From: Roseateles sp. SL47
Lineage (GTDB): Bacteria; Pseudomonadota; Gammaproteobacteria; Burkholderiales; Burkholderiaceae_C
Direction: 5' to 3'
Assembly: GCF_026625885.1 (NCBI RefSeq)
Contig: NZ_CP113068.1
Coordinates: 3,410,001 to 3,474,000, forward strand
DNA length: 64,000 nucleotides
In this document: one piece after another, positions 1 to 64,000 of the stretch
How the letters are laid out: each line of letters begins with the position of its first letter
How positions within the stretch are numbered: position 1 is the stretch's first letter
Notes under the pieces: generated by a model
What the model was told of the DNA's origin: nothing
The model's input: the letters and a program-made list of their open reading frames with translations, nothing else
Database searches by the model: none
Program-made: the position numbers and the translations under genes

Positions 1-699
1 ATCGGCCAGGGCGGCTGCTCCGGCGTCGAAATGCTTCCCCCCGCGCCTGGCAAAGCCGTGGCGGGTGTTCGGATACTGGTGGAGTTCCAGCCCAAAGACG
101 GGCCGCAGCGCCTGGGACATGGCCACCAGGGTGGACGGGGGAATGAAATCGTCCTGCGCGGCGAGGTGGATCAGCAGCGGGCAGGCAACGGTGTGGACCT
201 CGTCGAGGTGGCGCTCGATGCCCACGCCGTAGTAGACAACGGCGGCGTCCGAGCGGCAGCAGGCCGCCACCCGGTAGCTGAGCAGGCCGCCGAGGCAATA
301 GCCGACACACCCCACCTTGCGCGTCTGGCCGTCCAGCTGTCGCAGCCAGTCCATGACGTGCTGCAGATCGTTCACCCCCAGGTCCACATCAAACGACCGG
401 CCCAGCGCCAGTGCTTCTTCGCGTTCGGTGTTGTCATGCTCGGAAAACAGCGCCCGGGGGCGCTGACGCCAGTACATGTCCGGGCACAGGGCGTGGAAGC
501 CCTGGGCTGCCAGCCGGTCGCAGACCTGCTGCATGTCGGCATTCACGCCCAGCATCTCGTGCAGCACAACAACACCCGGCGCAGTGGCATCGCGGGCGCG
601 TGCCAGGTAGGCGTCGATGACACCCGGCCGTCCATCCGGTTGGGGCAGGGTCTGGTTGAAGCGCCGGGGCGGGTGAAGGGGAGGGAAGGTGCTGCTCAT
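1..699 (-). CDS. Dienelactone hydrolase family protein (3' end outside window)
   Basis: Alpha/beta hydrolase of the dienelactone hydrolase family, cytosolic, which in characterised members opens the lactone ring in chlorocatechol or related aromatic degradation. About 233 residues are visible and the C-terminus runs off the left edge. Read from the ATG at 699: HEMLG near residues 47-51 supplies the usual Glu, GYCLGG near 133-138 carries the nucleophile Cys135, QDDFIP near 182-187 gives the catalytic Asp and RHGFA near 213-217 the His, so the Cys-Asp-His triad is complete. The family is clear; the substrate is not. It is the last of a run of minus-strand genes. Confidence 0.9.
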   Translation of the reverse strand, partial: MSSTFPPLHPPRRFNQTLPQPDGRPGVIDAYLARARDATAPGVVVLHEMLGVNADMQQVCDRLAAQGFHALCPDMYWRQRPRALFSEHDNTEREEALALGRSFDVDLGVNDLQHVMDWLRQLDGQTRKVGCVGYCLGGLLSYRVAACCRSDAAVVYYGVGIERHLDEVHTVACPLLIHLAAQDDFIPPSTLVAMSQALRPVFGLELHQYPNTRHGFARRGGKHFDAGAAALAD

Positions 700-789
700 C
701 GGTGATCGACCGAGGCGCGGCCCCGGTCACAGTGCGTGGTGATCGGTCCCATCGCCCTCAATGTCTGAAACGGCCTGCGGGACAGCACA

Positions 790-1242
790 CTAAGGCCGCT
801 GCTGCCAATCCGTCCAGGCGACGTAAAGGAATCCGCCGACCAGCCCCCAGTGCTCGAAGAAGCTGTTCATCAGCATGAATCGCTCCTGCCCGGTGGCGTC
901 CCAGTAGCGGTTGGCCATGAAGGTGGCGGCTGCGGTGAACGCCGCCAGTGCCAGCGCACCCAGCCACCGCAACCGCCCGCTGAGGATGAGCGCCGAGGCG
1001 CCCAGCTCCAGCGCGATCACCAGACCGGCGAACAACGGTGCCGGCGCCAGCCCGAAGTGCTGCATCTCGCCGATGGCGCCGCCGAAGTCAAACAGCTTCA
1101 CCAGGCCGCCTTGCAGGTAGGCGGCGCAGAGCAGCAGCAAGGCGACCCAGCGCACCGGCCCGACGGCTGGGGCGCCGTTCAAGCCAGTGCTCGACTCGGC
1201 GTTCAACCCGGCACTCGACCCGGCGCTTGACCCGGCGCTCAT
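790..1242 (-). CDS. DoxX family membrane protein
   Basis: Small integral membrane protein of the DoxX family (150 residues, four predicted hydrophobic segments: about 33-50, 66-86, 92-110 and a weaker C-terminal one). The chosen ATG at 1242-1240 overlaps the TGA of the upstream amidohydrolase as ATGA, so the two are probably translationally coupled. A longer upstream reading in the same frame is out-of-frame amidohydrolase sequence. The first 25 residues are a low-complexity Ser-Ala-Gly/Leu repeat encoded by short tandem repeats of about 12 bp (1187-1240). The role of DoxX proteins is poorly defined; some are linked to redox or quinone chemistry. Confidence 0.82.
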   Translation of the reverse strand: MSAGSSAGSSAGLNAESSTGLNGAPAVGPVRWVALLLLCAAYLQGGLVKLFDFGGAIGEMQHFGLAPAPLFAGLVIALELGASALILSGRLRWLGALALAAFTAAATFMANRYWDATGQERFMLMNSFFEHWGLVGGFLYVAWTDWQQRP

Positions 1243-3131
1243 ACGGCCCAGCAGGCGCAGCCGAGGGCGCCCCAGAAGCTCTTCAGATCCGACACCGGGG
1301 CATTGCTGGCCCAGGCGCGCGCATGGTCGTGCTGGTGAACGGCGCAGTGGGTGGCGCAGTCGCAGCTGATCGTGCGCTGGATGGCGGCTTGAAGCGGACG
1401 GCCCTCCTTGTCGCCCCAACCGGCATACCCTCCGAAGCGGCTGACGGGTGACCAGTCTGGCAGCGGCAGGGGCGGCGAGGTTTCATCGTCCCCGCTGAAC
1501 TCGCCGGCGCCCCAGACCACCTTGCCGCCGACGACGGTCAGCAAGGCGCTTGTGTCGGCGATGTCGCTTTCGGCGCAGGCAAAGAAGTCCCGATCGGGCA
1601 CCACCAGATCGGCCAGCATGCCTTCCTGGATACGGCCCTTCTTGCCTTCCTCATTGCTGAACCACGTGACGTTTTCGGTCCACATCCGCAGGGCCTGTTC
1701 ACGGTCCAGGCAATTGCGCTGCGGCGTGAGCTGCAGGCCGCCGACGGTCTTGCCGGTGATCAGCCAGGACAGCGACACCCACGGGTTGTAGGAGGCCACG
1801 CGGGTGGCATCGGTGCCGGCGGAGACCTTCAGGCCCTTGTCCAGCATCTTGCGCACGGGCGGGGTGGCTTCAGCAGCGCCCGCGCCGTAGCGTTCCACGA
1901 AGTACTCGCCCTGATAGGCCATCCGATGCTGCACGGCCACACCGCCGCCCAGGGCGGCAATGCGGTCCATGGAGGCTTCGGAAATGGTCTCGGCATGGTC
2001 GAAGAACCAGTTCAGGCCTTCCAGCGGAATGTCCTGGTTGACCTTCTCAAACACATCCAGCGCCCGGCTGATGGTTTCGTCGTAGGTGGCGTGCATGCGC
2101 CAGGGCCAGCGGTTCTCTGCCAGGATGCGCACCACTTCCTCCAGGTCGCCTTCCATCTGGGGCGGCATGTCCGGGCGCTCCACGCGGAAGTCCTCGAAGT
2201 CCGCGGCGGAGAACACCAGCATTTCGCCGGCGCCGTTATGGCGGAAGTAGTCGTCGCCCTGCTTGTATTGGGATTCCCGGGTCCAGCGCAGGAAGTCGTC
2301 CTTTTCCTGCTTGGGCTTCTGGGTGAAGAGGTTGTAGGCCAGACGGATGGTCAACAGCTGGTCTTTGGCCAGTTGCTCGATCACCTCGTAGTCGTCGGGA
2401 TAATTCTGGAAACCGCCGCCTGCATCGATGGCGCCGGTGATGCCCAGTCGGTTCAGTTCCCGCATGAACAGGCGGGTGCTATTGATCTGATAGTTCAGCG
2501 GCAGCTTCGGGCCCTTTGCCAGTGTGGCGTAGAGGATGGCGGCATTGGGCTTGGCCAACAACAGGCCGGTGGGGTTGCCTTGGCTGTCGCGAGCGATCTG
2601 GCCGCCGGGTGGTTCGGGCGTGTCCTTGGTGTAGCCCACGGCGCGCAGTGCGGCGGCGTTCAACAGGGCGCGGTCATACAGATGCAGGATGAACACTGGC
2701 GTATCTGGCGCCACGGCATTGAGTTCATCCAGCGTTGGCAGCCGCTTTTCTGCGAATTGGTGCTCGGTGAACCCGCCCACCACGCGGACCCATTGCGGGG
2801 TGGGTGTCACATCGACCTGGCGCTTCAGCATGGCCATCGCGTCGGCGAGAGAGCGCACGCCGTCCCAGCGCAACTCCATATTGAAGTTGAGGCCGCCGCG
2901 GATGATGTGCAGGTGGTTATCGATCAGGCCGGGCAGCACACGTTTGCCGCGCACATCGATCACCTTGGTGCGAGGCCCGGCGAAGGCCATCACCTCCTGC
3001 TCATGGCCGACCTTGAGGAAGCTGCCGTCCTTGATGGCCACGGCCTGGGCGGTGGGTTGTGCGCGATTGAGCGTGGTGAACAGACCGCGATGCAGGATCA
3101 GGTCAGCATGGACGGTAGAAGTTTCAGCCAT
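1239..3131 (-). CDS. YtcJ-like amidohydrolase family protein
   Basis: Metal-dependent hydrolase of the amidohydrolase superfamily, YtcJ-like branch, about 630 residues, probably cytosolic. From the ATG at 3131 the N-terminal beta sandwich holds KRVLPGLIDNHLHI, whose HxH is the metal site; further ligands are in HATYDET, DHAET and AGTDATR. The C-terminal part has the typical KGRIQEGMLADLVV strand. The chosen start gives an N-terminus MAETSTVHADL that fits the family; 36 upstream residues in the same frame are Pro/Arg-rich and overlap the XapX gene. It overlaps the XapX stop by 8 bp and the DoxX start by 4 bp. Substrate unknown. Confidence 0.9.
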   Translation of the reverse strand: MAETSTVHADLILHRGLFTTLNRAQPTAQAVAIKDGSFLKVGHEQEVMAFAGPRTKVIDVRGKRVLPGLIDNHLHIIRGGLNFNMELRWDGVRSLADAMAMLKRQVDVTPTPQWVRVVGGFTEHQFAEKRLPTLDELNAVAPDTPVFILHLYDRALLNAAALRAVGYTKDTPEPPGGQIARDSQGNPTGLLLAKPNAAILYATLAKGPKLPLNYQINSTRLFMRELNRLGITGAIDAGGGFQNYPDDYEVIEQLAKDQLLTIRLAYNLFTQKPKQEKDDFLRWTRESQYKQGDDYFRHNGAGEMLVFSAADFEDFRVERPDMPPQMEGDLEEVVRILAENRWPWRMHATYDETISRALDVFEKVNQDIPLEGLNWFFDHAETISEASMDRIAALGGGVAVQHRMAYQGEYFVERYGAGAAEATPPVRKMLDKGLKVSAGTDATRVASYNPWVSLSWLITGKTVGGLQLTPQRNCLDREQALRMWTENVTWFSNEEGKKGRIQEGMLADLVVPDRDFFACAESDIADTSALLTVVGGKVVWGAGEFSGDDETSPPLPLPDWSPVSRFGGYAGWGDKEGRPLQAAIQRTISCDCATHCAVHQHDHARAWASNAPVSDLKSFWGALGCACWAV

Positions 3132-3456
3132 GACGGGTCTCCGAATGGACATCGGCCGCTGTGGCGGCCGTGGCGGAAGAATGGGTGTTGGTGCGACGGG
3201 GGAAGGCGGCCACCTCGGCGCACTTAGGCAATTGGCCAAACATATGGGGCTTCACCTGATGGTGCAGCCATGACACCTCGGTCGACGCTTCGCGGTGGAC
3301 CAGCTTCTTCACCAGTGGTGGCACCTGCTCACCGATCAAGATGCCGAGCAACCCGACCAGTGCGATCACCGGCGGCGCTGGCGAGCGCACATTAAACAGA
3401 GCGTAGATCACGCCCACCAGCAGGCCTACGGCCAGCGACACAAGATAGGGTTTCAT
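3124..3456 (-). CDS. XapX domain (DUF1427) membrane protein
   Basis: A 110-residue protein with two hydrophobic segments (about 3-23 and 28-46) holding the XapX signature PYLVSLAVGLLVGVIYALF followed by RSPAPPVIALVGLLGIL. The C-terminal half is polar, with several His and Thr residues, and lacks similarity I can name. It overlaps the amidohydrolase start by 8 bp. XapX proteins often sit next to isochorismatase-like hydrolases and amidohydrolases, as here. Function unknown. Confidence 0.85.
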   Translation of the reverse strand: MKPYLVSLAVGLLVGVIYALFNVRSPAPPVIALVGLLGILIGEQVPPLVKKLVHREASTEVSWLHHQVKPHMFGQLPKCAEVAAFPRRTNTHSSATAATAADVHSETRHG

Positions 3457-3741
3457 TCATCACCTCAACCACGACCACAACCTCAACCCAACGCACCCCT
3501 GCGGCTCCCTGCCCAAGGGTGCGACCGGCTCCGCCTTCCGCCTGTCCCGCCTGGTCTGCGCTCCATCCGTTCAGTGCAGCACCAGCGCCCCATTGACGCC
3601 GCGAAGCAGCGCACTAGCGCCCCAACATTCCCCGGGCCCCCGGCCCCGGGGCCTTCAAGCGGAGCGCGTGGATCCGGCTCCGCCGGTCCACCGCGCTCGC
3701 CCCCCTGGGGGGGCCGACGAAGTCGGTAGGGGGGGGGCTAT
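3457..3741. repeat. Intergenic gap with REP-like G-rich repeat
   Basis: No gene is seen between the isochorismatase stop and the XapX start. The left part has repeated C/G blocks around 3627-3655. The part from about 3690 to 3738 contains a CCCCCCTGGGGGGG palindrome (3700-3713), then a CCGAC-GAA-GTCGG hairpin (3714-3726), then a run of G. This arrangement resembles extragenic palindromic repeats I recall from Burkholderiales genomes. It could act as a transcript-processing or attenuation site inside the operon. Confidence 0.5.
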
Positions 3742-4395
3742 TCAGCCCTCATGGGCATTGAACATCGACTTCGCGTAAGTGATGCCCAGGCCATAGGCGC
3801 CGCCGAACTTCTTGGCGATGCCGGTGGTCAGGTCGTAGGTTTCTGCACGGGCCCAGTCACGCTGCAGTTCCAGCATGTACTGCAGGGCCGTCATCGGACG
3901 GGCACCGGCCTGCACCATGCGTTCCACGGCGCGCTCATGCGCTTCGGTGGACACGTCGCCGCAAGCGTCGGTGATGATGTAGACCTCAAACCCCTGCTCG
4001 AGCGCGGAGATGGCCGGGCCAACGATGCACACCGACGTCCACAGGCCGGCCAGCACGATGCGCTCGCGACCGATGGCGTTCACCACCTTGATCACGTTGG
4101 CGTCTTCCCAGGTGTTCATCGACGTGCGGTCGATCAGTTCCTGGCCGGGGAAGGCGGACGTGATCTCTTCGTACATCGGGCCGGAGAAGCTCTTCTCGGC
4201 CACGGTGGTCAGGATGGTCGGCACCTTGAAGCCGGCAGCCGCGTTGGAGATCAGCGCGGCGTTGTTGCGCAGCTCGATGGCATCGATCGACTTGGTGGCG
4301 AAGGACATCTGCGACTGGAAGTCGATCAGGATCAGGGTGTGGTCCTTGGGGGAGACGAGTCCGGCGCCGGGGGTGGGGGTGGCGGTGATGGCCAT
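3742..4395 (-). CDS. YcaC-like isochorismatase family hydrolase
   Basis: Cysteine hydrolase of the isochorismatase superfamily, 217 residues, closest by eye to E. coli YcaC. The catalytic triad is visible: Asp25 in LILIDFQSQ, a Lys in TTVAEKSF (about 68) and nucleophile Cys123 in LWTSVCIVGPA. The last 20 residues are typical of the YcaC branch. It is the first gene of a minus-strand set with XapX and the amidohydrolase, although a 285-bp gap with a G-rich repeat separates it from XapX. Substrate unknown; the start has an AAAGGACTC Shine-Dalgarno. Confidence 0.88.
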   Translation of the reverse strand: MAITATPTPGAGLVSPKDHTLILIDFQSQMSFATKSIDAIELRNNAALISNAAAGFKVPTILTTVAEKSFSGPMYEEITSAFPGQELIDRTSMNTWEDANVIKVVNAIGRERIVLAGLWTSVCIVGPAISALEQGFEVYIITDACGDVSTEAHERAVERMVQAGARPMTALQYMLELQRDWARAETYDLTTGIAKKFGGAYGLGITYAKSMFNAHEG

Positions 4396-4540
4396 GGTGG
4401 GAGTCCTTTCGTGAATCAGTCAACAAGCGGCCAAACCTGATGTTCGACCTCGGGCTGAAGTCTGCGTTGCACTTGCGGCGGCGTGATCTCCAAGATGGGA
4501 GGGGGAGACCCCTTCTCGATCGTCGCAATCCGGGCCGCCT

Positions 4541-4554
4541 TCCCCATATGGGGA
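4541..4554. promoter_or_regulatory. 14-bp perfect palindrome in divergent promoter region
   Basis: TCCCCATATGGGGA is a perfect 14-bp inverted repeat in the 267-bp gap between the divergent isochorismatase and LuxR-type regulator genes. Nearby G-rich blocks (4494-4512) form further imperfect inverted repeats. It is placed like an operator, perhaps for the adjacent regulator; that link is inference. Confidence 0.4.
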
Positions 4555-4662
4555 GGGGGGTGGTATGTCTGGTGCTAAACAAGGCTTCACAAGTCATCAC
4601 TCGCCGCCGGGGCGTGAAGCCACGACTATCAAGGTCATGCGATTTGTGAAGGAGCTGACACC

Positions 4663-5289
4663 ATGTTGAATTGGCCGACCCAACGTATCCAGGTCAGCGT
4701 GGCCTATGCCGACCCGCTGGTGGCCATCGGGCTGAGTACGGTGCTGTCTCAGCAGGTGGACATTGATGTGGTGGCGGCGGATGGGCGCGCGGCTCCCGGG
4801 CCGCACATCGTGGTGGCGGACTATGAGCGCGGGCTCAATCTGGTCGCCAGCCGCTCCACCGGACGTGAGCGCCATGCACCGGCACCCAAGGTGCTGGTGG
4901 TCACGGCCAATGACCGAGAACAGGAAGTCCGCTCCGCGCTGGAAGCCGGTGTGGAAGGTTATCTCGAGCTGGGCTGCAATGTGCAGGACCTGGTGTCTGG
5001 CGTGCGCCAACTCGCTCGCGGGTCCCGGTATCTGAGCGCCATGGCGGCGCAGCGGATTGCCGCAAGCATGGCCCGGTCCACCTTGACCGAACGCGAACAG
5101 CAGGTGCTGGGCCTGGTGGCGCGCGGCAAGAGCAACAAGGGGGTGGCCCTGGCGCTGGACATCTCCGCTGGCACGGTCAAGGCGCACATGAAGGCGATTC
5201 TGAGCAAGCTGGATGCCGAAACACGCACCGAAGCCGCCAGCATCGCGATGGAGCGCGGGTTGATCGGGGCAGCGATGCTGGTGTCCTGA
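4663..5289 (+). CDS. LuxR-family (NarL-type) regulator with atypical receiver
   Basis: A 208-residue DNA-binding regulator. Residues 9-115 have the fold pattern of a receiver, with putative phosphoacceptor Asp53 in IVVADYE, but the second acidic pair is weak (YADP) and the conserved Lys after GYL is replaced (GYLELGC, 99-105). Residues about 138-195 are a clear LuxR helix-turn-helix (TLTEREQQVLGLVARGKSNK, then GTVKAHMKAILSKL). The start follows a good GAAGGAGCTG Shine-Dalgarno. No kinase is adjacent. It is divergent from the isochorismatase operon and may control it. Confidence 0.85.
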   Translation: MLNWPTQRIQVSVAYADPLVAIGLSTVLSQQVDIDVVAADGRAAPGPHIVVADYERGLNLVASRSTGRERHAPAPKVLVVTANDREQEVRSALEAGVEGYLELGCNVQDLVSGVRQLARGSRYLSAMAAQRIAASMARSTLTEREQQVLGLVARGKSNKGVALALDISAGTVKAHMKAILSKLDAETRTEAASIAMERGLIGAAMLVS

Positions 5290-5505
5290 TCGGAGAATTC
5301 GAAAGCCGGGATCGTTAAAGCTGCCAATGTGGGCGTTTATCGCCCATATTCTGGCGCTTGCAGGGCCTTTGACGGGCGCCGGGTGCCGGTCCGAGGCCCC
5401 TCCCGCGTGTTTCCATTGGTAAGTGCCGCGCGGAGTGACTTTCGTCCGTTGTGGTGGCGGGCGCGGATCCGTAGCCTGCTGGGTGTCGACCTGACCCCTG
5501 GTGCC

Positions 5506-7578
5506 ATGGCTTCCCCTTTCCGCCTGAAAACGTCCCTGCCCGAAGACACATTGCGGGTGCATGCCTGCGTCTCACGGGAATCCCTGAGTGATCTGGGTGA
5601 CACCACCCTGACCGTCCTGAGCGAACGCAAGGATATTCAGGCGAGCGAGCTGTTGGGGCAGTTGGCCACCTTGACGGTGACGCTGAGTGATGCCGACCCG
5701 CGCCATGTGAGCGGTTATGTCACCCGCTTCGCCCGCAACGGTTTCGAGGGCAAGCACTGCGTCTATCAAATGACGCTCAAGCCCTGGCCCTGGTTGATGA
5801 CGCGCACCTCGGACTGCCGCATCTTCCAGGAAATGACGGTGCCGGACATCGTCAAGATGGTGTTTGACGACCACCCGATGGCGCGCTTCGAGCTCAAGCT
5901 GATGCGCCCCTACCGGACCTGGAATTACTGTGTCCAGTACCGGGAGACGGATTTCAATTTTGTCGCCCGTCTGCTGGAGCACGAGGGCATTTACTGGTAC
6001 ATCCAGCACGACGAGACCGGACACAAGCTGGTGCTGTGCGATTCCGCGAGTGCGCACGACGCGGTGCCCAGCTGCGCCAGCCTTCCGTTTTACGGCAGTG
6101 GGGGGCAGGTGCCGCCCCAGCTGGAGCATGTGGCGCACTGGTCCAACGTCCAGTGTGTGCAGCCCGGCAAGGTGGTGATCACCGACTACGACTTCCAGCG
6201 CCCGTCCACTTCGTTGCAGACCAGCCAGAGCCGCAAGCGCAATTACGACTTGTCGGACGGGGAAATCTTCGACTACCCGGGCGGCTACATCCAGAACGGC
6301 GATGGCGCGCAGTATGTGGAAGACCGGCTGGACGAACTGCAGAGCGCTTACGACGTCTACGAAGGCATGACCAATGCGCAGGGCGTGCATACCGGCCACC
6401 TGCTGTCGCTCAGCCGCCACCCGAGTGACGACCAGAATGCGCAGTATCTGGTGACCGGCACCACGCTGCACCTGCGCCAGGCCGTCAGCGAAGCCGGCTC
6501 CGGCTCGACCGAACTCAGCTGCAACTTCCACTGCATTCCGGCTGCGCAGCAATTCCGCCCTTTGCGTCGCACGCCCAAGCCGATGGTGTCCGGGCCACAG
6601 ACGGCCATCGTCACCGGGCCGGCCGGCGAAGAAATCCACACCGACAAATTTGGCCGGGTGAAAGTGCAGTTCCACTGGGACCGGCGTGGCCAACGCAATG
6701 AACAAAGCTCTTGCTGGGTCAGCGTGGCGCATCCGTGGGCGGGCGCCAACTTTGGCGGGGTGCATATCCCGCGCATTGGCCAGGAGGTGATTGTCGGGTT
6801 CCTGGAAGGCGACCCGGACGCTCCCATCATCATCGGAAGAACCTACAACGGCGAAAACCTGCCCCCGTGGGATCTGCCCGCCAATGCCACCCAGAGCGGC
6901 TTCCTGACGCGTTCGACCAAAGGCGGCAGTTACGGCAATGCCAACGCCATCCGGTTCGAGGACAAGAAGGGCGAGGAGCAGGTCTGGATCCACGCCGAGA
7001 AGAATCAGGACATCGAGGTCGAGAACGACGAGACGCATTGGGTCGGACGCGACCGGACCAAGACGATTGACCGCCACGAAACGACGCTGGTGAAGGGCAA
7101 CCGCACCGAGACGGTCAACCTGGATGAAACGATCACCGTCCATCAGAATCGCACCGAGCGTGTGGACCTGGACGAGAAGATCTCCATCGGGATGAACCGC
7201 ACCGAGGATGTGGGCGTTAATGAGACCGTGTCCATTGGCGCGAATCAGAAGATCGACATCGGCGGCATGAAGACCGAGACGATCACGATGGCGTCGATGC
7301 AGAACGTCGGTCTGGGGCGGATGGACAACGTCGGCCTGGGCTACAACCTCAATGTCGGTGGCCTCATGGCGACGGTGGTCGGCCTCAACCAGATCACCAC
7401 CGTAGGTAATGCCATCAGCATCACGGCGGGTGACCGTCTGAGCATCACGGTGGGAGCCAGCAGCCTGCTCATGACCAAGGATGGGCGGATCGAGATCAGC
7501 GGCAAGGAAGTGATCATCCGCGGCGACAAGAAAGTGGAAGTGCACGGTGATGATGTCGACACCAACCCGGTCGGTTGA
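5506..7578 (+). CDS. vgrG: Type VI secretion tip protein VgrG
   Basis: Trimeric spike protein at the tip of the type VI secretion tube, about 690 residues. Residues 1-330 match the gp27-like part (EGIYWYIQHDETGHKLVLCD). The gp5 OB fold follows, with TDKFGRVKVQFHWDRRG and GGVHIPRIGQEVIVGFLEGD. The C-terminal beta helix has repeats such as NRTETVNLDETITV and NRTERVDLDEKISI, ending in VEVHGDDV. I chose the ATG at 5506 (MASPFRL) because upstream residues do not resemble a VgrG N-terminus; the frame is open from 5329, so an earlier start cannot be excluded. It overlaps the DUF2169 gene and probably loads the Rhs toxin downstream. Confidence 0.92.
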   Translation: MASPFRLKTSLPEDTLRVHACVSRESLSDLGDTTLTVLSERKDIQASELLGQLATLTVTLSDADPRHVSGYVTRFARNGFEGKHCVYQMTLKPWPWLMTRTSDCRIFQEMTVPDIVKMVFDDHPMARFELKLMRPYRTWNYCVQYRETDFNFVARLLEHEGIYWYIQHDETGHKLVLCDSASAHDAVPSCASLPFYGSGGQVPPQLEHVAHWSNVQCVQPGKVVITDYDFQRPSTSLQTSQSRKRNYDLSDGEIFDYPGGYIQNGDGAQYVEDRLDELQSAYDVYEGMTNAQGVHTGHLLSLSRHPSDDQNAQYLVTGTTLHLRQAVSEAGSGSTELSCNFHCIPAAQQFRPLRRTPKPMVSGPQTAIVTGPAGEEIHTDKFGRVKVQFHWDRRGQRNEQSSCWVSVAHPWAGANFGGVHIPRIGQEVIVGFLEGDPDAPIIIGRTYNGENLPPWDLPANATQSGFLTRSTKGGSYGNANAIRFEDKKGEEQVWIHAEKNQDIEVENDETHWVGRDRTKTIDRHETTLVKGNRTETVNLDETITVHQNRTERVDLDEKISIGMNRTEDVGVNETVSIGANQKIDIGGMKTETITMASMQNVGLGRMDNVGLGYNLNVGGLMATVVGLNQITTVGNAISITAGDRLSITVGASSLLMTKDGRIEISGKEVIIRGDKKVEVHGDDVDTNPVG

Positions 7579-8953
7579 AGACCTGCGCGGTGCCGACCTG
7601 CCGCGACTCGTCCTGCGGGACCTGACGGGGCGGACGCATCTGCACTTCGACGCCATGGACCCGGCGCTGCGCCTGATCCACACCGTGGTGCTGAAAGACC
7701 GGTATCGACTCGGTGAGCCGGATGAAGCGGGGGTGTCGCCGCTGCTGCTCGATGAGACGCCCGCGCCGCTGAATGATGAAGACTTGCCGCATGACGGCAA
7801 CCCTGCCTGCACCATCCGGGAGGAGAGTGACCTCGCACCCTTCAAACCGATGTGCGATGTGTTGGTCGTGGGATCTGCTTTCGCCCCGGAGGACACACCG
7901 GTGCCGTCTTTTGTGGCGCGCCTGCGGGTGTTTGAGCCGAGAGTGACGAGCGAGGCAACTGGCGCCGATCCGGCCCCTGCGCGCGATGCGTGGAGCCCGT
8001 TGGTCGACAAGCATCTGCGCATCCACGGACCTCGCTGGTGGGTGCGCCGCGATGCGCAGGCTCAGGCGCGTGGGGGGCGCTCCTCCGGACCGGATGACTG
8101 GATGCTCAGCCCCTCCGAACCGATCGAGCGCTGCGGACTGCGTTATGAATACGGCTTTGGCGGGCAATGCCGCATCGATGTGGGCAGTGCCATGGCGGCA
8201 GAGGTGCCGACACGTTACTACCTGCGCCCGGATCAACTGGCGCAGCACCCGGACGGTGCCGCGCCGCCCCCGAACCGACCGCTCGCGCACGAGGCGAGCC
8301 GCTTCAATCCGGCGGGGCAGGGGTTCACGCGCGAGTGGTTTTTGAAAGCCAGCAAGGCCGACCGCCTGCCAGCGCATCAGATCGAACCTGCGCTGCAGCC
8401 CATTTCGGTGGACGACTTCTGGCATGTGGCAGCCGGACGAGACGCGCTGGAGACGGCGGGCTTTGGCCCGGTGGAGCGTGGATGGGCCCCGCGGGTGGAG
8501 TGGATTGGCCGCGAAAAGCCGGATCCCGCGCATGTGGCCGCAGGACTGGCCCTGAATCCTGATTTTGATTTCCGCTACTGGAACTGCGCGCCTGCGGATC
8601 AGCAGTGTCGGCTCCTTCGTGGCGGGGAGCGACTGGTGCTGGACAACCTCTGGCCTCGCCACCACCCAGCGGCACGGCGGGTGGCGGGCGGGCATCGCAT
8701 GACGATGTTCGATCTTCCAGCACGCGGACTGGTGCTGATGGGCATCGACGGCGATGGCGACGTGCGCTGCTTCGATCCGGTCATCGACACGGTGTTGATC
8801 GATACGGACAACGGCCACGTCGATCTCTGCTGGCGATGGAGCATCAGCGCCCGCTATGGCCTGGAAGAAGCACGCTTGATGGAGGCCAGGACTCCCGGGC
8901 AACGCGCCAGACTGGCGGAGTTGCGGACCGTTTTGGCCCAACCCCTGGAGTAG
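7550..8953 (+). CDS. DUF2169 type VI effector adaptor
   Basis: A DUF2169 protein of about 467 residues; the family is known as adaptor/chaperone proteins for type VI effectors. The signature lies near residues 100-115 (FKPMCDVLVVGSAFAP), with a later conserved block YEYGFGGQC and the RYWNCAPADQQ segment near 345. The start lies inside the 3' end of vgrG (GTG 7547, ATG 7550 and ATG 7553 are all in frame), so the genes are translationally coupled. Its place between vgrG and the PAAR-like Rhs gene implies that it helps mount this Rhs toxin on VgrG. Confidence 0.88.
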   Translation: MMSTPTRSVEDLRGADLPRLVLRDLTGRTHLHFDAMDPALRLIHTVVLKDRYRLGEPDEAGVSPLLLDETPAPLNDEDLPHDGNPACTIREESDLAPFKPMCDVLVVGSAFAPEDTPVPSFVARLRVFEPRVTSEATGADPAPARDAWSPLVDKHLRIHGPRWWVRRDAQAQARGGRSSGPDDWMLSPSEPIERCGLRYEYGFGGQCRIDVGSAMAAEVPTRYYLRPDQLAQHPDGAAPPPNRPLAHEASRFNPAGQGFTREWFLKASKADRLPAHQIEPALQPISVDDFWHVAAGRDALETAGFGPVERGWAPRVEWIGREKPDPAHVAAGLALNPDFDFRYWNCAPADQQCRLLRGGERLVLDNLWPRHHPAARRVAGGHRMTMFDLPARGLVLMGIDGDGDVRCFDPVIDTVLIDTDNGHVDLCWRWSISARYGLEEARLMEARTPGQRARLAELRTVLAQPLE

Positions 8954-9063
8954 GTGATGGCAGGCGTCACGCCCGACCTCGACCTGCCGCCCGACCTCAT
9001 CAAACGCCGATAGCAGCCCGCCGTCGGTTCCTGATCGCTGCTGATTGCCCCCTGAACGTTCCC

Positions 9064-12000
9064 ATGGCCCGCGAAACCGTCACCCGATCCAAACGCTTCT
9101 TCTGCGTCAGCCTTCAGCCTGATGTCTGCCTCACTCCTGTGGGCAGCAGCGTGGTGCCGATCCCTTATCCGATCAAGGGTGAATTCAAGGAGGCATCGGC
9201 GGCTTCCCCCAATGTCAAACACCAGAGTGACCCGGCGGTCCTGCATGGCCAGACCTTCATCCCGAAGGTGACCGGCGATGCCCGTGGGGTGAAGGGCGGC
9301 GTCAAAAGCGGGACGTACGAAGACAAGGCGGAGCCGAAGGACAAGAGCAGCACATCCACCAGCAATGCCAAGGCCTGGGTGCGTGAGGCGGATCTCGTCT
9401 GGATGAATGCGCGCAACACGGTGGGGCGCATCTACGAGCGTGGTACGGCTGCGGCCAAACGTCGGCTCAAGGGGGCGGCCCAGGCCTATCGCGAGAGTGG
9501 CGCTTCCGAGGCGTTGCACGAGTTCGGCGACGAAGCCATGGAGACCGGGGGCAAGGTCGCTGCGGCCGGCACGGCGACAGCGGTGGTTGGCGGGGGCGTT
9601 GCGCTGACGGGCGTGGGAGCACCCGTTGGAGGCGCCATTGCCTCGGCGGGTGGCGCTGTGACTGCGGTGGGTGGCGGTGTGACGGCCGTAGGCGCGGCAA
9701 CCGGGACAGCCACCGATGTGCTGGATGCCACGGCGGACTGGGTGCTGGACGACAAGGCGCCCAGCCTGGGCGCGCTCGCAGAGCAGGCGGCGGAGCGTGG
9801 AGCCAACTGGGCCCTGACACGCCTGCCCGGTGGTGGCCGACTGCTGGCGCGGCTGTTCCCGAAGAAGCATCCGCCAGCCAAGCAGCCCGATCCGAAATCC
9901 CAGGGCGGCAAGCACGAAGAAGACAAAGCCGACGGTGGCAAGACTCAGAAGCCCGCGCAAGACAAGCAACAGCCCAAGGAATGCTGTCCGCAAAGTCAGG
10001 GGCCCGGCAAGGCGGCGACTCGTAGCCGGCGGCCCATTCACTTCGGCACCGGCGACGAACTGTTGTCCGAGCTGGACGCGGACGTTGATGGATTGATCCC
10101 GCTGACCTGGCTGCGGACCTATCGATCCAGCCATGCGGCCTATGACCGGGGTTTGCTGGGCGCGCGTTGGACATCGCCCTACCTGGTGCGCCTGAGTGTG
10201 GGTGAGCGGGGTATGGCCTATCACGACGGGACCGGCCGCACGGTGCATTTACCGCCGCTGGCGGCGGGCGGCACGGTGGATGATGCGTTCGAAGCGTTCA
10301 CCCTCACACGTGTGGGGCCGTGGCGCTTTGAACTGCGCTGGCGTGACGGCAGCGTGGATGTGTTCGAACGTCCCCGTTGCGATGCCCTGGCGCTGGATGT
10401 GCTGCCCCTGGGGCTGGATGGATTGAAATTGCGACAGCGGCGGTTGCTGGACGAGCCCGCGCCGCGCATGGAATGGGTGCAGTGCTGCTATCTTGTGGAG
10501 CAACGGCGTCCGGATGGCTTGGCGGTGCAATTGGAGTGGCTGCCCGGCTGGGATGCCCGGATGCTGCCGGAACGGTTGGATGACGATTTTCCCGTGCTCC
10601 GCATCACCGCGCCTGGGGAAGTTGTGCTGGAGGCGCATGCCGCAGCGACAGGGCCACTGACGGATGCTCAGCGCGCGTGCCACGGTGCGTTGAAGATTGG
10701 CCGACTGGTGCGGCGGCTACCGGTGGCCGAAGAGGCCGCTGACGAGGTGGCGGTGACCGATGCGGCGGCGACCGGCTTGGCGGCTAAAGCGAACGATGCG
10801 ACGCAGCCCCGATGGGCGTGGCAGGTGCTCAGTCGTTATGCCTATGGTCTTGAACATCTCGGAGAGAACCCGCGCGACAGCGCTCTCTCTTCCGCGCCAG
10901 ATTTGCTCGGGCGCAAGGACGCCATGGGCCATCTCTGGCGCTATTACTACGACACCCACCTGTTGACCCGGTATGTCGACCCCACCGGCGGCGCCTGGGT
11001 GGTGCGTTGGCAGGGCGCGGATGTGCTGTTTCAGGGACCGGTCAACACCAACGTGGGCATGCCTGATGGGTCGCAGGAGGTGGTGCCCCAGCACCGAGGC
11101 AGTTGGACGGCCCTGACCAGCCATTGGGCAAGAGCCATTTATGCGGCGGCAGAAGACGGCACGGAGCCTGTGTATGTCGACTATGTGGATGCCGATACGA
11201 CGCAGGTGCGCCAGGCTGACAACAGCATCTGGACCTATCGATTCAACGCCAACAACCTCTGCGTGGACGTGCGCGTGCAAGACGCTGCCGATGCGCCTGC
11301 GCGCCGCCTGGGCACACGCCGCTGGAGCACCGCTGGCGACCTGTTGGAAGAGACGGACGCCAACGGTCACACCACTCGTTTCACCTATGACGAGCAAGGC
11401 AGCCTGATCAGCACGACCGATGCGTTGGGCGGACGCACGGTGGTTCAATACAACGAGCAGAACCTGCCGGTGCGGACCATCGATGCGATGGGGTATGTGC
11501 AGGAGCGCGAGTTCGATGCGCAAGGTCGTTTGGTCACCCAGACCGATGCGCTGGGGCGCGTCAACCGCATGGTCTACAACGCGGTGGGGCAGTTGGTGCA
11601 GCGTGTGGATGCTGCGGGGCGCGTCAAGCGGTATGAGTACGACAGCCAAAGCCGTCTGGTGGCACACATCGACTGCTCGGGCTACGAAACGCGTTTCGCC
11701 TGGGACCTCCGGGGACGATTGATTTCGCAGACCGACGCAATGGGACAGTCTGTCTATTACGGCTGGGACGAACTGGACCGGCTGGTCTTCATCCGCCGCC
11801 CTGGGGCAGGAGAAGAGCGCTTTGTCTACGACGCCTTGGGGCGTCTGTTGACTCAAACGGATGGGGTAGGTCGCCAGACACGTTATGCATATCAGATGCA
11901 GGGTCTCCCGGTGGAACGTGTCGACGCAGCGGGTCAGCGCTTGCAGTATCGCTATGACCGGGCGCTGCGGCTGGTGGCCCTGATCAACAGCAAGGGTGAA

Positions 12001-14184
12001 TCATTCCAGCTGGCTTATGACGCCCGGGGGCGACTGGTCCAGGAAATCGGCTTTGACGGACTGGTCAGTCGCTACGACTACGACGCGGCGGGCGAACTGA
12101 TCGCCAGCCACCGTGGAGCCATCCGCACGGACTACGTTCGCGATGCATTGGGTCGACTGCTGACGCGTGTGACACCTGATGGTCAGGAACGATTCGCCTG
12201 GGATCCGCTGAGTCGCATCATTGCCGTGGAGAACGCGGCGGCGCAGTCCCGTCTGGAATGGGACGCGGCGGGGCAACTGGTTGAGGAGCGCCAGCGGATC
12301 GAGTTGGCACCGGAGCATGCGCAGCTGGATGCTGCCGGCCAGTGGCCCGACACTGCCGCGAGAGGTGCAATGGCCGTGTCATTCCTCTTGCGGCATGACT
12401 ACGACGCCCTGGGGCAGCGCATCGCCACACGGCTGCCAAATGGACGTGTGGTGCAGACGCAGCGCTATGGTGCGGGGCACTGGCATGGCATTTTGTGGCA
12501 GGGCCAATCGCTGGCTGACGTTGAGAGAGACGTCTTGCACCGGGAGACGCGCCGAAGCCTCGGCGGACTTCGGCGCGGGGGGCTGCGGCGTGAAGTTCGT
12601 TATGACGGCGCTTCCCGCTGGTCGCGCAGTGCGTTTGGATTCGCCGAGACGGCGCCGGGCGCGCTTCGCCAACGCGATTATGGTTATGCCAGGGCCGGGG
12701 AGGTCGAGCGCATCTCGGACTCGGTGCTGGGCGAGCTTCACTTCACGCGGGACGACATTGGGCAGTTGCTCACCGCAAGCCAGCCGGGTTTGGTGGAGAC
12801 ATTCGCCTTTGATCCTGCCGGCAATCTGACGCCGTTGCCTGGCATCACGCAGGCATTGGGCTGGCACTACGAACACGACGTGGACGGCAATGCAGTCCGA
12901 AAACATTGGGTTCAGGACAGTGCTGCGAACGAACCTGCGGTAAGCGCTGCGGGCGACGAACTTCGGTTGCACTACGACGCGCATCAGCGGCTGATCTTGG
13001 CCGAACGGATGACGCCACACGGTGTGGTCACCAGCCGCTATGCGTATGACGCGATCGGGCGGCGTGTGCTGAAGCGGGTGCAGGGCGCAGGCGACGAACA
13101 GGTCACGGCCTTTGTCTGGAATGGCGACTTGATGGTGCAGGAGGTCGATGCACAGGGCACCGTCAGTTATGTGCATGAGCCCGACAGCTTCACACCGCTG
13201 GCCCGCGTGCGCAGCCAGGAATCGATCACGTCATTTGCAACGGCATCGGTCGCGTTTGCGCCTGTGCTTGCCTGGGACCGCCCGGACGCGCCCGATGCGC
13301 AGCCGGATGCGCATGTGCGCCTGTATCGGCGGCTTGCGCGATGGCGTCAGGATTGCCTGGATGAACGTACGGCGCAGGCCCGATGGGATGGCATCAGTTG
13401 CGCGAACGATGAGGTTCTGTACTACGAGTGCGACCACCTTGGCACGCCGCTGGCGCTGATGGATGCGGTCGGCCGGGTGCGCTGGCGTGCGCGCTACAGG
13501 GCATGGGGTCGTCTGGCGCGTTTGGACGTGGATGAAGTTGCCCAACCCTGGCGCTTCCAGGGGCAATATGAGGATGGGGAAACCGGGCTCTACTACAACC
13601 GGCACCGTTATTACGATCCTGATGCCGGTCGGTATCTGACGCAGGACCCGATCGGACTGCTCGGAGGATTCAATTCCTATCAGTACGCGCCAGATCCGAC
13701 CGGCTGGGTGGATCCGCTAGGGCTGACGAAGGGCAAGGGCGGCTGTGATCCGTGCTGTGGGAAGGACCCGTCTGCGGAGGCGCGCGCTTGGCAGGGGGTG
13801 AGTCCGAAGAATCCGAACAATATCTACACCGGCGTTGATACCTACGAGAATGTTGTGCTCAAGAAGGGCACGATTCTGTATTCCTTGCACCCGGGTGGTG
13901 CGCCTGGATTTGCCGTGCAGAACCACACTCTGTTGAAGGCCAAAGGCAATGTGTCGGATTATTATGATCTGGTGCAGGTGAGCCAAGATCCTGGTAAAGA
14001 TGCTGCCGGCAATCCACGCACTTTGCGCCAGGGCGTCCGCGCCTACAGGGTGAACGAAGATATTTGCGTTGCCCGTGGCAAGGCATTGGCCAATCCACAG
14101 TTTGGCCCTGGCGGTGGCACTCAGTATTACGTCTCTCCAACCGATGTTGGTCGGCTCTCTCCCGGAAAAATCAGACCCATCTAG
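9064..14184 (+). CDS. PAAR-like/Rhs polymorphic toxin, type VI effector
   Basis: A 1706-residue Rhs effector. Order: DUF4150 PAAR-like tip domain (about 8-75, with CLTPVGSSVVPIPYP); a Gly/Ala-rich hydrophobic stretch (about 162-220) typical of a translocation region; DUF6531-type start of the shell (about 318 on, PIHFGTGDELLSELDADVDG); many YD/RHS repeats; the Rhs core end ETGLYYNRHRYYDPDAGRYL; and the cleavage-type motif DPTGWVDPLGL near 1544-1554. The last ~150 residues are the variable toxin tip. Its C-terminal GPGGGTQYYVSPTDVGRL resembles the TNT NAD-glycohydrolase fold, so NAD hydrolysis is a reasonable guess. The chosen ATG gives the expected PAAR N-terminus; the frame is open further upstream but that is DUF2169 sequence. 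Confidence 0.92.
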   Translation: MARETVTRSKRFFCVSLQPDVCLTPVGSSVVPIPYPIKGEFKEASAASPNVKHQSDPAVLHGQTFIPKVTGDARGVKGGVKSGTYEDKAEPKDKSSTSTSNAKAWVREADLVWMNARNTVGRIYERGTAAAKRRLKGAAQAYRESGASEALHEFGDEAMETGGKVAAAGTATAVVGGGVALTGVGAPVGGAIASAGGAVTAVGGGVTAVGAATGTATDVLDATADWVLDDKAPSLGALAEQAAERGANWALTRLPGGGRLLARLFPKKHPPAKQPDPKSQGGKHEEDKADGGKTQKPAQDKQQPKECCPQSQGPGKAATRSRRPIHFGTGDELLSELDADVDGLIPLTWLRTYRSSHAAYDRGLLGARWTSPYLVRLSVGERGMAYHDGTGRTVHLPPLAAGGTVDDAFEAFTLTRVGPWRFELRWRDGSVDVFERPRCDALALDVLPLGLDGLKLRQRRLLDEPAPRMEWVQCCYLVEQRRPDGLAVQLEWLPGWDARMLPERLDDDFPVLRITAPGEVVLEAHAAATGPLTDAQRACHGALKIGRLVRRLPVAEEAADEVAVTDAAATGLAAKANDATQPRWAWQVLSRYAYGLEHLGENPRDSALSSAPDLLGRKDAMGHLWRYYYDTHLLTRYVDPTGGAWVVRWQGADVLFQGPVNTNVGMPDGSQEVVPQHRGSWTALTSHWARAIYAAAEDGTEPVYVDYVDADTTQVRQADNSIWTYRFNANNLCVDVRVQDAADAPARRLGTRRWSTAGDLLEETDANGHTTRFTYDEQGSLISTTDALGGRTVVQYNEQNLPVRTIDAMGYVQEREFDAQGRLVTQTDALGRVNRMVYNAVGQLVQRVDAAGRVKRYEYDSQSRLVAHIDCSGYETRFAWDLRGRLISQTDAMGQSVYYGWDELDRLVFIRRPGAGEERFVYDALGRLLTQTDGVGRQTRYAYQMQGLPVERVDAAGQRLQYRYDRALRLVALINSKGESFQLAYDARGRLVQEIGFDGLVSRYDYDAAGELIASHRGAIRTDYVRDALGRLLTRVTPDGQERFAWDPLSRIIAVENAAAQSRLEWDAAGQLVEERQRIELAPEHAQLDAAGQWPDTAARGAMAVSFLLRHDYDALGQRIATRLPNGRVVQTQRYGAGHWHGILWQGQSLADVERDVLHRETRRSLGGLRRGGLRREVRYDGASRWSRSAFGFAETAPGALRQRDYGYARAGEVERISDSVLGELHFTRDDIGQLLTASQPGLVETFAFDPAGNLTPLPGITQALGWHYEHDVDGNAVRKHWVQDSAANEPAVSAAGDELRLHYDAHQRLILAERMTPHGVVTSRYAYDAIGRRVLKRVQGAGDEQVTAFVWNGDLMVQEVDAQGTVSYVHEPDSFTPLARVRSQESITSFATASVAFAPVLAWDRPDAPDAQPDAHVRLYRRLARWRQDCLDERTAQARWDGISCANDEVLYYECDHLGTPLALMDAVGRVRWRARYRAWGRLARLDVDEVAQPWRFQGQYEDGETGLYYNRHRYYDPDAGRYLTQDPIGLLGGFNSYQYAPDPTGWVDPLGLTKGKGGCDPCCGKDPSAEARAWQGVSPKNPNNIYTGVDTYENVVLKKGTILYSLHPGGAPGFAVQNHTLLKAKGNVSDYYDLVQVSQDPGKDAAGNPRTLRQGVRAYRVNEDICVARGKALANPQFGPGGGTQYYVSPTDVGRLSPGKIRPI

Positions 14185-14193
14185 AGGAAACAG

Positions 14194-14619
14194 ATGAGCG
14201 GAAAAAATTCATGGAAACGTGCCAAGGGGACTGGCGGCATGCAGTACGACTACTCCGGCGCGCTGGCATTGTCCGCCGGTGATGCTGCTGCTGCCGCTGG
14301 GGACATGGCGCAACAGATTCGAGACCGAGTGTCGCAGGTCGCTTCCGCTGATGACTGGGTTGCGATGGTGTTGCGCCTACCTGATGCGTTAAGACATGTG
14401 CTGTTGGATCAGTTGGATCGCGGCAACCTGCTGACGGGAATTGGCCAATCAGGGTGGCCGGCTCCGGAGTCGATCGTGGCTAACTTTCGAGATCGTTTCG
14501 GTGTGGAGGTCCAAAAGCTACCTCCAGGGGTCACCCTGCAGGTCATTAATGATCCGCATCAATGGCGGGAAAATATCAGCCAGATCGTAGATGGCCAGGA
14601 ACATATGTTGATGACGTGA
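14194..14619 (+). CDS. Hypothetical protein A1, candidate Rhs immunity protein
   Basis: A 141-residue soluble protein of no family I recognise, starting 10 bp after the Rhs stop behind a purine-rich GAGGAAACAG Shine-Dalgarno. This is where immunity genes of Rhs toxins lie, so it is the first candidate for neutralising the toxin tip. Key segments are MAQQIRDR (about 43), LPDALRHVLLDQLDRGN (about 62-78), GQSGWPAPESIVANFRDRFG and the C-terminal ISQIVDGQEHMLM. A paralogue (A2) with the same segments starts at 15656. GC is somewhat lower than in the neighbours, as is usual for such cassettes. Confidence 0.7.
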   Translation: MSGKNSWKRAKGTGGMQYDYSGALALSAGDAAAAAGDMAQQIRDRVSQVASADDWVAMVLRLPDALRHVLLDQLDRGNLLTGIGQSGWPAPESIVANFRDRFGVEVQKLPPGVTLQVINDPHQWRENISQIVDGQEHMLMT

Positions 14620-14736
14620 GTCTCAAAATGATGCAAGTCTTTTTCTCCATGTTGACTCTCGAGCGCATCAGTGTGTTCCCACTCCAGGCTTTAAATCGCA
14701 AGGTCATTCAGTCCGAAAAAGGCGAGATTTGATGAG

Positions 14737-15123
14737 ATGAATCTAGAAATTGACGTGCTAGATGGCCGAATTTTGGAGGATGGAAAGTTGGTGTGGAAAA
14801 TCGGCGAACCTGTACCCGTCCCCACGAGTCTCCGGTCTGTTCTCTTTCTGGATTTGGCCGCGCGGCTCGTCATCGCTGAGGGAGAAGGCCCTGGAGGCGT
14901 AGCTACAGTGATTTTCGATGAGGAGGAGTTCCCGGACTCCATCCTGACCAGCCGCATGGTGAAGCGCTTTGTGAAAAAGACAGGAATCTTGCCCATCATG
15001 GATGGTTTGGCCTTCGCAGAGGCGATATTTCCATGGGGCGCAATTTCATTCAGGGTGGACCCCAGGCAAGGTGATATGTACATCCGAATCAGTGGCCCGA
15101 ACGCAGGGAGGCGATCTCCATAG
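14737..15123 (+). CDS. Hypothetical protein B1 in Rhs cassette
   Basis: A 128-residue protein of unknown family, beta-rich by composition: MNLEIDVLDGRILEDGK, then FLDLAARLVIAEGEG, then DEEEFPDSILTSRMVKRF, and a C-terminal FPWGAISFRVDPRQGDMYI. It has a close paralogue, B2, immediately downstream. It may be a second immunity protein or an orphan immunity gene kept from a lost toxin tip. It follows A1 after 117 bp, a gap in which no gene is seen. Confidence 0.6.
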   Translation: MNLEIDVLDGRILEDGKLVWKIGEPVPVPTSLRSVLFLDLAARLVIAEGEGPGGVATVIFDEEEFPDSILTSRMVKRFVKKTGILPIMDGLAFAEAIFPWGAISFRVDPRQGDMYIRISGPNAGRRSP

Positions 15124-15272
15124 CGCTCCCCCTTAACCGGGAGAGGCATCAGCAACTTGTGAGCGTTGCACGACGGTCTCGCCGTGGCTGGGCGCCGTCG
15201 CATGTTCAGAGGTGGCCGAGATGGCTTTCCAGACCTTCCGTGTTCAACTCGATCGATGAGAGTGGTGAAACA

Positions 15273-15644
15273 GTGAACCTGGAAATTGATGTGTTGACCG
15301 GCCGCGTGTTGGTGGATGGCAAGGTCGCCTGGACGGCGGGTGAACCTGCCCCTGTGCCGCAGTCTGGTCGCTCGGTGCGCTATCTCGATCTGACCGCCCG
15401 ATTGGTGATCGGGGAGGCGGAAGGCAAAGGTGTCGTGACCGCTGTGCTTTTCGATGAGGAGGAGTTCCCCGACTCCATCCTGACCAGCCGCATGGTGAAT
15501 CGTTTTGCGAAGAAGACGGGGGTTCTGCCGGACATGGAGAACAGGCCTGTGGCAGTGGCCCGATTTCCCTGGGGGTTGATTGAGTTCGCCGTCGATCCCA
15601 AGCAGGGAGACTTGTCCATCATGGTTCAGGGCGCGAGCGTTTAG
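15273..15644 (+). CDS. Hypothetical protein B2, paralogue of B1
   Basis: Paralogue of B1. The GTG at 15273 (NLEIDVLTGRVLVDGK follows) aligns with the B1 start, so I prefer it to the GTG at 15159 that leaves a 38-residue leader. The frame then runs through YLDLTARLVIGEAEG, DEEEFPDSILTSRMVNRF and FPWGLIEFAVDPKQGDLSI. DNA around 15450-15500 is nearly identical to 14918-14966 in B1, pointing to recent duplication or gene conversion. Function unknown; immunity-like by context. Confidence 0.55.
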   Translation: MNLEIDVLTGRVLVDGKVAWTAGEPAPVPQSGRSVRYLDLTARLVIGEAEGKGVVTAVLFDEEEFPDSILTSRMVNRFAKKTGVLPDMENRPVAVARFPWGLIEFAVDPKQGDLSIMVQGASV

Positions 15645-15655
15645 GTATGACGCCC

Positions 15656-16084
15656 ATGGGGAGAGCGAAGAATCCTTGGCGGTGCTCGAAGACCTCGACG
15701 GGACTCTCTTGTACCTATCAAGGCGGAAACGCCTTGGCCCCGAGCGAAGTCGCTCTAGCGGCTGCGGAAATGGCGCGACAGATTCGTGACCGTCAATCGA
15801 ACCCGGCCTCATGTGATGACTGGATCGGACTGGTTCTGACTCTGCCGTCTGCATTGCGCGATGTCTTGCTCCATCAATTGGATCGAGGCAACTTGATGAC
15901 CCACATCGGTCAATCGGGATGGCCGTCGCCCGATTCAATCGTTGCCAACTTCCGGGACCGGTTTGGCGTGGATGACCAGGCGCTCCCACCGGAGGTAGCA
16001 TTGCAGGTGGTTAACGATCCGCGCCAATGGCTTGAGAACATCAGCCAGATCGTGGATGGGCAGGAACATATGTTGATGGCGTGA
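15656..16084 (+). CDS. Hypothetical protein A2, paralogue of A1
   Basis: A 142-residue paralogue of A1. Matching segments are MARQIRDRQ, LPSALRDVLLHQLDRGN, IGQSGWPSPDSIVANFRDRFG and the C-terminus ISQIVDGQEHMLM. The ATG at 15656 aligns with the A1 start; an in-frame ATG at 15647 is also possible and lies 2 bp after the B2 stop. Together A1-B1-B2-A2 form a mirror-ordered array on one strand. The N-terminal 30 residues differ from A1 much more than the rest. Confidence 0.62.
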   Translation: MGRAKNPWRCSKTSTGLSCTYQGGNALAPSEVALAAAEMARQIRDRQSNPASCDDWIGLVLTLPSALRDVLLHQLDRGNLMTHIGQSGWPSPDSIVANFRDRFGVDDQALPPEVALQVVNDPRQWLENISQIVDGQEHMLMA

Positions 16085-16087
16085 GTC

Positions 16088-16312
16088 TCAAACGACGCCG
16101 GTCATGTTCTTGATGTTGGCTCGGGTCCGCATCATTGTCGTCGTACTCAGGCTCTTAATCGCTTTGTCCCAGGCGGCAAACACGTCTCGCTGGCCGCCGA
16201 CCCCAAGTGCCATTTCCAGAATGTAATGACCGACGACTCTCGAATTGCTTGGACTGCTCGAATCGAGTTGAAATGCAGAAAATGAATCAGATGCATCAGA
16301 TTCATTGAACAC
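16088..16312 (-). CDS. Possible small hypothetical protein
   Basis: A 74-residue reading frame on the minus strand that ends 4 bp from the A2 stop, tail to tail. It reads plausibly as protein in its second half (VVGHYILEMALGVGGQRDVF, then AWDKAIKSL), but I recognise no family and see no strong Shine-Dalgarno. Base composition is lower in GC than the neighbours, consistent with recently acquired cassette DNA. The rest of 16085-16496 shows no gene. It may be a chance frame. Confidence 0.25.
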   Translation of the reverse strand: MFNESDASDSFSAFQLDSSSPSNSRVVGHYILEMALGVGGQRDVFAAWDKAIKSLSTTTMMRTRANIKNMTGVV

Positions 16313-16475
16313 ACGAGTTGTTGAGCCAGTTTAATCAGTCACCAGCGTGAATTGTGAGCGTAGTGGATGAGTGAGAAGGCGCATGACTCAGTGTGCTGGT
16401 TGGCATGCTCGGGCAGTCCTGTCAGGCATTACAGATGTGCCGTCGGGGCTGGATTCATAGAATGACGTGGCGCCT

Positions 16476-17456
16476 ATGAAAAACGGAGGGGACAACTTGG
16501 CCATTCTCGTTGAAACTGCGAGCGGCCGCAGGCTCGTCTTGCTGCCCCAGCACGTATTCGGGCGGGACTGCCGCGCCTCTACCTTGATCAATGATCCTGG
16601 CACCTCTCGTCTGCATGCGTCGATTCGTTGGACCGGAAGCACATGGGCGGTGATTGACCACAGCCGCAATGGCACCACGTTGGACGGGCATCGCATTCCG
16701 TACAACACTGCAGTCGAGTTGAGGGCCGGCCAGACACTGGTATTCGGAATCCAGGGAGCGGCGGAATGGCAGGTACAGGATCTTGAGCGCCCAGGGCCGA
16801 TGCTCTTGAGTCTCGAAGGTCAAGAGGGCATTTCTCTGCCTCACTCCACGCTGCTGCTGGAGAACGGCATGGCCTCGATGTCCATCGTCAGCGAGCTCAA
16901 TGGAATCTGGATTTTCACTTCGGAAGATGGCAGCCGAACGCTGCAGGATGGCGACGAGATTGTGATCAGCGGGCGGCGCTGGTGTTTTTATTCGGGCGCC
17001 GGTCAGATCACGGAGAAGGTTTCGTCGTCTGCATCGCCGCTTTGTGTGGCTCATTTCGAGGTCAGCCAGGACGAGGAACATGTGACGCTGCGGCTGAGGC
17101 ATGGCGATCACGACTTGGACCTGGGGGAACGCACGCATCACTACGTGCTGCTCACACTCGCGCGCCTACGGGCCGATGATGCAAAGCGAGGCTTGGCGCC
17201 GTCAGAGCAGGGCTGGGTCTATCAGGATCGGCTCGCCAAGATGCTGGGGCTGGGCTCTGCGCATTTGAACATTCAGATCTTTCGACTGCGCAAGCAACTC
17301 GCCCAGGCGCTGGGCCAGGAAGTTGTACCTCCGGCATTGATTCAACGCCGGCGCGGTGAGTTGAGGATAGGAAACGTCACCGCAGAAATCAGATCCAGTC
17401 TCTCAAGGCCCCTCACCACTTCTTCAATCTCGCCACGACATCCATCGCTGGTTTGA
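16476..17456 (+). CDS. FHA domain protein with C-terminal winged helix
   Basis: A 326-residue protein. Residues about 10-95 form a forkhead-associated domain (HVFGRD, then TSRLHASIRW and HSRNGTTLDG), which binds phosphothreonine peptides; the second half (about 195-300) has the pattern of an OmpR-like winged helix (HHYVLLTLARLRADD, then LNIQIFRLRKQLAQAL). The fusion suggests a phospho-dependent regulator. An in-frame TTG at 16497 has an ideal GGAGGG Shine-Dalgarno 6 bp upstream and may be the true start, giving MAILVETASG. It sits after the Rhs cassette, where FHA proteins often accompany type VI genes. Its 3' end overlaps the convergent helicase gene by 44 bp. Confidence 0.8.
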   Translation: MKNGGDNLAILVETASGRRLVLLPQHVFGRDCRASTLINDPGTSRLHASIRWTGSTWAVIDHSRNGTTLDGHRIPYNTAVELRAGQTLVFGIQGAAEWQVQDLERPGPMLLSLEGQEGISLPHSTLLLENGMASMSIVSELNGIWIFTSEDGSRTLQDGDEIVISGRRWCFYSGAGQITEKVSSSASPLCVAHFEVSQDEEHVTLRLRHGDHDLDLGERTHHYVLLTLARLRADDAKRGLAPSEQGWVYQDRLAKMLGLGSAHLNIQIFRLRKQLAQALGQEVVPPALIQRRRGELRIGNVTAEIRSSLSRPLTTSSISPRHPSLV

Positions 17457-19626
17457 CCAGCTCCGGCAGCGCCGCCCGCAATTCATTCGCCGGGCCGATC
17501 TTGTCGAAGTGGCGCGACACCTTGCCCGGCAGAAAGCGAGAGACGCTGGCGTAGAGGTGGCGGTCGCCATGGCGAGCCTGCTGCGTGACGTAAAAGCGCT
17601 GCGGTGCCATGACCGCCAGATGATGCTGTGCCCGCGTCATGGCCACATACAGCAGGCGCCGTTCTTCTTCAATCTGCGCCTGAGCCCCCGTGCTCAGGTC
17701 GGATGGAATACAGCCATCCACGCAGTTCAGCACATACACCGCGCTCCACTCCTGCCCCTTGGCGGAATGGATGGTGGAGAGGATCAGATAGTCCTCATCC
17801 TTGAGCGGCACGCCGGATTCATCACTGCTTGCCTCGGGCGGGTCCAGGGTCAATTCGGTGAGGAAGCTCTCCCGGCTGCTGTAGCCCTGCGCAATGCGCG
17901 CCAACTGCTCCAGATCTGCCAGCCGAATGGCGGCGTCTTCATGCAGCCGGTGCAGATGCGGCGTCAGCCAATCAATGGCCCGCTCCAGATCCAGCGGCCA
18001 TTCCGATTGCTCTCTCAGCCTGAGCATCAACTCGCATAGCGCAGCCCAATCGGCCGCAGCGCCCCGCGGCGGATCGAAGCCTCTCAAGGCCGTGGTCATG
18101 TCGGCCGCTCCGTCCAGCGCATCCACCAGCCGCCTCGCGCTGGCCGGACCAAAGCCCGCCAGCAACTGCGACACCCGGAAGCAGGCCAGCCGGTGATAGG
18201 GGTTCTGTGCCCAGCGAAGCACGCTCAAGGCGTCCTTCACATGGGTGCTTTCCAAAAATTTCAACCCACCGAACTTCACGAAAGGGATGTTCCGGCGAAT
18301 CAGCTCCAGCTCCAGTTGCGCGCTGTGTGTCGCGGTGCGGAACAACACGGCCTGTCGCTTCAGTTTGAGCCCTTGCTCGCGGCGCTCCAGCACCCGGTCG
18401 GCCACCCAGCGCGCCTGGCGTGCCTCGTCATCCACCGTCACCAATTGCGGCCGTTCACTGGACGCTTTGTCCGACCACAACTGCTTGGCATACCGCTCCT
18501 TGGCCTGCGCAATCACGGCATTGGATGCTTCCAGAATGGGCTGGGTGGAGCGGTAGTTGCGCTCCAGGGTGATCACCCGTGCCGGGGGATCGAACCGGGT
18601 GGGGAACTCCAGGATGTTGCGCACTTCCGCCGCCCGGAATGAATAGATGGCCTGCGCATCGTCGCCCACCACCGTCAGCCGTCGGCCGTCGGGTTTGAGC
18701 CGATGCAGGATCGTGGCCTGCAGGCGGTTGGTGTCCTGGTATTCATCCACCAGCACATGGTCAAAGCGTTCGCCGATCTCCCGCGCCAGCGTGGGCTCCG
18801 ACATGACTTCTGCCCAATAAAGCAGAAGATCGTCATAGTCCAGCAGCCGTTGGCGCTGCTTCTCGTCCACATAGGTGCGGAAGAGCTGCCGCAGCGCGTC
18901 ATGGGCCGAGAAACACCAGGGGAAATGCTCCTGCAGCACCTGATCCAGCCGCGCTTCGCTGTTCACCGCGCGGGAATAGATGTTCAAGCAAGTGGCCTTG
19001 AGTGGGAACCGGTCGGTGGCGTCGGCCAGGCCCAGCGCCTGGCGCTGCAGGCCCATCAAATCTTCGGCATCCGCCCGGTCCACGATGGTGAACTGCGGGT
19101 CCAGGCCGATGCGGGGCGCATATTCACGCAGCAGGCGGGCGCCCACGCTATGAAAGGTCCCCGCCCACGGAAACCTTGGTGCCATCTGCGTGGCACGCAA
19201 TCCCAGCGCCCGGTGCAGCACTTGGCCGGCTCGTCGTTCCATCTCGCCGGCGGCGCGGCGGGAGAAGGTCAGCAGCAGGATGCGCTGCGGGTCGGCGCCG
19301 GCCAGCACCAGCCGGGCCACCCGGGTGGCCAGTGTCTTGGTCTTGCCGGACCCGGCACCGGCGATCACCAGCAGGGCACGGTCGCGTGCATCACCGCTGC
19401 CATCCCCCTCCAGACCACTTCCCAGCCAACTTCCCAGCCCGCTTCCCAGCCCGCTTCCCAGCCCATGCTCGACGGCGGCACGTTGGTCGTCATTCAGTTC
19501 GTCAAAGACGCTTTCGACCCCAGCAGATGCAGCGAGGGAAGGGCGGCCGCATGCATCCGGTGCTTCCTGGGTCTCCAGGACATGAGAAGGCGGCACGGCC
19601 AGGTCGGAAGGGTCACGGGGCGTCAT
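17413..19626 (-). CDS. UvrD/Rep-family ATP-dependent DNA helicase
   Basis: Superfamily 1A 3'-5' helicase, about 737 residues from the ATG at 19626. Visible motifs are the Q motif (LNDDQRAAV), Walker A (AGAGSGKTKT), motif II (DEYQDTN), motif III (GDDAQAIYSFR), motif IV (LERNYRSTQ), STIHSAKGQEW and motif VI (LLYVAMTRAQ). Between the Q motif and Walker A is a 25-residue Gly-Leu-Ser repeat encoded by four 12-bp units (19415-19462), which is not usual for the family. It likely acts in repair or replication restart; assignment to UvrD, Rep or an UvrD-like group is open. Confidence 0.9.
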   Translation of the reverse strand: MTPRDPSDLAVPPSHVLETQEAPDACGRPSLAASAGVESVFDELNDDQRAAVEHGLGSGLGSGLGSWLGSGLEGDGSGDARDRALLVIAGAGSGKTKTLATRVARLVLAGADPQRILLLTFSRRAAGEMERRAGQVLHRALGLRATQMAPRFPWAGTFHSVGARLLREYAPRIGLDPQFTIVDRADAEDLMGLQRQALGLADATDRFPLKATCLNIYSRAVNSEARLDQVLQEHFPWCFSAHDALRQLFRTYVDEKQRQRLLDYDDLLLYWAEVMSEPTLAREIGERFDHVLVDEYQDTNRLQATILHRLKPDGRRLTVVGDDAQAIYSFRAAEVRNILEFPTRFDPPARVITLERNYRSTQPILEASNAVIAQAKERYAKQLWSDKASSERPQLVTVDDEARQARWVADRVLERREQGLKLKRQAVLFRTATHSAQLELELIRRNIPFVKFGGLKFLESTHVKDALSVLRWAQNPYHRLACFRVSQLLAGFGPASARRLVDALDGAADMTTALRGFDPPRGAAADWAALCELMLRLREQSEWPLDLERAIDWLTPHLHRLHEDAAIRLADLEQLARIAQGYSSRESFLTELTLDPPEASSDESGVPLKDEDYLILSTIHSAKGQEWSAVYVLNCVDGCIPSDLSTGAQAQIEEERRLLYVAMTRAQHHLAVMAPQRFYVTQQARHGDRHLYASVSRFLPGKVSRHFDKIGPANELRAALPELVKPAMDVVARLKKW
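19415..19462. repeat. Four 12-bp tandem repeats inside the helicase gene
   Basis: Four consecutive 12-bp units, consensus CCGCTTCCCAGC, in frame within the helicase gene. They encode the tetrapeptide repeat Gly-Ser-Gly-Leu on the minus strand. As the unit is a multiple of three, copy changes would alter linker length without a frameshift. Confidence 0.75.
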
Positions 19627-19764
19627 GAGGTCCCCATCATAGGCTGTATGGATGACCAGTGTCAGCCGAGCCACCGCCGATGGCTGCACAGACCTGCGTC
19701 ATCCGCCCGGGGAACGGCAATTGCCAGCCGTCCGGTGTACGCTGCACTCCATGGAGGCCTCCCC

Positions 19765-20583
19765 ATGCTGCCGATTTTTTTGACCCTGTCCGCCCTGGCC
19801 ATGCCGGTGATCGCCTGGTTGTCCCAGCAAGGTCGCTTCGGTCCTGACAACAAGACGCTGTCGGACCAATACCCCACCTTGATCGTGGCGGACGGTTATG
19901 CCTTTTCCATCTGGGGCGTGATCTTTCTTCTAGACCTGTTGTTGGCATTGTGGACGCTGCGCGGCCAGCGTCATCCAGAGCCAGCCATGGCAGCGGCCCG
20001 GCATCGCTGCCTGCTGCTCACCACCGTGGGTTTTGCGCTGACGGCCAGTTGGATGGTGGTGTTTGCCCAGCAGTGGTTCTGGGTGGCCCTGGCGGTGATG
20101 TGGGGGGCGCTGGGGTGCCTGCTGTGGGCGCTGATGCTGGTGGCCCATGCCCGGCCGCAGGGCGCTGCAGCATGGCTCACCTTGCTGCCGCTGGGGCTTC
20201 ATGCGGGTTGGCTGTCCATGGCGGCCTTTCTGAACACCGCGCAAGTGATCGTCGCCGAGCAATTGCTGCCCACCGTGGACCAACTGCCGTGGACCCTGGT
20301 GCTATGGGCCCTGGCCGCGCTGCTGCTGCTGGTCGCCATCGCGCGGCTGCATCAGCCGGTCGCCGGCTGGCAGTCGCTGGGCTATGTGTTCGCTGCAGTG
20401 TGGGGCCTGGTGGGGGTGTATGTGAAGCAGAGCCGCGCTGAACTTCCAGGCGCGCACACCTCCGCCTGGATTGCCTTGGCGCTCGCGGTGGTGCTGGTCG
20501 CCCAGACGGTGTGGCTGCGGATGAGGGCAGGGCGCCCGCCCCGGGCTCAGGAGGACGGGCTGATGTCCTATCGACCGCATTGA
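19765..20583 (+). CDS. TspO/MBR-like integral membrane protein
   Basis: A 272-residue membrane protein with about seven hydrophobic segments. The segment ADGYAFSIWGVIFLLDLLL (about 35-55) resembles the conserved part of TspO/MBR-like tryptophan-rich proteins. The longer frame begins upstream, but the ATG at 19765 has a GGAGG Shine-Dalgarno and starts directly at a membrane segment (MLPIFLTLSALAMPVIAWL). It is divergent from the helicase. TspO-type proteins bind porphyrins or other hydrophobic ligands; the ligand here is unknown and the family call is by pattern only. Confidence 0.7.
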   Translation: MLPIFLTLSALAMPVIAWLSQQGRFGPDNKTLSDQYPTLIVADGYAFSIWGVIFLLDLLLALWTLRGQRHPEPAMAAARHRCLLLTTVGFALTASWMVVFAQQWFWVALAVMWGALGCLLWALMLVAHARPQGAAAWLTLLPLGLHAGWLSMAAFLNTAQVIVAEQLLPTVDQLPWTLVLWALAALLLLVAIARLHQPVAGWQSLGYVFAAVWGLVGVYVKQSRAELPGAHTSAWIALALAVVLVAQTVWLRMRAGRPPRAQEDGLMSYRPH

Positions 20584-20616
20584 CGGCCGCATTGACCAGC
20601 GATCAGCGGCCAGCCA

Positions 20617-22284
20617 TCACTGGCGGCGCATCACCAGCTTCGTGCCGCCTTGCAACAGCGTGACCGATGCCGCCTTGCCTTCTTCGCCGCTGAAGTCCAG
20701 TTGGGCACCGACCTGCGGCACCTCCACCCGGCGCGCTGTCCTGGCCTGTAGTTCGAACGCAGGCTGGCCTGGCGCCTGGCCCATCAGGCGGCCCTTGTCA
20801 CTGATGAAGATCTTGATGGAGAACTCGGGGGCGCTGTAGGTGCCCACCAGTTCGTCCATCTGCGCAGGCGTCAATGCCACCGACGACGACTCCGGTGGCA
20901 GGTCTCCTTGGCGTTCCCAGCGCTCACCTTGCTTCTCGCCGTTGTTGAAGACGGTCACGGCCACCACCTTGCCCTCCGCGCTCCTCTCCAATTGCAGCTC
21001 GCTCACCGAGTCGCGAAACACAAAGTGGTCGCCACCCACCGGCACCAGAGGCAGCACGCCACCGCCGGTGCGCTGGCTGTGCAGCACGCCATCCTTCACA
21101 CGCAGGTTGCGTGTCTGCTTCTCGCCATTACCGTAGAGACCTTCTGCTGCGCGCAACTGCTCTGCAGGCACCGACACCGCCACGGCGTCCGGGAATGGCT
21201 CGCCGATCGCAAATGCTGCCAGCTTCTGCGCCACCACCGTGTCGCCGCCGCCCCCGCTGTCGCTGTTGCGCAAGATCACCACGGTGGTCTGGCTCGCCGG
21301 CAGGTAATTCAACACCGACGAGAAGCCGTGAATGCCGCCGGTGTGCATCAACATCGTCTGGTCTCGCAGCGTCACGCTGGCAATGCCGAATCCGTACTTG
21401 AACGGCTTCGCGGCACCTTCAGGTGTTGTCATGCTGGCGTAGCTGCCTTTGCTGAGCAGCTTGCCGCCGTGCAAGGCCTGATTCCAGCGCCACAAACCTT
21501 CCGTATTGGAGATCAATGCGCCGGCCGCATGCGGTTGCGTCATGCTCAACAGACTGGCCGGTGCCACTTCGCCCGCGTTGTTGACGGTGTAGCCGCGGGC
21601 CAGCCCCTTGAACAGTTTGTCTCCGGCCTCGTAGGACACGCTGGTGATGCCTGAGGGTTGGAGGAGCAGTTGGTCCGCAGCCTGGTACCAAGGCTGTCCG
21701 GAGATCTTCTCCACCACCGCGCCGACCAGCACATAGCCGGAGTTGTTGTAGGCCCACCGCTCGCCGGGTGCGAAATCGACGGGCAGGTTTTTGAACTCAT
21801 TGATGAGCTCAGCCGTGCTGAGATCCCGCCGCACGGGATTGCCCATGTAGCCCGGGATCCCGGTGTAGCTCTTCACGCCGGACGTGTGATTGAGCAACTG
21901 TCGCAGCGTGATCTTGTCGCCGTTGGGATAGTCCGGCAGAAACCGGGACAGAGGATCGTCCAGGGCCGCCTTGCCTTGGTCGATCTGCTTGAGCAGCGAC
22001 GCTGCGGCGAACTGTTTCGTGACGGAGCCGATGCGCAGCAACTGGTCCGGTTGCATGGCAACACCGAGCTCGATGCTGGCCATGCCCCGAGCTCCCTTGT
22101 AAAGCAATTGGTCTCCGCGCGCGACCAGCACGGTGAAGCCAGGGCTGTCAGGACCGTACTTCTGCTGGTCCAGCAGTTTGTTGGCGTAGGCCGCCATGGC
22201 GGAAGGCGTGGCCAGTTGGCCCGCGTGGGCTCCATGGACCAGCAGAGACAGGAGCACTGCAACGGGAATCAGGCATTGGCGCAT
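20617..22284 (-). CDS. Exported serine hydrolase, beta-lactamase fold
   Basis: A 555-residue serine hydrolase of the class C beta-lactamase/penicillin-binding protein-like family. Residues 1-21 form a Sec signal peptide ending AHA. The nucleophile motif is S87-V-T-K90, the second motif Y179-N-N, and HTGG (in LMHTGGIHGF, about 320) fills the KTG position. The C-terminal ~170 residues are a beta-rich domain common in this group. It is probably periplasmic, acting as an esterase or peptidase; beta-lactam resistance should not be assumed. It stands alone, with convergent and divergent neighbours. Confidence 0.88.
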   Translation of the reverse strand: MRQCLIPVAVLLSLLVHGAHAGQLATPSAMAAYANKLLDQQKYGPDSPGFTVLVARGDQLLYKGARGMASIELGVAMQPDQLLRIGSVTKQFAAASLLKQIDQGKAALDDPLSRFLPDYPNGDKITLRQLLNHTSGVKSYTGIPGYMGNPVRRDLSTAELINEFKNLPVDFAPGERWAYNNSGYVLVGAVVEKISGQPWYQAADQLLLQPSGITSVSYEAGDKLFKGLARGYTVNNAGEVAPASLLSMTQPHAAGALISNTEGLWRWNQALHGGKLLSKGSYASMTTPEGAAKPFKYGFGIASVTLRDQTMLMHTGGIHGFSSVLNYLPASQTTVVILRNSDSGGGGDTVVAQKLAAFAIGEPFPDAVAVSVPAEQLRAAEGLYGNGEKQTRNLRVKDGVLHSQRTGGGVLPLVPVGGDHFVFRDSVSELQLERSAEGKVVAVTVFNNGEKQGERWERQGDLPPESSSVALTPAQMDELVGTYSAPEFSIKIFISDKGRLMGQAPGQPAFELQARTARRVEVPQVGAQLDFSGEEGKAASVTLLQGGTKLVMRRQ

Positions 22285-22467
22285 GAGTCAAGGCAAAGGG
22301 TTTGAACCGTGCGCAGTATGTGTGGCCACGACCATCACAGCGAACCCTTTGCGACAGACGACAGAAATCCCGGGATGGAATGTTCGCTGATGGTCATTCG
22401 GCCATGGCGATCACAGCATTCACAGCCCGCCCGTCGGCGTCTCGCCATGCGCGCCCTTCATTGCCGA

Positions 22468-22492
22468 GGTGACGCGCGTGGCGCGCGTCACC
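22468..22492 (-). terminator. Hairpin downstream of glk, probable terminator
   Basis: GGTGACGCGC and GCGCGTCACC are perfect 10-bp complementary arms around a 5-nt loop, beginning 10 bp after the glk stop. There is no clear T run, so it may be a factor-assisted terminator or a 3'-end stabiliser of the sugar-uptake operon transcript. Confidence 0.6.
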
Positions 22493-22501
22493 GCGTTGGT
22501 A

Positions 22502-23506
22502 TCAGCGCAGGGCTTCTGCCACGCCCCGCAGCGCGGGCGATTCCTTGGCCTGGATGAGATACACCGGCACCGATTCCATGTAAGCGCGGAACCGGCCCTT
22601 GCTCAGGAAGCGCTCATGGAACGCAGACGTCTCCAGACGCTCGATCACCCGTGGCAGCACGCCGCCCCCCAGGTAGACGCCGCCGCGCGCGCCCAGCGTG
22701 AGTGCCAGGTTGCCAGCGACCGAGCCGAGGAAGGCAAACATCAGCGCCAGCGTTTCGTCCGCACGGGCGTCGCTGCGATCCAGCGCCTTGGCACTGATCG
22801 TGGGGGCATCCAGGCGGGCCGGGACCGGAACGCCGTCCAGCTCGCACAGCGCTTCATACATCCACACCAAACCCAGCCCCGACACCGCACGCTCGGCCGA
22901 TGCATGGCCAAAGCGCTTCTGCAGCACCGCCACCACCGCCTGCTCGCGCGGCGTGACCGCCGCCAAGGTCACATGGCCGCCTTCGCCCTGCAGCGGGCGA
23001 TAGCTGCCGTCACCCGCAGGCACCAGCCCTGAGACGCCCAGGCCGGTCCCCGGCCCGATCAGCGCCAGCGCGCCGCCCGCGTCCGGCTGACCGGCACGGA
23101 TCTGGCGCTTTTCTTCCGGCGCCAGCGTCGGCAGCGCCAAGGCCAGCGCGGTGAAATCGTTGATCACCACCAGCCGCTCCAGGCCGATGGCCTGACGAAG
23201 CGCCTCGATGGAGAACGACCAGTGATGGTTCGTCATGTGGACCTGGTCGCCCACGATGGGATTGGCGATGCCGATGGCGCCTTGCGCCGGCCCCTGACCA
23301 GCCCCATTCCGGCCCGTGTCAGCCAGATAGGTCTCGATGGCGGTCTGCAGGCTGGGATAGTCCGCACACGCATAGGTGCGGACATCCGTCAGCGCGCCTT
23401 GCGGCTGCGCCTGCCAGGCGAATCGGGCATTGGTGCCACCCACGTCGGCCAGAAGACGGCCCTGGGCCGAAGCGCCCTGGGGCGCAGGATCAAGCATCGC
23501 ACTCAT
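22502..23506 (-). CDS. glk: Glucokinase
   Basis: Cytosolic ATP-dependent glucokinase of the bacterial Glk family, 334 residues; it phosphorylates glucose to glucose 6-phosphate. Signatures: phosphate-1 LLADVGGTNARFAW (about 18-31), the substrate segment VVINDFTALALALP, the adenosine-type loop LIGPGTGLGVSGLVP, EGGHVTLA, and GGVYLGGGVLPRV near 285. I chose the ATG at 23506 (MSAMLDP), after which the kinase fold begins; upstream residues in frame overlap the ATPase gene. It is the last gene of the sugar ABC operon, so imported glucose can be phosphorylated at once. Confidence 0.93.
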   Translation of the reverse strand: MSAMLDPAPQGASAQGRLLADVGGTNARFAWQAQPQGALTDVRTYACADYPSLQTAIETYLADTGRNGAGQGPAQGAIGIANPIVGDQVHMTNHHWSFSIEALRQAIGLERLVVINDFTALALALPTLAPEEKRQIRAGQPDAGGALALIGPGTGLGVSGLVPAGDGSYRPLQGEGGHVTLAAVTPREQAVVAVLQKRFGHASAERAVSGLGLVWMYEALCELDGVPVPARLDAPTISAKALDRSDARADETLALMFAFLGSVAGNLALTLGARGGVYLGGGVLPRVIERLETSAFHERFLSKGRFRAYMESVPVYLIQAKESPALRGVAEALR

Positions 23507-23555
23507 GTGAAGAAGAATCGGGTCAGGAGCAACGGGTGAGGAGCAACGGGTCCGC

Positions 23556-24626
<1,071 letters not shown>

Positions 24627-24629
24627 TGC

Positions 24630-25547
24630 TTATCCTTTCACGGCGCCGGCGGTCAGGCCGCGCACGAAATACTTGCCAGCGACGACGTAGACCACGAGGG
24701 TCGGCAGGGCGGCGATCAGCGCCGCGGCCATGTCCACGTTGTATTCCTTGACCGTGCTGGTGGTGTTGGCGAGGTTGTTCAGGCCGACGGTGATCGGCTT
24801 GCTGTCGGCGCCGGAGAACACGACGCCGTAGAGGAAGTCATTCCAGATCGAGGTGAACTGCCAGATCAGGGTCACGACCAGGATCGGTGTGGACAGCGGC
24901 ACCACGATGCGCCAGAAGATCTGCCAGAACGAGGCACCGTCCAGCGTGGCCGCCTTGATCAGCTCGTCCGGCAGGCCGGCGTAGTAGTTGCGGAAGAACA
25001 GCGTGGTGGACGGCATGCCCGCCAGCACGTGCACCAGGATCAGGCCCCACACCGAGCTGGCAATGCCCAGCATGCCCAGCACCTGGCTCATCGGCAGCAG
25101 CACCACCTGCATCGGCATGAACACACCGAACAGCAGGAAGGCAAACATCACTTCGCTGCCACGGAAGCGCCACTTGGTCAGCACATAGCCGTTGAGCGCC
25201 CCCAATGCAGTGGAGATCAGCACGGCGGGCACCACCATGTAGACCGAGTTCATGAAGAAGGGCTTGAGGCCGCCGCAGTCCGTGCCGGTGCAGGCGCTGC
25301 CCCAGGCCTTGGACCACGCCTCGAAGCTGGGGCTCATCGGGATGGAGAGCAGCGTGCCGTTGCGCACTTCGTCCATGGTCTTGAACGAAGTGCTGACCAT
25401 CACATACAGCGGGGTCAGGAAGAAGGCCGCAAAGCCCAGAAGCACCAGCAGCAGCAGCACGCGCTGCCAGCTCAGGCCGCTGGGCCGGCGGGCCGGCACG
25501 ACGGAGGAGGAAGAAGATGTCATCTCGGGGCTCATGGCGACGCTCAT
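24630..25547 (-). CDS. Sugar ABC transporter permease, MalG type (GtsC-like)
   Basis: Inner-membrane permease with six membrane segments, 305 residues. The EAA loop is DELIKAATLDGASFWQIFWR, which contacts the ATPase. A polar Ser-rich N-terminal tail precedes the first membrane segment, and the long periplasmic loop (about 65-105) is usual for MalG-like proteins. The ATG overlaps the upstream permease stop (ATGA), so the pair is coupled. Likely imports glucose or a related sugar, judged from glk and the gtsABCD-like order. Confidence 0.9.
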   Translation of the reverse strand: MSVAMSPEMTSSSSSVVPARRPSGLSWQRVLLLLVLLGFAAFFLTPLYVMVSTSFKTMDEVRNGTLLSIPMSPSFEAWSKAWGSACTGTDCGGLKPFFMNSVYMVVPAVLISTALGALNGYVLTKWRFRGSEVMFAFLLFGVFMPMQVVLLPMSQVLGMLGIASSVWGLILVHVLAGMPSTTLFFRNYYAGLPDELIKAATLDGASFWQIFWRIVVPLSTPILVVTLIWQFTSIWNDFLYGVVFSGADSKPITVGLNNLANTTSTVKEYNVDMAAALIAALPTLVVYVVAGKYFVRGLTAGAVKG

Positions 25548-26422
25548 GACTTCGAACGCAGCTCGGAATAGAGATAAGGCACCACGATGGCCGCGATGGT
25601 CGCCAGCATCATGGTGGCACTGGCAGCACCCAGGCCGATCTGGCCGCGCGAGAACGCCATGGTGTACATGAAGGTCGCGGGCAGGTCGGTGGCATAACCG
25701 GGGCCGCCAGCGGTCAGTGCGATCACCAGGTCGAAGCTCTTGATGGCGATGTGCGCCACCACCATGACGGTGGAGAAGAACACCGGACGAAGCGTCGGAA
25801 TGATGATGCGCCAGTAGATGCGAGCCAGCGAGGCGCCGTCCACCTGGGCTGCCTTGATGATGGAATCGTCGATGCCGCGCAGGCCGGCCAGGAACAGGGC
25901 CATCACAAAGCCCGACGACTGCCAGATGCCGGCAATCACCACGCAGTAAAGGGCATGGTCAGGGTCCACCAGCCAGTCAAACCGGAAGTTCTCGAAACCC
26001 CAGGACTGCACCAGGTGCTCGATGCCCAGGCCGGGGTTGAGAATCCACTTCCAGGCCGTCCCGGTGACGATGAAGGACAAGGCCATCGGGTAGAGATAGA
26101 TGGTGCGCAGGGCGCCTTCAGCACGGATCTTCTGATCCAGCAGGATGGCCAGCAGCAGGCCCAGCACGGTGGTGCCGCCGATGAACAGCACGCCAAACAC
26201 ACCGAGATTGGTCAGGGCCACCCACCACCGATCGTTGTCGAACAGTGCGCGGTATTGGTCCAGACCGACGAATTCATAGTTGGGCAGCAGCCGCGAGGCG
26301 GACAGCGACAGATAGCCGTTCCAGGCCATCAGCCCATAAATGAAGAGGAAGGAGAGAAGGAAGGTGGGCGCCACCACCAGCTTGGGAAGCCAGGGGCTGC
26401 GCGGTGCACGAGAGGCGGACAT
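25544..26422 (-). CDS. Sugar ABC transporter permease, MalF type (GtsB-like)
   Basis: Second permease subunit, 292 residues from the ATG at 26422 (MSASRAP); 20 upstream in-frame residues are Pro/Ser-rich and unlikely to be translated. Six membrane segments; the EAA loop is DDSIIKAAQVDGASLARIYWR. It pairs with the MalG-type permease, whose start overlaps its stop. It follows the binding-protein gene after 83 bp, the usual layout of a carbohydrate uptake operon. Confidence 0.9.
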   Translation of the reverse strand: MSASRAPRSPWLPKLVVAPTFLLSFLFIYGLMAWNGYLSLSASRLLPNYEFVGLDQYRALFDNDRWWVALTNLGVFGVLFIGGTTVLGLLLAILLDQKIRAEGALRTIYLYPMALSFIVTGTAWKWILNPGLGIEHLVQSWGFENFRFDWLVDPDHALYCVVIAGIWQSSGFVMALFLAGLRGIDDSIIKAAQVDGASLARIYWRIIIPTLRPVFFSTVMVVAHIAIKSFDLVIALTAGGPGYATDLPATFMYTMAFSRGQIGLGAASATMMLATIAAIVVPYLYSELRSKS

Positions 26423-26505
26423 GCTGGGCGGCGGGGTACTGCAAGAGGGGCGGGGGGGAAAGCGAACGGGGCAGCCCCTCACGGAGCCGCCCCGAACGCC
26501 TTGAC

Positions 26506-27762
26506 TTACTTCGTCTTCGACGCAGACACCAGGCGGGTTTGTGCTTCCTTGGCGGTCATCTTGTCGCTGTTCCAGAACTGGCTCACGACGTCCTTCATCG
26601 CGCCTTCGGCAGCGGCCGGAACGGCCATGCCATGGGCGATGGAGGGCACCAGGGTGCCGGACTTGGCATCGGCGGCAAAGTCCACAGCCGACTGCTTGGC
26701 GCAGTCGTCGAACTTGGCCATGTTCATGCCGGTGCGGACCGGGATCGAGCCCTTGTTCAGGTTGAACAGTTCCTGGAATTCCGGCGACATGATGGCCGTG
26801 GCCAGGTCCTGCTGAGCCTTCTCATTGGCCGCATTCTTCAGCTTGAACATCGCAAAGGAGTCGATGTTGAAGGTGTAGGACTTGGCCGTACCGGGAGCGG
26901 CTGTACACAGGAAGTCCTTGCCCGGGGTCTTGCCCGCAGCCACGAACTCGCCCTTGGCCCAGTCACCCATCAGCTGCATGCCGGCTTCGCCCTTGATCAC
27001 CATGGCGGTGGCCAGGTTCCAGTCGCGGCCCGGAGCGTTCTTGTCGGTGTAGTCCTTGATGCGCTTGAAGGTGGTCAGCACCTTCTCCATCTGCGGGCTC
27101 TGCAGGGTGGCGGGGTCCAGCTGGACCAGCGCCTTCTTGTAGAAGTCCACGCCACCGACGCCCAGGGCGACCGATTCGAAGGTGGTGAAGTCCTGCCAGT
27201 TCTGGCCACCGTGCGCCACGGGGATGATGCCGGCCTTCTTCAGCGCCTCGGCGGTGACGAAGAACTCGTCCCAGGTGGTGGGCACCTTGGCATTGGCCTT
27301 CTTCAGCGCTTCCGGGTTCACCCACAGCCAGTTCACGCGGTGGACGTTCACCGGTGCGGCAATGTAGTGGCCCTTGTACTTCATGATGTTGGCCACCACC
27401 GGCGGGATCAGTTCATCCCACTTGCCGGCTGCCGCCACGCCATCGATGTTGGTCAGCACGCCTTCAGCGGCCCATTCCTGCAGGGAAGGGCCCTTGATCT
27501 GAGCGGCGGCCGGGGCATTGCCAGACACCACACGCGACTTCAGCACGGTCATGGCGGAGTCTCCGCCGCCGCCGGCCACGGCGAAGTCCTTCCAGGTGTG
27601 GCCTTGCTTTTGCAGCTGAGCCTTCAGGGCGGTGGCGGCCTTGGCCTCGCCGCCACTGGTCCACCAGTGCAGCACTTCGACTTCACCGGCGTGGGCCGCA
27701 CCGGCACCCGCGAGCACGGCCACCAGGGCCGTGGCCTTCGCGAGTTGCTTGAGCTTCATCAT
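26506..27762 (-). CDS. Sugar ABC transporter substrate-binding protein (GtsA-like)
   Basis: Periplasmic binding protein of ABC family 1, 418 residues, with a signal peptide ending AHA near residue 25. It begins [16 protein letters not shown] and contains [25 protein letters not shown] and the late SIPVR segment typical of glucose/mannose-binding GtsA proteins. The Shine-Dalgarno AAGGAGAC precedes the paired ATG-ATG start. The 81-bp gap to the porin gene upstream shows no terminator, so one transcript may carry both. Confidence 0.9.
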
Positions 27763-27843
27763 TTGCTTTGTCTCCTTGTGAGAGGGAGGTTGTGTTCTAC
27801 AGCCTGGGATGACAGCGATTCAGATGTAGGGGTTTGTGGCCGA

Positions 27844-29028
27844 TCAGAACCACACTTCGACCTGGGCACCGAAGCTGGTGCCGGAGGTCTTGTCTTCGAA
27901 GTTCACGTTGTTGGTGACGTTGCCGGCGGCGCGATTCCACTTGGCGTGGGTCACGTACAGGCGGAACTCAGGGCGGTCCATCAGGGCCGGGCCGACCGAC
28001 AGCGTGGGGGCGAACGTCAGCTTGGTCAAGCGGGCCGTCTGGCCGCCATCGGGCTTGTACTGGGACACGCCGGCTTCGGTCAGCAGCTTGAAGTTGCGGG
28101 TGACGGCGTAGGAGACACGACCACCGACGGAGCCCGACTTGGTCGCGACGCCCTGGTTGTCCTTCTCTTGTGCGTACAGCACCATGGCCATGCCGCCCCA
28201 GGCGCCGGTCTGCCAGTTCACCGATTCAACCACGCGGTACTTCTTGGCGGCGGAAGTGTCGGTCAGGTTGCCGAAGTTGGAGTTCAGGCCGGTGGAGCCT
28301 TGGGCGTATTGCAGCCAGATCACGTTGTTCAGGCCGGTGCCGAACAGGTTTGCCTGCTCATGCTTGAAGGTCAGGCCCCAGCCGTTGGTGCCGCCAGCAA
28401 ACTGGGCCTTGGTGACCGTGCCGAACACGCTCAGCTTGCCGCCGTCATTCACGGCTGCGTCGACGTATTCCACGTTGCCGCGGTGGCCGGGGCGCTCGTT
28501 GGAATCCTTGTCGGTCTTGTAGTAGGCCACGCCCAGCTTGCCGGGGCCCAGGCCGGTGAAGCCCTTGGCGCCAGCACCCACGCCCACCATTTCGGTGAAG
28601 TAGGTGTCTACGATGTGCACGTCGCCACGACGGCCACGTTCCTTGCCGATCCAGAAGGTGGCTTCAGGGGCGATGTCGAAGCCCTTGGCTTCAGCAAACA
28701 TCTGCGCAACGTCCCAGTCACCCTTGGTGTTGTCGGTGGAGCCGTCGTAGTAGTCGGTCATCAGCGTGACCTTGTATTCCACGCCGTCCTTCTTGAAGCC
28801 TTGGGCCAGCTGGAATTCACCGTAGAAATCGCACTCGTTGCCCAGGCGGTACTTCATGCCCTGGGTGCCGCCGTTCAGCGCGTAGCAAGAACGCGAGGTG
28901 CCGTTGGAGGTCAGGCCAGGGCCGGCGCGGAAGTAGCCGGTCCAGTCGACGGCCTGGGAAGCGCCAGCGGCCATGAGCAGACCGACGGCCAGGGGAATAC
29001 GCTTGTACGCGTGAGCATTGCGAATCAT
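27844..29028 (-). CDS. Carbohydrate porin, maltoporin (LamB) family
   Basis: Outer-membrane sugar channel of the LamB family, 394 residues. From the ATG at 29028 a signal peptide ends ASQA near residue 27, followed by VDWTGYFRAGPG, the usual mature start. SRSCYALNGG and NECDFYGEF (paired Cys), GKERGRRGDVHIVDTYF and the C-terminal Phe (QVEVWF), needed for outer-membrane insertion, are all present. In-frame sequence upstream to 29256 is intergenic. It probably lets glucose or maltodextrins into the periplasm for the downstream GtsA-like binding protein. Confidence 0.9.
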   Translation of the reverse strand: MIRNAHAYKRIPLAVGLLMAAGASQAVDWTGYFRAGPGLTSNGTSRSCYALNGGTQGMKYRLGNECDFYGEFQLAQGFKKDGVEYKVTLMTDYYDGSTDNTKGDWDVAQMFAEAKGFDIAPEATFWIGKERGRRGDVHIVDTYFTEMVGVGAGAKGFTGLGPGKLGVAYYKTDKDSNERPGHRGNVEYVDAAVNDGGKLSVFGTVTKAQFAGGTNGWGLTFKHEQANLFGTGLNNVIWLQYAQGSTGLNSNFGNLTDTSAAKKYRVVESVNWQTGAWGGMAMVLYAQEKDNQGVATKSGSVGGRVSYAVTRNFKLLTEAGVSQYKPDGGQTARLTKLTFAPTLSVGPALMDRPEFRLYVTHAKWNRAAGNVTNNVNFEDKTSGTSFGAQVEVWF

Positions 29029-29590
29029 GGATGAGTCTCCGTGTAGGGCTTGCCCAACGACGCTCCGGGTGCACGTCGTTAAGCAGGCGTTTATCTTTCT
29101 TGCATGCGGGGCGCACTTTAATTTTCCTTTAATGAAACTATATTGGTGCTTACCACTATGGTTTTTGGGCGGTACGCGCCAGGTTTTCCCCCTCCTGGGG
29201 CGACTGGCGCGCCAATGCGGGGCGCTTCCATCCACACGCCCTCGCCACCCCGCCATTGCGCGTTCAGCTGGTGTTCAGCTTTCATTCAGGAAACTGGCGC
29301 CGGGCCGCTGGCCGGCAGGCGGCGTGCCTGTAGGTTCTTGAAAACTGGAACAAACGGCCCACCCCGGGTGTTGTCGTCTTTGCTGCAGCGCCGCAATCAG
29401 CGGGCCGGCAGGGTGATCGGCCAGCGTCATCTCGCTGCAACGTGGGGTCAGTTCTCCACAGTACTGCGTTAAATCAGCCGACGTTGCACGCGCTTTGCAC
29501 CCAAAACCTGGGCGGCGCCTGGCCTGTGGCTGGCCCCGTCTTGCAACATGGGCCTGGCCCGGCACGGTTGCAAAAACTGACCGACCTTGC
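29029..29590. promoter_or_regulatory. Porin promoter region, 562 bp without a gene
   Basis: Holds the leader and promoter of the porin/gts operon and the downstream region of the sensor kinase. The stretch 29110-29150 is locally AT-rich, the most promoter-like sequence in the gap. A hairpin with 7-bp arms AACGACG/CGTCGTT (29057-29081) lies in the presumed porin leader. The part from 29160 to 29590 shows no convincing gene and no clear repeat. Confidence 0.45.
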
Positions 29591-31078
29591 CTAAACCGCC
29601 ATGGCGGCAGGTAATCGGACGGTCACCTGAAGCCCCTGAGGCGCCAGGTTGCGGGCTTCCACGCTTCCCGAGTGACGCTCCACGATTTCCTTCACGATGG
29701 ACAGGCCCAGGCCGCAGCCATTGCCTTCCTGGGTGCCGCGGAAGAAACGTTCGAAGACCTTGTCCTCAATATCAGGGGCCAGACCGGGGCCGTTGTCCGA
29801 GACAGTCAGTAACACCGTGTCCGGCGATTGTGGCGAACGGGCGACATGGACCGTGACGGTGGCGCCACGCCCGGCATAACGAATGGCGTTGTCCACGATG
29901 TTCACCAGCGCTTCCCGCAGCAGCAGGTGAATGCCCATGACCTCGATGGCGGCAGAAAATTCCTGCTCTTCTTCAAAGCCCAGATCCACTTCCTGCTGCA
30001 GGGCGCGGGGCACCATTTCGGCGGTCACCTCCCGTGCCAGCCGGACCAGGTCCAGCCGGGTCAGCGGCTGGCGGGTGACCGATTCCGGCTCGGTGCGGGC
30101 CAGCGCCAGCAGTTGATTGACCAGGTGGGCGCTGCGGGTGGCGCTTTCATGCACCCGCGCCAGCCGGGTGGTGAGCGGGCCGGGGGGCGCCTCCGCCAGG
30201 GCCAGCTCGCTCTGGCTCTTCAGGCCCGCCAGCGGCGTGCGCAATTGGTGGGCGGCATCACTGATGAACCGGCGCTGGCCCTGCACGTTATGACGCACCG
30301 ACTCCAGCAGATCGTTGATGGCCTGCGCCAGGGACCGCAGTTCCTGCGGCGCGGCATCCAGCTCGATGGGCCGCAGGTCATTGGGCTTGCGGCCTTCCAC
30401 CAGCCGCCGCAGTCGGCTGATGGGCGCCAGGCCCGCACCCACCCCGGCCCACACAATCATGCTCATCAGCACGATCAGCAGCGACAGCGGCAGCATGGTG
30501 TCGATCAGCAGCCGCCGGAACAGCAGTTCCCGGTTGGCGCTGGAGCGCGCCACCTGCACCAGCATCATCTGCTGGGCCTTCGGGTCGTCCCCAAACTGCA
30601 AATACAGCGCTGCCACCCGCACCGGCGCATGCACCGTGCCACCGTCTGGATCTTCCAGTTCACCGTCGTAAAAGCGGGCATCGCCCAGCGGCGGGCTGGC
30701 CGGCGTGGCGGGCGGGCTGGGCAGGTTACGGTTGCCCAGGATGAATTTGCCGGGCGGTGAACTCACCGTATAGAGCAGCTTGTCGTTGGGGTCGGCTTCC
30801 AGCACGTCCTGGGCCGCGCGGGGGAAGTCGATCAGCAGGCCGTTGCCCATCGGTTTGACCTGACGGGACAAGGACCGCACCGCCTGCGCCAGCGTGGCGT
30901 CCACCGCTTCATTGGCGTAACGCCCGGCCAGCCGGTAACTGAAGAGGGCGCCGGCCAGCCACAGCACCAGCTGGGGCAGCAGCAGCCACAGCAGCAACTG
31001 GCGCTTGAGGGAATACATGGCCGGATCCGGCCGCCGGGCCTGGGAGGAGGCCTGCGAGGGAGGCTGCGGGGCGCTCAT
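29591..31078 (-). CDS. Sensor histidine kinase, TctE/QseC type
   Basis: Membrane sensor kinase of 495 residues. Membrane segments at about 27-47 and 190-212 frame a periplasmic 2CSK_N-type sensor domain; a HAMP-like linker follows, then HisKA with the phosphorylated His in ISDAAHQLRTPLAGL. The ATPase domain has NIVDNAIRYA (N box), VSDNGPGL (G1), FERFFRG and GCGLGLSIVKEI (G2). It starts 8 bp after the response regulator stop with a GAGG Shine-Dalgarno. TctE-type kinases sense small organic acids; control of the adjacent porin/gts operon is possible but unproven. Confidence 0.9.
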   Translation of the reverse strand: MSAPQPPSQASSQARRPDPAMYSLKRQLLLWLLLPQLVLWLAGALFSYRLAGRYANEAVDATLAQAVRSLSRQVKPMGNGLLIDFPRAAQDVLEADPNDKLLYTVSSPPGKFILGNRNLPSPPATPASPPLGDARFYDGELEDPDGGTVHAPVRVAALYLQFGDDPKAQQMMLVQVARSSANRELLFRRLLIDTMLPLSLLIVLMSMIVWAGVGAGLAPISRLRRLVEGRKPNDLRPIELDAAPQELRSLAQAINDLLESVRHNVQGQRRFISDAAHQLRTPLAGLKSQSELALAEAPPGPLTTRLARVHESATRSAHLVNQLLALARTEPESVTRQPLTRLDLVRLAREVTAEMVPRALQQEVDLGFEEEQEFSAAIEVMGIHLLLREALVNIVDNAIRYAGRGATVTVHVARSPQSPDTVLLTVSDNGPGLAPDIEDKVFERFFRGTQEGNGCGLGLSIVKEIVERHSGSVEARNLAPQGLQVTVRLPAAMAV

Positions 31079-31086
31079 CCCGGACC

Positions 31087-31779
31087 TCAGGTCCGTTCCA
31101 GTTCCAGCAGATATCCCAGGCCGCGGACCGTCCGGATGGCCACCTGGGCGCCTTCCAGTTTGCGCCGCAGCCGGTGGATGTAGACCTCCACCGCATTGTT
31201 CCCCGCGACCGTTTCGGTGCCGCGTTCCCCCGACCAGACCTGGTTGATCTGCTCCTTGGTGATGACCCGCCCCTGGTGCGTCAGCAGCAGGTCCAGCAGG
31301 TCGAATTCGCGCGGGCTCAGCTCCAGCATGTCCCCGCGCACCTGGGCGGAGCGGGTGTCCCGCTGCAGGCTCAATTCGCCCAGCTCATGGCCGGCCTTGA
31401 TGGCGCGGCTGCGGCGCATCAGGGCCCGAAGGCGGGCTTCCAGCTCCGGAAAATCAAAAGGCTTGGTGAGATAGTCGTCCGCGCCGGCATTCAGCCCGGC
31501 CACCCGGTCCTCCAGGCTGTCCAGGGCGGTCAGGATCAGCACCGGCAGGGAGGCGTCATGCTGGCGCAACTGGCGGAGCACCTGCAGCCCGTCCACCATC
31601 GGCAGGCCCAGGTCCAGCACCACCACATCAAACGCCTGTTTGGCGAGCAGGTACTGCGCCACCGCGCCATTGGGGGCGTGTTCCACCGTAAAGCCGCTGG
31701 CGCGCATCTGCTCGCACAGGGCATCCGCCAGGAGGGCATCGTCTTCGGCCAGCAGCAGGTTCATGGGGCTTGGGTTCAT
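31087..31779 (-). CDS. OmpR-family response regulator, TctD type
   Basis: DNA-binding response regulator of about 230 residues, partner of the following kinase. The receiver has the acidic pair AEDD near the start, the phosphoacceptor in VVVLDLGLPMVDG, Thr in LILTALD and Lys in YLTKPFDFPELEAR. The C-terminal winged helix includes LSPREFDLLDLLL and AVEVYIHRLRRKLEG. ATGs at 31779 and 31764 are both plausible (MNPSPMNLLLAEDD); neither has a strong Shine-Dalgarno. Confidence 0.9.
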   Translation of the reverse strand: MNPSPMNLLLAEDDALLADALCEQMRASGFTVEHAPNGAVAQYLLAKQAFDVVVLDLGLPMVDGLQVLRQLRQHDASLPVLILTALDSLEDRVAGLNAGADDYLTKPFDFPELEARLRALMRRSRAIKAGHELGELSLQRDTRSAQVRGDMLELSPREFDLLDLLLTHQGRVITKEQINQVWSGERGTETVAGNNAVEVYIHRLRRKLEGAQVAIRTVRGLGYLLELERT

Positions 31780-32093
31780 GCGGCGCCCCGTCGTGGGGCG
31801 GCAGAATGTTAGCGCGCTTACGGCCTTGCATTGTTTTTGCACCGCTTGGAGGCTTTCGGGCGGTATTCGTCGGTCAGGGGCGCAAGCTTCGTTAATCCGT
31901 CACACGGCGCCGGCGCACGGGGCTTTTGCCCTGTCGGGCCGGGCGGCATGATGGTGCCATGGTGGGTTCCATGGCAGGTGGGGACCCCCTGCGGACACCG
32001 CTGCAGCCCCCTGGCTGCGGGCGTTGCGCTCACCACGGACCTGCTTCTCAGGGACCTTGCCGGCAACGTTCCGGCCCCCTCTGGACTTTTCAA

Positions 32094-32303
32094 GTGGACT
32101 TCAAACAACTGCTCTGGCGGGTGGTCTACACCAAGAACGCCAACCTTCACAGCGGCGCTTTCTGCGCGGGGCCGTGGCATCCGGACAAGGCCCATGTGGA
32201 GCGCTGCGCCGAAGTGCTGCGCGCTCGCCAGCTGGACGTGGGCATTCAGAGTAACCAGCAGGCCCAGAAAAACGCCAGTTCCTGGGATGGCGCCCTGGGC
32301 TGA
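32094..32303 (+). CDS. Possible small hypothetical protein
   Basis: A 69-residue frame beginning at GTG 32094 (DFKQLLWRVVYTKNANLHSG), ending WDGALG. The composition (balanced charge, aromatic residues, two Cys) looks like real protein, and the frame is open from 31926, though the earlier part reads as noise. No family is recognised and no strong Shine-Dalgarno is seen. It is divergent from the response regulator. Confidence 0.4.
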   Translation: MDFKQLLWRVVYTKNANLHSGAFCAGPWHPDKAHVERCAEVLRARQLDVGIQSNQQAQKNASSWDGALG

Positions 32304-32635
32304 GGCGCGCTTGCTTGCCGAGCCTTCGCGGATGGCGCAAAACATCCGCGGGAGTGAGCGCCTTGTGTTGTCAGTCCAGGGTGGTATTTTTTAGTACGCC
32401 TTTGGGCCTGGTGATACTCCGTGGCATGTATCTCTGCGCCCGCGCGTCACGCGGACCGCTGCGCTCACGCCTTGTTTCCCTCTCATCCGCGTCTTCTCCC
32501 CGGGAACGCCCCAGGTACGCTGGACGCTGTCATGACGCACCCTTAGACTCGCGCCGACTTTCGTGACTCCCTCCTGGCGCGAGGGCCGGTGACGTAGATC
32601 GTGCAGCGCCATGCCAGGCTGCGGACAATCCGACA
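32304..32635. other. 332-bp gap, no gene seen
   Basis: Upstream region of the split ATPase regulator. It includes a locally AT-rich stretch around 32384-32400 that could hold a promoter. No reading frame here has protein-like composition. Confidence 0.4.
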
Positions 32636-32674
32636 GTGGGCTTCAAAGAGGTTCCCCAACGAGGGCGAGAAGAG

Positions 32675-35278
32675 GTGACGAGTCGATCTCGCTTTGAAGG
32701 TTTCGTGCTGGAGCTGTCCGCGCGGGCGCTGCTCGCCGAAGGGGTACCGGTCCCACTGAGCGGCCGGCAGATCGATTTGCTGATTGCCTTGGTGTCACAG
32801 GGCGGCGCGATCGTTTCCAAGAACGATCTGCTCAATCTCGTGTGGCCCGGTCAAGTGGTGGAAGAGAACAATGCCGCTGTGCATGTCTCCGCCCTGCGAC
32901 GTGTGCTGGGCCGCGAATCGATCGTCACCGTGACGTGCCAGGGCTAGCGGTTTGCCTTGCCGCTGATCGAAGACGCGCCCCCCGGGCCCGACGATGCAGA
33001 CGCCAGTGCAGCGGCCGCACTGCCACAGGTGCGCCTGCGGGCCTTGCCATCGTTGTCGGTCACCGTGCACGGGCGTGACCATGATCTTCAAACCCTGCTC
33101 AGCCGTCTGGTGCGCCACCGGCTGGTGACGGTGGTGGGCGCGCCGGGCATCGGCAAATCCACCTTGGCGCTGGCCTGTGCCCATGAGCGTCGGCACGCCG
33201 CGCGCCACGGCGTGGTGTGGGCGGACCTGCACCAGGGCGGGCAGCCGCGCGAGCCATTGGCCGCCGTGGCGGCAGCACTGGGGCTGGACCCGGATCTGGA
33301 CCTGCAGACCCTGCTGGAAGTCCTGCGCCCGATGTCGCTGCTGCTGGTGCTGGACAACGCGGAGGCATGCGCCAAACAGGCGGCGGACTTCTGCCATGCC
33401 GTGATTGAAGGCACCGAAGAGGTGACCTTGATGGTCACCAGCCGCAAGGTGTTGCGGGTGCCGGGCGAGCGCGTGTTGCGTACACCGGCCTTGTCCTCGC
33501 CCCCGCCCGGTCGCAGCGTGGACGAAGCGCTGGGCCAAGGTGCGGTGGCGCTGTTCATCGACCAGGTCCGGGCGCAAGGCCTGCCCTTTGCGCTGGGCCT
33601 GCACAACCTGGATCAGGTCACGACCCTGTGCCGTCGCCTGGACGGCCATCCGCTGGCATTGCAACTCGCGGCGGGGCGCCTGGCCACCTTCGGCCTGGAT
33701 CAACTCTGCGAGCGGCTGAACGACCGTTATCGCCTGCTGACGCGTGGCACGCAGGCGGGCCCGCGCCGGCACCAGTCCCTGCGGGCCTGCATGGACGACA
33801 GCCATGTCCTGCTGAGTGACGTCGAGCGTCTGGTCCTTCGGCGGCTGGAGCCGTTTGAAGGCGGCTTCACGCTGGAGATGGCCTCTGTGGCGCTGTCGGA
33901 CCGGCAGTTTGATGCCTGGACGGTGGCAGAAGCGCTGGAAGGTCTGGTGGACCATTCCCTCGTCCAGGTCGACGCGGACGACCGCCCCCGCTACGAGCTG
34001 CTGGAAAGCGTACGGGCCTATGGTCTGCTGCAACTGGAGGAATGTGGGGAGGTGCATCTGGCGCGGCACATGCATGCCTACACGGTGTGCCAGCTGTTTG
34101 AGCGCGCTGCACGGGCTTTCCAGATGATGCCGGATGAGCGCTGGATGGTGGAATTTGCACCGGAGCTGGGCAATGTGCGTGCAGCGCTGGACTGGTGTGT
34201 GGAGCACGCGCCGGTCATGGGCCTGCGCTTGCTGGCCAATGCACGCGCGCTGTTTGAACTGCTGGGGCTGCGGGATGAGGCCGGCTGGCGGCATGCGGCC
34301 TTCGAGAACGAGCTGCCGCATGACCTGGCCCCGGAGACGCTGGCGCGCTTTTGCATCGACCATGCCACGCTGATGATGCCGAACGACCCGGCCGGTGCGG
34401 GGGTCTGGTTCCGTCGCGGCCTGCGTGCGTCCAGAACCGCAGATGATCCGGCGGTGCGCTACACGGCGCTGTGTCGGCAGGTGCTGGGTGACCGTGAAAT
34501 CAGCCGTGCGGCCATGCGCCATGCCATGGGGGAAATGATGACCCTCGCGGTGCAGTGTGAAGGTCAGCACGCGGACCGCCTCAAGCTGCTGGGGCTGGCC
34601 GCGAGGGCCCATGTGTGGCGCGTGGAAGGGCAGGCGGCGGAGGCGGACAAGGCGCTGTGTGCGTCCCTTCGGCTGGCGCGCGAGATCGGTGCCACCGCCT
34701 GGCTGCTGGAGGACCTTCAGCGGTTGACCACCCTGCTGGTCGGCCACGGAAGGTCCTTGCCTTGTGCAGCTGTGCTGGTGCGGGAATGGGAAGCGGGCGG
34801 TGTGGATGGGGTGCTGCGTCAGCGCCTGAGAGGATGCCGCGCGGCCGTGCTGCTGGCCGAGGGACGGGTGCGCGAGGCGCGCGCCGTGCTGGAGATGCTG
34901 ATGGCGCCGGAGGCCTTGCTGCAGGCGGGCCCGGACATCGTTGCGCATCTGTTGCCGGTCCTGGTGTGGCTCGCGTGGTCCGAAGGACGGGATGCGGATG
35001 CGGCGCGGCTGATGGGTCATGCAGCGGCCGCCTGGCCGCAGTCACCGCGTGAAGAGCCGCCCGCGCCCTGGGATGCACTGGTGCAGCGGATGCGTCAACG
35101 CCTGGACGATCTGCGACTGGCCATCCTGCGCGAAGAAGGGCGCCGCTGGCAGGAGCGTGAGGCGCTGGTGACGGCCCTGGCGCTCCCCACCCTGGCCGAG
35201 GACGGTCCGGGGCCGCCAGGGGCGCGAGTGCCCACGCTGGGACGGATCGATGTGGATCAGCGCGTCGTGGGTGGGTGA
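32675..35278 (+). pseudogene. Winged-helix/ATPase transcriptional regulator split by an amber codon
   Basis: One regulator gene of about 867 codons, interrupted by a TAG at 32945-32947. The first part (from GTG 32675, or 32636) is an OmpR-type winged helix: PLSGRQIDLLIALVSQGGAI, then NNAAVHVSALRRVLG. The stop falls where the family has the Tyr of the GYRF motif; the frame then continues RFALPLIED into an AAA/STAND-type ATPase with Walker A GAPGIGKST (codon about 155), a kinase-2 LLLVLDNAE, HPLALQLAAGRL and a C-terminal helical repeat region. No frameshift is needed to join them. A product could exist only by readthrough or as two pieces; otherwise the gene is dead. Family: AfsR/CadC-like winged-helix ATPase regulators. 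Confidence 0.85.
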
Positions 35279-35302
35279 CTGGTGGGTGAGTGGTGGGTGA
35301 CC
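35270..35302 (+). repeat. Three 11-bp tandem repeats at the regulator 3' end
   Basis: Three units of GGTGGGTGANY (35270-35280, 35281-35291, 35292-35302). The regulator stop codon lies in the first unit, so slippage here would extend the C-terminus or leave it unchanged. Confidence 0.6.
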
Positions 35303-35452
35303 ACGGGATGAAGCCGAACCAAACGAAGGTTTGCGTGGTGGCGCGACAGCCTGCCGCTGTTCTTGACCGTTCAGGGGCAGGGTCACGGCCCCGTCACAGA
35401 GCGGTCACGGGCTCGGTCGAGAGTGGCTCGGCATTGATTGCCGGACCCAGCC

Positions 35453-36631
35453 ATGAAGATCACCACGCTGCCCACTGCTTTGCCCGATATGCCCCCGGAG
35501 GCCGAGCACTCGCCACCCGGGGCGTCAGGCGCCATCGCCTTGCGCGACCTGGGCTCCTCGTCCGGGGAATCCGTGCGGACACCGCGTTCTGCCGAAGTGT
35601 CCCCGGTGCCGTTTCGTCGGATGCACTCCGACCCGGGGCTGCCTGTACGGCGTGCATCCGATCCCGGTCCAGCGCGACCCACCGCAGCCGCGTTGGCACC
35701 AAGACAGTCGTTGGACCGGCTCAGAACGGCCCAGACAACGACGTCGGCTACATCGCAGACAACGGCTCTGACGCGCGAGAGCCAAGCTCCGCAACCCGGT
35801 CCCCGTGAGGCCGGCGCACTGAGCTTCTTTGCCATGCAGAACGCCCGCCACGCCGGGCCGGTGGCGGCTGTGCGCACGGTGGTGCAAGGGCTGATCGCTC
35901 CGGAGGTGGCGCGTGCGGTGGCCTCTCATCCCGATGTCGCACTGGGGGCGCAAGTGGCGTTGACCACATGGTCCATGGGCCGACGCATCGTCTCGCAGCT
36001 CCACAGCGAGCGATATGCGGAACAGGCCAACGCCGGCTTCAGCGGGGATGTGAACCGCCAGGGCAACAGCCTGCCGCGCCGGATCTGGCAAGGCGTGCAA
36101 TCCCTGGGCATTGCCGGTGGGGACTTTGCAGCGATGGGGCTCACCATCGCCGCCCGCAGCAATCCCGCCCTGATCGGCGTGGCCCAATCAGCGGCTGCGA
36201 TCCAGGTCATTGCCCATTTGCAGGCGCAGTTCCGCGAGGCATTGCGGCCGGCCACCAACACCGTGCACGTGGGCAACTCGCACGCACCCCAGCCGGCGGA
36301 TGGCCGCAACCTCCGTCCGTCCGATGTGGGAGGGTCGATGAGCGGCACCTTTGGCGCCGCAGCGGCCCTGATCGACCTGCTGGGTCAGATGGCGATTCAA
36401 CGCACCTTGGGTGGGGTTCCGGCCTGGCAGGCGTCACGCGGCCTGGCGGCGGGTGCGGGCGCCGTGGCCGGTGTATCTCAACACCTTTCACGGCATTCGC
36501 CATGTGGACCGCGATCTGATCGAAATGGCCCGCTCCTATGGGCTGAGCGGCTGGAGCCTCTACCGGAAGGTCATCCTGACCGGGGGCGACCGCGTCCATC
36601 CTGGTGGGCCTGCGGTTCTCGCTGGGCTTGA
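35453..36631 (+). pseudogene. Effector-like hypothetical protein, 3' end lost at a junction
   Basis: The reading frame encodes about 340 coherent residues, then about 50 residues of out-of-frame ssuC sequence. Residues 1-125 are disordered and rich in Ser, Pro, Arg and Thr, like the N-termini of type III effectors; residues about 130-340 are Ala/Gly-rich and helical with hydrophobic stretches ([45 protein letters not shown]). No known family is recognised and no PIP-box-type promoter was found. Near 36470 the gene runs into an ssuC fragment, so the original C-terminus is missing. The call of effector is a guess from composition. Confidence 0.5.
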
Positions 36632-36834
36632 TGTGGGTGATGCTGATCGTCGCCGAAACGATTTCCGCGCAGGCCGGGATCGGCTACATGACGATGAATG
36701 CGCGGGAGTTCCTCCAGACCGATGTCGTGCTGGTGGGCATCCTGATCTATGCACTGCTGGGCAAGCTGGCGGACCTGCTGGCCCATGGGCTGGAGCGGGC
36801 ATGGCTGCGGTGGCATCCGGGCTACCAACGATGA
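36468..36834 (+). pseudogene. ssuC: Truncated, frameshifted sulfonate ABC permease ssuC
   Basis: C-terminal part of an SsuC-type permease. Its start reads [20 protein letters not shown], then [17 protein letters not shown], including the EAA loop. One extra A after the Leu codon (near 36580) shifts the frame; reading resumes as [19 protein letters not shown] and runs to LRWHPGYQR and a TGA at 36832-36834. The first half of the gene is absent, replaced by the effector-like gene. The end overlaps the ssuB start (ATGA), as in an intact ssuCB operon. Confidence 0.85.
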
Positions 36835-37820
36835 TGAGCATGACCGATATTGATCTGCTGGTGGAAGTGAATCGGGCGGCCGGCGGGGCGCCGGCGGCGG
36901 CCTCGGAGCGCGAAGCACGTGAACGACCGGAGGGACGTGAAGGCGGTCCCGGCCGTGAGAGCCGTGGTGGGGCGTCGCAGACGCCTGCGGCGGTGAGCGC
37001 CGATGTGCAGCCAGCATGGCTGCAGCGCGCCGGTCCACAGGGCGGTGACGCGATTCACTTGCGGGGGCTGGGCAAGTCCTTCGGTGAACGCCAGGTGCTG
37101 GCCGGCATTGATCTGGACATCCGACCCGGTGAATTTGTGGCGGTGATCGGCCGCAGCGGCTGTGGCAAGAGCACCTTGCTGCGTCTGCTGGCCGGGCTGG
37201 ACCAGCCCACGGCGGGGGAGCTCGACGCCGGGCCGAAGAAGGACGTGCGTTTCATGTTCCAGGATGCGCGGCTGCTGCCCTGGGCCCGGGTGCAGGACAA
37301 CGTGGCGCTTGGGCTTGCAGGCCCGGAGGGGCGCGAACGTGCGGCAGCGGCGCTGGCCCAGGTGGGGCTGGGTGAACGCGGCCCGGAGTGGCCGGCGCGC
37401 CTGTCTGGCGGACAGCGTCAGCGGGTGGCCCTGGCCCGGGCGCTGGTGCATACACCGCGACTGCTGCTGCTGGACGAGCCTCTGGGCGCACTGGATGCGC
37501 TGACCCGCATCGAGATGCAGCGGCTGATCGAGCGACTGTGGCTGCGTCAGGGCTTTACGGCGGTGCTGGTGACCCATGATGTGGCCGAAGCCGTTGCGCT
37601 GGCGGACCGGGTATTGCTGATCGAGCATGGCCATTTGGCGCTGGACCTGCGGATTGATCTGCCGCGGCCCCGCGTCCGCGATGCCGCCTTTGCCGCCCTG
37701 GAGCAACGTTTGCTCGACCGGGTGCTGCAGGTACCCGATGCGGCCGATGTGACACCGCCCTTCGGATCCGCATCGATCCCCTCCGCGATTGCGGCGCCAC
37801 AACTGCGCTGGGCGGTCTGA
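36831..37820 (+). CDS. ssuB: Aliphatic sulfonate ABC transporter ATP-binding protein
   Basis: ATPase subunit of a sulfonate/taurine-type importer, 329 residues with an N-terminal extension of about 75 residues. Walker [10 protein letters not shown] (107-115), Q loop [11 protein letters not shown] (a typical SsuB signature), [15 protein letters not shown] (191-205), [16 protein letters not shown] (Walker B) and switch His in [10 protein letters not shown]. The gene looks intact but its permease partner upstream is broken, so this copy probably cannot support sulfonate uptake alone unless another permease exists elsewhere. Confidence 0.9.
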
Positions 37821-37867
37821 ACCCCAGGGGCGGGCGCGCCCCTGGCGCAGGGCGGCTGCGGCCGGTC

Positions 37868-37905
37868 AGGCAACTCAGGCAACTCAGGCGAATCAGGCGA
37901 ATCAG
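37868..37905. repeat. 9-bp tandem repeats between convergent genes
   Basis: Two copies of CAGGCAACT followed by two of CAGGCGAAT, ending within the DUF4438 stop region, next to the palindrome GGCCATATGGCC (37906-37917). They lie between the convergent ssuB and DUF4438 genes. Confidence 0.55.
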
Positions 37906-38990
37906 GCCATATGGCCAACATCGTCGGCATGCGCCAGGTCCGTGTCGAAGGCCAGACGCGGCCCGGGCGTTTCCACCGGACGGCATGAGCGCCGCCGTGC
38001 ATCGCGCTCCACCAGCAAGGGCTGAGGCCGCGCGGGCTGGGCCCGCCGCACCTGAAAAATCTCCGCCAGGTTCGCGTCGGGCCGCAGCAATGGTCGCAAG
38101 CAGGCCGCAGGGCCGGTCAGCAGCGGTGTGACGCCGGGGCCATGGCCCGACACCGTGGAGTCACCATGCACGATCACCCCGATGGTGACGCGGCTCTCCC
38201 GATAGATCGGCCCGCGCCGCACATCCGCGCCCACGATGGCCACCATGTCGCCAAAGCGCAGGCTGGTGAGCTTCCAGCGCTCCCGGCTGGGCCGGTCGGC
38301 CAACTGGATGTCGTAGTCGCCGCGCCACGCGGTGTTCTTGCCCAGGCCCGACCCCATCAACCGGGCCGGCACCAGATGGGTCACCGGCACATGCAGCCGG
38401 CCCTCCTGTTCCAGCAGGCCCCAACGCCCCAGCAGCGCCGGGTCGCAGTTCATCACTTCGATCCTGGGATGGCGCAACAGGCGCAGGCCCAGGCCGTGCG
38501 ACCGGATGCCGATGCGATCCCCAATGGCCAGCCGGGCCAGCACGGGTGTGGGGAAGTCCACCATCACATGGTTGACGCCGCCATGCTTGCCGGTGACCAG
38601 GCCGCGCTGCCCCCGGCACCGGCCGTTCAGCACCTCGGCGACATTGCCCACGCAGGCATAGGTGATCAGCGCGGTGTTGGGCCCATCACGCGGGCCGATG
38701 ATTTCGCGGCTGTTGTTGTGCAGGGAGACACCGGGCTCGATGTGGTCCCCGGCCAGGCCCACGCACAGGTCGCCGATGCGGCGGTTCAGCACGATGCCGC
38801 CGGTGCCGGGCAGCACACGCGGCACGCCATCATGACCGATGCGGTAGGGCGCGGCTCCCGCCACCGGATGGGCGATCTGCCCCTGCACCGACACGATCAC
38901 CAGCTCCTGGCTGTTGATGCGGGGGCCGGGCCGGTCCGCGCCGGGGCGCTGCGCGGGGGGCAGGGGGGCTTGGGTGTCACTCCACATCAT
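37902..38990 (-). CDS. DUF4438 domain protein
   Basis: A 362-residue protein with a DUF4438 domain, recognisable from INSQELVIVSVQGQIAHPV, PRVLPGTGGIVLNRRIGDLC, NTALITYACVGNVA and GGVNHVMVDFP. The C-terminal ~60 residues are not conserved with the family as I recall it. The ATG-ATG start at 38990/38987 has a GGAG Shine-Dalgarno and lies within 25 bp of the previous stop. DUF4438 proteins have no established function. It is the last gene of an eight-gene minus-strand set of mostly unknown proteins. Confidence 0.85.
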   Translation of the reverse strand: MMWSDTQAPLPPAQRPGADRPGPRINSQELVIVSVQGQIAHPVAGAAPYRIGHDGVPRVLPGTGGIVLNRRIGDLCVGLAGDHIEPGVSLHNNSREIIGPRDGPNTALITYACVGNVAEVLNGRCRGQRGLVTGKHGGVNHVMVDFPTPVLARLAIGDRIGIRSHGLGLRLLRHPRIEVMNCDPALLGRWGLLEQEGRLHVPVTHLVPARLMGSGLGKNTAWRGDYDIQLADRPSRERWKLTSLRFGDMVAIVGADVRRGPIYRESRVTIGVIVHGDSTVSGHGPGVTPLLTGPAACLRPLLRPDANLAEIFQVRRAQPARPQPLLVERDARRRSCRPVETPGPRLAFDTDLAHADDVGHMA

Positions 38991-39010
38991 CGGTCTCCAG
39001 GCTGGGCCCA

Positions 39011-39898
39011 TCACAACTCATACCACCACAGCCGGGCATGCTGCCAGGGGTCGGGCGGGTCGCAATCCATCCCGGTCAGCACGGAGACGTCGGCCACGTC
39101 GGTGCCGGCAGCCGGGACGTTGGCGGCCACGGCAGCGCCGGAATTCGCGGGTTCCATGTCCAGGCAGACATGCACCGCCGCCAGCGCGGGCAGCCGTTGA
39201 GCCAGCGGTGCCAGGCCGGCACGGGCCAGCGCCTCGCGCAGGAACTGTCGTTCGGCGCTGAACAGGGACTCCGGGAAGACGGCCCCGGCGCCTGTATCCG
39301 TCACCTCAAGGCCCAACTGCCGGGCCAATGCCACCATCGCCGGTTCTCCATCCTGCGTGGCGCTGCACAGGATCAGCGCGCCCTCCAGCACGGCGGACAG
39401 GCTCAGCGCATCCAGCGCCGCCCGATGCAGGTCCAGTCCGCGCCAGGGGGCCTCCATGCCCAGCCCATGCTGCTCCGCGCGCTGCTCCAAGGCAGCCTGC
39501 AGCAGTTCGAACTGATCGAACAGGCTCAGGTCCTCCATATCGCGCAACTGGGATTCCGCAATCCGGTCGCCCACCCAGCGCAGCACCCAGGCACTTTCGT
39601 CCGTTCGCTCGCGCAGTTGAATCCAGCGGCTCAGGGCTTCGGCGCTGATGGCGCCAGCGCTGTGCGCCGCCCGAGGCGCTTGCGCCAGCGGTGCCCCCGC
39701 CGGCCTGGGCGAGCGCCCCATCAACAGCTCGCTGTTGTCCAGCGCCTGCCAGAAGCTGCGGGTGAGCCAGGGCTCGAAAACGGCCACCAGCCGCAGGGCC
39801 AGGGTGGGGCCCTGCGCATGGGTGAGCAGCAGCGAAGGTTCCAGCACGCAGGGCAGCCGCCGTTGGTCAACATGCACCGACACATCCGCGCGCCGCAT
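39011..39898 (-). CDS. Hypothetical protein, unknown-locus gene 7
   Basis: A 295-residue soluble protein of no recognised family. No signal peptide or membrane segment. It has long helical stretches (ISAEALSRWIQLRERTDES, LFDQFELLQAALEQRAEQH), a segment LEGALILCSATQDGEPAMVA and an Ala-rich C-terminus ending RLWWYEL. The start is preceded by GAGGTGACCC. The stop lies just before the DUF4438 start, so the two are probably co-translated. Confidence 0.7.
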   Translation of the reverse strand: MRRADVSVHVDQRRLPCVLEPSLLLTHAQGPTLALRLVAVFEPWLTRSFWQALDNSELLMGRSPRPAGAPLAQAPRAAHSAGAISAEALSRWIQLRERTDESAWVLRWVGDRIAESQLRDMEDLSLFDQFELLQAALEQRAEQHGLGMEAPWRGLDLHRAALDALSLSAVLEGALILCSATQDGEPAMVALARQLGLEVTDTGAGAVFPESLFSAERQFLREALARAGLAPLAQRLPALAAVHVCLDMEPANSGAAVAANVPAAGTDVADVSVLTGMDCDPPDPWQHARLWWYEL

Positions 39899-39949
39899 GG
39901 GTCACCTCTCTTGTTGCGGTCCATCGGGCCAGGCGCCAGATCTTGCGTT

Positions 39950-41032
39950 TCAGGCGGCTTGCGGTACCCCCAGCACGCTTTGCAGGGCCGGCGTCACACC
40001 GGGGAAGCTGCGGCCCTCCGGTGTCATGCGGTAGGCCGCAATCCAGGCCTCCGCATGGGCACCCATCGGCCGCACCACGTTCTGGAACAGGATGGGGTCC
40101 ACGGCCGTCTTGAAGTCGTTGTCCGCCACGAACTGCAGCACGCGGCGTCCGCTTTCCGCCATCTTGGCCCGTTGGGAGGGCTCCGCCACACCGCCCAGGT
40201 AGCGGTTGGAGACGATCTCCACCACGTCCCACTTGGTGTTGGCATCAAAGGCCTTCTTGATGTCGGGGGCGTCCAGCAGCTTCAGCACCTGGATCAGGTA
40301 GTGACCCGTCTCCATCGCCAACGCAAAGATGTTGCCGTAGGTGGAGCGGTCCAGGGCATACCGCAGGTCCAGGCCGATGCGCTGGATGGTGCCCACGCTG
40401 CCGAACGGACGCTGGTCGATGAGCTGGCCGCCGCGGATGACCTCACCGATCAGCAGGTCACGGAAGTACTGGCCCACCGCCACCATGAAGCCGACCACCT
40501 GGCGGTGGAAGTTGCGGTTCACCACCGCACCGGCCGGCGGCTGCGCGGTGCCGTAGTTGAAGGCGCGGCGGTAGGCAATCATCCGGTCGTTGCGGGTGTA
40601 GCGCAGCGGCTTCCACTTCTCCAGCAGGTACAGCCCGCGCGCACCCGGGCCGCGCTGGATGCGCATCTTGCCCAGGCGGAACAGCCGCAGCAACGTCTCC
40701 ACCACTTCGAAGATCTTCATCCGTTCATGCTGATAGATGAAGTACAGCTCGGCGGCCGCATGCAGTTGACTGGGCACCACCGCATCGTCGAAGTCCGGCG
40801 TGACGTAGGGGTAGGCAATCTTGTCGAAACCGACGTTGCCCTGCGGGCCCATGCCCAGCAGGTCGAAGAACCCGCTGTCACTGTCGCCAGCGGATTTGCC
40901 CAGCAGCTCACCGAAGCGCTGCTCGAACTGGGTGGAGAGCGCGCCGCGCTCCTCAGGTGGCAGGCCGGCCACCTGCTCCTGCAGGAAGGTTTCCCACAGC
41001 CGCTGAATGGTTTCGGTAGTCTGGAAGCTCAT
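39950..41032 (-). CDS. Hypothetical protein, unknown-locus gene 6
   Basis: A 360-residue soluble protein of no recognised family. It begins MSFQTTETIQRLWETFLQEQ, has an aromatic helical segment AAAELYFIYQHERMKIFEVV and basic LYLLEKWKPLRYTRND, and closes with GVTPALQSVLGVPQAA. No signal peptide, no catalytic motif seen. An AGGAG Shine-Dalgarno precedes the ATG. Its position between other unknown genes with short gaps argues for a shared operon. Confidence 0.7.
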   Translation of the reverse strand: MSFQTTETIQRLWETFLQEQVAGLPPEERGALSTQFEQRFGELLGKSAGDSDSGFFDLLGMGPQGNVGFDKIAYPYVTPDFDDAVVPSQLHAAAELYFIYQHERMKIFEVVETLLRLFRLGKMRIQRGPGARGLYLLEKWKPLRYTRNDRMIAYRRAFNYGTAQPPAGAVVNRNFHRQVVGFMVAVGQYFRDLLIGEVIRGGQLIDQRPFGSVGTIQRIGLDLRYALDRSTYGNIFALAMETGHYLIQVLKLLDAPDIKKAFDANTKWDVVEIVSNRYLGGVAEPSQRAKMAESGRRVLQFVADNDFKTAVDPILFQNVVRPMGAHAEAWIAAYRMTPEGRSFPGVTPALQSVLGVPQAA

Positions 41033-41121
41033 CTTGCACTCCTGATGTGGCCGGTTGGGGGCGTTGCCTTCGATGGCGTTGCGTGAGGGGGGGGCGTGGA
41101 CGGGGTCGGGGCGGACGGCGG

Positions 41122-42018
41122 CTAACGGCGACCGCTGCGGGGCGCTTTCGCTGCGGCCTTGGCTGCCGGCCTTGACGCCGACTTTGACGCAGACTTCGGC
41201 GCCGACCTTGGTGCCGCTGTTGTGGCCAAGGTCCTGTCAGTGCGGCGCGCGGCTTTGGCCTGGGCCGGAGGGGCGAGTACCTCTGGCAGGGCCTGCGCCA
41301 CCGTGCTGGTGTCCTCCCCATCCGCCCAGGCATGGGTGATGTCCTGTTCCAGGGCCATCAGCTCCCCCAGCCGCTCGCGGCGCGCGGAAGGAGTGATGCC
41401 GAACGCATCACCGGCGAGCAGATCCGAGAGCGCCAGAAAGCGCTTCTGCCAGTCTTCGCCCAGGGCTTCGAGCTGTTCCCAGGCCCCCTGGGTGTCGGGG
41501 TCCTCGCGCCATTCCATCAAGGACTTGTTCACCTCGTCCGCGCTCAGGTCGGTGTCGAGCAGCGGGTCACGCAGGTCATCCAGCGCCCGCAGCACGGCCA
41601 TGGCGCGTTCATCCGGGATGCCTGGTTCCGTGGGGGCGCCCGGTTCCTCATCGTCGTCATCCATGTCCAGGTTGTCGATGGCGTGGACGCAGTCCCTGAG
41701 CGCCACCACCAACGGACCCTGCTCGGACAAGGCGGTGTGAATGTCCACCGCGCTTTGCCCCACGCTCACCGGCACATGGCCGCGCTGGTCCGCCAGCAGG
41801 GTCTTCACCGCGTCGGTCAGGTCGCGGATCTGGGTGGCCAGCGTGGGAGCGTCCTCGTCGCCCACCAGGCGTTCGGCCAGGGTCTGGAAGGTGCCGGTGG
41901 CGGCGTCCCGGTCCATCGACGCTTCGCGGATCAGGGTGCGCCGCGGCGTGGTGAGGACGCGGTCCCGCCACAGGTCGAAGCTGGTGGGCTGCAAGGGGGT
42001 CAACCGGATGCTGGGCAT
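41122..42018 (-). CDS. Hypothetical protein with basic Ala/Lys-rich tail, unknown-locus gene 5
   Basis: A 298-residue protein in two parts. Residues 1-245 are acidic to neutral and helical, with a run DNLDMDDDDEEPGAP near 118-132. Residues about 250-298 are a low-complexity tail of Ala, Lys, Arg, Ser and Pro (SAPKSASKSASRPAAKAAAK), like tails of histone H1-like bacterial proteins. That tail may bind nucleic acid or an acidic partner, and the operon supplies strongly acidic proteins. GGAG Shine-Dalgarno. No family recognised. Confidence 0.7.
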   Translation of the reverse strand: MPSIRLTPLQPTSFDLWRDRVLTTPRRTLIREASMDRDAATGTFQTLAERLVGDEDAPTLATQIRDLTDAVKTLLADQRGHVPVSVGQSAVDIHTALSEQGPLVVALRDCVHAIDNLDMDDDDEEPGAPTEPGIPDERAMAVLRALDDLRDPLLDTDLSADEVNKSLMEWREDPDTQGAWEQLEALGEDWQKRFLALSDLLAGDAFGITPSARRERLGELMALEQDITHAWADGEDTSTVAQALPEVLAPPAQAKAARRTDRTLATTAAPRSAPKSASKSASRPAAKAAAKAPRSGRR

Positions 42019-42093
42019 GGCGGTGCTCCTGGAAGGTATCGGTCAATGGAAGGGCCGGGTCTTGGGGCGCGGGGAGGGGCCTGGCGATGGGGG

Positions 42094-44058
42094 TCAGGGC
42101 TTGAGGGCAATTACCTCCAGCGATTCCTCGTAATGCGGCGGAATGCGCAGTGGCGTCGGCGAGCTGTCGAACGGAATTTCCGCACCGGGGACACCGGCCG
42201 TGGCGGCGGACAGGAAGCCGATGGCCCGATCGACCACCAGGCTGAGACAACCGCTGTCCTCGCTGGGTGTGCCCGGATTGTTGAAGATCCGCTCCACCGC
42301 CACATAGCCGGTGGTCATCTGGCTGACCACGGAGCGCCATTCCTGGTCGGTCTGCTTGATGAGGGCCAGCTCCTCCTTCAGGATGCGGCCGAAGCTGTAG
42401 CCCGAGCCGGAACCGGCCGTCCAATCCTCGTCGCCATGCACCCAGTGGTTGAAGCGGTCCTGCGTGTTGCCGCCTTCCCACCAGGCGCCTTGCAGATAGA
42501 TGCCGGACGGGCGCGGACGCAGCAGCCCGCGCAGGTTGTCCAGCAGGTCGGTGATGGGCTGCTGCTTGCCGACATTGCGGGGCACGTATTCGCCGAGGTA
42601 GGGCGGCCGCGGAATGGAGGGCGACACGGGCGTGGGCCGCCAGGGCCAGTTCTGCACGGCACCGGTCGCCAGCGAGCCCAGGCCCGGCATGGGGTAGGAC
42701 ACGGCTCCGGGGGGCGGCACGGCCAGGGGCTCCGGCAGCACCGCATCCAGCAGCAGGCTGTAGGCGGCGGCACGGGCCTCGGGGACACCGAAGTCCTCGG
42801 TGTCGTTGCCCACGCAGTAGTAGTCGATGGCGCGGTCCAGCGAGAAGAGGATGCTGTCCAGCACCGTCTGGGTGAGCACCCGGTGTTCGTCGCAGGCGCA
42901 CTGGGTGAGGTTGTCCAGCAGACGGGCCAGGGCGCCGCGCAGGTTCACCATCTCCATGAGCCGCAGTTCGGCCTTGCTGATGGTGGCGGACCCATACAGC
43001 CCGTAGTTCAGTACGGTCGGCCGCGCCACGCGCAGCAGGCGGAAGCCACCGGCCTGCGCAAAGCCGCCGAGGAACAGCATCATCGCTTCATGCAGGGCGG
43101 CCAGCTCGGGTGAACTGCGGGCCACCGGCTGCAGGGTGATCTGCACAAACCGGTAGAGGCGGTTGATCGGCGCCCAGGCGGAGGCGCCGATGGACCGCAG
43201 CCCATAAGGCGTGCCGCCACTGGCCAGTTGCACCAGTTGGTCCAGGGTGCGGCTCATTTCCGATTCGCTCATCAGCGAGCGCAGGTCCCCCTGGCCATTG
43301 GCCTCGAACTGCTGACTCAGCGTGCGATAGGCGCGGATGCCCCGTGGCCATTGGCCGGGCTGCGTGGACATGCCGCCCGACCCATCCACCAGCCGCAGCG
43401 CATTGAGCACCGCATCCCGACGGGCCTGCAGCTCGGCATACGATACCTGCAGCAGGAAACGACCGCCGGAGAAACCGATGTTGGCCATGGATTCGCCCAT
43501 CAGCACCAGCAGTACCGCGCTGACTTCATCCAGGCTCAGCGCCAGGGAGCGGAAGTCCCGGTTGAGCTCCGGCTCCAGCGCACCGATCAGGCGGGACAGG
43601 CGTGCGTATTCGCCCAACTGCCGCCGCATGGCAAAGGCGGTGTCCCGCCGCTGCGGGTCCAGCCCCAACCGGGCGCAGGCCACGCCTTCCTCAATGGAAC
43701 GCTGAATGATGGACTGCCAGCCTTCCAGCTCCGGGCGGATGTCCTTGCTGTAGGTGGAGCGCAGCAGCTGGGTCAGGTCGGCTTCCACATCGCTGCGGGC
43801 CTGATCCAGGTCGATGTCGCTGGCGGTCTGCGTCTGCACGCCGGCGGGCCGCACGATGGGTGTCTGCAGGAAGGGCAGGCCGCGTGATTCACCGTCGATG
43901 GCCTGGGCCCGAGGGCTGGCCTGGTAGCGGTCGGCCAGGGCGCGGGCGATCTGCACCGGGTCACTGGGGTCCCCCACCTTCAGCTCGCGCCGCAGCAGGT
44001 TGTCGATGGCGTGGCTGCTGGCCTTGGGATCGGAGGATGACGTCAGGGATGTGGGCAT
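42094..44058 (-). CDS. Large hypothetical protein, unknown-locus gene 4
   Basis: A 654-residue protein, the largest of the locus, of no recognised family. No signal peptide. Mostly helical to residue 400 (for example AVLLVLMGESMANIGFSGGR and NRLYRFVQITLQPVARS), then a Pro/Gly-rich middle (VPPPGAVSYPMPGLGSLA, PRPPYLGEYVPRNVGKQQ) and a more ordered part with WWEGGNTQDRFNHWVHGDED. A Cys pair (CACDEH, about 395) could bind metal. The start follows GAGGTGAACC. Confidence 0.7.
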   Translation of the reverse strand: MPTSLTSSSDPKASSHAIDNLLRRELKVGDPSDPVQIARALADRYQASPRAQAIDGESRGLPFLQTPIVRPAGVQTQTASDIDLDQARSDVEADLTQLLRSTYSKDIRPELEGWQSIIQRSIEEGVACARLGLDPQRRDTAFAMRRQLGEYARLSRLIGALEPELNRDFRSLALSLDEVSAVLLVLMGESMANIGFSGGRFLLQVSYAELQARRDAVLNALRLVDGSGGMSTQPGQWPRGIRAYRTLSQQFEANGQGDLRSLMSESEMSRTLDQLVQLASGGTPYGLRSIGASAWAPINRLYRFVQITLQPVARSSPELAALHEAMMLFLGGFAQAGGFRLLRVARPTVLNYGLYGSATISKAELRLMEMVNLRGALARLLDNLTQCACDEHRVLTQTVLDSILFSLDRAIDYYCVGNDTEDFGVPEARAAAYSLLLDAVLPEPLAVPPPGAVSYPMPGLGSLATGAVQNWPWRPTPVSPSIPRPPYLGEYVPRNVGKQQPITDLLDNLRGLLRPRPSGIYLQGAWWEGGNTQDRFNHWVHGDEDWTAGSGSGYSFGRILKEELALIKQTDQEWRSVVSQMTTGYVAVERIFNNPGTPSEDSGCLSLVVDRAIGFLSAATAGVPGAEIPFDSSPTPLRIPPHYEESLEVIALKP

Positions 44059-44091
44059 GGTTCACCTCGGTGTCGGGATCGTGGGTGGCCG

Positions 44092-45393
44092 TCAGGCGGC
44101 AAGAACGCGGGGATGGGAAGCGGTGGCGGGCGAGGCCAACACGGCACTGGTGTTCTCTCGTCCGATGTCAATCAGTTCGCGGGTGACTCGCTGGGCCAGT
44201 TCGGTGGGGACCACCCGGCCGCCCTCCAGGGCATAGTGGGCGGCACTGACCAGGTGACGCGGTGGCAGTCCGGTCGAGCGGCCTTCACGCAGCGAGGCGG
44301 CACCGTCGCGGATGGCTTCTTCGTCCTCGCGTCGGAAGGGAATCACATCCACCAGGGCGCGTTGGGCCAGGTTGCGCCGCGTCTGGAAGGCAATCTCGTC
44401 CACCACCTCCGGCACCAGGCGCGGCACGCTGCGCACCAGCGCCGGTGGAATGCGGTTCGGACCACCGCTGTTGTAGAGCGTCTGCCAGACACGCAGCAGC
44501 CGCGTGGCATCCCGGGCAAAGCCCAGGCGGCGCATCATTTCGGCGAGCAGGTAGACCCGCAGGTAGGCCGTGGGATGGGCCCCCCCGGGGCGGTAGGTCA
44601 TGGTGCGCGGCGCCGGATGGGCCAGGAAGTCCGCCATGCCCCATGCCGCCGCCGGGCCGCCCAGCAGAATGGCAGCCAGGTCCGCAAAGATCTCCTTGTG
44701 CCAGCGGCCGTAGACCGTCGCGAGGAAGGGGTCCCGCAACTGCCCGATCACCCGACGCACCACCGCCTGGCGGTTCTCCTGCCAGATGCCCAGGTCGGCC
44801 TGCAGGTTGTGCGCCACTTCATGCAGGAAGACGCTCTGCCAGGGCTGATCCCGGTCCCAGGGAATGCGGATCAGCGGGAACGGATTGGCCTCGCCCAGCA
44901 GCCGCGACAGCGCCACACCACGGCGCATGGTGGCCGGCGAATAGCCGTGCTCCATGTAGCACAGCGGCTTGAGCAGGGGCCCATCGAAGATGCGGGGGGC
45001 GGCCTCGCGGACGGCGACATAACAGTCCTGCGCGATGGTGTCGTGGGCACTGAGGGCGGGCCCGAAGCTGGTGCCGCGCTGGGCAAAGACTTCATAGAAC
45101 ATGCCGAACAGCCGCCGGGCCCGGTCCAGCTCACGCTCCACCAACGCCATGTCGATCAGCGTGCGCTGCACCGGTTGTTGGCGCCACTGCTGGCGGAGCT
45201 GGGAGAAACGCGTGCGGATGCGCTGCTCCACCCGGTTCAGCCGCTGGTTGGCCACCCGGAAATGCTCCGGCGACGGCGCATAGGGCTGGTCCTGCGGACG
45301 CAGGCCGACAAACGCGTTGTCGATGCGCGCCAGGCGGCTCATGCGGGCAGCCAGGCCAGCCATCTTGGTCTGCAGGAAGCGGCGGGTGTCCAT
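44092..45393 (-). CDS. HExxH metalloprotease-like protein, unknown-locus gene 3
   Basis: A 433-residue protein with a zinc-peptidase-type motif H191-E-V-A-H195 in QSVFLHEVAHNLQADLG. A second acidic site, HKEIFADLAAILLG (Glu234, Asp238), lies about 40 residues on, the spacing and ExxxD form of gluzincins, so Glu234 is the likely third zinc ligand. No signal peptide is seen, so it would act in the cytosol or be exported another way. The N-terminal 110 residues are strongly basic and helical. Substrates may be neighbours in the same operon. The named peptidase family is unknown to me. Confidence 0.72.
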   Translation of the reverse strand: MDTRRFLQTKMAGLAARMSRLARIDNAFVGLRPQDQPYAPSPEHFRVANQRLNRVEQRIRTRFSQLRQQWRQQPVQRTLIDMALVERELDRARRLFGMFYEVFAQRGTSFGPALSAHDTIAQDCYVAVREAAPRIFDGPLLKPLCYMEHGYSPATMRRGVALSRLLGEANPFPLIRIPWDRDQPWQSVFLHEVAHNLQADLGIWQENRQAVVRRVIGQLRDPFLATVYGRWHKEIFADLAAILLGGPAAAWGMADFLAHPAPRTMTYRPGGAHPTAYLRVYLLAEMMRRLGFARDATRLLRVWQTLYNSGGPNRIPPALVRSVPRLVPEVVDEIAFQTRRNLAQRALVDVIPFRREDEEAIRDGAASLREGRSTGLPPRHLVSAAHYALEGGRVVPTELAQRVTRELIDIGRENTSAVLASPATASHPRVLAA

Positions 45394-45450
45394 GGTGGCG
45401 TCCGTGGCGCGGGTGGGGAGGGCGTTGGCTTCGCGCGTCAGCGTGTGGTG

Positions 45451-46599
45451 TCAGCGGCCGATGGAGATCGTCACCGGGCCCCGCAGGATGCGGATGCGGC
45501 GGCCCCGGCAGGCCGCACACACATGGCGCATGCTGCCGGGACGTCCGGCGGTGACGGCGGTGGAGATCGGCGCACCCACGGCCACCGCACGGCGCACCAC
45601 CGGCGTGACGGTGCGGGCGACCACCCGGGCCGCCTGGCCGCGTGGCGTGGCGCGCCGGGCGGCCGGCACCAGCGGACGTGCCAGGCGGCGCACCGCCTGG
45701 GGACGACGGGCCACCGTCTGGGTGGCACGGCGGACCACACGCACCGCCTGGCGGGCCGGCAGATGGCGGCCCTGCACCACGCGGCGGGTGGCACGCACGG
45801 TACGGGCGACTGCACGAGCGGCCTGTGGGCCCTGGCGGCGCACGGCGGTGCGTACCGCAGTGCTGACGGCCCGCACGGCGGCACGGCGCACCGGGCGGGC
45901 GGCCCGTGCCACGCCGGGCAGGGCGCGACGGATCACCATGCCGGCCAGCACCGGAGCGGCGGCGTCGATGCCATCTTCATCCAGGCCATCCACCAGTTCG
46001 TCAAAGGCCTCGAATTCATCGGCCCCATCGGCCAGCAGGCGGCCCGCAATGTTGGCAATGCGGCCAATGGCCTGCGCCTGCGGAATCGGAATCATGCTGG
46101 CAATCGGGCCCACCACGCGGGCCACCTGGCCCACACCGCGGCCCACTCGACCGGCCACATTCACAGCCCCCCGGGCGAGCCGGGCAATGCGGCGGAAGAA
46201 CTCGTCACCGTCGCCGGCATCCAGGGCGTCGGCCACAGCTTCTTCCATGGCGTCGCCATCGTCGAAGCTGGCAGTGGGGCTGTCATAAGCGTCGCCCTCG
46301 TATTCATCGAAGCCGTCGTCTTCGTCGAATTCATCGGAGGCTTCGAAACCATCCTCTTCATCGAATTCATCGAAGCCATCTCCGCCACCACCACCGCCGC
46401 CCAGCAGACGACCGGCGATGCCGCCGATGCCCCCGAGCAGGCGGCCGATGAACTCGTCGTCGCCTTCGTCACCGCCGTCGGCATCGAAGCCGTCGTCGTC
46501 GTAACTGTCGTCGTCGTAGCCGTCCATCGCACTGCGTGCAGGGCCTTCGGCGGCATCTGCCATCAGGTCTTCCATCAGGTCGGTTTCAAAGCGGTCCAT
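45451..46599 (-). CDS. Charge-segregated Gly/Arg-rich protein, unknown-locus gene 2
   Basis: A 382-residue low-complexity protein with split charge. Residues 1-135 are very acidic (DGYDDDSYDDDGFDADGG), interrupted by DDEFIGRLLGGIGGIAGRLL (about 47-66). Residues about 140-215 are hydrophobic and Ala/Gly-rich. Residues 225-350 are rich in Arg, Ala and Val (RRAAVRAVSTAVRTAVRR). The end has a CAAC pair and the terminal RILRGPVTISIGR. It is paralogous to the frameshifted gene upstream, sharing the DEFIGRLLGG and GPVT-type ends. No family is recognised; a scaffold, condensate or self-assembling role is possible. Confidence 0.7.
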   Translation of the reverse strand: MDRFETDLMEDLMADAAEGPARSAMDGYDDDSYDDDGFDADGGDEGDDEFIGRLLGGIGGIAGRLLGGGGGGGDGFDEFDEEDGFEASDEFDEDDGFDEYEGDAYDSPTASFDDGDAMEEAVADALDAGDGDEFFRRIARLARGAVNVAGRVGRGVGQVARVVGPIASMIPIPQAQAIGRIANIAGRLLADGADEFEAFDELVDGLDEDGIDAAAPVLAGMVIRRALPGVARAARPVRRAAVRAVSTAVRTAVRRQGPQAARAVARTVRATRRVVQGRHLPARQAVRVVRRATQTVARRPQAVRRLARPLVPAARRATPRGQAARVVARTVTPVVRRAVAVGAPISTAVTAGRPGSMRHVCAACRGRRIRILRGPVTISIGR

Positions 46600-46657
46600 G
46601 GTGAGGCTCCAGGAGAAGTTGGAAACAGAGGTAGGGCGGGCGAGAGCTTGCGACGCC

Positions 46658-47951
46658 TCACCGGGGCGAGATGGTCACGGTGACCGGGCCATCGATCTTG
46701 AAGCTGCGGCGGCCCAGCACGGCCTGGCTGCGGCGGCCGCGCCCAGTTCACGCGGGCGTGCCACCGGCGACGGCGGCCGCACGCTGGCCGGCCGGCTGTG
46801 GGTGGCGGGCGGCAGGGCCCGGGGCTGTGCCGCGACGCGCCGGGCGGTGCGCGGCAGCGCCTGGCGCACCCGCTGGGTGGCCTGCTGTGGGGTCGGCGAG
46901 GTGCGGGCGGCCGTGCGTCCAGCGGCATGCGTGAGACGGGGCAGTTGACGGATGGCGCGTGGGTCGCGGCTGCGCATCAGCTCTCGCGCTGCGGAGGCCA
47001 CGCCACGGACCAGCGCCCGGCGCCCGGACTGGCCCAGGTGAGACAGATTGCGGAAGCCCAGCCCGCGGGCGGCGGCACGTGCGGCCATGGCCACCATGCC
47101 GGGCAGCGCTTCATCCACGCCGTCTTCATACAGCTCGGCCATGGCATCGAAGTCATCGAATTCGTCACCGCCCCCGCCGATCAGCTGGCTGAGCTGTGCA
47201 AGCAGGGCCTGACCGCTGCCTGCCGCCTGGCCAAGACCTTGGACGGTCTGCCCGAAACCGGCCGCCGCACGGCCCACGCCCCCGGCAAGGCCACTGGCGC
47301 GCCGTCCGAACTGGGCCGCGCTGCGGGCCCCCGGCTCACGGTGTCAAGGCCGGACGCCAGGCCCGGGGCTCCGAGCAGGCGGGCCAGCCGGGCGGCTGCG
47401 CTGGCTGCCGGCGAGATGCGGCTGGCGACGCGCCCGGCCTGCCCGGCGATCTGGCCGACGCGGCGGGCGCCTCGGGCCACAGTGCCGGCGGTGCGTGCGA
47501 TGCCTTGCACGCCACCGGCGCGCCGCATCAGCATGCCGCCCACCCGGCCCAGGCCGCCCAGCAGGCGCCCGATGAACTCGTCCTCGTCGGCGGCATCCAG
47601 GCCATCGGCGACTTCTTCTTCGAAGGCGCTCCAGAGGTCCATGTCGCCGCCGTCGCCATCGGCGTAGTCGCCATAGTCCCCGGCCTCTGCGGCGTCGGCA
47701 TAGGCATCGCCACTGTCGTAACCATCGGCGCCATCGCTGCCATCGCCATAAGCGAAGGCGTGGGCGCCGCCTTGCGGGGCACCGTCGCCCATGGCGTCCA
47801 TGCCGTCATCCTCGAAACCGTCGGAGGCTTCGAATCCGTCGCCGAGGTTCCCGTCCTCGAAACCGTCGCCGTGCAACATGGCGTCACCACTGTCGGTGGC
47901 CAGGTCACCTTCAAGCGCCAGGTCCTCGGCGCTGTCGAAGGGGTTGAGCAT
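46658..47951 (-). pseudogene. Frameshifted paralogue of the charge-segregated protein, unknown-locus gene 1
   Basis: Three frames are needed to read this gene. From the ATG at 47951 (strong AGGAGG Shine-Dalgarno) the acidic N-terminus and EDEFIGRLLGGLGRVGGML (about 123-141) run to about LASGLDTV near 47345. The frame then shifts to ARSAAQFGRRASGLAGGVG and continues through GGGGDEFDDFDAMAELYEDG and a basic region. A second shift near 46740 leads to RRSFKIDGPVTVTISPR and a TGA at 46660-46658, which matches the end of the paralogue. Without the shifts it would be about 430 residues. It may be a pseudogene or two sequencing errors in GC-rich repeats. Confidence 0.68.
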
Positions 47952-48309
47952 CTTGAACCTCCTGCGGAATGCAATCGCGGCGAAAGCCGCATGGAAGGCA
48001 CTCTAGGCAGCAGGTCGATGGGTCTCAATCCGCGACTTGGCGGGCGCCCGAAGCAGGGCGTGTTGACGCGGTGGCCGATTGGCGGGAGGGGGAATGTGGG
48101 AGGTGGGATGTGGGAGGTGGGATGTGGGAGCGGGAATGTGGGCGTTCGTTGAGGGCCAGCCGTGTACACGTCCGCAAATGAGGGTAGTCACGTGCGGGGG
48201 ACTGTGCGGGGGACTGTTACACGGCATACCCCCAATCTGAAGATGTACGTTAGCGAGGGTAGGGAATCACAATCGCGCCCCTGATCCCTTCGGGTTGGAG
48301 CATCTGCTC
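47952..48309. promoter_or_regulatory. Divergent promoter region with tandem repeats
   Basis: 358 bp between the unknown locus and its divergent LuxR-type regulator. It contains about 3.5 units of a 13-15 bp repeat, consensus GATGTGGGAGGTGG (48092-48142), the perfect palindrome CGTGTACACG (48161-48170), and two perfect 12-bp copies of GTGCGGGGGACT (48192-48215). These are candidates for regulator binding sites controlling the eight-gene operon. Confidence 0.5.
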
Positions 48310-48822
48310 ATGATGGAACTCGATCTCCCCCCAGCGGCCACGGGTGACCGCTGCAGCACCCTGGAACTGCATGGGCGCCGCTACACGGTGCTGTGCGTCG
48401 ATGGACTGACGCCTCGCCAGCAGAGCCGCCCCGGCCAGGCCCGACCGCGCCATGTCTATCACGGCGCCGAACTGGTCCATTTTCAGTTGGGCGACCATCG
48501 ATATGTGCTGGTGCCGGAGGACAGTGCGGGGGACGCTCCCGCATCGTCGGCCGCGATGCCAGACGGCGACGCTGCGGGCGAACGCACCGGTGATCTGCGG
48601 CGCCTGCTGACGCATCGCGAACTTCAGATTGTTCAGCTGATCTGCCTTGGGCTGCTCACCAAGCAGGTGGCAGACCGATTGCACCTGAGCGAGTTCACGG
48701 TGCGTTCTTATCTCAAGACCATTTATTGCAAGCTGGGTGTGCGTTCGCGCGGTGCGATGGTGTTTGCATATGCCAGCGCTTTTGGGGTGGCGCCGCCTGC
48801 GGGATTGGTGGAGGGCGCATGA
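48310..48822 (+). CDS. LuxR-type transcriptional regulator
   Basis: A 170-residue regulator. The N-terminal ~90 residues are an unrecognised domain (LHGRRYTVLCVDGL, HVYHGAELVHFQLGDHRYVL) without a receiver aspartate; a short linker follows, then a LuxR helix-turn-helix (about 101-160: LLTHRELQIVQLICLGLLTK, then EFTVRSYLKTIYCKLG). The ATG at 48310 has a GGAG Shine-Dalgarno 9 bp upstream. It is divergent from the unknown locus and is its likely regulator. Confidence 0.82.
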   Translation: MMELDLPPAATGDRCSTLELHGRRYTVLCVDGLTPRQQSRPGQARPRHVYHGAELVHFQLGDHRYVLVPEDSAGDAPASSAAMPDGDAAGERTGDLRRLLTHRELQIVQLICLGLLTKQVADRLHLSEFTVRSYLKTIYCKLGVRSRGAMVFAYASAFGVAPPAGLVEGA

Positions 48823-48835
48823 CACCAGCGCAGCA

Positions 48836-49806
48836 TCAATGTGGACCGCGTCGCCCGCGCACCTCCAGCACGAAGTACGCCGCTGCCGCCACGACCAGCG
48901 GTGCGAGGTAATACAGCGCGCGATAGGCGATCAAGGCGGCCAGCACGGTGGAGGCGCCCAGCGTGGGGCCGAGCAGGGCGACGAACACGCCCTCCAGCAC
49001 ACCCAGACCCGCAGGCACATGGGCCACCACGCCGGCCACGGCCGCCACCAGCAGCACGGCCAAGGTGGTGCCGTAGGGCACGGCCTGTTGCAGCAGCACA
49101 TGGACGATCAGTCCGATGGTCAGCCAATTGATGGCCGACACCAGCAACTGCAGGCCCGCCAGACGAATGGAAGGCAACACGATCTCATGGCCGCGCAGCC
49201 GGTATTCGCGGCGACGCGCCAGCGCACAGAGGGCGAGGTACGCAGCCGCCAGCAGCCACATCACACCGCCCAGGGCCCGCAGGGCGGCAGCGCTGAGGGG
49301 CCAGTCCGGCGGTGGGGAGAGAAATCCCCCAGGAACAGGCCGCCCGCCAAGACGCCATACCCCAGCCAGTTGGTGCTCAGGCTCAGGGCCAGCACCTGGG
49401 TCGGCACCGGCTGGCGCAGGCCTTCCCTGGCATACAGACGAAGCCGGATGGCAAAGGCGCCCACCAATGAGCCAAGGTTGAGATTGAAGGCGTAGCTGAT
49501 GAAGGTGATCAGCATCACGCGCCGACGTGGCACGGCATGGCCTGTCCAGTGCTTGCCGATGAGGTCGTAGGTGCTGTAGGTGAGGTGGCTGAATGCGCAC
49601 AGGACACCGGCCATCAGCAGCGTGGCCGGGGGCACCTGGCGAAGCGCCTGCCCGACGGCCGGCCAGTCCACCTGCCGGGCCGCCCACACCAACAGCCCCA
49701 GCACCACCAGGCCAAAGCCCAGGCCCAGCCACCGGCCCCAGGCCCGGCGGTGGGCCGGGGTCAATCGGCGGATTCCCGGCGCAGCCGCTGGATGCCTCGC
49801 TGCCAT
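48836..49806 (-). pseudogene. ybhN: YbhN-like lysylphosphatidylglycerol synthase-type membrane protein, frameshifted
   Basis: A multi-spanning membrane protein of the YbhN/UPF0104 group (MprF-like membrane region), normally about 320 residues. The first half reads WGRWLGLGFGLVVLGLLVW to STNWLGYGVLAGGLFLG; near 49320-49331 a single-base change in a C5 run (G on the coding strand) shifts the frame, and the rest continues as FLSPPPDWPLSAAALRALGG to VLEVRGRRGPH. It is the last gene of ybhP-clsB-ybhN. The start at 49806 overlaps the clsB stop. It could be a real defect or a homopolymer error in the assembly. Confidence 0.8.
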
Positions 49807-51062
49807 TGCCACGCCTCGGCTGCGGGATGTTCGGTGGCGCTGACCACCACCGGTGTATCGGCCGCTGGCAGGATGGCCTGTTGCCCGGCGGGCAGCCGCG
49901 CGAGCCAGCGCGGGAAATGCCGCATCACATGGAAGACCAGCGCGCCCACACCCAGGCGCCACCACCAGCGATTGGCAGCGGTTTGCGACAGCTCCAGCTT
50001 GACGCAGGCGTCGCGCATCAGCGGCGTGAGCTTGTTGCGCAGAGCGGTGTTGAAGTCGGCGTCCTGGATGATGAGGTTGGCCTCCAGGTTCAGCGACAGG
50101 CTGAGGGGATCGAGATTGCTGCTGCCCACCGTCGCCCAGACGTCGTCCACCAGGGCCACCTTGCCGTGCATCGGACGTTCGCAATATTCATGGATGTGAA
50201 CGCCGCTGCGCATCAGCAGGTCATACACCATATGGGCGGCCCAGCGGGCGGCGGGAATGTCGGGCTGGCCTTGCAGGATCAGATGCACCGCCACCCCGCG
50301 TTGTGCGGCCCGCTGCATGCTCTTGAGCAGGCGATAACCGGGGAAGAAATACGCGTTGGCGATGATCACCTCGTGCTGGGCGGCGTGCAGGGCCAGGCGG
50401 TACATGCGCTCGATGTCATCGCGGTGGCGGTGGTTGTCCCGGGTGACCACCATGCTCTTGGCGGTGCCTGCGACCGGCGGCACCGGAAAGGCGTTGTCCG
50501 CGGCATCGGTGCCGCTGCGGTGGGGCCACCAGCGGCGCTTGGGCAGCACGGGGGCCATCAGCTTGCGGGTGGCTCGCCGCAACTGGGCCACGATCGGGCC
50601 GTGGATGCGAACGGCATAGTCCTGCTTGGCTTCCGGTCCGAAGTCCAGCAGGTGGTCGGCGGAGAAATTGATGCCTCCGATGAAGCCGGTGGAGCCGTCC
50701 ACCACCACGATCTTGCGATGCAGGCGTCGGAAGGGCTTGAGGCGGCGAGAGAGTTTGGGGGGTGGGTCGAAGACATGCAGACGGACGCCTGCATCGGTGA
50801 GGCTGCCCACGAAATCCTGGGAGAGGGTGGGGGAGCCGAAGCCGTCCACGGTCATGTGGACTTCCACGCCGCGTCGGGCGGCGGCCACCAGCACATCGCG
50901 CAGCGCGAGGCCGACCTTGTCCTCGAAGAGGATGAAGGTTTCGATGAGCACTTCGCGCTGGGCGGCCTCGACGGCCGAGAACACCGCAGGGAAGTACGCT
51001 TCGCCGTTTTCCAGCAGTTCAAGCCGGTTGCCGACGGTCCACTCGGGCCTTCTGAATCTCAT
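49761..51062 (-). CDS. clsB: Cardiolipin synthase B, phospholipase D superfamily
   Basis: Membrane-associated phosphatidyltransferase that makes cardiolipin, 433 residues. Two HKD motifs are visible: [18 protein letters not shown] (about 157-174) and [19 protein letters not shown] (about 345-363). From the ATG at 51062 (MRFRRPEW) it overlaps the ybhP stop (ATGA). The order ybhP-clsB-ybhN is the same as in E. coli, which supports the ClsB rather than ClsA call. Confidence 0.88.
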
Positions 51063-51796
51063 AGGCAAATCTCCGCAGCGAGGGGGGCGTGGTCTGAGAG
51101 ATGGGACCAGGGGTGGCGCGGCAACACGATGGGGTGCTGCACGGCGGCGCCCCGCACGTAGATGCGATCCAGCGGCAGCAGCGGCCAACGCGAGGGGAAG
51201 GTACGGGCGGCGGCGCCATAGGCTTTCACGAAGACTTCCGCGAGGCCGGCGCAGCGGCTGAGCATCTTGTGGGCGCGTTGCCGCCAGTCATTGAAATCGC
51301 CGGCCACGACCACGGCTTCGTCCATGGGCAGGCTGTTGATGAGCTGGCACAGCCGTTCCACTTGCCGGTGTCGATGGGATTCGCGCAGGCCCAGGTGAAC
51401 GCAGATGGCGTGAAGCGGCCGGCCGTCCTGCAGCCGCAGCACGCTATGCAGCAGGCCTCGCGGCTCCGGCCCTTCCACCGAGACATCGTGGTTGACGTGA
51501 TGGGTGATCGCGAACTTGGACAGCAACGCGTTCCCGTGATGGCCCTGGGGATAAACGGCGTTGCGCCCGTAGGCGAAATCCGACCACAGGCTGTCGGCCA
51601 GAAATTCGTAATGGGGAGTCTGGGGCCAGGTGGGCACCCGCGCGGCATGCAGCTCGTGCTCCCCGAGAACTTCCTGAAGAAAGACCACGTCGGCCGACAC
51701 AGACCGAACGGCCTCACGCAACTCGTGAAGAATGAAGCGGCGGTTGAAAAAACCGAAGCCCTTATGGAGATTGACCGTGAGGACCGTGAATTTCAT
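51059..51796 (-). CDS. ybhP: Endonuclease/exonuclease/phosphatase family protein YbhP
   Basis: A 245-residue member of the metal-dependent endonuclease/exonuclease/phosphatase superfamily. Motifs: [10 protein letters not shown] (start of the fold), [10 protein letters not shown] (metal-binding Glu), the mid-fold [27 protein letters not shown] and the C-terminal [12 protein letters not shown] with catalytic Asp-His. I chose the ATG at 51796 (MKFTVL). It heads the operon with clsB and ybhN, so a role in phospholipid metabolism is inferred. Substrate unknown. Confidence 0.85.
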
Positions 51797-51993
51797 GGCC
51801 TGCACCATGGCAAACCATATGCCCGAGCTGATTGGTCCCAAGAGGGCTCACGGGCAGCATGTGGCGCAGCAGTCCGTGGGTGTTGTTGCTGGAGCAGCCT
51901 TCGAGCTTCGGTAACCTAGCCGATGCAGAAAAGGAGCGGGCACGACAGGCAGCCGCAACCATATTGAATTAACAACAGCATAGAGGGAGCTTG

Positions 51994-52423
51994 TGATGCC
52001 TTGCACCTCATGGGCCCTCCTTGGACCGATCACGACGCGCGACCCGTGCTGCACGGCGACAACGCCTTCGTGGAATCGTTGTTCCGCACGGCCAAGTATC
52101 GGCCGGAGTTCCCGGAAAAGGGCTTTGCAGGGCTCGGCGGCGTACGCGAATTGGCGCGCAAGTTCGTGCATGGGTACAACCGCGATCACCGCCATAGTGG
52201 CATTCGCTACGTGAGTCCGGCGCAGCGGCACGACGGCGTCGATGTTGCAATCCTGGCAGCCCGGTACGATGTGTATGGCAAGGCCCGGCAGCGCAGCCCG
52301 GGGCGCAGGTCAGGCGATGCGCGGGACTGGTCGCACGTCACCGTCGTCACGCTCAACCCGGAGCGCGAGTCGCTCGTCACTGCGGCCTCGCGTTCCATGA
52401 ATACTCGGACGTTGGCCGCATGA
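51994..52423 (+). pseudogene. IS3-family transposase remnant (C-terminal part)
   Basis: Only the last ~120 residues of an IS3-type integrase core remain: DNAFVESLFRTAKYRPEFP, then KFVHGYNRDHRHSGIRYV and SPAQRHDG, followed by a normal C-terminus to a TGA at 52423. The catalytic Glu segment is present but the first two Asp motifs are missing, as is the upstream OrfA. The 5' boundary is near 52045-52060. No inverted repeat ends were found. Sign of past transposition next to the ybh operon. Confidence 0.8.
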
Positions 52424-52559
52424 GCGACGCGACCACTAGCTTGACGCGCGCCGCCGGTCCGCGGGCAGCTGGCTGCCCGCCCTGGTAGCAGCGCCGCAGG
52501 CCGGTATGCGTGCTCTGGGCCTTCGGACGGGCTCCTGGCTACCCACCCCTTGCCCAGGT

Positions 52560-52760
52560 GTTGTCGTGTCGCTGTTACGCATGTCGGCCTCCGACTCTCT
52601 GAGCTCCACGGGGCTGATTCGGACTCGGGTGCCGGGCATCTCGCTTTGCCCCGCCTACAGCTTGGACTCCGTGGACTCGATGACTTGCGTGCTTCGTCCA
52701 ACAGGCCCGCGAAGGTGAGCGCTTCGAGTGCCGCCTTTGCGTAGTTGTCCACGCATCCTC
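52560..52760 (-). pseudogene. RusA-like Holliday junction resolvase remnant
   Basis: Degenerate RusA-type gene on the minus strand. CVDNYAKAALEALTFAGLLD matches the conserved RusA metal-site segment (VDN...K...DAL). An extra base near 52685-52690 shifts the frame, after which the expected QVIESTESKL, a TAG (52655-52657) and then MPGTRVRISPVELRE follow, as in phage RusA C-termini. The N-terminal third is lost or unrecognisable. It is a prophage relic. Confidence 0.6.
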
Positions 52761-53305
52761 TGTGGTCATGGTTTAGGCAGCTTCTTCGGGCGCCGACAGA
52801 CGAGCTCAAACTCGCCCGCCCCTCCACTTCCCACCGCCAGGAACGACCCGCGATCAATCGGCGTTCTTCCTGCCGCCCACGACCGAACACCCCGGAGCTA
52901 GACGGCAGGCGCTGGTCAGCACTGACCGAGGGTGGTGGCTTTCATCGACCATGGCGCTGGTATTGCTCGCTCGCTTAAGGCAGCTCTGCAGCGACCTAGG
53001 TCAGTCGGCGCCGCACTTCATATGACCGGTCCCGGACGCGCTCCCGCCATCAGGGCGCCGGCCGAGTCAGGCTCCGAACGACCGCTTCGATGGTCGGACC
53101 GGCCATTCGATGATGCGCTCCCGCGCTGAAGAAGTCTCCGGGGCTGGTTCGATGTCTCACGAACGTCTCATATCGACTTCTCGCCGCCTTCGCACTTAGC
53201 AATACGGGCTGTCGTAGCGCCGACGTTCAACGTTTGCTCAGCAGGCGCGGGTCGGACGCAGCGCAAGGTTGAACTGCATGGCGCTGACGTGCTGGGTTGT
53301 CACCC
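52761..53305. other. Degenerate DNA, no gene seen
   Basis: 545 bp between the RusA relic and the MDR oxidoreductase. Short frames on both strands have Arg/Ser/Pro-rich composition typical of noncoding GC-rich DNA. No repeat, terminator or RNA gene is evident. It is probably decayed mobile DNA. Confidence 0.4.
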
Positions 53306-54307
53306 TCACTTGATCCGGACCACGACCTTGCCCTTGGCGCGTCCGAGGGCCAGATAGTCCAGCGCCTCCTTGGCCTGGTCGAAAGGGAACACCTTGTCGA
53401 TCACGGGCCGGATGCGTTCCGCCTTGAGCAGTTCGCCAATCTCGCCCAGCTGCTGACCATCGGGGCGGACGAACAGGAAGGAGTAGTTGACCCCCTTCTT
53501 TTTCGCCAGCTTCATCATCTTCCGGCTCATCAGGCCGAACACGAACTTCAGGAAGAAGTTGAGCTTCCTTGCCTCTGCGAAGGCGGCGTCCAGCGGTCCC
53601 GTGAGCGAGACGATCCGACTGCCCGGCTTCAGGATGCCCAGCGATTTCTCGATGGTGTCGCCCTGGACCGACCCCAACACGCCGTCGTAGTCATGCAGGA
53701 CCTTCTCGAACGCCTGCTTCTTGTAGTCGACGATCTCGTCTGCACCCAGGCCGCGCACGAGCTCGATGCTTCCCGTGCTGACCGTCGTGCCGACCTTGGC
53801 ACCCATCTGGTGCGCCAGTTGGATGGCAAACGTGCCAATGCCACCCGAGCCTGCCGGAATGAACACCTTCTGGCCGCGGCGCAGGTTCATCCGTTCCTTC
53901 AGCGCCTGCCACGAGGTGAGGCTGACCATGGGAATCGAAGCGGCCTGCACGAAGTCCAGGTTGGCCGGCTTCAGCGCAGCGAGGCTCTCTGGCACGGCCG
54001 CGAACTCTGCCAACGAGCCCCTGCCCATGTCGAAGATGCTCGCGAAGACCTCGTCACCCGGCTTGAAGCGTGTCACCCTGCTGCCCACCTCGACCACCAC
54101 ACCGGCCAGGTCGCTGCCCAGCACCGCAGGCAGCTTGAAGCTCATGACGGGCTTGAAGGTTCCCGCCGGGACGATGTTGTCGATGGGGTTCAGGCCTGCC
54201 GCGTAGACCTGCACCAGCAGTTCGTCGGGCTGGAGCGTGGGGCGGTCGATGTTGGAGAAGCCGATGTCGGGCGACTTGCCGTAGCGCTTGAAGGTGAGTG
54301 CTTTCAT
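53306..54307 (-). CDS. MDR-family NADP-dependent oxidoreductase (quinone reductase-like)
   Basis: Zinc-free medium-chain dehydrogenase, 333 residues, like zeta-crystallin-type quinone oxidoreductases. The N-terminal GroES-like fold has QVYAAGLNPIDNIV and LGSDLAGVVVEVG; the Rossmann motif is FIPAGSGGIGTFAIQLA (about 145-160). From the ATG at 54307 (MKALTF). Probably cytosolic and NADPH-linked. It follows the TetR gene in the same direction, with the OYE and hydrolase genes upstream, suggesting a stress or xenobiotic regulon. Confidence 0.88.
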   Translation of the reverse strand: MKALTFKRYGKSPDIGFSNIDRPTLQPDELLVQVYAAGLNPIDNIVPAGTFKPVMSFKLPAVLGSDLAGVVVEVGSRVTRFKPGDEVFASIFDMGRGSLAEFAAVPESLAALKPANLDFVQAASIPMVSLTSWQALKERMNLRRGQKVFIPAGSGGIGTFAIQLAHQMGAKVGTTVSTGSIELVRGLGADEIVDYKKQAFEKVLHDYDGVLGSVQGDTIEKSLGILKPGSRIVSLTGPLDAAFAEARKLNFFLKFVFGLMSRKMMKLAKKKGVNYSFLFVRPDGQQLGEIGELLKAERIRPVIDKVFPFDQAKEALDYLALGRAKGKVVVRIK

Positions 54308-54436
54308 GGGTGTTTCCGTGTTCTGGCGGGTTGAAGGTTGTTGGTGGTCCAGCGCTGCCAAGTTCGACGCTGGAAGGGGGTGATGGTGTGAAGTGAGGTC
54401 TCAGCACTCGGGAATGACCCGGCGCCTCGGCCGGTT

Positions 54437-55042
54437 TCAGTCCGATGGCTCCGGCGAACTGAGGGCGTGCTCCAGCTGGAGGTGGGCGCGGGTCGCCTGC
54501 AGCACCGACTCCGACAGCGCAGGCTCGTCAATCGCACGGGCCAGCACGACGGCACCCACCAGCGTGGCCATGGTGGTCAGCGCCCGCTGATGCGCCTCCG
54601 GTTGGCCCAAGTCGTCAGCCTGGCGCGCGACGAGGTCGATCATTTCCTTGATGCGCCTCGTGGCTGCACGGCGTACGACAGGCGCCTGCCGGCGCATCTC
54701 CGACCCCAGCGCTGCAATGGGGCAGCCCGCGTCCGGCTCCTCGACATGGGACGGCGCCAGATACGCTGAAAGCAATGCCCGCAGCGCACCGCCTGGAGAT
54801 TCCGCAGCGGCGATGCGCGAGAAGATGGCCACAGACTCAGCACCCGCGCGGTCGGTCAGTTCGACCAGCATGGCCTCTCTCGAATCAAAGTGCGCATAGA
54901 AGCCGCCGTGCGTGAGGCTCGCCTCTTTCATCACACGCGCGATGCTGACGGCGTCGTAGCCTTCGCGCCGAATCGCGCGTGCGCCAGCGTCCATGATGCG
55001 TTCATGAGAGGCCTGCTTGGCGCGTGACTTGGAAGTCTTCAT
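54437..55042 (-). CDS. TetR/AcrR-family transcriptional repressor
   Basis: A 201-residue TetR-family regulator. The helix-turn-helix spans about 15-60: ERIMDAGARAIRREGYDAVS, then KEASLTHGGFYAHFDSREAM. The C-terminal ligand domain contains the pattern SEMRRQAPVVRRA and ends with LSSPEPSD. THGGFY is typical of the subgroup near AcrR/NemR-like regulators. ATG at 55042 (MKTSKSRAKQ) is preferred over 55060. It lies within the oxidoreductase/hydrolase set it likely controls. Confidence 0.88.
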   Translation of the reverse strand: MKTSKSRAKQASHERIMDAGARAIRREGYDAVSIARVMKEASLTHGGFYAHFDSREAMLVELTDRAGAESVAIFSRIAAAESPGGALRALLSAYLAPSHVEEPDAGCPIAALGSEMRRQAPVVRRAATRRIKEMIDLVARQADDLGQPEAHQRALTTMATLVGAVVLARAIDEPALSESVLQATRAHLQLEHALSSPEPSD

Positions 55043-55075
55043 GTCCATAGGTACTGCCAAACGTGATGTAGCCGC

Positions 55076-56326
55076 TCAGGGTCGCGCGCGCAAGCGCTTG
55101 GTGCGGAAGGTGCCCCAGCCATTGGCGACGACAGACTTCAGGAACGCAGCCAAGCCACTCTCGTGGGGCCGCGGCGCCCGGCCGTTGCCGATGCGCCGGA
55201 GTTGCCGCGTGTACCAGACGATTTCCATGAGCCCCATGCGGTCGATGGCATTGAGCCCGGAGCTGATAGGACGCACTTGCTGCGCGCTGTCGCGCCCCTG
55301 CAGCAGGGACGCGGGCGCATCGGGGTCAATGGCCAGCAAGCGTGCCAGGCCGACGACATCCAGTGCGCCGCTGCGCAGCGCCGCATTCATGCCAGCGGCC
55401 GTGCGAAAGCCACCGGTGACCATGAGGGGCACCTGGGTCGCGCCGCGCGCCCTCTCCGCGAAGCCCAGGAAGTAGGCTTCACGCGCCGCCGTGGACGCCT
55501 TCTTGGTCTCCTGCATGATCCCGCTCATCGCCGGGGCCTCGTAGGTGCCACCGGAGACCTCGATCAAGTCGATACCAGCGTCGGCCAGGACGCGGATGGT
55601 GTCGAGCGACTCCTCTTCGGTGAAGCCGCCTCGCTGGAAATCGGCCGAATTCAGTTTGACGCCAACCGGGAAGTCCACGCCAACCTGACGGCGTATAGCC
55701 GCGTAGACCGCCAGCACGAAGCGACGGCGCCTCTCAGGCGTTCCGCCCCACTCGTCGCTGCGGCGGTTGTGGTGTGGCGACAGAAACTGGTTGATCAGGT
55801 ACCCGTGGGCCGCGTGGATTTGTACACCACTGAAGCCCGCCTGCTTGCAAATGGCGGCAGCGCGGCCAAAGCGCTCGATGATGTCCTGAATCTCGGCCGT
55901 CGTGGCTTCGCGAGGCGTCTCAAAGAATGCCGCCATGTCCTCGCGGAACGGCACGGCGGACGGGGCAAGGTTGACCGCATTCAAGCCTTTGGGTGACTGC
56001 TTGCCCGGATGGTTCAGCTGCGCCCACAGCGCAGAACCTCGCGCAGTTGCCGCCTGTGCCCAACGCTTAAGGACGGGCAGGTCAGACTCGTCTTCGATGA
56101 CGACATTGCCAGGCTCTCCCAGCGCTCGCCGGTCGACCATCACGTTACCCGTGATGATCAGACCCAGGCCGGTCGAGCCCCAACGGCGGTACAGCGCCAC
56201 GAGCGCTTCGGTCGGGCGGTTGCCGTAGGTCGCCAGTGCTTCGCTCATGGCGGCCTTGGCCAGCCGGTTGCGAAGCACGCTGCCATTGGGCAAGCGCACG
56301 GACTGGTTCAGCAGGTTCGCGTCCAT
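55076..56326 (-). CDS. NADH:flavin oxidoreductase, old yellow enzyme family
   Basis: FMN-dependent ene-reductase-type enzyme, 416 residues. TIM-barrel motifs: LRNRLAKAAMSEALA, GLIITGNVMVD, WAQLNHPGKQ, GVQIHAAHGYLINQFLSPHHN (substrate-binding His pair, about 178), RSDEWGGTPERR, GVKLNSADFQ and VTGGFRTAAGM. It resembles the longer 2,4-dienoyl-CoA-like branch without the FeS part. Starts 9 bp after the SCP2-like gene, so the two are coupled. Substrate unknown. Confidence 0.9.
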   Translation of the reverse strand: MDANLLNQSVRLPNGSVLRNRLAKAAMSEALATYGNRPTEALVALYRRWGSTGLGLIITGNVMVDRRALGEPGNVVIEDESDLPVLKRWAQAATARGSALWAQLNHPGKQSPKGLNAVNLAPSAVPFREDMAAFFETPREATTAEIQDIIERFGRAAAICKQAGFSGVQIHAAHGYLINQFLSPHHNRRSDEWGGTPERRRRFVLAVYAAIRRQVGVDFPVGVKLNSADFQRGGFTEEESLDTIRVLADAGIDLIEVSGGTYEAPAMSGIMQETKKASTAAREAYFLGFAERARGATQVPLMVTGGFRTAAGMNAALRSGALDVVGLARLLAIDPDAPASLLQGRDSAQQVRPISSGLNAIDRMGLMEIVWYTRQLRRIGNGRAPRPHESGLAAFLKSVVANGWGTFRTKRLRARP

Positions 56327-56334
56327 CGGGCACC

Positions 56335-56733
56335 TCAGAATGCCGTGCGGTTGTAGGGCGAGATGACCTTAGGGGGCTGCAGCAGCGCGCTCAAGCCCTG
56401 GAACCACATTACCTCCTGGAAGTCGCCGCTGATGGTCAGGTCCTTGCTGCCCAGGGCGTTCAGGAAGGCGGTTTGCCCGTCTTTGGCCGACAGCACATCA
56501 AAGCCTTTGGCGGGGCTGCTGAAGCTGAAGGTGAAGGCTGGGTTCGCTATCAGCCCGGCAGACGAGCGAATGCGACCGCCGTCCAGCACGTAGGTCCGGC
56601 CCGCGCCTGATGCAGTCCGGATTTGAAAGACCAGGTGCTTGTAGGCGACGTAGCGCGCCACGTCGGCGTTGCTGCGAATCTTGCGATTGAGAATCTGGGC
56701 GAAGGCCCAGAGCAGGAACTTGAACTTCAGCAT
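56335..56733 (-). CDS. SCP2-like sterol-binding domain protein
   Basis: A 132-residue small protein. The region YVLDGGRIRSSAGLIANPAF, then TFSFSSPAKGFDVLSA and LTISGDFQEVMWFQGLSALL resembles the sterol-carrier-protein-2 fold, a lipid-binding pocket. It begins MLKFKFLLWAFAQILNRK, a basic amphipathic or membrane-leaning helix. ATG at 56733 is chosen; an ATG 30 bp upstream lacks family-like sequence. It lies between the alpha/beta hydrolase and the OYE and may carry a hydrophobic substrate. Confidence 0.65.
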   Translation of the reverse strand: MLKFKFLLWAFAQILNRKIRSNADVARYVAYKHLVFQIRTASGAGRTYVLDGGRIRSSAGLIANPAFTFSFSSPAKGFDVLSAKDGQTAFLNALGSKDLTISGDFQEVMWFQGLSALLQPPKVISPYNRTAF

Positions 56734-56781
56734 GGGGAATCCTCGGGGGGACAGGGTGGGCAAGCCAGCAGGTGGTACGTG

Positions 56782-57627
56782 CTACTCGCTGAGGAACTGG
56801 ATGGCGTGGCCCAAGAACCGCTGCGGGTACTGGAACTGCGCACCGTGACCGGCGTCGGGGTAGATGAACAACTGGGCGTTCGGCAGGTTGCGCGCCATGT
56901 AAAAAGAGTTCACCGTCGCCACCATCACGTCGTGCACGCCGTTGAGGATGAACGTGGGCTGCGTGATGCTCCGTAGGTAGGCGAAGGGATCGTCCTCCTG
57001 CAGCCGCGGCAGGTAGTGCATATTGGCTTCGATCTGCGCTCTTGCGACCTCGGGCGACGAGGGCGGGTCCTGCTCCACGCGCTGGTGCCGGCGCTCCCAG
57101 AACTCCTGCGCTGCTTGTTGCGCCTGCGGCGAGCGTCCGAAGAACAGGTACTTAAAGTCTTCAAGGCTTGGGACCGGATTGACAGCTGTTTCCAGCACCG
57201 GGTGTTCCATCTCGGGGTCGCCCCCGCGCGGACCTGTACCCAGGAGCATCAGCTTGCGCACGAGCGCCGGATGACGCCAAGTCAAGTCCAGCGCCTGGAA
57301 GCCCCCGAGAGAGAAGCCGAGCACGTCGATCTGCGACAAGCCCAAGGCCCGCGCGAAGGCGGCTGCATCGTCGGCCATATCCTCAATCCGGGTGCGCGGC
57401 ACTCCCGTCGAAGACGCGACGCCGCGACCGTTGAAGAGAATCACCTCCCGGGCCGCAGCCAGGCCGTCGGTCATGATCGGGTCCCAATGGTCCATGCCTC
57501 CCCGGAAGTGCTGCAGCATTAGCAGCGGCGGCTGTCCCGTGTTGGCGTTGCCCCAGCGCCGATAGGCGAACTTGGCGCCGTCCATGTGAAGGAAACGTGT
57601 GGGGGTGGTGAGATGGGTATCGCTCAT
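56782..57627 (-). CDS. Alpha/beta hydrolase
   Basis: A 281-residue alpha/beta hydrolase. The nucleophile elbow is GFSLGG (about 106-111); the oxyanion region is MLQHFRGGMDHWDP; the acid is probably in ILNGVHDVMV and the His in PDAGHGAQFQYPQRFL. Close to the exported hydrolase upstream in sequence and motif layout (FRGG...WDP, GHG.FQY), so they are likely paralogues. No signal peptide. Probably esterase, lactonase or haloperoxidase-like. Confidence 0.88.
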   Translation of the reverse strand: MSDTHLTTPTRFLHMDGAKFAYRRWGNANTGQPPLLMLQHFRGGMDHWDPIMTDGLAAAREVILFNGRGVASSTGVPRTRIEDMADDAAAFARALGLSQIDVLGFSLGGFQALDLTWRHPALVRKLMLLGTGPRGGDPEMEHPVLETAVNPVPSLEDFKYLFFGRSPQAQQAAQEFWERRHQRVEQDPPSSPEVARAQIEANMHYLPRLQEDDPFAYLRSITQPTFILNGVHDVMVATVNSFYMARNLPNAQLFIYPDAGHGAQFQYPQRFLGHAIQFLSE

Positions 57628-57641
57628 GAATGCCTCCAAAC

Positions 57642-58607
57642 TCAGCGGGACAGGAAGGACAGCGCCCTGCGCACGAAGTCCTCGTGGTACTGAAAGATGC
57701 CGCCGTGGCCGGCATCCGCATAGATCACCAACTGCGCGTTCGGCAAGCGCTTGGCGAGGTCGTAGGAGTTGGGCGTGGGCACCATCCGGTCGTCGTCACC
57801 ATTGGCCACGAGAACCGGCTGCTTGATGGCGGAGAGGTCCGCAGGGCGCTTTTCGCCCCAGGCCTTCAGTGCCTGCAGCTGGGACACGTAAGCCCACACG
57901 GCGATCTCGGCATCACGGTTCTCGCCCCGCTCTTGCAGTCGCTTCAGGAAGGCCTGGCCGGCGGCGATGCCACCCGGCGTCCTCGTGAAGAACAGGTACT
58001 GTTTGGGGTCTTGACCGGCGAACGTCGCGCGGATCAAGTCGTAGTTCGCGACCCCGGCGACCGTGCTAATGCCCTCGCCGCCAGCGGGGCCGGTGCCAGC
58101 GAGGATCATGCGGCGAACCAGTGCGGGCTCCTTCAGCGCCATCTCCTGGGCAATCATCCCGCCCATCGAGAAGCCGAACAGGTCGACCTGCTTGAAGCCC
58201 TTTGCCTTGATGAAGGCGGCGGCATCATCGGCCATCTGCTCGATGGTGTTGGCCGGCCTGCCCGTGGACGCGCCGACGCCGCGGTTGTCGAATGCGATCA
58301 CATGGTGCTTCGCAGCCAGGCCGTCGACGATGCGTGGGTCCCAGTTGTCGAGCACGGCGGCCAGGTGGGCCAGCAGGATCACGGGCGTGCCGCCGTTGTG
58401 CTGCCCGAGCTCGCGGTAGGCATAGCTCACGGGGCCGACAGCCAGGCTTTGCGTCGCAACGCTCTTCCATGTCGGGCCCGTCACCTGACCGCCGGAAGCG
58501 ACCGTTGGACCGGTCGGGTTCGCGACGTCGGCAAGCGCGGGCGACGTCACGAGGACGCACGACAACGCCAAGGCAGAAAGGGCTGATTTTGGGAATCGTA
58601 TGGACAT
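57642..58607 (-). CDS. Exported alpha/beta hydrolase
   Basis: A 321-residue secreted alpha/beta hydrolase. Signal peptide residues 1-26, ending PALA before DVANPTG. The nucleophile is in GFSMGG, the acid in NGDDDRMVP and the His in ADAGHGGIFQYHEDFV. The ATG at 58607 (MSIRFPKSAL) starts the signal peptide; an upstream frame to 58781 is noise. Similar in pattern to the cytosolic hydrolase downstream (14 bp away), suggesting duplication and relocalisation. Confidence 0.88.
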   Translation of the reverse strand: MSIRFPKSALSALALSCVLVTSPALADVANPTGPTVASGGQVTGPTWKSVATQSLAVGPVSYAYRELGQHNGGTPVILLAHLAAVLDNWDPRIVDGLAAKHHVIAFDNRGVGASTGRPANTIEQMADDAAAFIKAKGFKQVDLFGFSMGGMIAQEMALKEPALVRRMILAGTGPAGGEGISTVAGVANYDLIRATFAGQDPKQYLFFTRTPGGIAAGQAFLKRLQERGENRDAEIAVWAYVSQLQALKAWGEKRPADLSAIKQPVLVANGDDDRMVPTPNSYDLAKRLPNAQLVIYADAGHGGIFQYHEDFVRRALSFLSR

Positions 58608-58636
58608 GATGGATAAAAGTTCGTGGTGAAAGGGGC

Positions 58637-59386
58637 TCAGAGCGGATGGCGGCGGCGATCCTGGGTGCCGCTGAGGACAGGGCGGTATCGGTCGGCTGTT
58701 GGGTGGGTCCGCGTCGCAGGCGTGGTGGTTGCAGGCAGGAAACTGCCTCCGGGGTGTACGCCTTCGCAGGCTGGGTTCCACATGCCGTGCCGAGCCTCTC
58801 TGCGATAGGCGATACCCAGGCTGCCGACGATGAAGCTGTATTGAAGGTGGCTGTCGCCAGAGAGCGACGGCATGGTGAACACGCGGATTCGGTCGGGCCC
58901 GACTTCTGCTGCGATGGCGGCGACGACATCGACCAAGAGGCGTGCGCGCAGTGACCAGGAGGAATCACATGCCGCTTCAGATGGGAGCTCGGCAGCTTTG
59001 ATGTACTGCGCCAACGTCAAGCCTCCGCAGACGTAGAGCTCGACGCCGTCAAACCCTGCATCGACAGCCTGAGCGGCGGCATGGCGGACTTCGTCGCCGA
59101 GGCTTTTTGCAGCAGCGGCGGGACACAGGCTGGCATGTGAGCCGACATGCCAAAACTGCACAAACATGCGGTCCCCCCTGCTGCGCAGTGAACCGTTGAA
59201 CTTGCGCCAGCGTGCGATTTGTTCGGTCGTGTACAGCTCACGCCGCTGGTCATGCCTAGCCAGCACACCCAGCACGGCGTGACAGGTTTTGTGAGCGCTG
59301 CGGCTGGAAGGCGGCCACTTGAGCGCGACACCCGCTAACGGCTGCACTTCAAATGCAGGCGCATCGTGGGTCGAGGTCTCAAGCAT
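58637..59386 (-). pseudogene. Degenerate NemA-like old yellow enzyme gene
   Basis: Recognisable fragments of an N-ethylmaleimide reductase-type OYE: ELYTTEQIARWRKF, RGDRMFVQFWHVGSHA, EVRHAAAQAVDAGFDGVELY and LVDVVAAIAAEVGPDRIRVF, then AYRREARHGMWNPA. The FMN/substrate segments between (HAANGYLLDQFL and NRTDAYGG types) are altered or lost, and the C-terminus is not family-like. At 249 residues it is about 110 short. It still has an operator-like site upstream. The intact OYE at 55076 may serve in its place. Confidence 0.65.
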
Positions 59387-59417
59387 GGGTCACCACAGGT
59401 CGGTCAGCAATGCTTGT

Positions 59418-59434
59418 ATGATGACGATCATCAT
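59418..59434. promoter_or_regulatory. 17-bp inverted repeat upstream of the OYE remnant
   Basis: ATGATGA-CGA-TCATCAT, 7-bp perfect arms around 3 bp, 32 bp upstream of the OYE remnant start. Its size and AT-rich setting fit a TetR-family operator. The rest of 59387-59693 holds no gene. Confidence 0.45.
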
Positions 59435-59693
59435 CTTAAAAGTCAATGCATTAGATGATGATTGCAATCAATAATTGCCAAATGCGTCACTCTCGGTGCA
59501 GCCCACGAATGAGCGCGCGGGCGCTGGCAGCGAAGCGTTGGCCTCCGGGCGGCGGCCCTGACCCGGTGCATGTTGATCTGACGGGTCATGCAGCCTCGCC
59601 CCGGCTGCAATTAGGTCTACACCGCACATCCCAGGGCGAGGTCTGGCAGAGTGGCGGACCAGCCACCATGCACGGAAACTGGCGGCTGTCGCG

Positions 59694-60515
59694 CTACTGC
59701 GCGAGACCGAACTGCTTGTGCAGCACCTTGTCGAACAGGGAGCGAGGCAAAAAGCGCCGTGCGAAGGCGCCTTGCCGCGCGGACTTGCCCGACGGATAGC
59801 GAAGCAATGGCTGGTCCTTGAGCGCCGCCACGACGATGGTCTCGCCGACGCTTTCCGGCGTGTCCGCCACGGCCATGACGCGGTCGTAGGCGGCCGAGTA
59901 GCCCGCGCGCAGCGCGTCATAGGCACTCAGCGGCTGGTCCGCGGCAGCCGTGCTGGACTCGAAGGAGGTCTTCGTTGCACCGGGTTCGATCACCGCCACG
60001 CGAATGCCGAAGCCACGGACCTCGTGGTCCAGTGATTCCGAGTACCCCTCCAGCGCATGCTTGGTGGCCGAGTAGTAGGCGCTGAATGGCGAAGGGATAA
60101 AGCCCAGGCCTGACCCGATGTTGAGGATACGACCTGTTCGCTGCCGACGCATCAGCGGCAACACAGCATTGGTCACGCGTACCACGCCGTGAAAGTTGGT
60201 GTCGAAGAGCGCCTTGACCTGGTCGATGGAGCTTTCTTCGGCCGCGCCCGTGATGCCGATGCCCGCGTTGTTCACCAGCAGGTCAATTCGCCCCTCGAGC
60301 CGCACAAGTTCCGCGACAGCAGCCTGCACGGAGGCATCGTCGGTCACGTCAAGCGCCAGCAAGGGGTAGGTGCTGCTGGCGCTGCTCCCGCCGCGCCGGC
60401 TCGTGCCATAGACGGTAAAGCCGGCGGCGATCAACTGCTTTGCGGCAGCGGCGCCGATGCCTGACGAGGCGCCTGTGACGAGTGCCACGCGTTTTTGCTT
60501 GTTCGGGTTGTTCAT
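59694..60515 (-). CDS. Short-chain dehydrogenase/reductase (SDR)
   Basis: Classical SDR of 273 residues. NAD(P)-binding TGASSGIGAAAAKQL (about 14-28), NNAG (LLVNNAGIGITG, about 85) and the active-site YYSATKHALEG (about 150-160). The residue after the first beta strand suggests NADP preference (GTSRRGG). ATG at 60515 is chosen. It starts just downstream of the second SDR and overlaps its end in a different frame by about 50 bp at most. Substrate unknown. Confidence 0.88.
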   Translation of the reverse strand: MNNPNKQKRVALVTGASSGIGAAAAKQLIAAGFTVYGTSRRGGSSASSTYPLLALDVTDDASVQAAVAELVRLEGRIDLLVNNAGIGITGAAEESSIDQVKALFDTNFHGVVRVTNAVLPLMRRQRTGRILNIGSGLGFIPSPFSAYYSATKHALEGYSESLDHEVRGFGIRVAVIEPGATKTSFESSTAAADQPLSAYDALRAGYSAAYDRVMAVADTPESVGETIVVAALKDQPLLRYPSGKSARQGAFARRFLPRSLFDKVLHKQFGLAQ

Positions 60516-60567
60516 CGGATGCCTGGAGACGGTGAGAGATGGGGACGGCGAATCGGGGCGACGCGAC

Positions 60568-61356
60568 TCACGGTGCGGTTTGATAGCGCTCAGCCACATG
60601 CGCCTGCTGAACGCCCGACAGTAGCTGCAGCCGCGCCATCTCGAGCGCGCGCCAGCGCTCGATGTCGTGCACCGAAGGCAGGGTCACGGTCTCGCGCCGG
60701 TCGAAGCCGATCAGGGCCGCATCGACGAGTTCACCGACTTCCATCAGGTCGCTCATGGCGCTGGTGTCGATACCGGCGCGCTCCCAGATTTCCGTCAACG
60801 TGCCCGCCGGCAACACCGCTTGCACGTAAACCCCTTTGGGTGCCAATTCCACGCTCAGCCCTTGGGACAGGAACTGCACGAAGGCCTTGGTGGCGCCGTA
60901 GATGGACATGCCGAACTCGGGGGCCAGCCCCACCACTGAGCCGATGTTGACGATGGCGCCGCCGCCGGCCTCGGCGAAGCGAGGCGCCACCGCCGCAGCC
61001 AGTCGCGTCAGCGACGTGGTGTTCAGCGCGATGAGGCGTTCGATGCTGTTGGCCGACTGCTGCAGGATGCCGCCGGACTGAGCCGCTCCTGCGTTGTTTA
61101 CCAGCACGCCGATGCGGTTGTCGTCACGTAGCCGGTCCTCGACCACCGCCAGATCGGACGGGTTCGTCAAGTCGGCCTGCAAGACCTCAACTTCAACGCC
61201 GCTCTCCGTGCGCAAGCGCTCCGCGAGCGACTCCAGGCGCACCTTGTCCCGCGCCACGATGACGAGGTTGTGGCCGCGCCGCGCAAAGCGTTCTGCGTAA
61301 GCGGCACCAATGCCGGTGGATGCGCCGGTGATGAGGACTGAGTGACCGATGGACAT
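60568..61356 (-). CDS. Short-chain dehydrogenase/reductase (SDR)
   Basis: Second SDR, 262 residues. ITGASTGIGAAYAERFARRG (about 9-28), VLVNNAGAAQSGG and the catalytic YGATKAFVQFL (about 158-168). It resembles the YqjQ/DltE-type SDRs that act on fatty or ketone substrates. It is the first gene of the two-SDR unit and lies 130 bp from the divergent TetR gene, sharing a promoter region with a perfect palindrome. Confidence 0.88.
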   Translation of the reverse strand: MSIGHSVLITGASTGIGAAYAERFARRGHNLVIVARDKVRLESLAERLRTESGVEVEVLQADLTNPSDLAVVEDRLRDDNRIGVLVNNAGAAQSGGILQQSANSIERLIALNTTSLTRLAAAVAPRFAEAGGGAIVNIGSVVGLAPEFGMSIYGATKAFVQFLSQGLSVELAPKGVYVQAVLPAGTLTEIWERAGIDTSAMSDLMEVGELVDAALIGFDRRETVTLPSVHDIERWRALEMARLQLLSGVQQAHVAERYQTAP

Positions 61357-61390
61357 GACGTGACCTTCTAAGAAGCTGGTCAGCCATTAC

Positions 61391-61406
61391 GATTACGATC
61401 GTAATC
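61391..61406. promoter_or_regulatory. Perfect 16-bp palindrome, likely TetR operator
   Basis: GATTACGATCGTAATC is a perfect 16-bp inverted repeat in the 129-bp gap between the divergent SDR (61356) and TetR (61486) genes. It is well placed to control both. TetR operators typically have this length and symmetry. Confidence 0.65.
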
Positions 61407-61485
61407 TTTGGTCAATACTTTGATTATGAACGACATCAATCTACAATGGGCAGCTGTACAGCAACCCAAGCCCCCTCGAGCCATC

Positions 61486-62094
61486 ATGAAAGTCACCAAG
61501 GCACAGGCCCAGGCGAACCGAGCCCACGTTGTCGAGACAGCCTCACAGCTTTTTCGTGAGCGCGGTTACGACGGCGTCGGCGTGGCCGACCTGATGGCAG
61601 CTGCTGGGTTCACGCACGGCGGCTTCTACAAGCAGTTCGGCTCCAAGACGGACCTGATCGCGGAAGCAACCGCTTGCGGAATCGGCCAAACCATGGCCTT
61701 GGCCAGCAGCGCCGACCCTGCCGAGTTCGTCAGCCAGTACGTCTCAAGAGCGCATCGGGATCACCGTGGCCAGGGCTGCACGATGGCCGCCCTGGGGGGC
61801 GATGCCGCGCGGCAACCAGATTCGGTCAGGACCGCCTTCGTCGAAGGCATTGAAGGTCTGGCGACCGGGTTAAGCCAGCACAGTAGCTTCGCCGGCCTCA
61901 ATCCGGAGCAAGCGCGCGCCAAGGTTCTCGAGATGATGACGCATGCCGTCGGCGCCATCGTCATGTCTCGAGCCTGCCCGGACGATTCGCCCTTGGCTGA
62001 CGAAATACTGGCCGTCTGCCGGAACGCCATCCTGGGGACTGTCCCTGCGGCTGCGCCGTCGGACGCCTCTCGGCGCCGGTGCAAGGCCAGCTGA
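61486..62094 (+). CDS. TetR/AcrR-family transcriptional repressor
   Basis: A 202-residue TetR-family regulator. The helix-turn-helix includes VVETASQLFRERGYDGVGVA and MAAAGFTHGGFYKQFGSKTD (about 15-60). The C-terminal ligand domain has CTMAALGGDAARQPDSVR. The frame is open from 61408, but the ATG at 61486 (MKVTKAQ) fits the family; the earlier part contains the operator. It probably represses itself and the divergent SDR genes. Confidence 0.9.
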   Translation: MKVTKAQAQANRAHVVETASQLFRERGYDGVGVADLMAAAGFTHGGFYKQFGSKTDLIAEATACGIGQTMALASSADPAEFVSQYVSRAHRDHRGQGCTMAALGGDAARQPDSVRTAFVEGIEGLATGLSQHSSFAGLNPEQARAKVLEMMTHAVGAIVMSRACPDDSPLADEILAVCRNAILGTVPAAAPSDASRRRCKAS

Positions 62095-62165
62095 GGCATC
62101 ACCCTGCAGTTCGAGGCCGGAACCGTACGGCAGCTGTAAGCAGGCCCCGCGCCCGGCGTGGCCCC

Positions 62166-63443
62166 TCAACTGGCTGGCGTGAACCGCCGGATGCGCATGA
62201 CCAGCACGGCGGCCACGAGGCACACAGCCCCCGCCGCAAAAAGCGCTGGGTTGTAGGTGAGCAGCAGTGTGCGGGTCAGCCCCGCACCGTAGGCCGCTGC
62301 GGCTGCGCCGAGCTGATGGGCCGCAAACACCCAGCCGAACACCAGCCCGGCTTTCTCCTTGCCGAAGGCCTGGGCCGTCAGCTTGACCGTGGGCGGCACC
62401 GTGGCGATCCAGTCCAGGCCGTAGAACATCGCAAACAGCGACAGGCCATAGAGCGTGAAAGTCGAGAAGGGCAGCCAGAACAGCGACAGCCCGCGCAGCG
62501 CGTAGTACCAGAACAGCAGCTTGCGGTTGTCATAGCGATCCGACAGGTAGCCCGATAGCGTCGTGCCGACCAGGTCGAACGCACCCATCATGGCGAGCAC
62601 CGAAGCCGCCGGTACCGCGGACAGACCGTTGTCGCCGCACAGCGAGATGAAGTGCGTCTGGACCAGGCCGTTCGTGCTGAGCCCGCAGATGAAGAAACTC
62701 GCGGCGAGGACCCAGAACGTGCGGTGGCGGGCTGCCTCGGCCAGTGTGGTGAACGGCGCCAGGAAGTTGAGCGGCGCTGCGGCGAGCGGCGCATCCTGCG
62801 GCGCGTCTGCTGGCTCGCCGACCGGGCGCAGACCGACGTCGCGCGGTTGATTGCGCACGAACAGCAGCGCCAGGACGGCCACGCCGATGCAGGCCGCCAT
62901 GATCGGCAGCACTGCGTACCGCCAGCCCAGGTGTTCGATGATCCAGGCCGCCGCAGGCAGGAAGAGCAACTGGCCTGTGGCCGTGCTGGCGGCGAACAGC
63001 CCGACGACCAGACCGCGATGGGCCGTGAACCAGCGATTCGCCACCATGGCGCCCAGCACCAAGGCGGTGAGGCCCGTGCCGCAGCCCAGCACCAAACCCC
63101 ACAGCAGGAAGAGTTGCCACAGCTGCGTGACCTGAGTGGCCAGGCCCATGGCCACGGCGATGAAGCTCGCGGCGGCGACCATGATGCGGCTCAGCCCGAA
63201 GCGCGCGATGAACAGTGCGGCGAACGGCCCCAGCAGCCCGAACAAGGCGAAGCGCACGGCGAAGACCGAGGCCAGCTGGTCAGTTGCCCAGCCGAATTCA
63301 CGGCTCAGGGGCTGCAGCATCGCGCCCGGCAGGCCGAGCGCGGCCGAGGTGGTGAGCATCGCCAGGAAGGTGACCGCGGCCACCACCCACCCGTAGTGAA
63401 CGCCACGCCGGACCAGGGCGGCGGCAACAGGTTGAGCAAGCAT
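62166..63443 (-). CDS. Major facilitator superfamily transporter
   Basis: A 425-residue MFS transporter with about 12 membrane segments. Starts HYGWVVAAVTFLAMLTTSAA, with motif-A-like LIARFGLSRIMV after segment 2 and a second copy YLSDRYDNRKLLF after segment 8. The central loop (about 195-225) is Pro/Asp/Ala-rich. Looks like the YbfB/oxalate-formate-like branch that carries organic acids or drugs. Divergent from the MarR gene with a palindrome between them. Confidence 0.88.
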   Translation of the reverse strand: MLAQPVAAALVRRGVHYGWVVAAVTFLAMLTTSAALGLPGAMLQPLSREFGWATDQLASVFAVRFALFGLLGPFAALFIARFGLSRIMVAAASFIAVAMGLATQVTQLWQLFLLWGLVLGCGTGLTALVLGAMVANRWFTAHRGLVVGLFAASTATGQLLFLPAAAWIIEHLGWRYAVLPIMAACIGVAVLALLFVRNQPRDVGLRPVGEPADAPQDAPLAAAPLNFLAPFTTLAEAARHRTFWVLAASFFICGLSTNGLVQTHFISLCGDNGLSAVPAASVLAMMGAFDLVGTTLSGYLSDRYDNRKLLFWYYALRGLSLFWLPFSTFTLYGLSLFAMFYGLDWIATVPPTVKLTAQAFGKEKAGLVFGWVFAAHQLGAAAAAYGAGLTRTLLLTYNPALFAAGAVCLVAAVLVMRIRRFTPAS

Positions 63444-63472
63444 GGTTCGGTCAAAAAGATGTAATTACAATT

Positions 63473-63486
63473 ATTGTAGCTACAAT
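63473..63486. promoter_or_regulatory. 14-bp perfect palindrome between MFS and MarR genes
   Basis: ATTGTAGCTACAAT, a perfect 14-bp inverted repeat in the 49-bp gap between the divergent MFS (63443) and MarR (63493) starts, within an AT-rich stretch of otherwise GC-rich DNA. Probably the MarR operator, overlapping the promoters of both genes. Confidence 0.65.
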
Positions 63487-63492
63487 TATCTG

Positions 63493-63969
63493 ATGCTCAT
63501 ACCGAAGTTGGACCTTCCCACCGCTGAGCTCCCTGCGCCCAAAGGCTGCAGCAGCCTCAAGCTGCGCCAGTTGTCGCGCCGGGTCAGCCAACTCTTCGAT
63601 GCCGAGGTCGGCAGTGCCGGCCTCAAGACGACGCAATACTCACTACTCTCGCACGTCGTGCGACTCGGCCCCGTGCGACCGGGCCAGCTGGCCGCAGCGA
63701 TGGAGATGGATGCGTCGACGCTCACGCGCAACCTCCAGCCCTTGATCGCTCAAGGGTGGGTGCAAGTCGGTGCCGGGGACGACGGCCGCAGCCGCCTGGT
63801 TGAGGTGACGCCTGCGGGCCGTGCCAAGCAGGCCCTGGCGCGCAAAGCGTGGCAGCGGGCGCAGCAGGGATTCAACGAGCGCATGGGTGCTGAACGTGTC
63901 GCGCGGCTTCACGCGGCAATCGACGAGTGCCTGGGGCTGCTGCACGAGGCCGTCGACACGATCGAATGA
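63493..63969 (+). CDS. MarR-family transcriptional regulator
   Basis: A 158-residue MarR-family winged-helix regulator. The helices and wing are TQYSLLSHVVRLGPVRPGQL, then MEMDASTLTRNLQPLIAQGW and GDDGRSRLVEVTPAGRAK. The frame is open from 63442, but the ATG at 63493 starts outside the palindrome. It probably represses the divergent MFS gene, releasing it on ligand binding. Confidence 0.9.
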   Translation: MLIPKLDLPTAELPAPKGCSSLKLRQLSRRVSQLFDAEVGSAGLKTTQYSLLSHVVRLGPVRPGQLAAAMEMDASTLTRNLQPLIAQGWVQVGAGDDGRSRLVEVTPAGRAKQALARKAWQRAQQGFNERMGAERVARLHAAIDECLGLLHEAVDTIE

Positions 63970-64000
63970 GCCAGCTGATGGAGAGTAAGAGAGTAGGCAC

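Follow-up and report, generated by a model that had tools for sequence, protein, structure and literature searches.

We have identified in Roseateles sp. SL47 a conserved operon of mostly unrecognised proteins, which could encode a multi-protein system, made in the cytoplasm, that carries harmful enzymes as cargo, a function that we propose tentatively, at a likelihood somewhat short of even. The operon lies in a 64,000-nucleotide window (positions 3410001-3474000 of the single-contig, 6.39-Mb genome), and its gene order is kept in 45 of 45 relatives from four phyla. Since an order recurring this widely is more than chance would give, the operon is confirmed as real and not a local curiosity. 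The first-pass annotation had proposed a candidate undescribed system, to be checked by the co-occurrence of neighbouring genes, and both points are borne out: the neighbourhood is strongly conserved, no named system corresponds to the operon in Pfam, NCBIfam, PHROGs, PADLOC or solved structures, and the operon is unnamed among the papers listed in the literature searches (preprints and most subscription papers aside). It is rare for a gene order to be shared across four phyla, with a core protein F that is 55-90% identical to that of the window in 40 aligned relatives, when our searches detected neither a known family nor a solved relative or paper.

The operon occupies the minus strand from 47951 to 37902 and is transcribed in the order A, B, C, D, E, F, G, H, with gaps of at most 89 bp. 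Specifically, the ORF list gives intergenic gaps of 75, 57, 33, 75, 89 and 51 bp and a 4-bp overlap between G and H, and Shine-Dalgarno-like stretches are visible by eye upstream of several starts, in agreement with the earlier description of closely spaced minus-strand genes with good Shine-Dalgarno sites; the ORFs lie where that description placed them. Its count of eight genes is correct provided that the two ORFs at the 5′ end, of 256 aa and 200 aa, form a single gene. Among the ten window proteins, only H (DUF4438) and the GerE/LuxR protein score above the Pfam cut-off, which upholds the view that most of the proteins have no recognised family, and NCBIfam and PHROGs provide a convincing match for the LuxR protein only, the other matches being weak. 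Hydropathy reveals neither a signal peptide nor a membrane-type segment in any window product, the highest 19-residue mean being 1.79, in G. Solved-structure relatives were found for H alone, and none for C, D, F or G.

To assess conservation, we scanned genomes with F as the anchor, which yielded 67 loci, and counted genes in the 45 loci that extend at least 5.5 kb before and at least 4 kb after F, several of which are mutually close relatives. Members of the A/B family are present in 44 of these loci, C in 44, D in 44, G in 42, H in 43 and a LuxR-type gene in 44, and the genes present are in identical order in every locus. G is undetected in two Myxococcota loci, L059 and L066, and in L072, which also lacks A/B, C and D; H is undetected in L047 and L069. 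The LuxR-type gene is downstream on the operon strand in 28 loci, upstream and divergent as in the window in 14, and downstream on the opposite strand in two. The hosts belong to Pseudomonadota, Cyanobacteriota, Myxococcota and Planctomycetota. Ranked by distance, C, D, F, G and H correlate with one another at 0.65-0.88, as shared ancestry alone would also yield. In the F tree, Cyanobacteriota group together and Myxococcota group together, while Pseudomonadota requires two changes, a pattern that decides neither for nor against transfer between phyla.

The operon is patchily distributed among related genomes. Of 40 related genomes, five contain F, and all of these belong to the genus, which contributes 16; of 398 genomes drawn from the phylum, three contain it. 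The SL47 genome is included in each count. In two genomes of the genus without the operon, G006 and G002, the matching flanks are 1.6 and 2.3 kb apart, and the stretch between them has no match for the operon or LuxR queries; in G015 and G008, no left flank was detected in the fetched stretch. Because operon and LuxR gene are both missing between conserved flanks in G002 and G006, they seem to be gained or lost jointly. Judged by F, the nearest named relatives are from Roseateles and from one bin called Rubrivivax. Roseateles depolymerans (L008) and a Cupriavidus necator strain are among the carriers of the operon. Farther away, F relatives adjoin C and, by eye, A/B-like proteins on a Paraburkholderia plasmid (L073) and in L122, neither of which has a detectable D, G or H, while the distant F relatives in L074 and L075 adjoin S8 proteases, together with a peptidoglycan-binding protein in L074 and an amidase/papain-like fusion in L075.

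Gene C (44092..45393, minus strand, 433 aa) carries the sequences HEVAHNLQ and KEIFAD. Its HEVAH zinc-binding motif (residues 191-195; 44809..44823, minus strand) was the basis of the earlier description as an HExxH protease-like protein, and that description is strengthened by conservation: residues H191, E192, H195, E234 and D238 are invariant in 28 of 28 sequences, giving the conserved HExxH and downstream acidic ligand of a zincin. In light of these invariant zinc-site residues, C is probably an active zinc protease. C has no Pfam match, and its hhalign alignment with eCIS_core has a probability of 4% over 20 columns around HExxHxxQ; C is thus not detectably eCIS_core, the likeness being limited to the HExxHxxQ signature.

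Genes D (42094..44058, 654 aa), E (41122..42018, 298 aa), F (39950..41032, 360 aa) and G (39011..39898, 295 aa), all on the minus strand, encode further core proteins, of which F is the most conserved and G is variable. F has 73 invariant positions across the aligned relatives and is 98-99% identical within the closest Roseateles. The structure prediction suggested earlier for the 654- and 360-residue proteins gave all-helical models for D (mean pLDDT 78) and F (mean pLDDT 77), neither of which has a significant structural match or a Pfam match. At least 806 F-like and at least 469 D-like proteins are present in the protein collection; among the best 120 of each, those that a source names are all termed 'hypothetical' or 'uncharacterized' protein. 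E evolves fast: the E of the window has no detectable similarity outside the four closest Roseateles loci, and an ORF of at least 148 aa is in the same place in 36 of 44 relatives.

The earlier identification of a DUF4438 protein and a divergent LuxR-type regulator is supported. Gene H (37902..39014, minus strand, 370 aa) scores 178 bits against the N-terminal DUF4438 domain (cut-off 24.9; E-value 8.8e-53) and 153 bits against the C-terminal one (cut-off 27; E-value 3.7e-45). H is a near full-length relative of TM1086 (E about 1e-66 to 3dcl and 3n99), for which the depositors give no function and which was crystallised with 5 and 30 chains; these crystals may hint at oligomers. DUF4438 is not mentioned in the literature searched, with the same exclusions as above, and the operon is the first functional context that we found for the family. 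The LuxR-type regulator (48295..48822, plus strand) has a GerE helix-turn-helix at its C-terminus (Pfam E 1.7e-13), and this helix-turn-helix is the only PADLOC match in the operon region, to two CARF models.

Genes A (46675..47951, minus strand) and B (45451..46599, minus strand, 382 aa) belong to one family. Its members start with a motif such as FETDVMDDL, followed in many by EGPA, and continue with an acidic stretch, glycine-rich patches and an Arg-rich region; most of the C-termini listed resemble GPVTITI. In the window, B carries the motif FETDLMEDL (46564..46590, minus strand), which is common to some cargo proteins of relatives, and ends in GPVTISI, while A has an acidic N-terminus followed by an Arg-rich part. 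The place of A is occupied by two overlapping ORFs in different frames (47951-47181, 256 aa; 47277-46675, 200 aa). Both parts match in one frame in four Roseateles loci (L006-L009), and L006 has a single 433-aa ORF there, so window gene A reads as frame-broken, by sequencing error or as a pseudogene. At least 378 B-like proteins are present in the protein collection; among the best 120, those named are 'hypothetical' or 'uncharacterized', except two called serine/threonine kinase. The glycine-rich and Arg-rich stretches look membrane-active by eye. A and B are the only motif carriers found in the window, and may themselves be its effectors. The first-pass annotation did not mention the frame break in A, the motif or the variable genes of other hosts.

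In other hosts, extra small genes, which change from host to host, occupy the slots between F and G, between G and H, and between H and the LuxR-type gene. We refer to them as cargo; those read are roughly 100 to 360 aa. Pfam identifies trypsin-like proteases (L039, 1e-10; L027, 3.6e-8; L055, 8.3e-7) and an Ntox5 protein (L032, 4.8e-18), as well as an M35-like protease below the cut-off (L026, 5.4e-5), and further cargo, unsupported by Pfam, resembles by eye nucleases of the GIY-YIG, HNH and restriction types. Chained ORF clusters, some of whose members were read, extend over 22 loci for the cluster with trypsin-like genes and 12 for that with GIY-YIG-like genes. Unrelated hydrolase types recur in the same slots and on the same strand. 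No cargo-like slot gene is present in the window or in the close Roseateles, Aromatoleum, Burkholderia and Pseudomonas R5 loci, and an unsystematic look recognised no immunity gene. With no recognised cargo and a broken gene A, the window copy is not the best one for study.

The A/B N-terminal motif is a candidate targeting peptide, as judged from its partial recurrence in cargo sequences. We took 34 distinct N-termini of A/B proteins to make a position profile and scored it on 38 cargo proteins unseen by the profile, hand-picked from ORFs in the gap slots, using the first 110 residues because the starts are uncertain. Near-copies (L030, L052-L054, L056, L058, L060, L067) were left out, as were nuclease-like ORFs from L047 and L049 and ORFs that seemed to be in a wrong frame or to be unrelated genes (the methyltransferases of L041 and L042, and the alcohol dehydrogenase and LysR of L059). 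Sixteen of the 38 score higher than 4.5, the 95th percentile of 224 flanking ORFs, which are mechanical ORFs and not annotated genes, some of the passing matches being beyond residue 30 and not at the very start. The other 22 are below this threshold, including all five Burkholderiales nuclease-like and six of nine trypsin-like proteins. Acidic composition alone takes block-shuffled cargo up to 14.5 at the 99th percentile, a level exceeded by an HNH-like protein (20.3), the M35-like protein (18.5), one unknown family (18.2) and Ntox5 (15.7), and equalled by a trypsin-like and a nuclease-like protein. For core genes, the 95th percentile lies at 8.1, and F scores as high as 12.5.

A degenerate DNA pattern of the A/B motif has 13 matches in 16 genomes, placed by coordinate comparison: 11 A/B starts, one M35-like cargo start and one in a genome without F, against one match for the reversed pattern. 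The strict motif is therefore rare outside the operon in these 16 genomes and common to part of the cargo. In addition, a regular expression drawn up after seeing the data, and applied to 36 cargo proteins (L019 and L025 omitted), matches the first 60 residues of 15 of 36 versus 12 of 224 flanking ORFs, and the first 110 residues of 17 of 36, where block shuffles average 2.6 of 36 and reach at most 8. A C-terminal F[DE], likewise a post hoc pattern, occurs in 11 of 36 cargo proteins versus three of 224 flanking ORFs.

In the proposed cargo system, a particle or scaffold would be built by D, F and H together with E and G, and A/B and cargo would be recruited to it via the N-terminal motif, much as other particles are loaded by means of short peptides at the N-terminus. 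C would cut A/B or cargo, perhaps near the EGPA after the motif, for maturation or release, and the load would act after lysis or by another route, on competitors or on the producer itself. The conserved core and its order, the invariant zinc site of C, the toxin-like slot genes, the motif in part of the cargo, and the joint absence of operon and LuxR gene in G002 and G006 argue for this mechanism. Against it stand the several loci without cargo, the window among them, the 22 of 38 cargo proteins that fail the motif threshold, the absence of a recognised export apparatus, membrane protein or immunity gene, and the lack of a structure match for F and D.

The absence of signal peptides, membrane segments (by hydropathy) and secretion families would suit an intracellular enzyme compartment or condensate without export, in which the charge-segregated A/B condense and the N-terminal helix recruits hydrolases that are sequestered until stress or phage attack and then act within the producer. 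A/B join a short motif to an acidic low-complexity stretch, and microcompartment encapsulation peptides, short helices on disordered linkers, are linked to condensation (PMC12339742). We regard this alternative as doubtful: no microcompartment, encapsulin or defence family is found in the operon, and a dedicated protease and Ntox5-type cargo suit deployment at least as well.

It is unlikely, to a somewhat greater degree, that the core is a housekeeping or stress complex beside which unrelated hydrolase genes were inserted as passengers. The core is better conserved than the cargo, several hosts carry no cargo, and the shuffle control allows the motif to be little beyond a generic acidic N-terminus. 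However, occurrence in 5 of 16 genus genomes and in 3 of 398 from the phylum does not resemble that of a housekeeping function, the same slots repeatedly hold unrelated hydrolase types on one strand, and the A/B profile picks out part of the cargo.

The last alternative, an accessory operon that supplies effectors or their maturation to an extracellular contractile injection system (eCIS) encoded elsewhere in the genome, is disfavoured and very improbable: sheath-like and eCIS_core matches occur in 16 of 16 genomes of the genus, PMC3482391 lists Ntox5 with the PVC route, and C shares the HExxHxxQ signature, but the operon is in only five of these 16 genomes, a sheath match is found in 25 of 40 operon-bearing genomes and missing from 15, some of them cultured strains (assemblies being partly incomplete), C aligns with eCIS_core over the signature only, and eCIS signals, according to PMC11297309, are slightly positive, disordered and without conserved sequence, unlike the acidic, conserved motif of the operon.

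Returning to the cargo system, a bolder form of it, which we consider rather less probable, is a phylum-spanning machine without membrane parts, in which a short acidic N-terminal signal would load toxic enzymes, the machine's own zinc protease would mature them, and release or delivery would be under LuxR-type control. It would represent a toxin-carrying particle of a new class, alongside contractile injection systems and microcompartments, with L073, L122, L074 and L075 as further branches of a single superfamily. If the cargo reading is true, bacteria have a further means of packaging toxic enzymes, proteases and nucleases among them, and the targeting peptide used for this is portable.

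The operon resembles eCIS with eCIS_core (DUF4157) effectors in its varied toxins, candidate N-terminal loading signal, HExxHxxQ protease and wide environmental spread, and differs in that it has no sheath, tube or baseplate genes (Pfam and PHROGs give none of the ten window proteins a match to such a family above chance), that its C is not detectably eCIS_core, and that its motif is acidic and conserved. No HK97-type shell or encapsulin is matched in Pfam, and the all-helical models of F and D have no significant match; Pfam also finds no membrane-spanning secretion component or ATPase within the operon, and PADLOC no anti-phage family beyond the LuxR helix-turn-helix. Bacterial microcompartments may share with the operon short, apparently helical N-terminal peptides on unrelated enzymes, here in part of the cargo only, and the multi-chain crystals of TM1086 may hint at a likeness in oligomers; unlike theirs, the operon's cargo is protease- or toxin-like and not metabolic, and no BMC shell domain is matched by Pfam. 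In contrast to polymorphic toxin systems, the operon has cargo in small separate ORFs and not at the C-termini of large secreted proteins, and, like those systems, its relatives (not the window) carry variable toxin genes, including Ntox5, in fixed slots.

A phenylalanine followed by an aspartate or glutamate lies within the last six residues of 11 of 36 hand-picked cargo proteins, the changing and in several cases toxin-like products of the small genes found in fixed slots of other hosts' operons, as compared with 3 of 224 mechanically called flanking ORFs, a count made post hoc, after the pattern had been spotted. The cargo genes listed for this C-terminal F[DE] are L010:11094-11552, L013:11100-11591, L021:11138-11995, L026:12094-12693 and L043:13093-13728.

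In the tree of protein F, the most conserved core protein of the operon, the sequences from Roseateles puraquae (L018) and from a bin labelled Methylotenera (L019) are nearly identical, reflecting either recent transfer or a mis-binned contig. Two plasmid clusters (L074:10561-21779 and L075:6278-22435) encode a distant F-like protein and S8 proteases, together with peptidoglycan-acting or papain-like proteins, and the latter cluster also encodes several mutually similar unknown proteins of 360-480 aa; these clusters possibly represent another unnamed system.

Left of the operon in the window, positions 35438-36840 encode, by eye, a Ser/Pro-rich protein, whose frame parallels a partial ABC-permease-like stretch (~36411-36840) ahead of an ABC ATPase gene. 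From its sequence, this region looks like a disrupted permease gene.

Outside the window, the Roseateles sp. SL47 genome contains, at C1:4101257-4120782, a match to eCIS_core, the DUF4157 protease domain of extracellular contractile injection systems, and a sheath-like match, with ~19 kb between them. Both kinds of match are present in all 16 genus genomes searched, suggesting, at the sequence level, that a contractile system is common to the genus.
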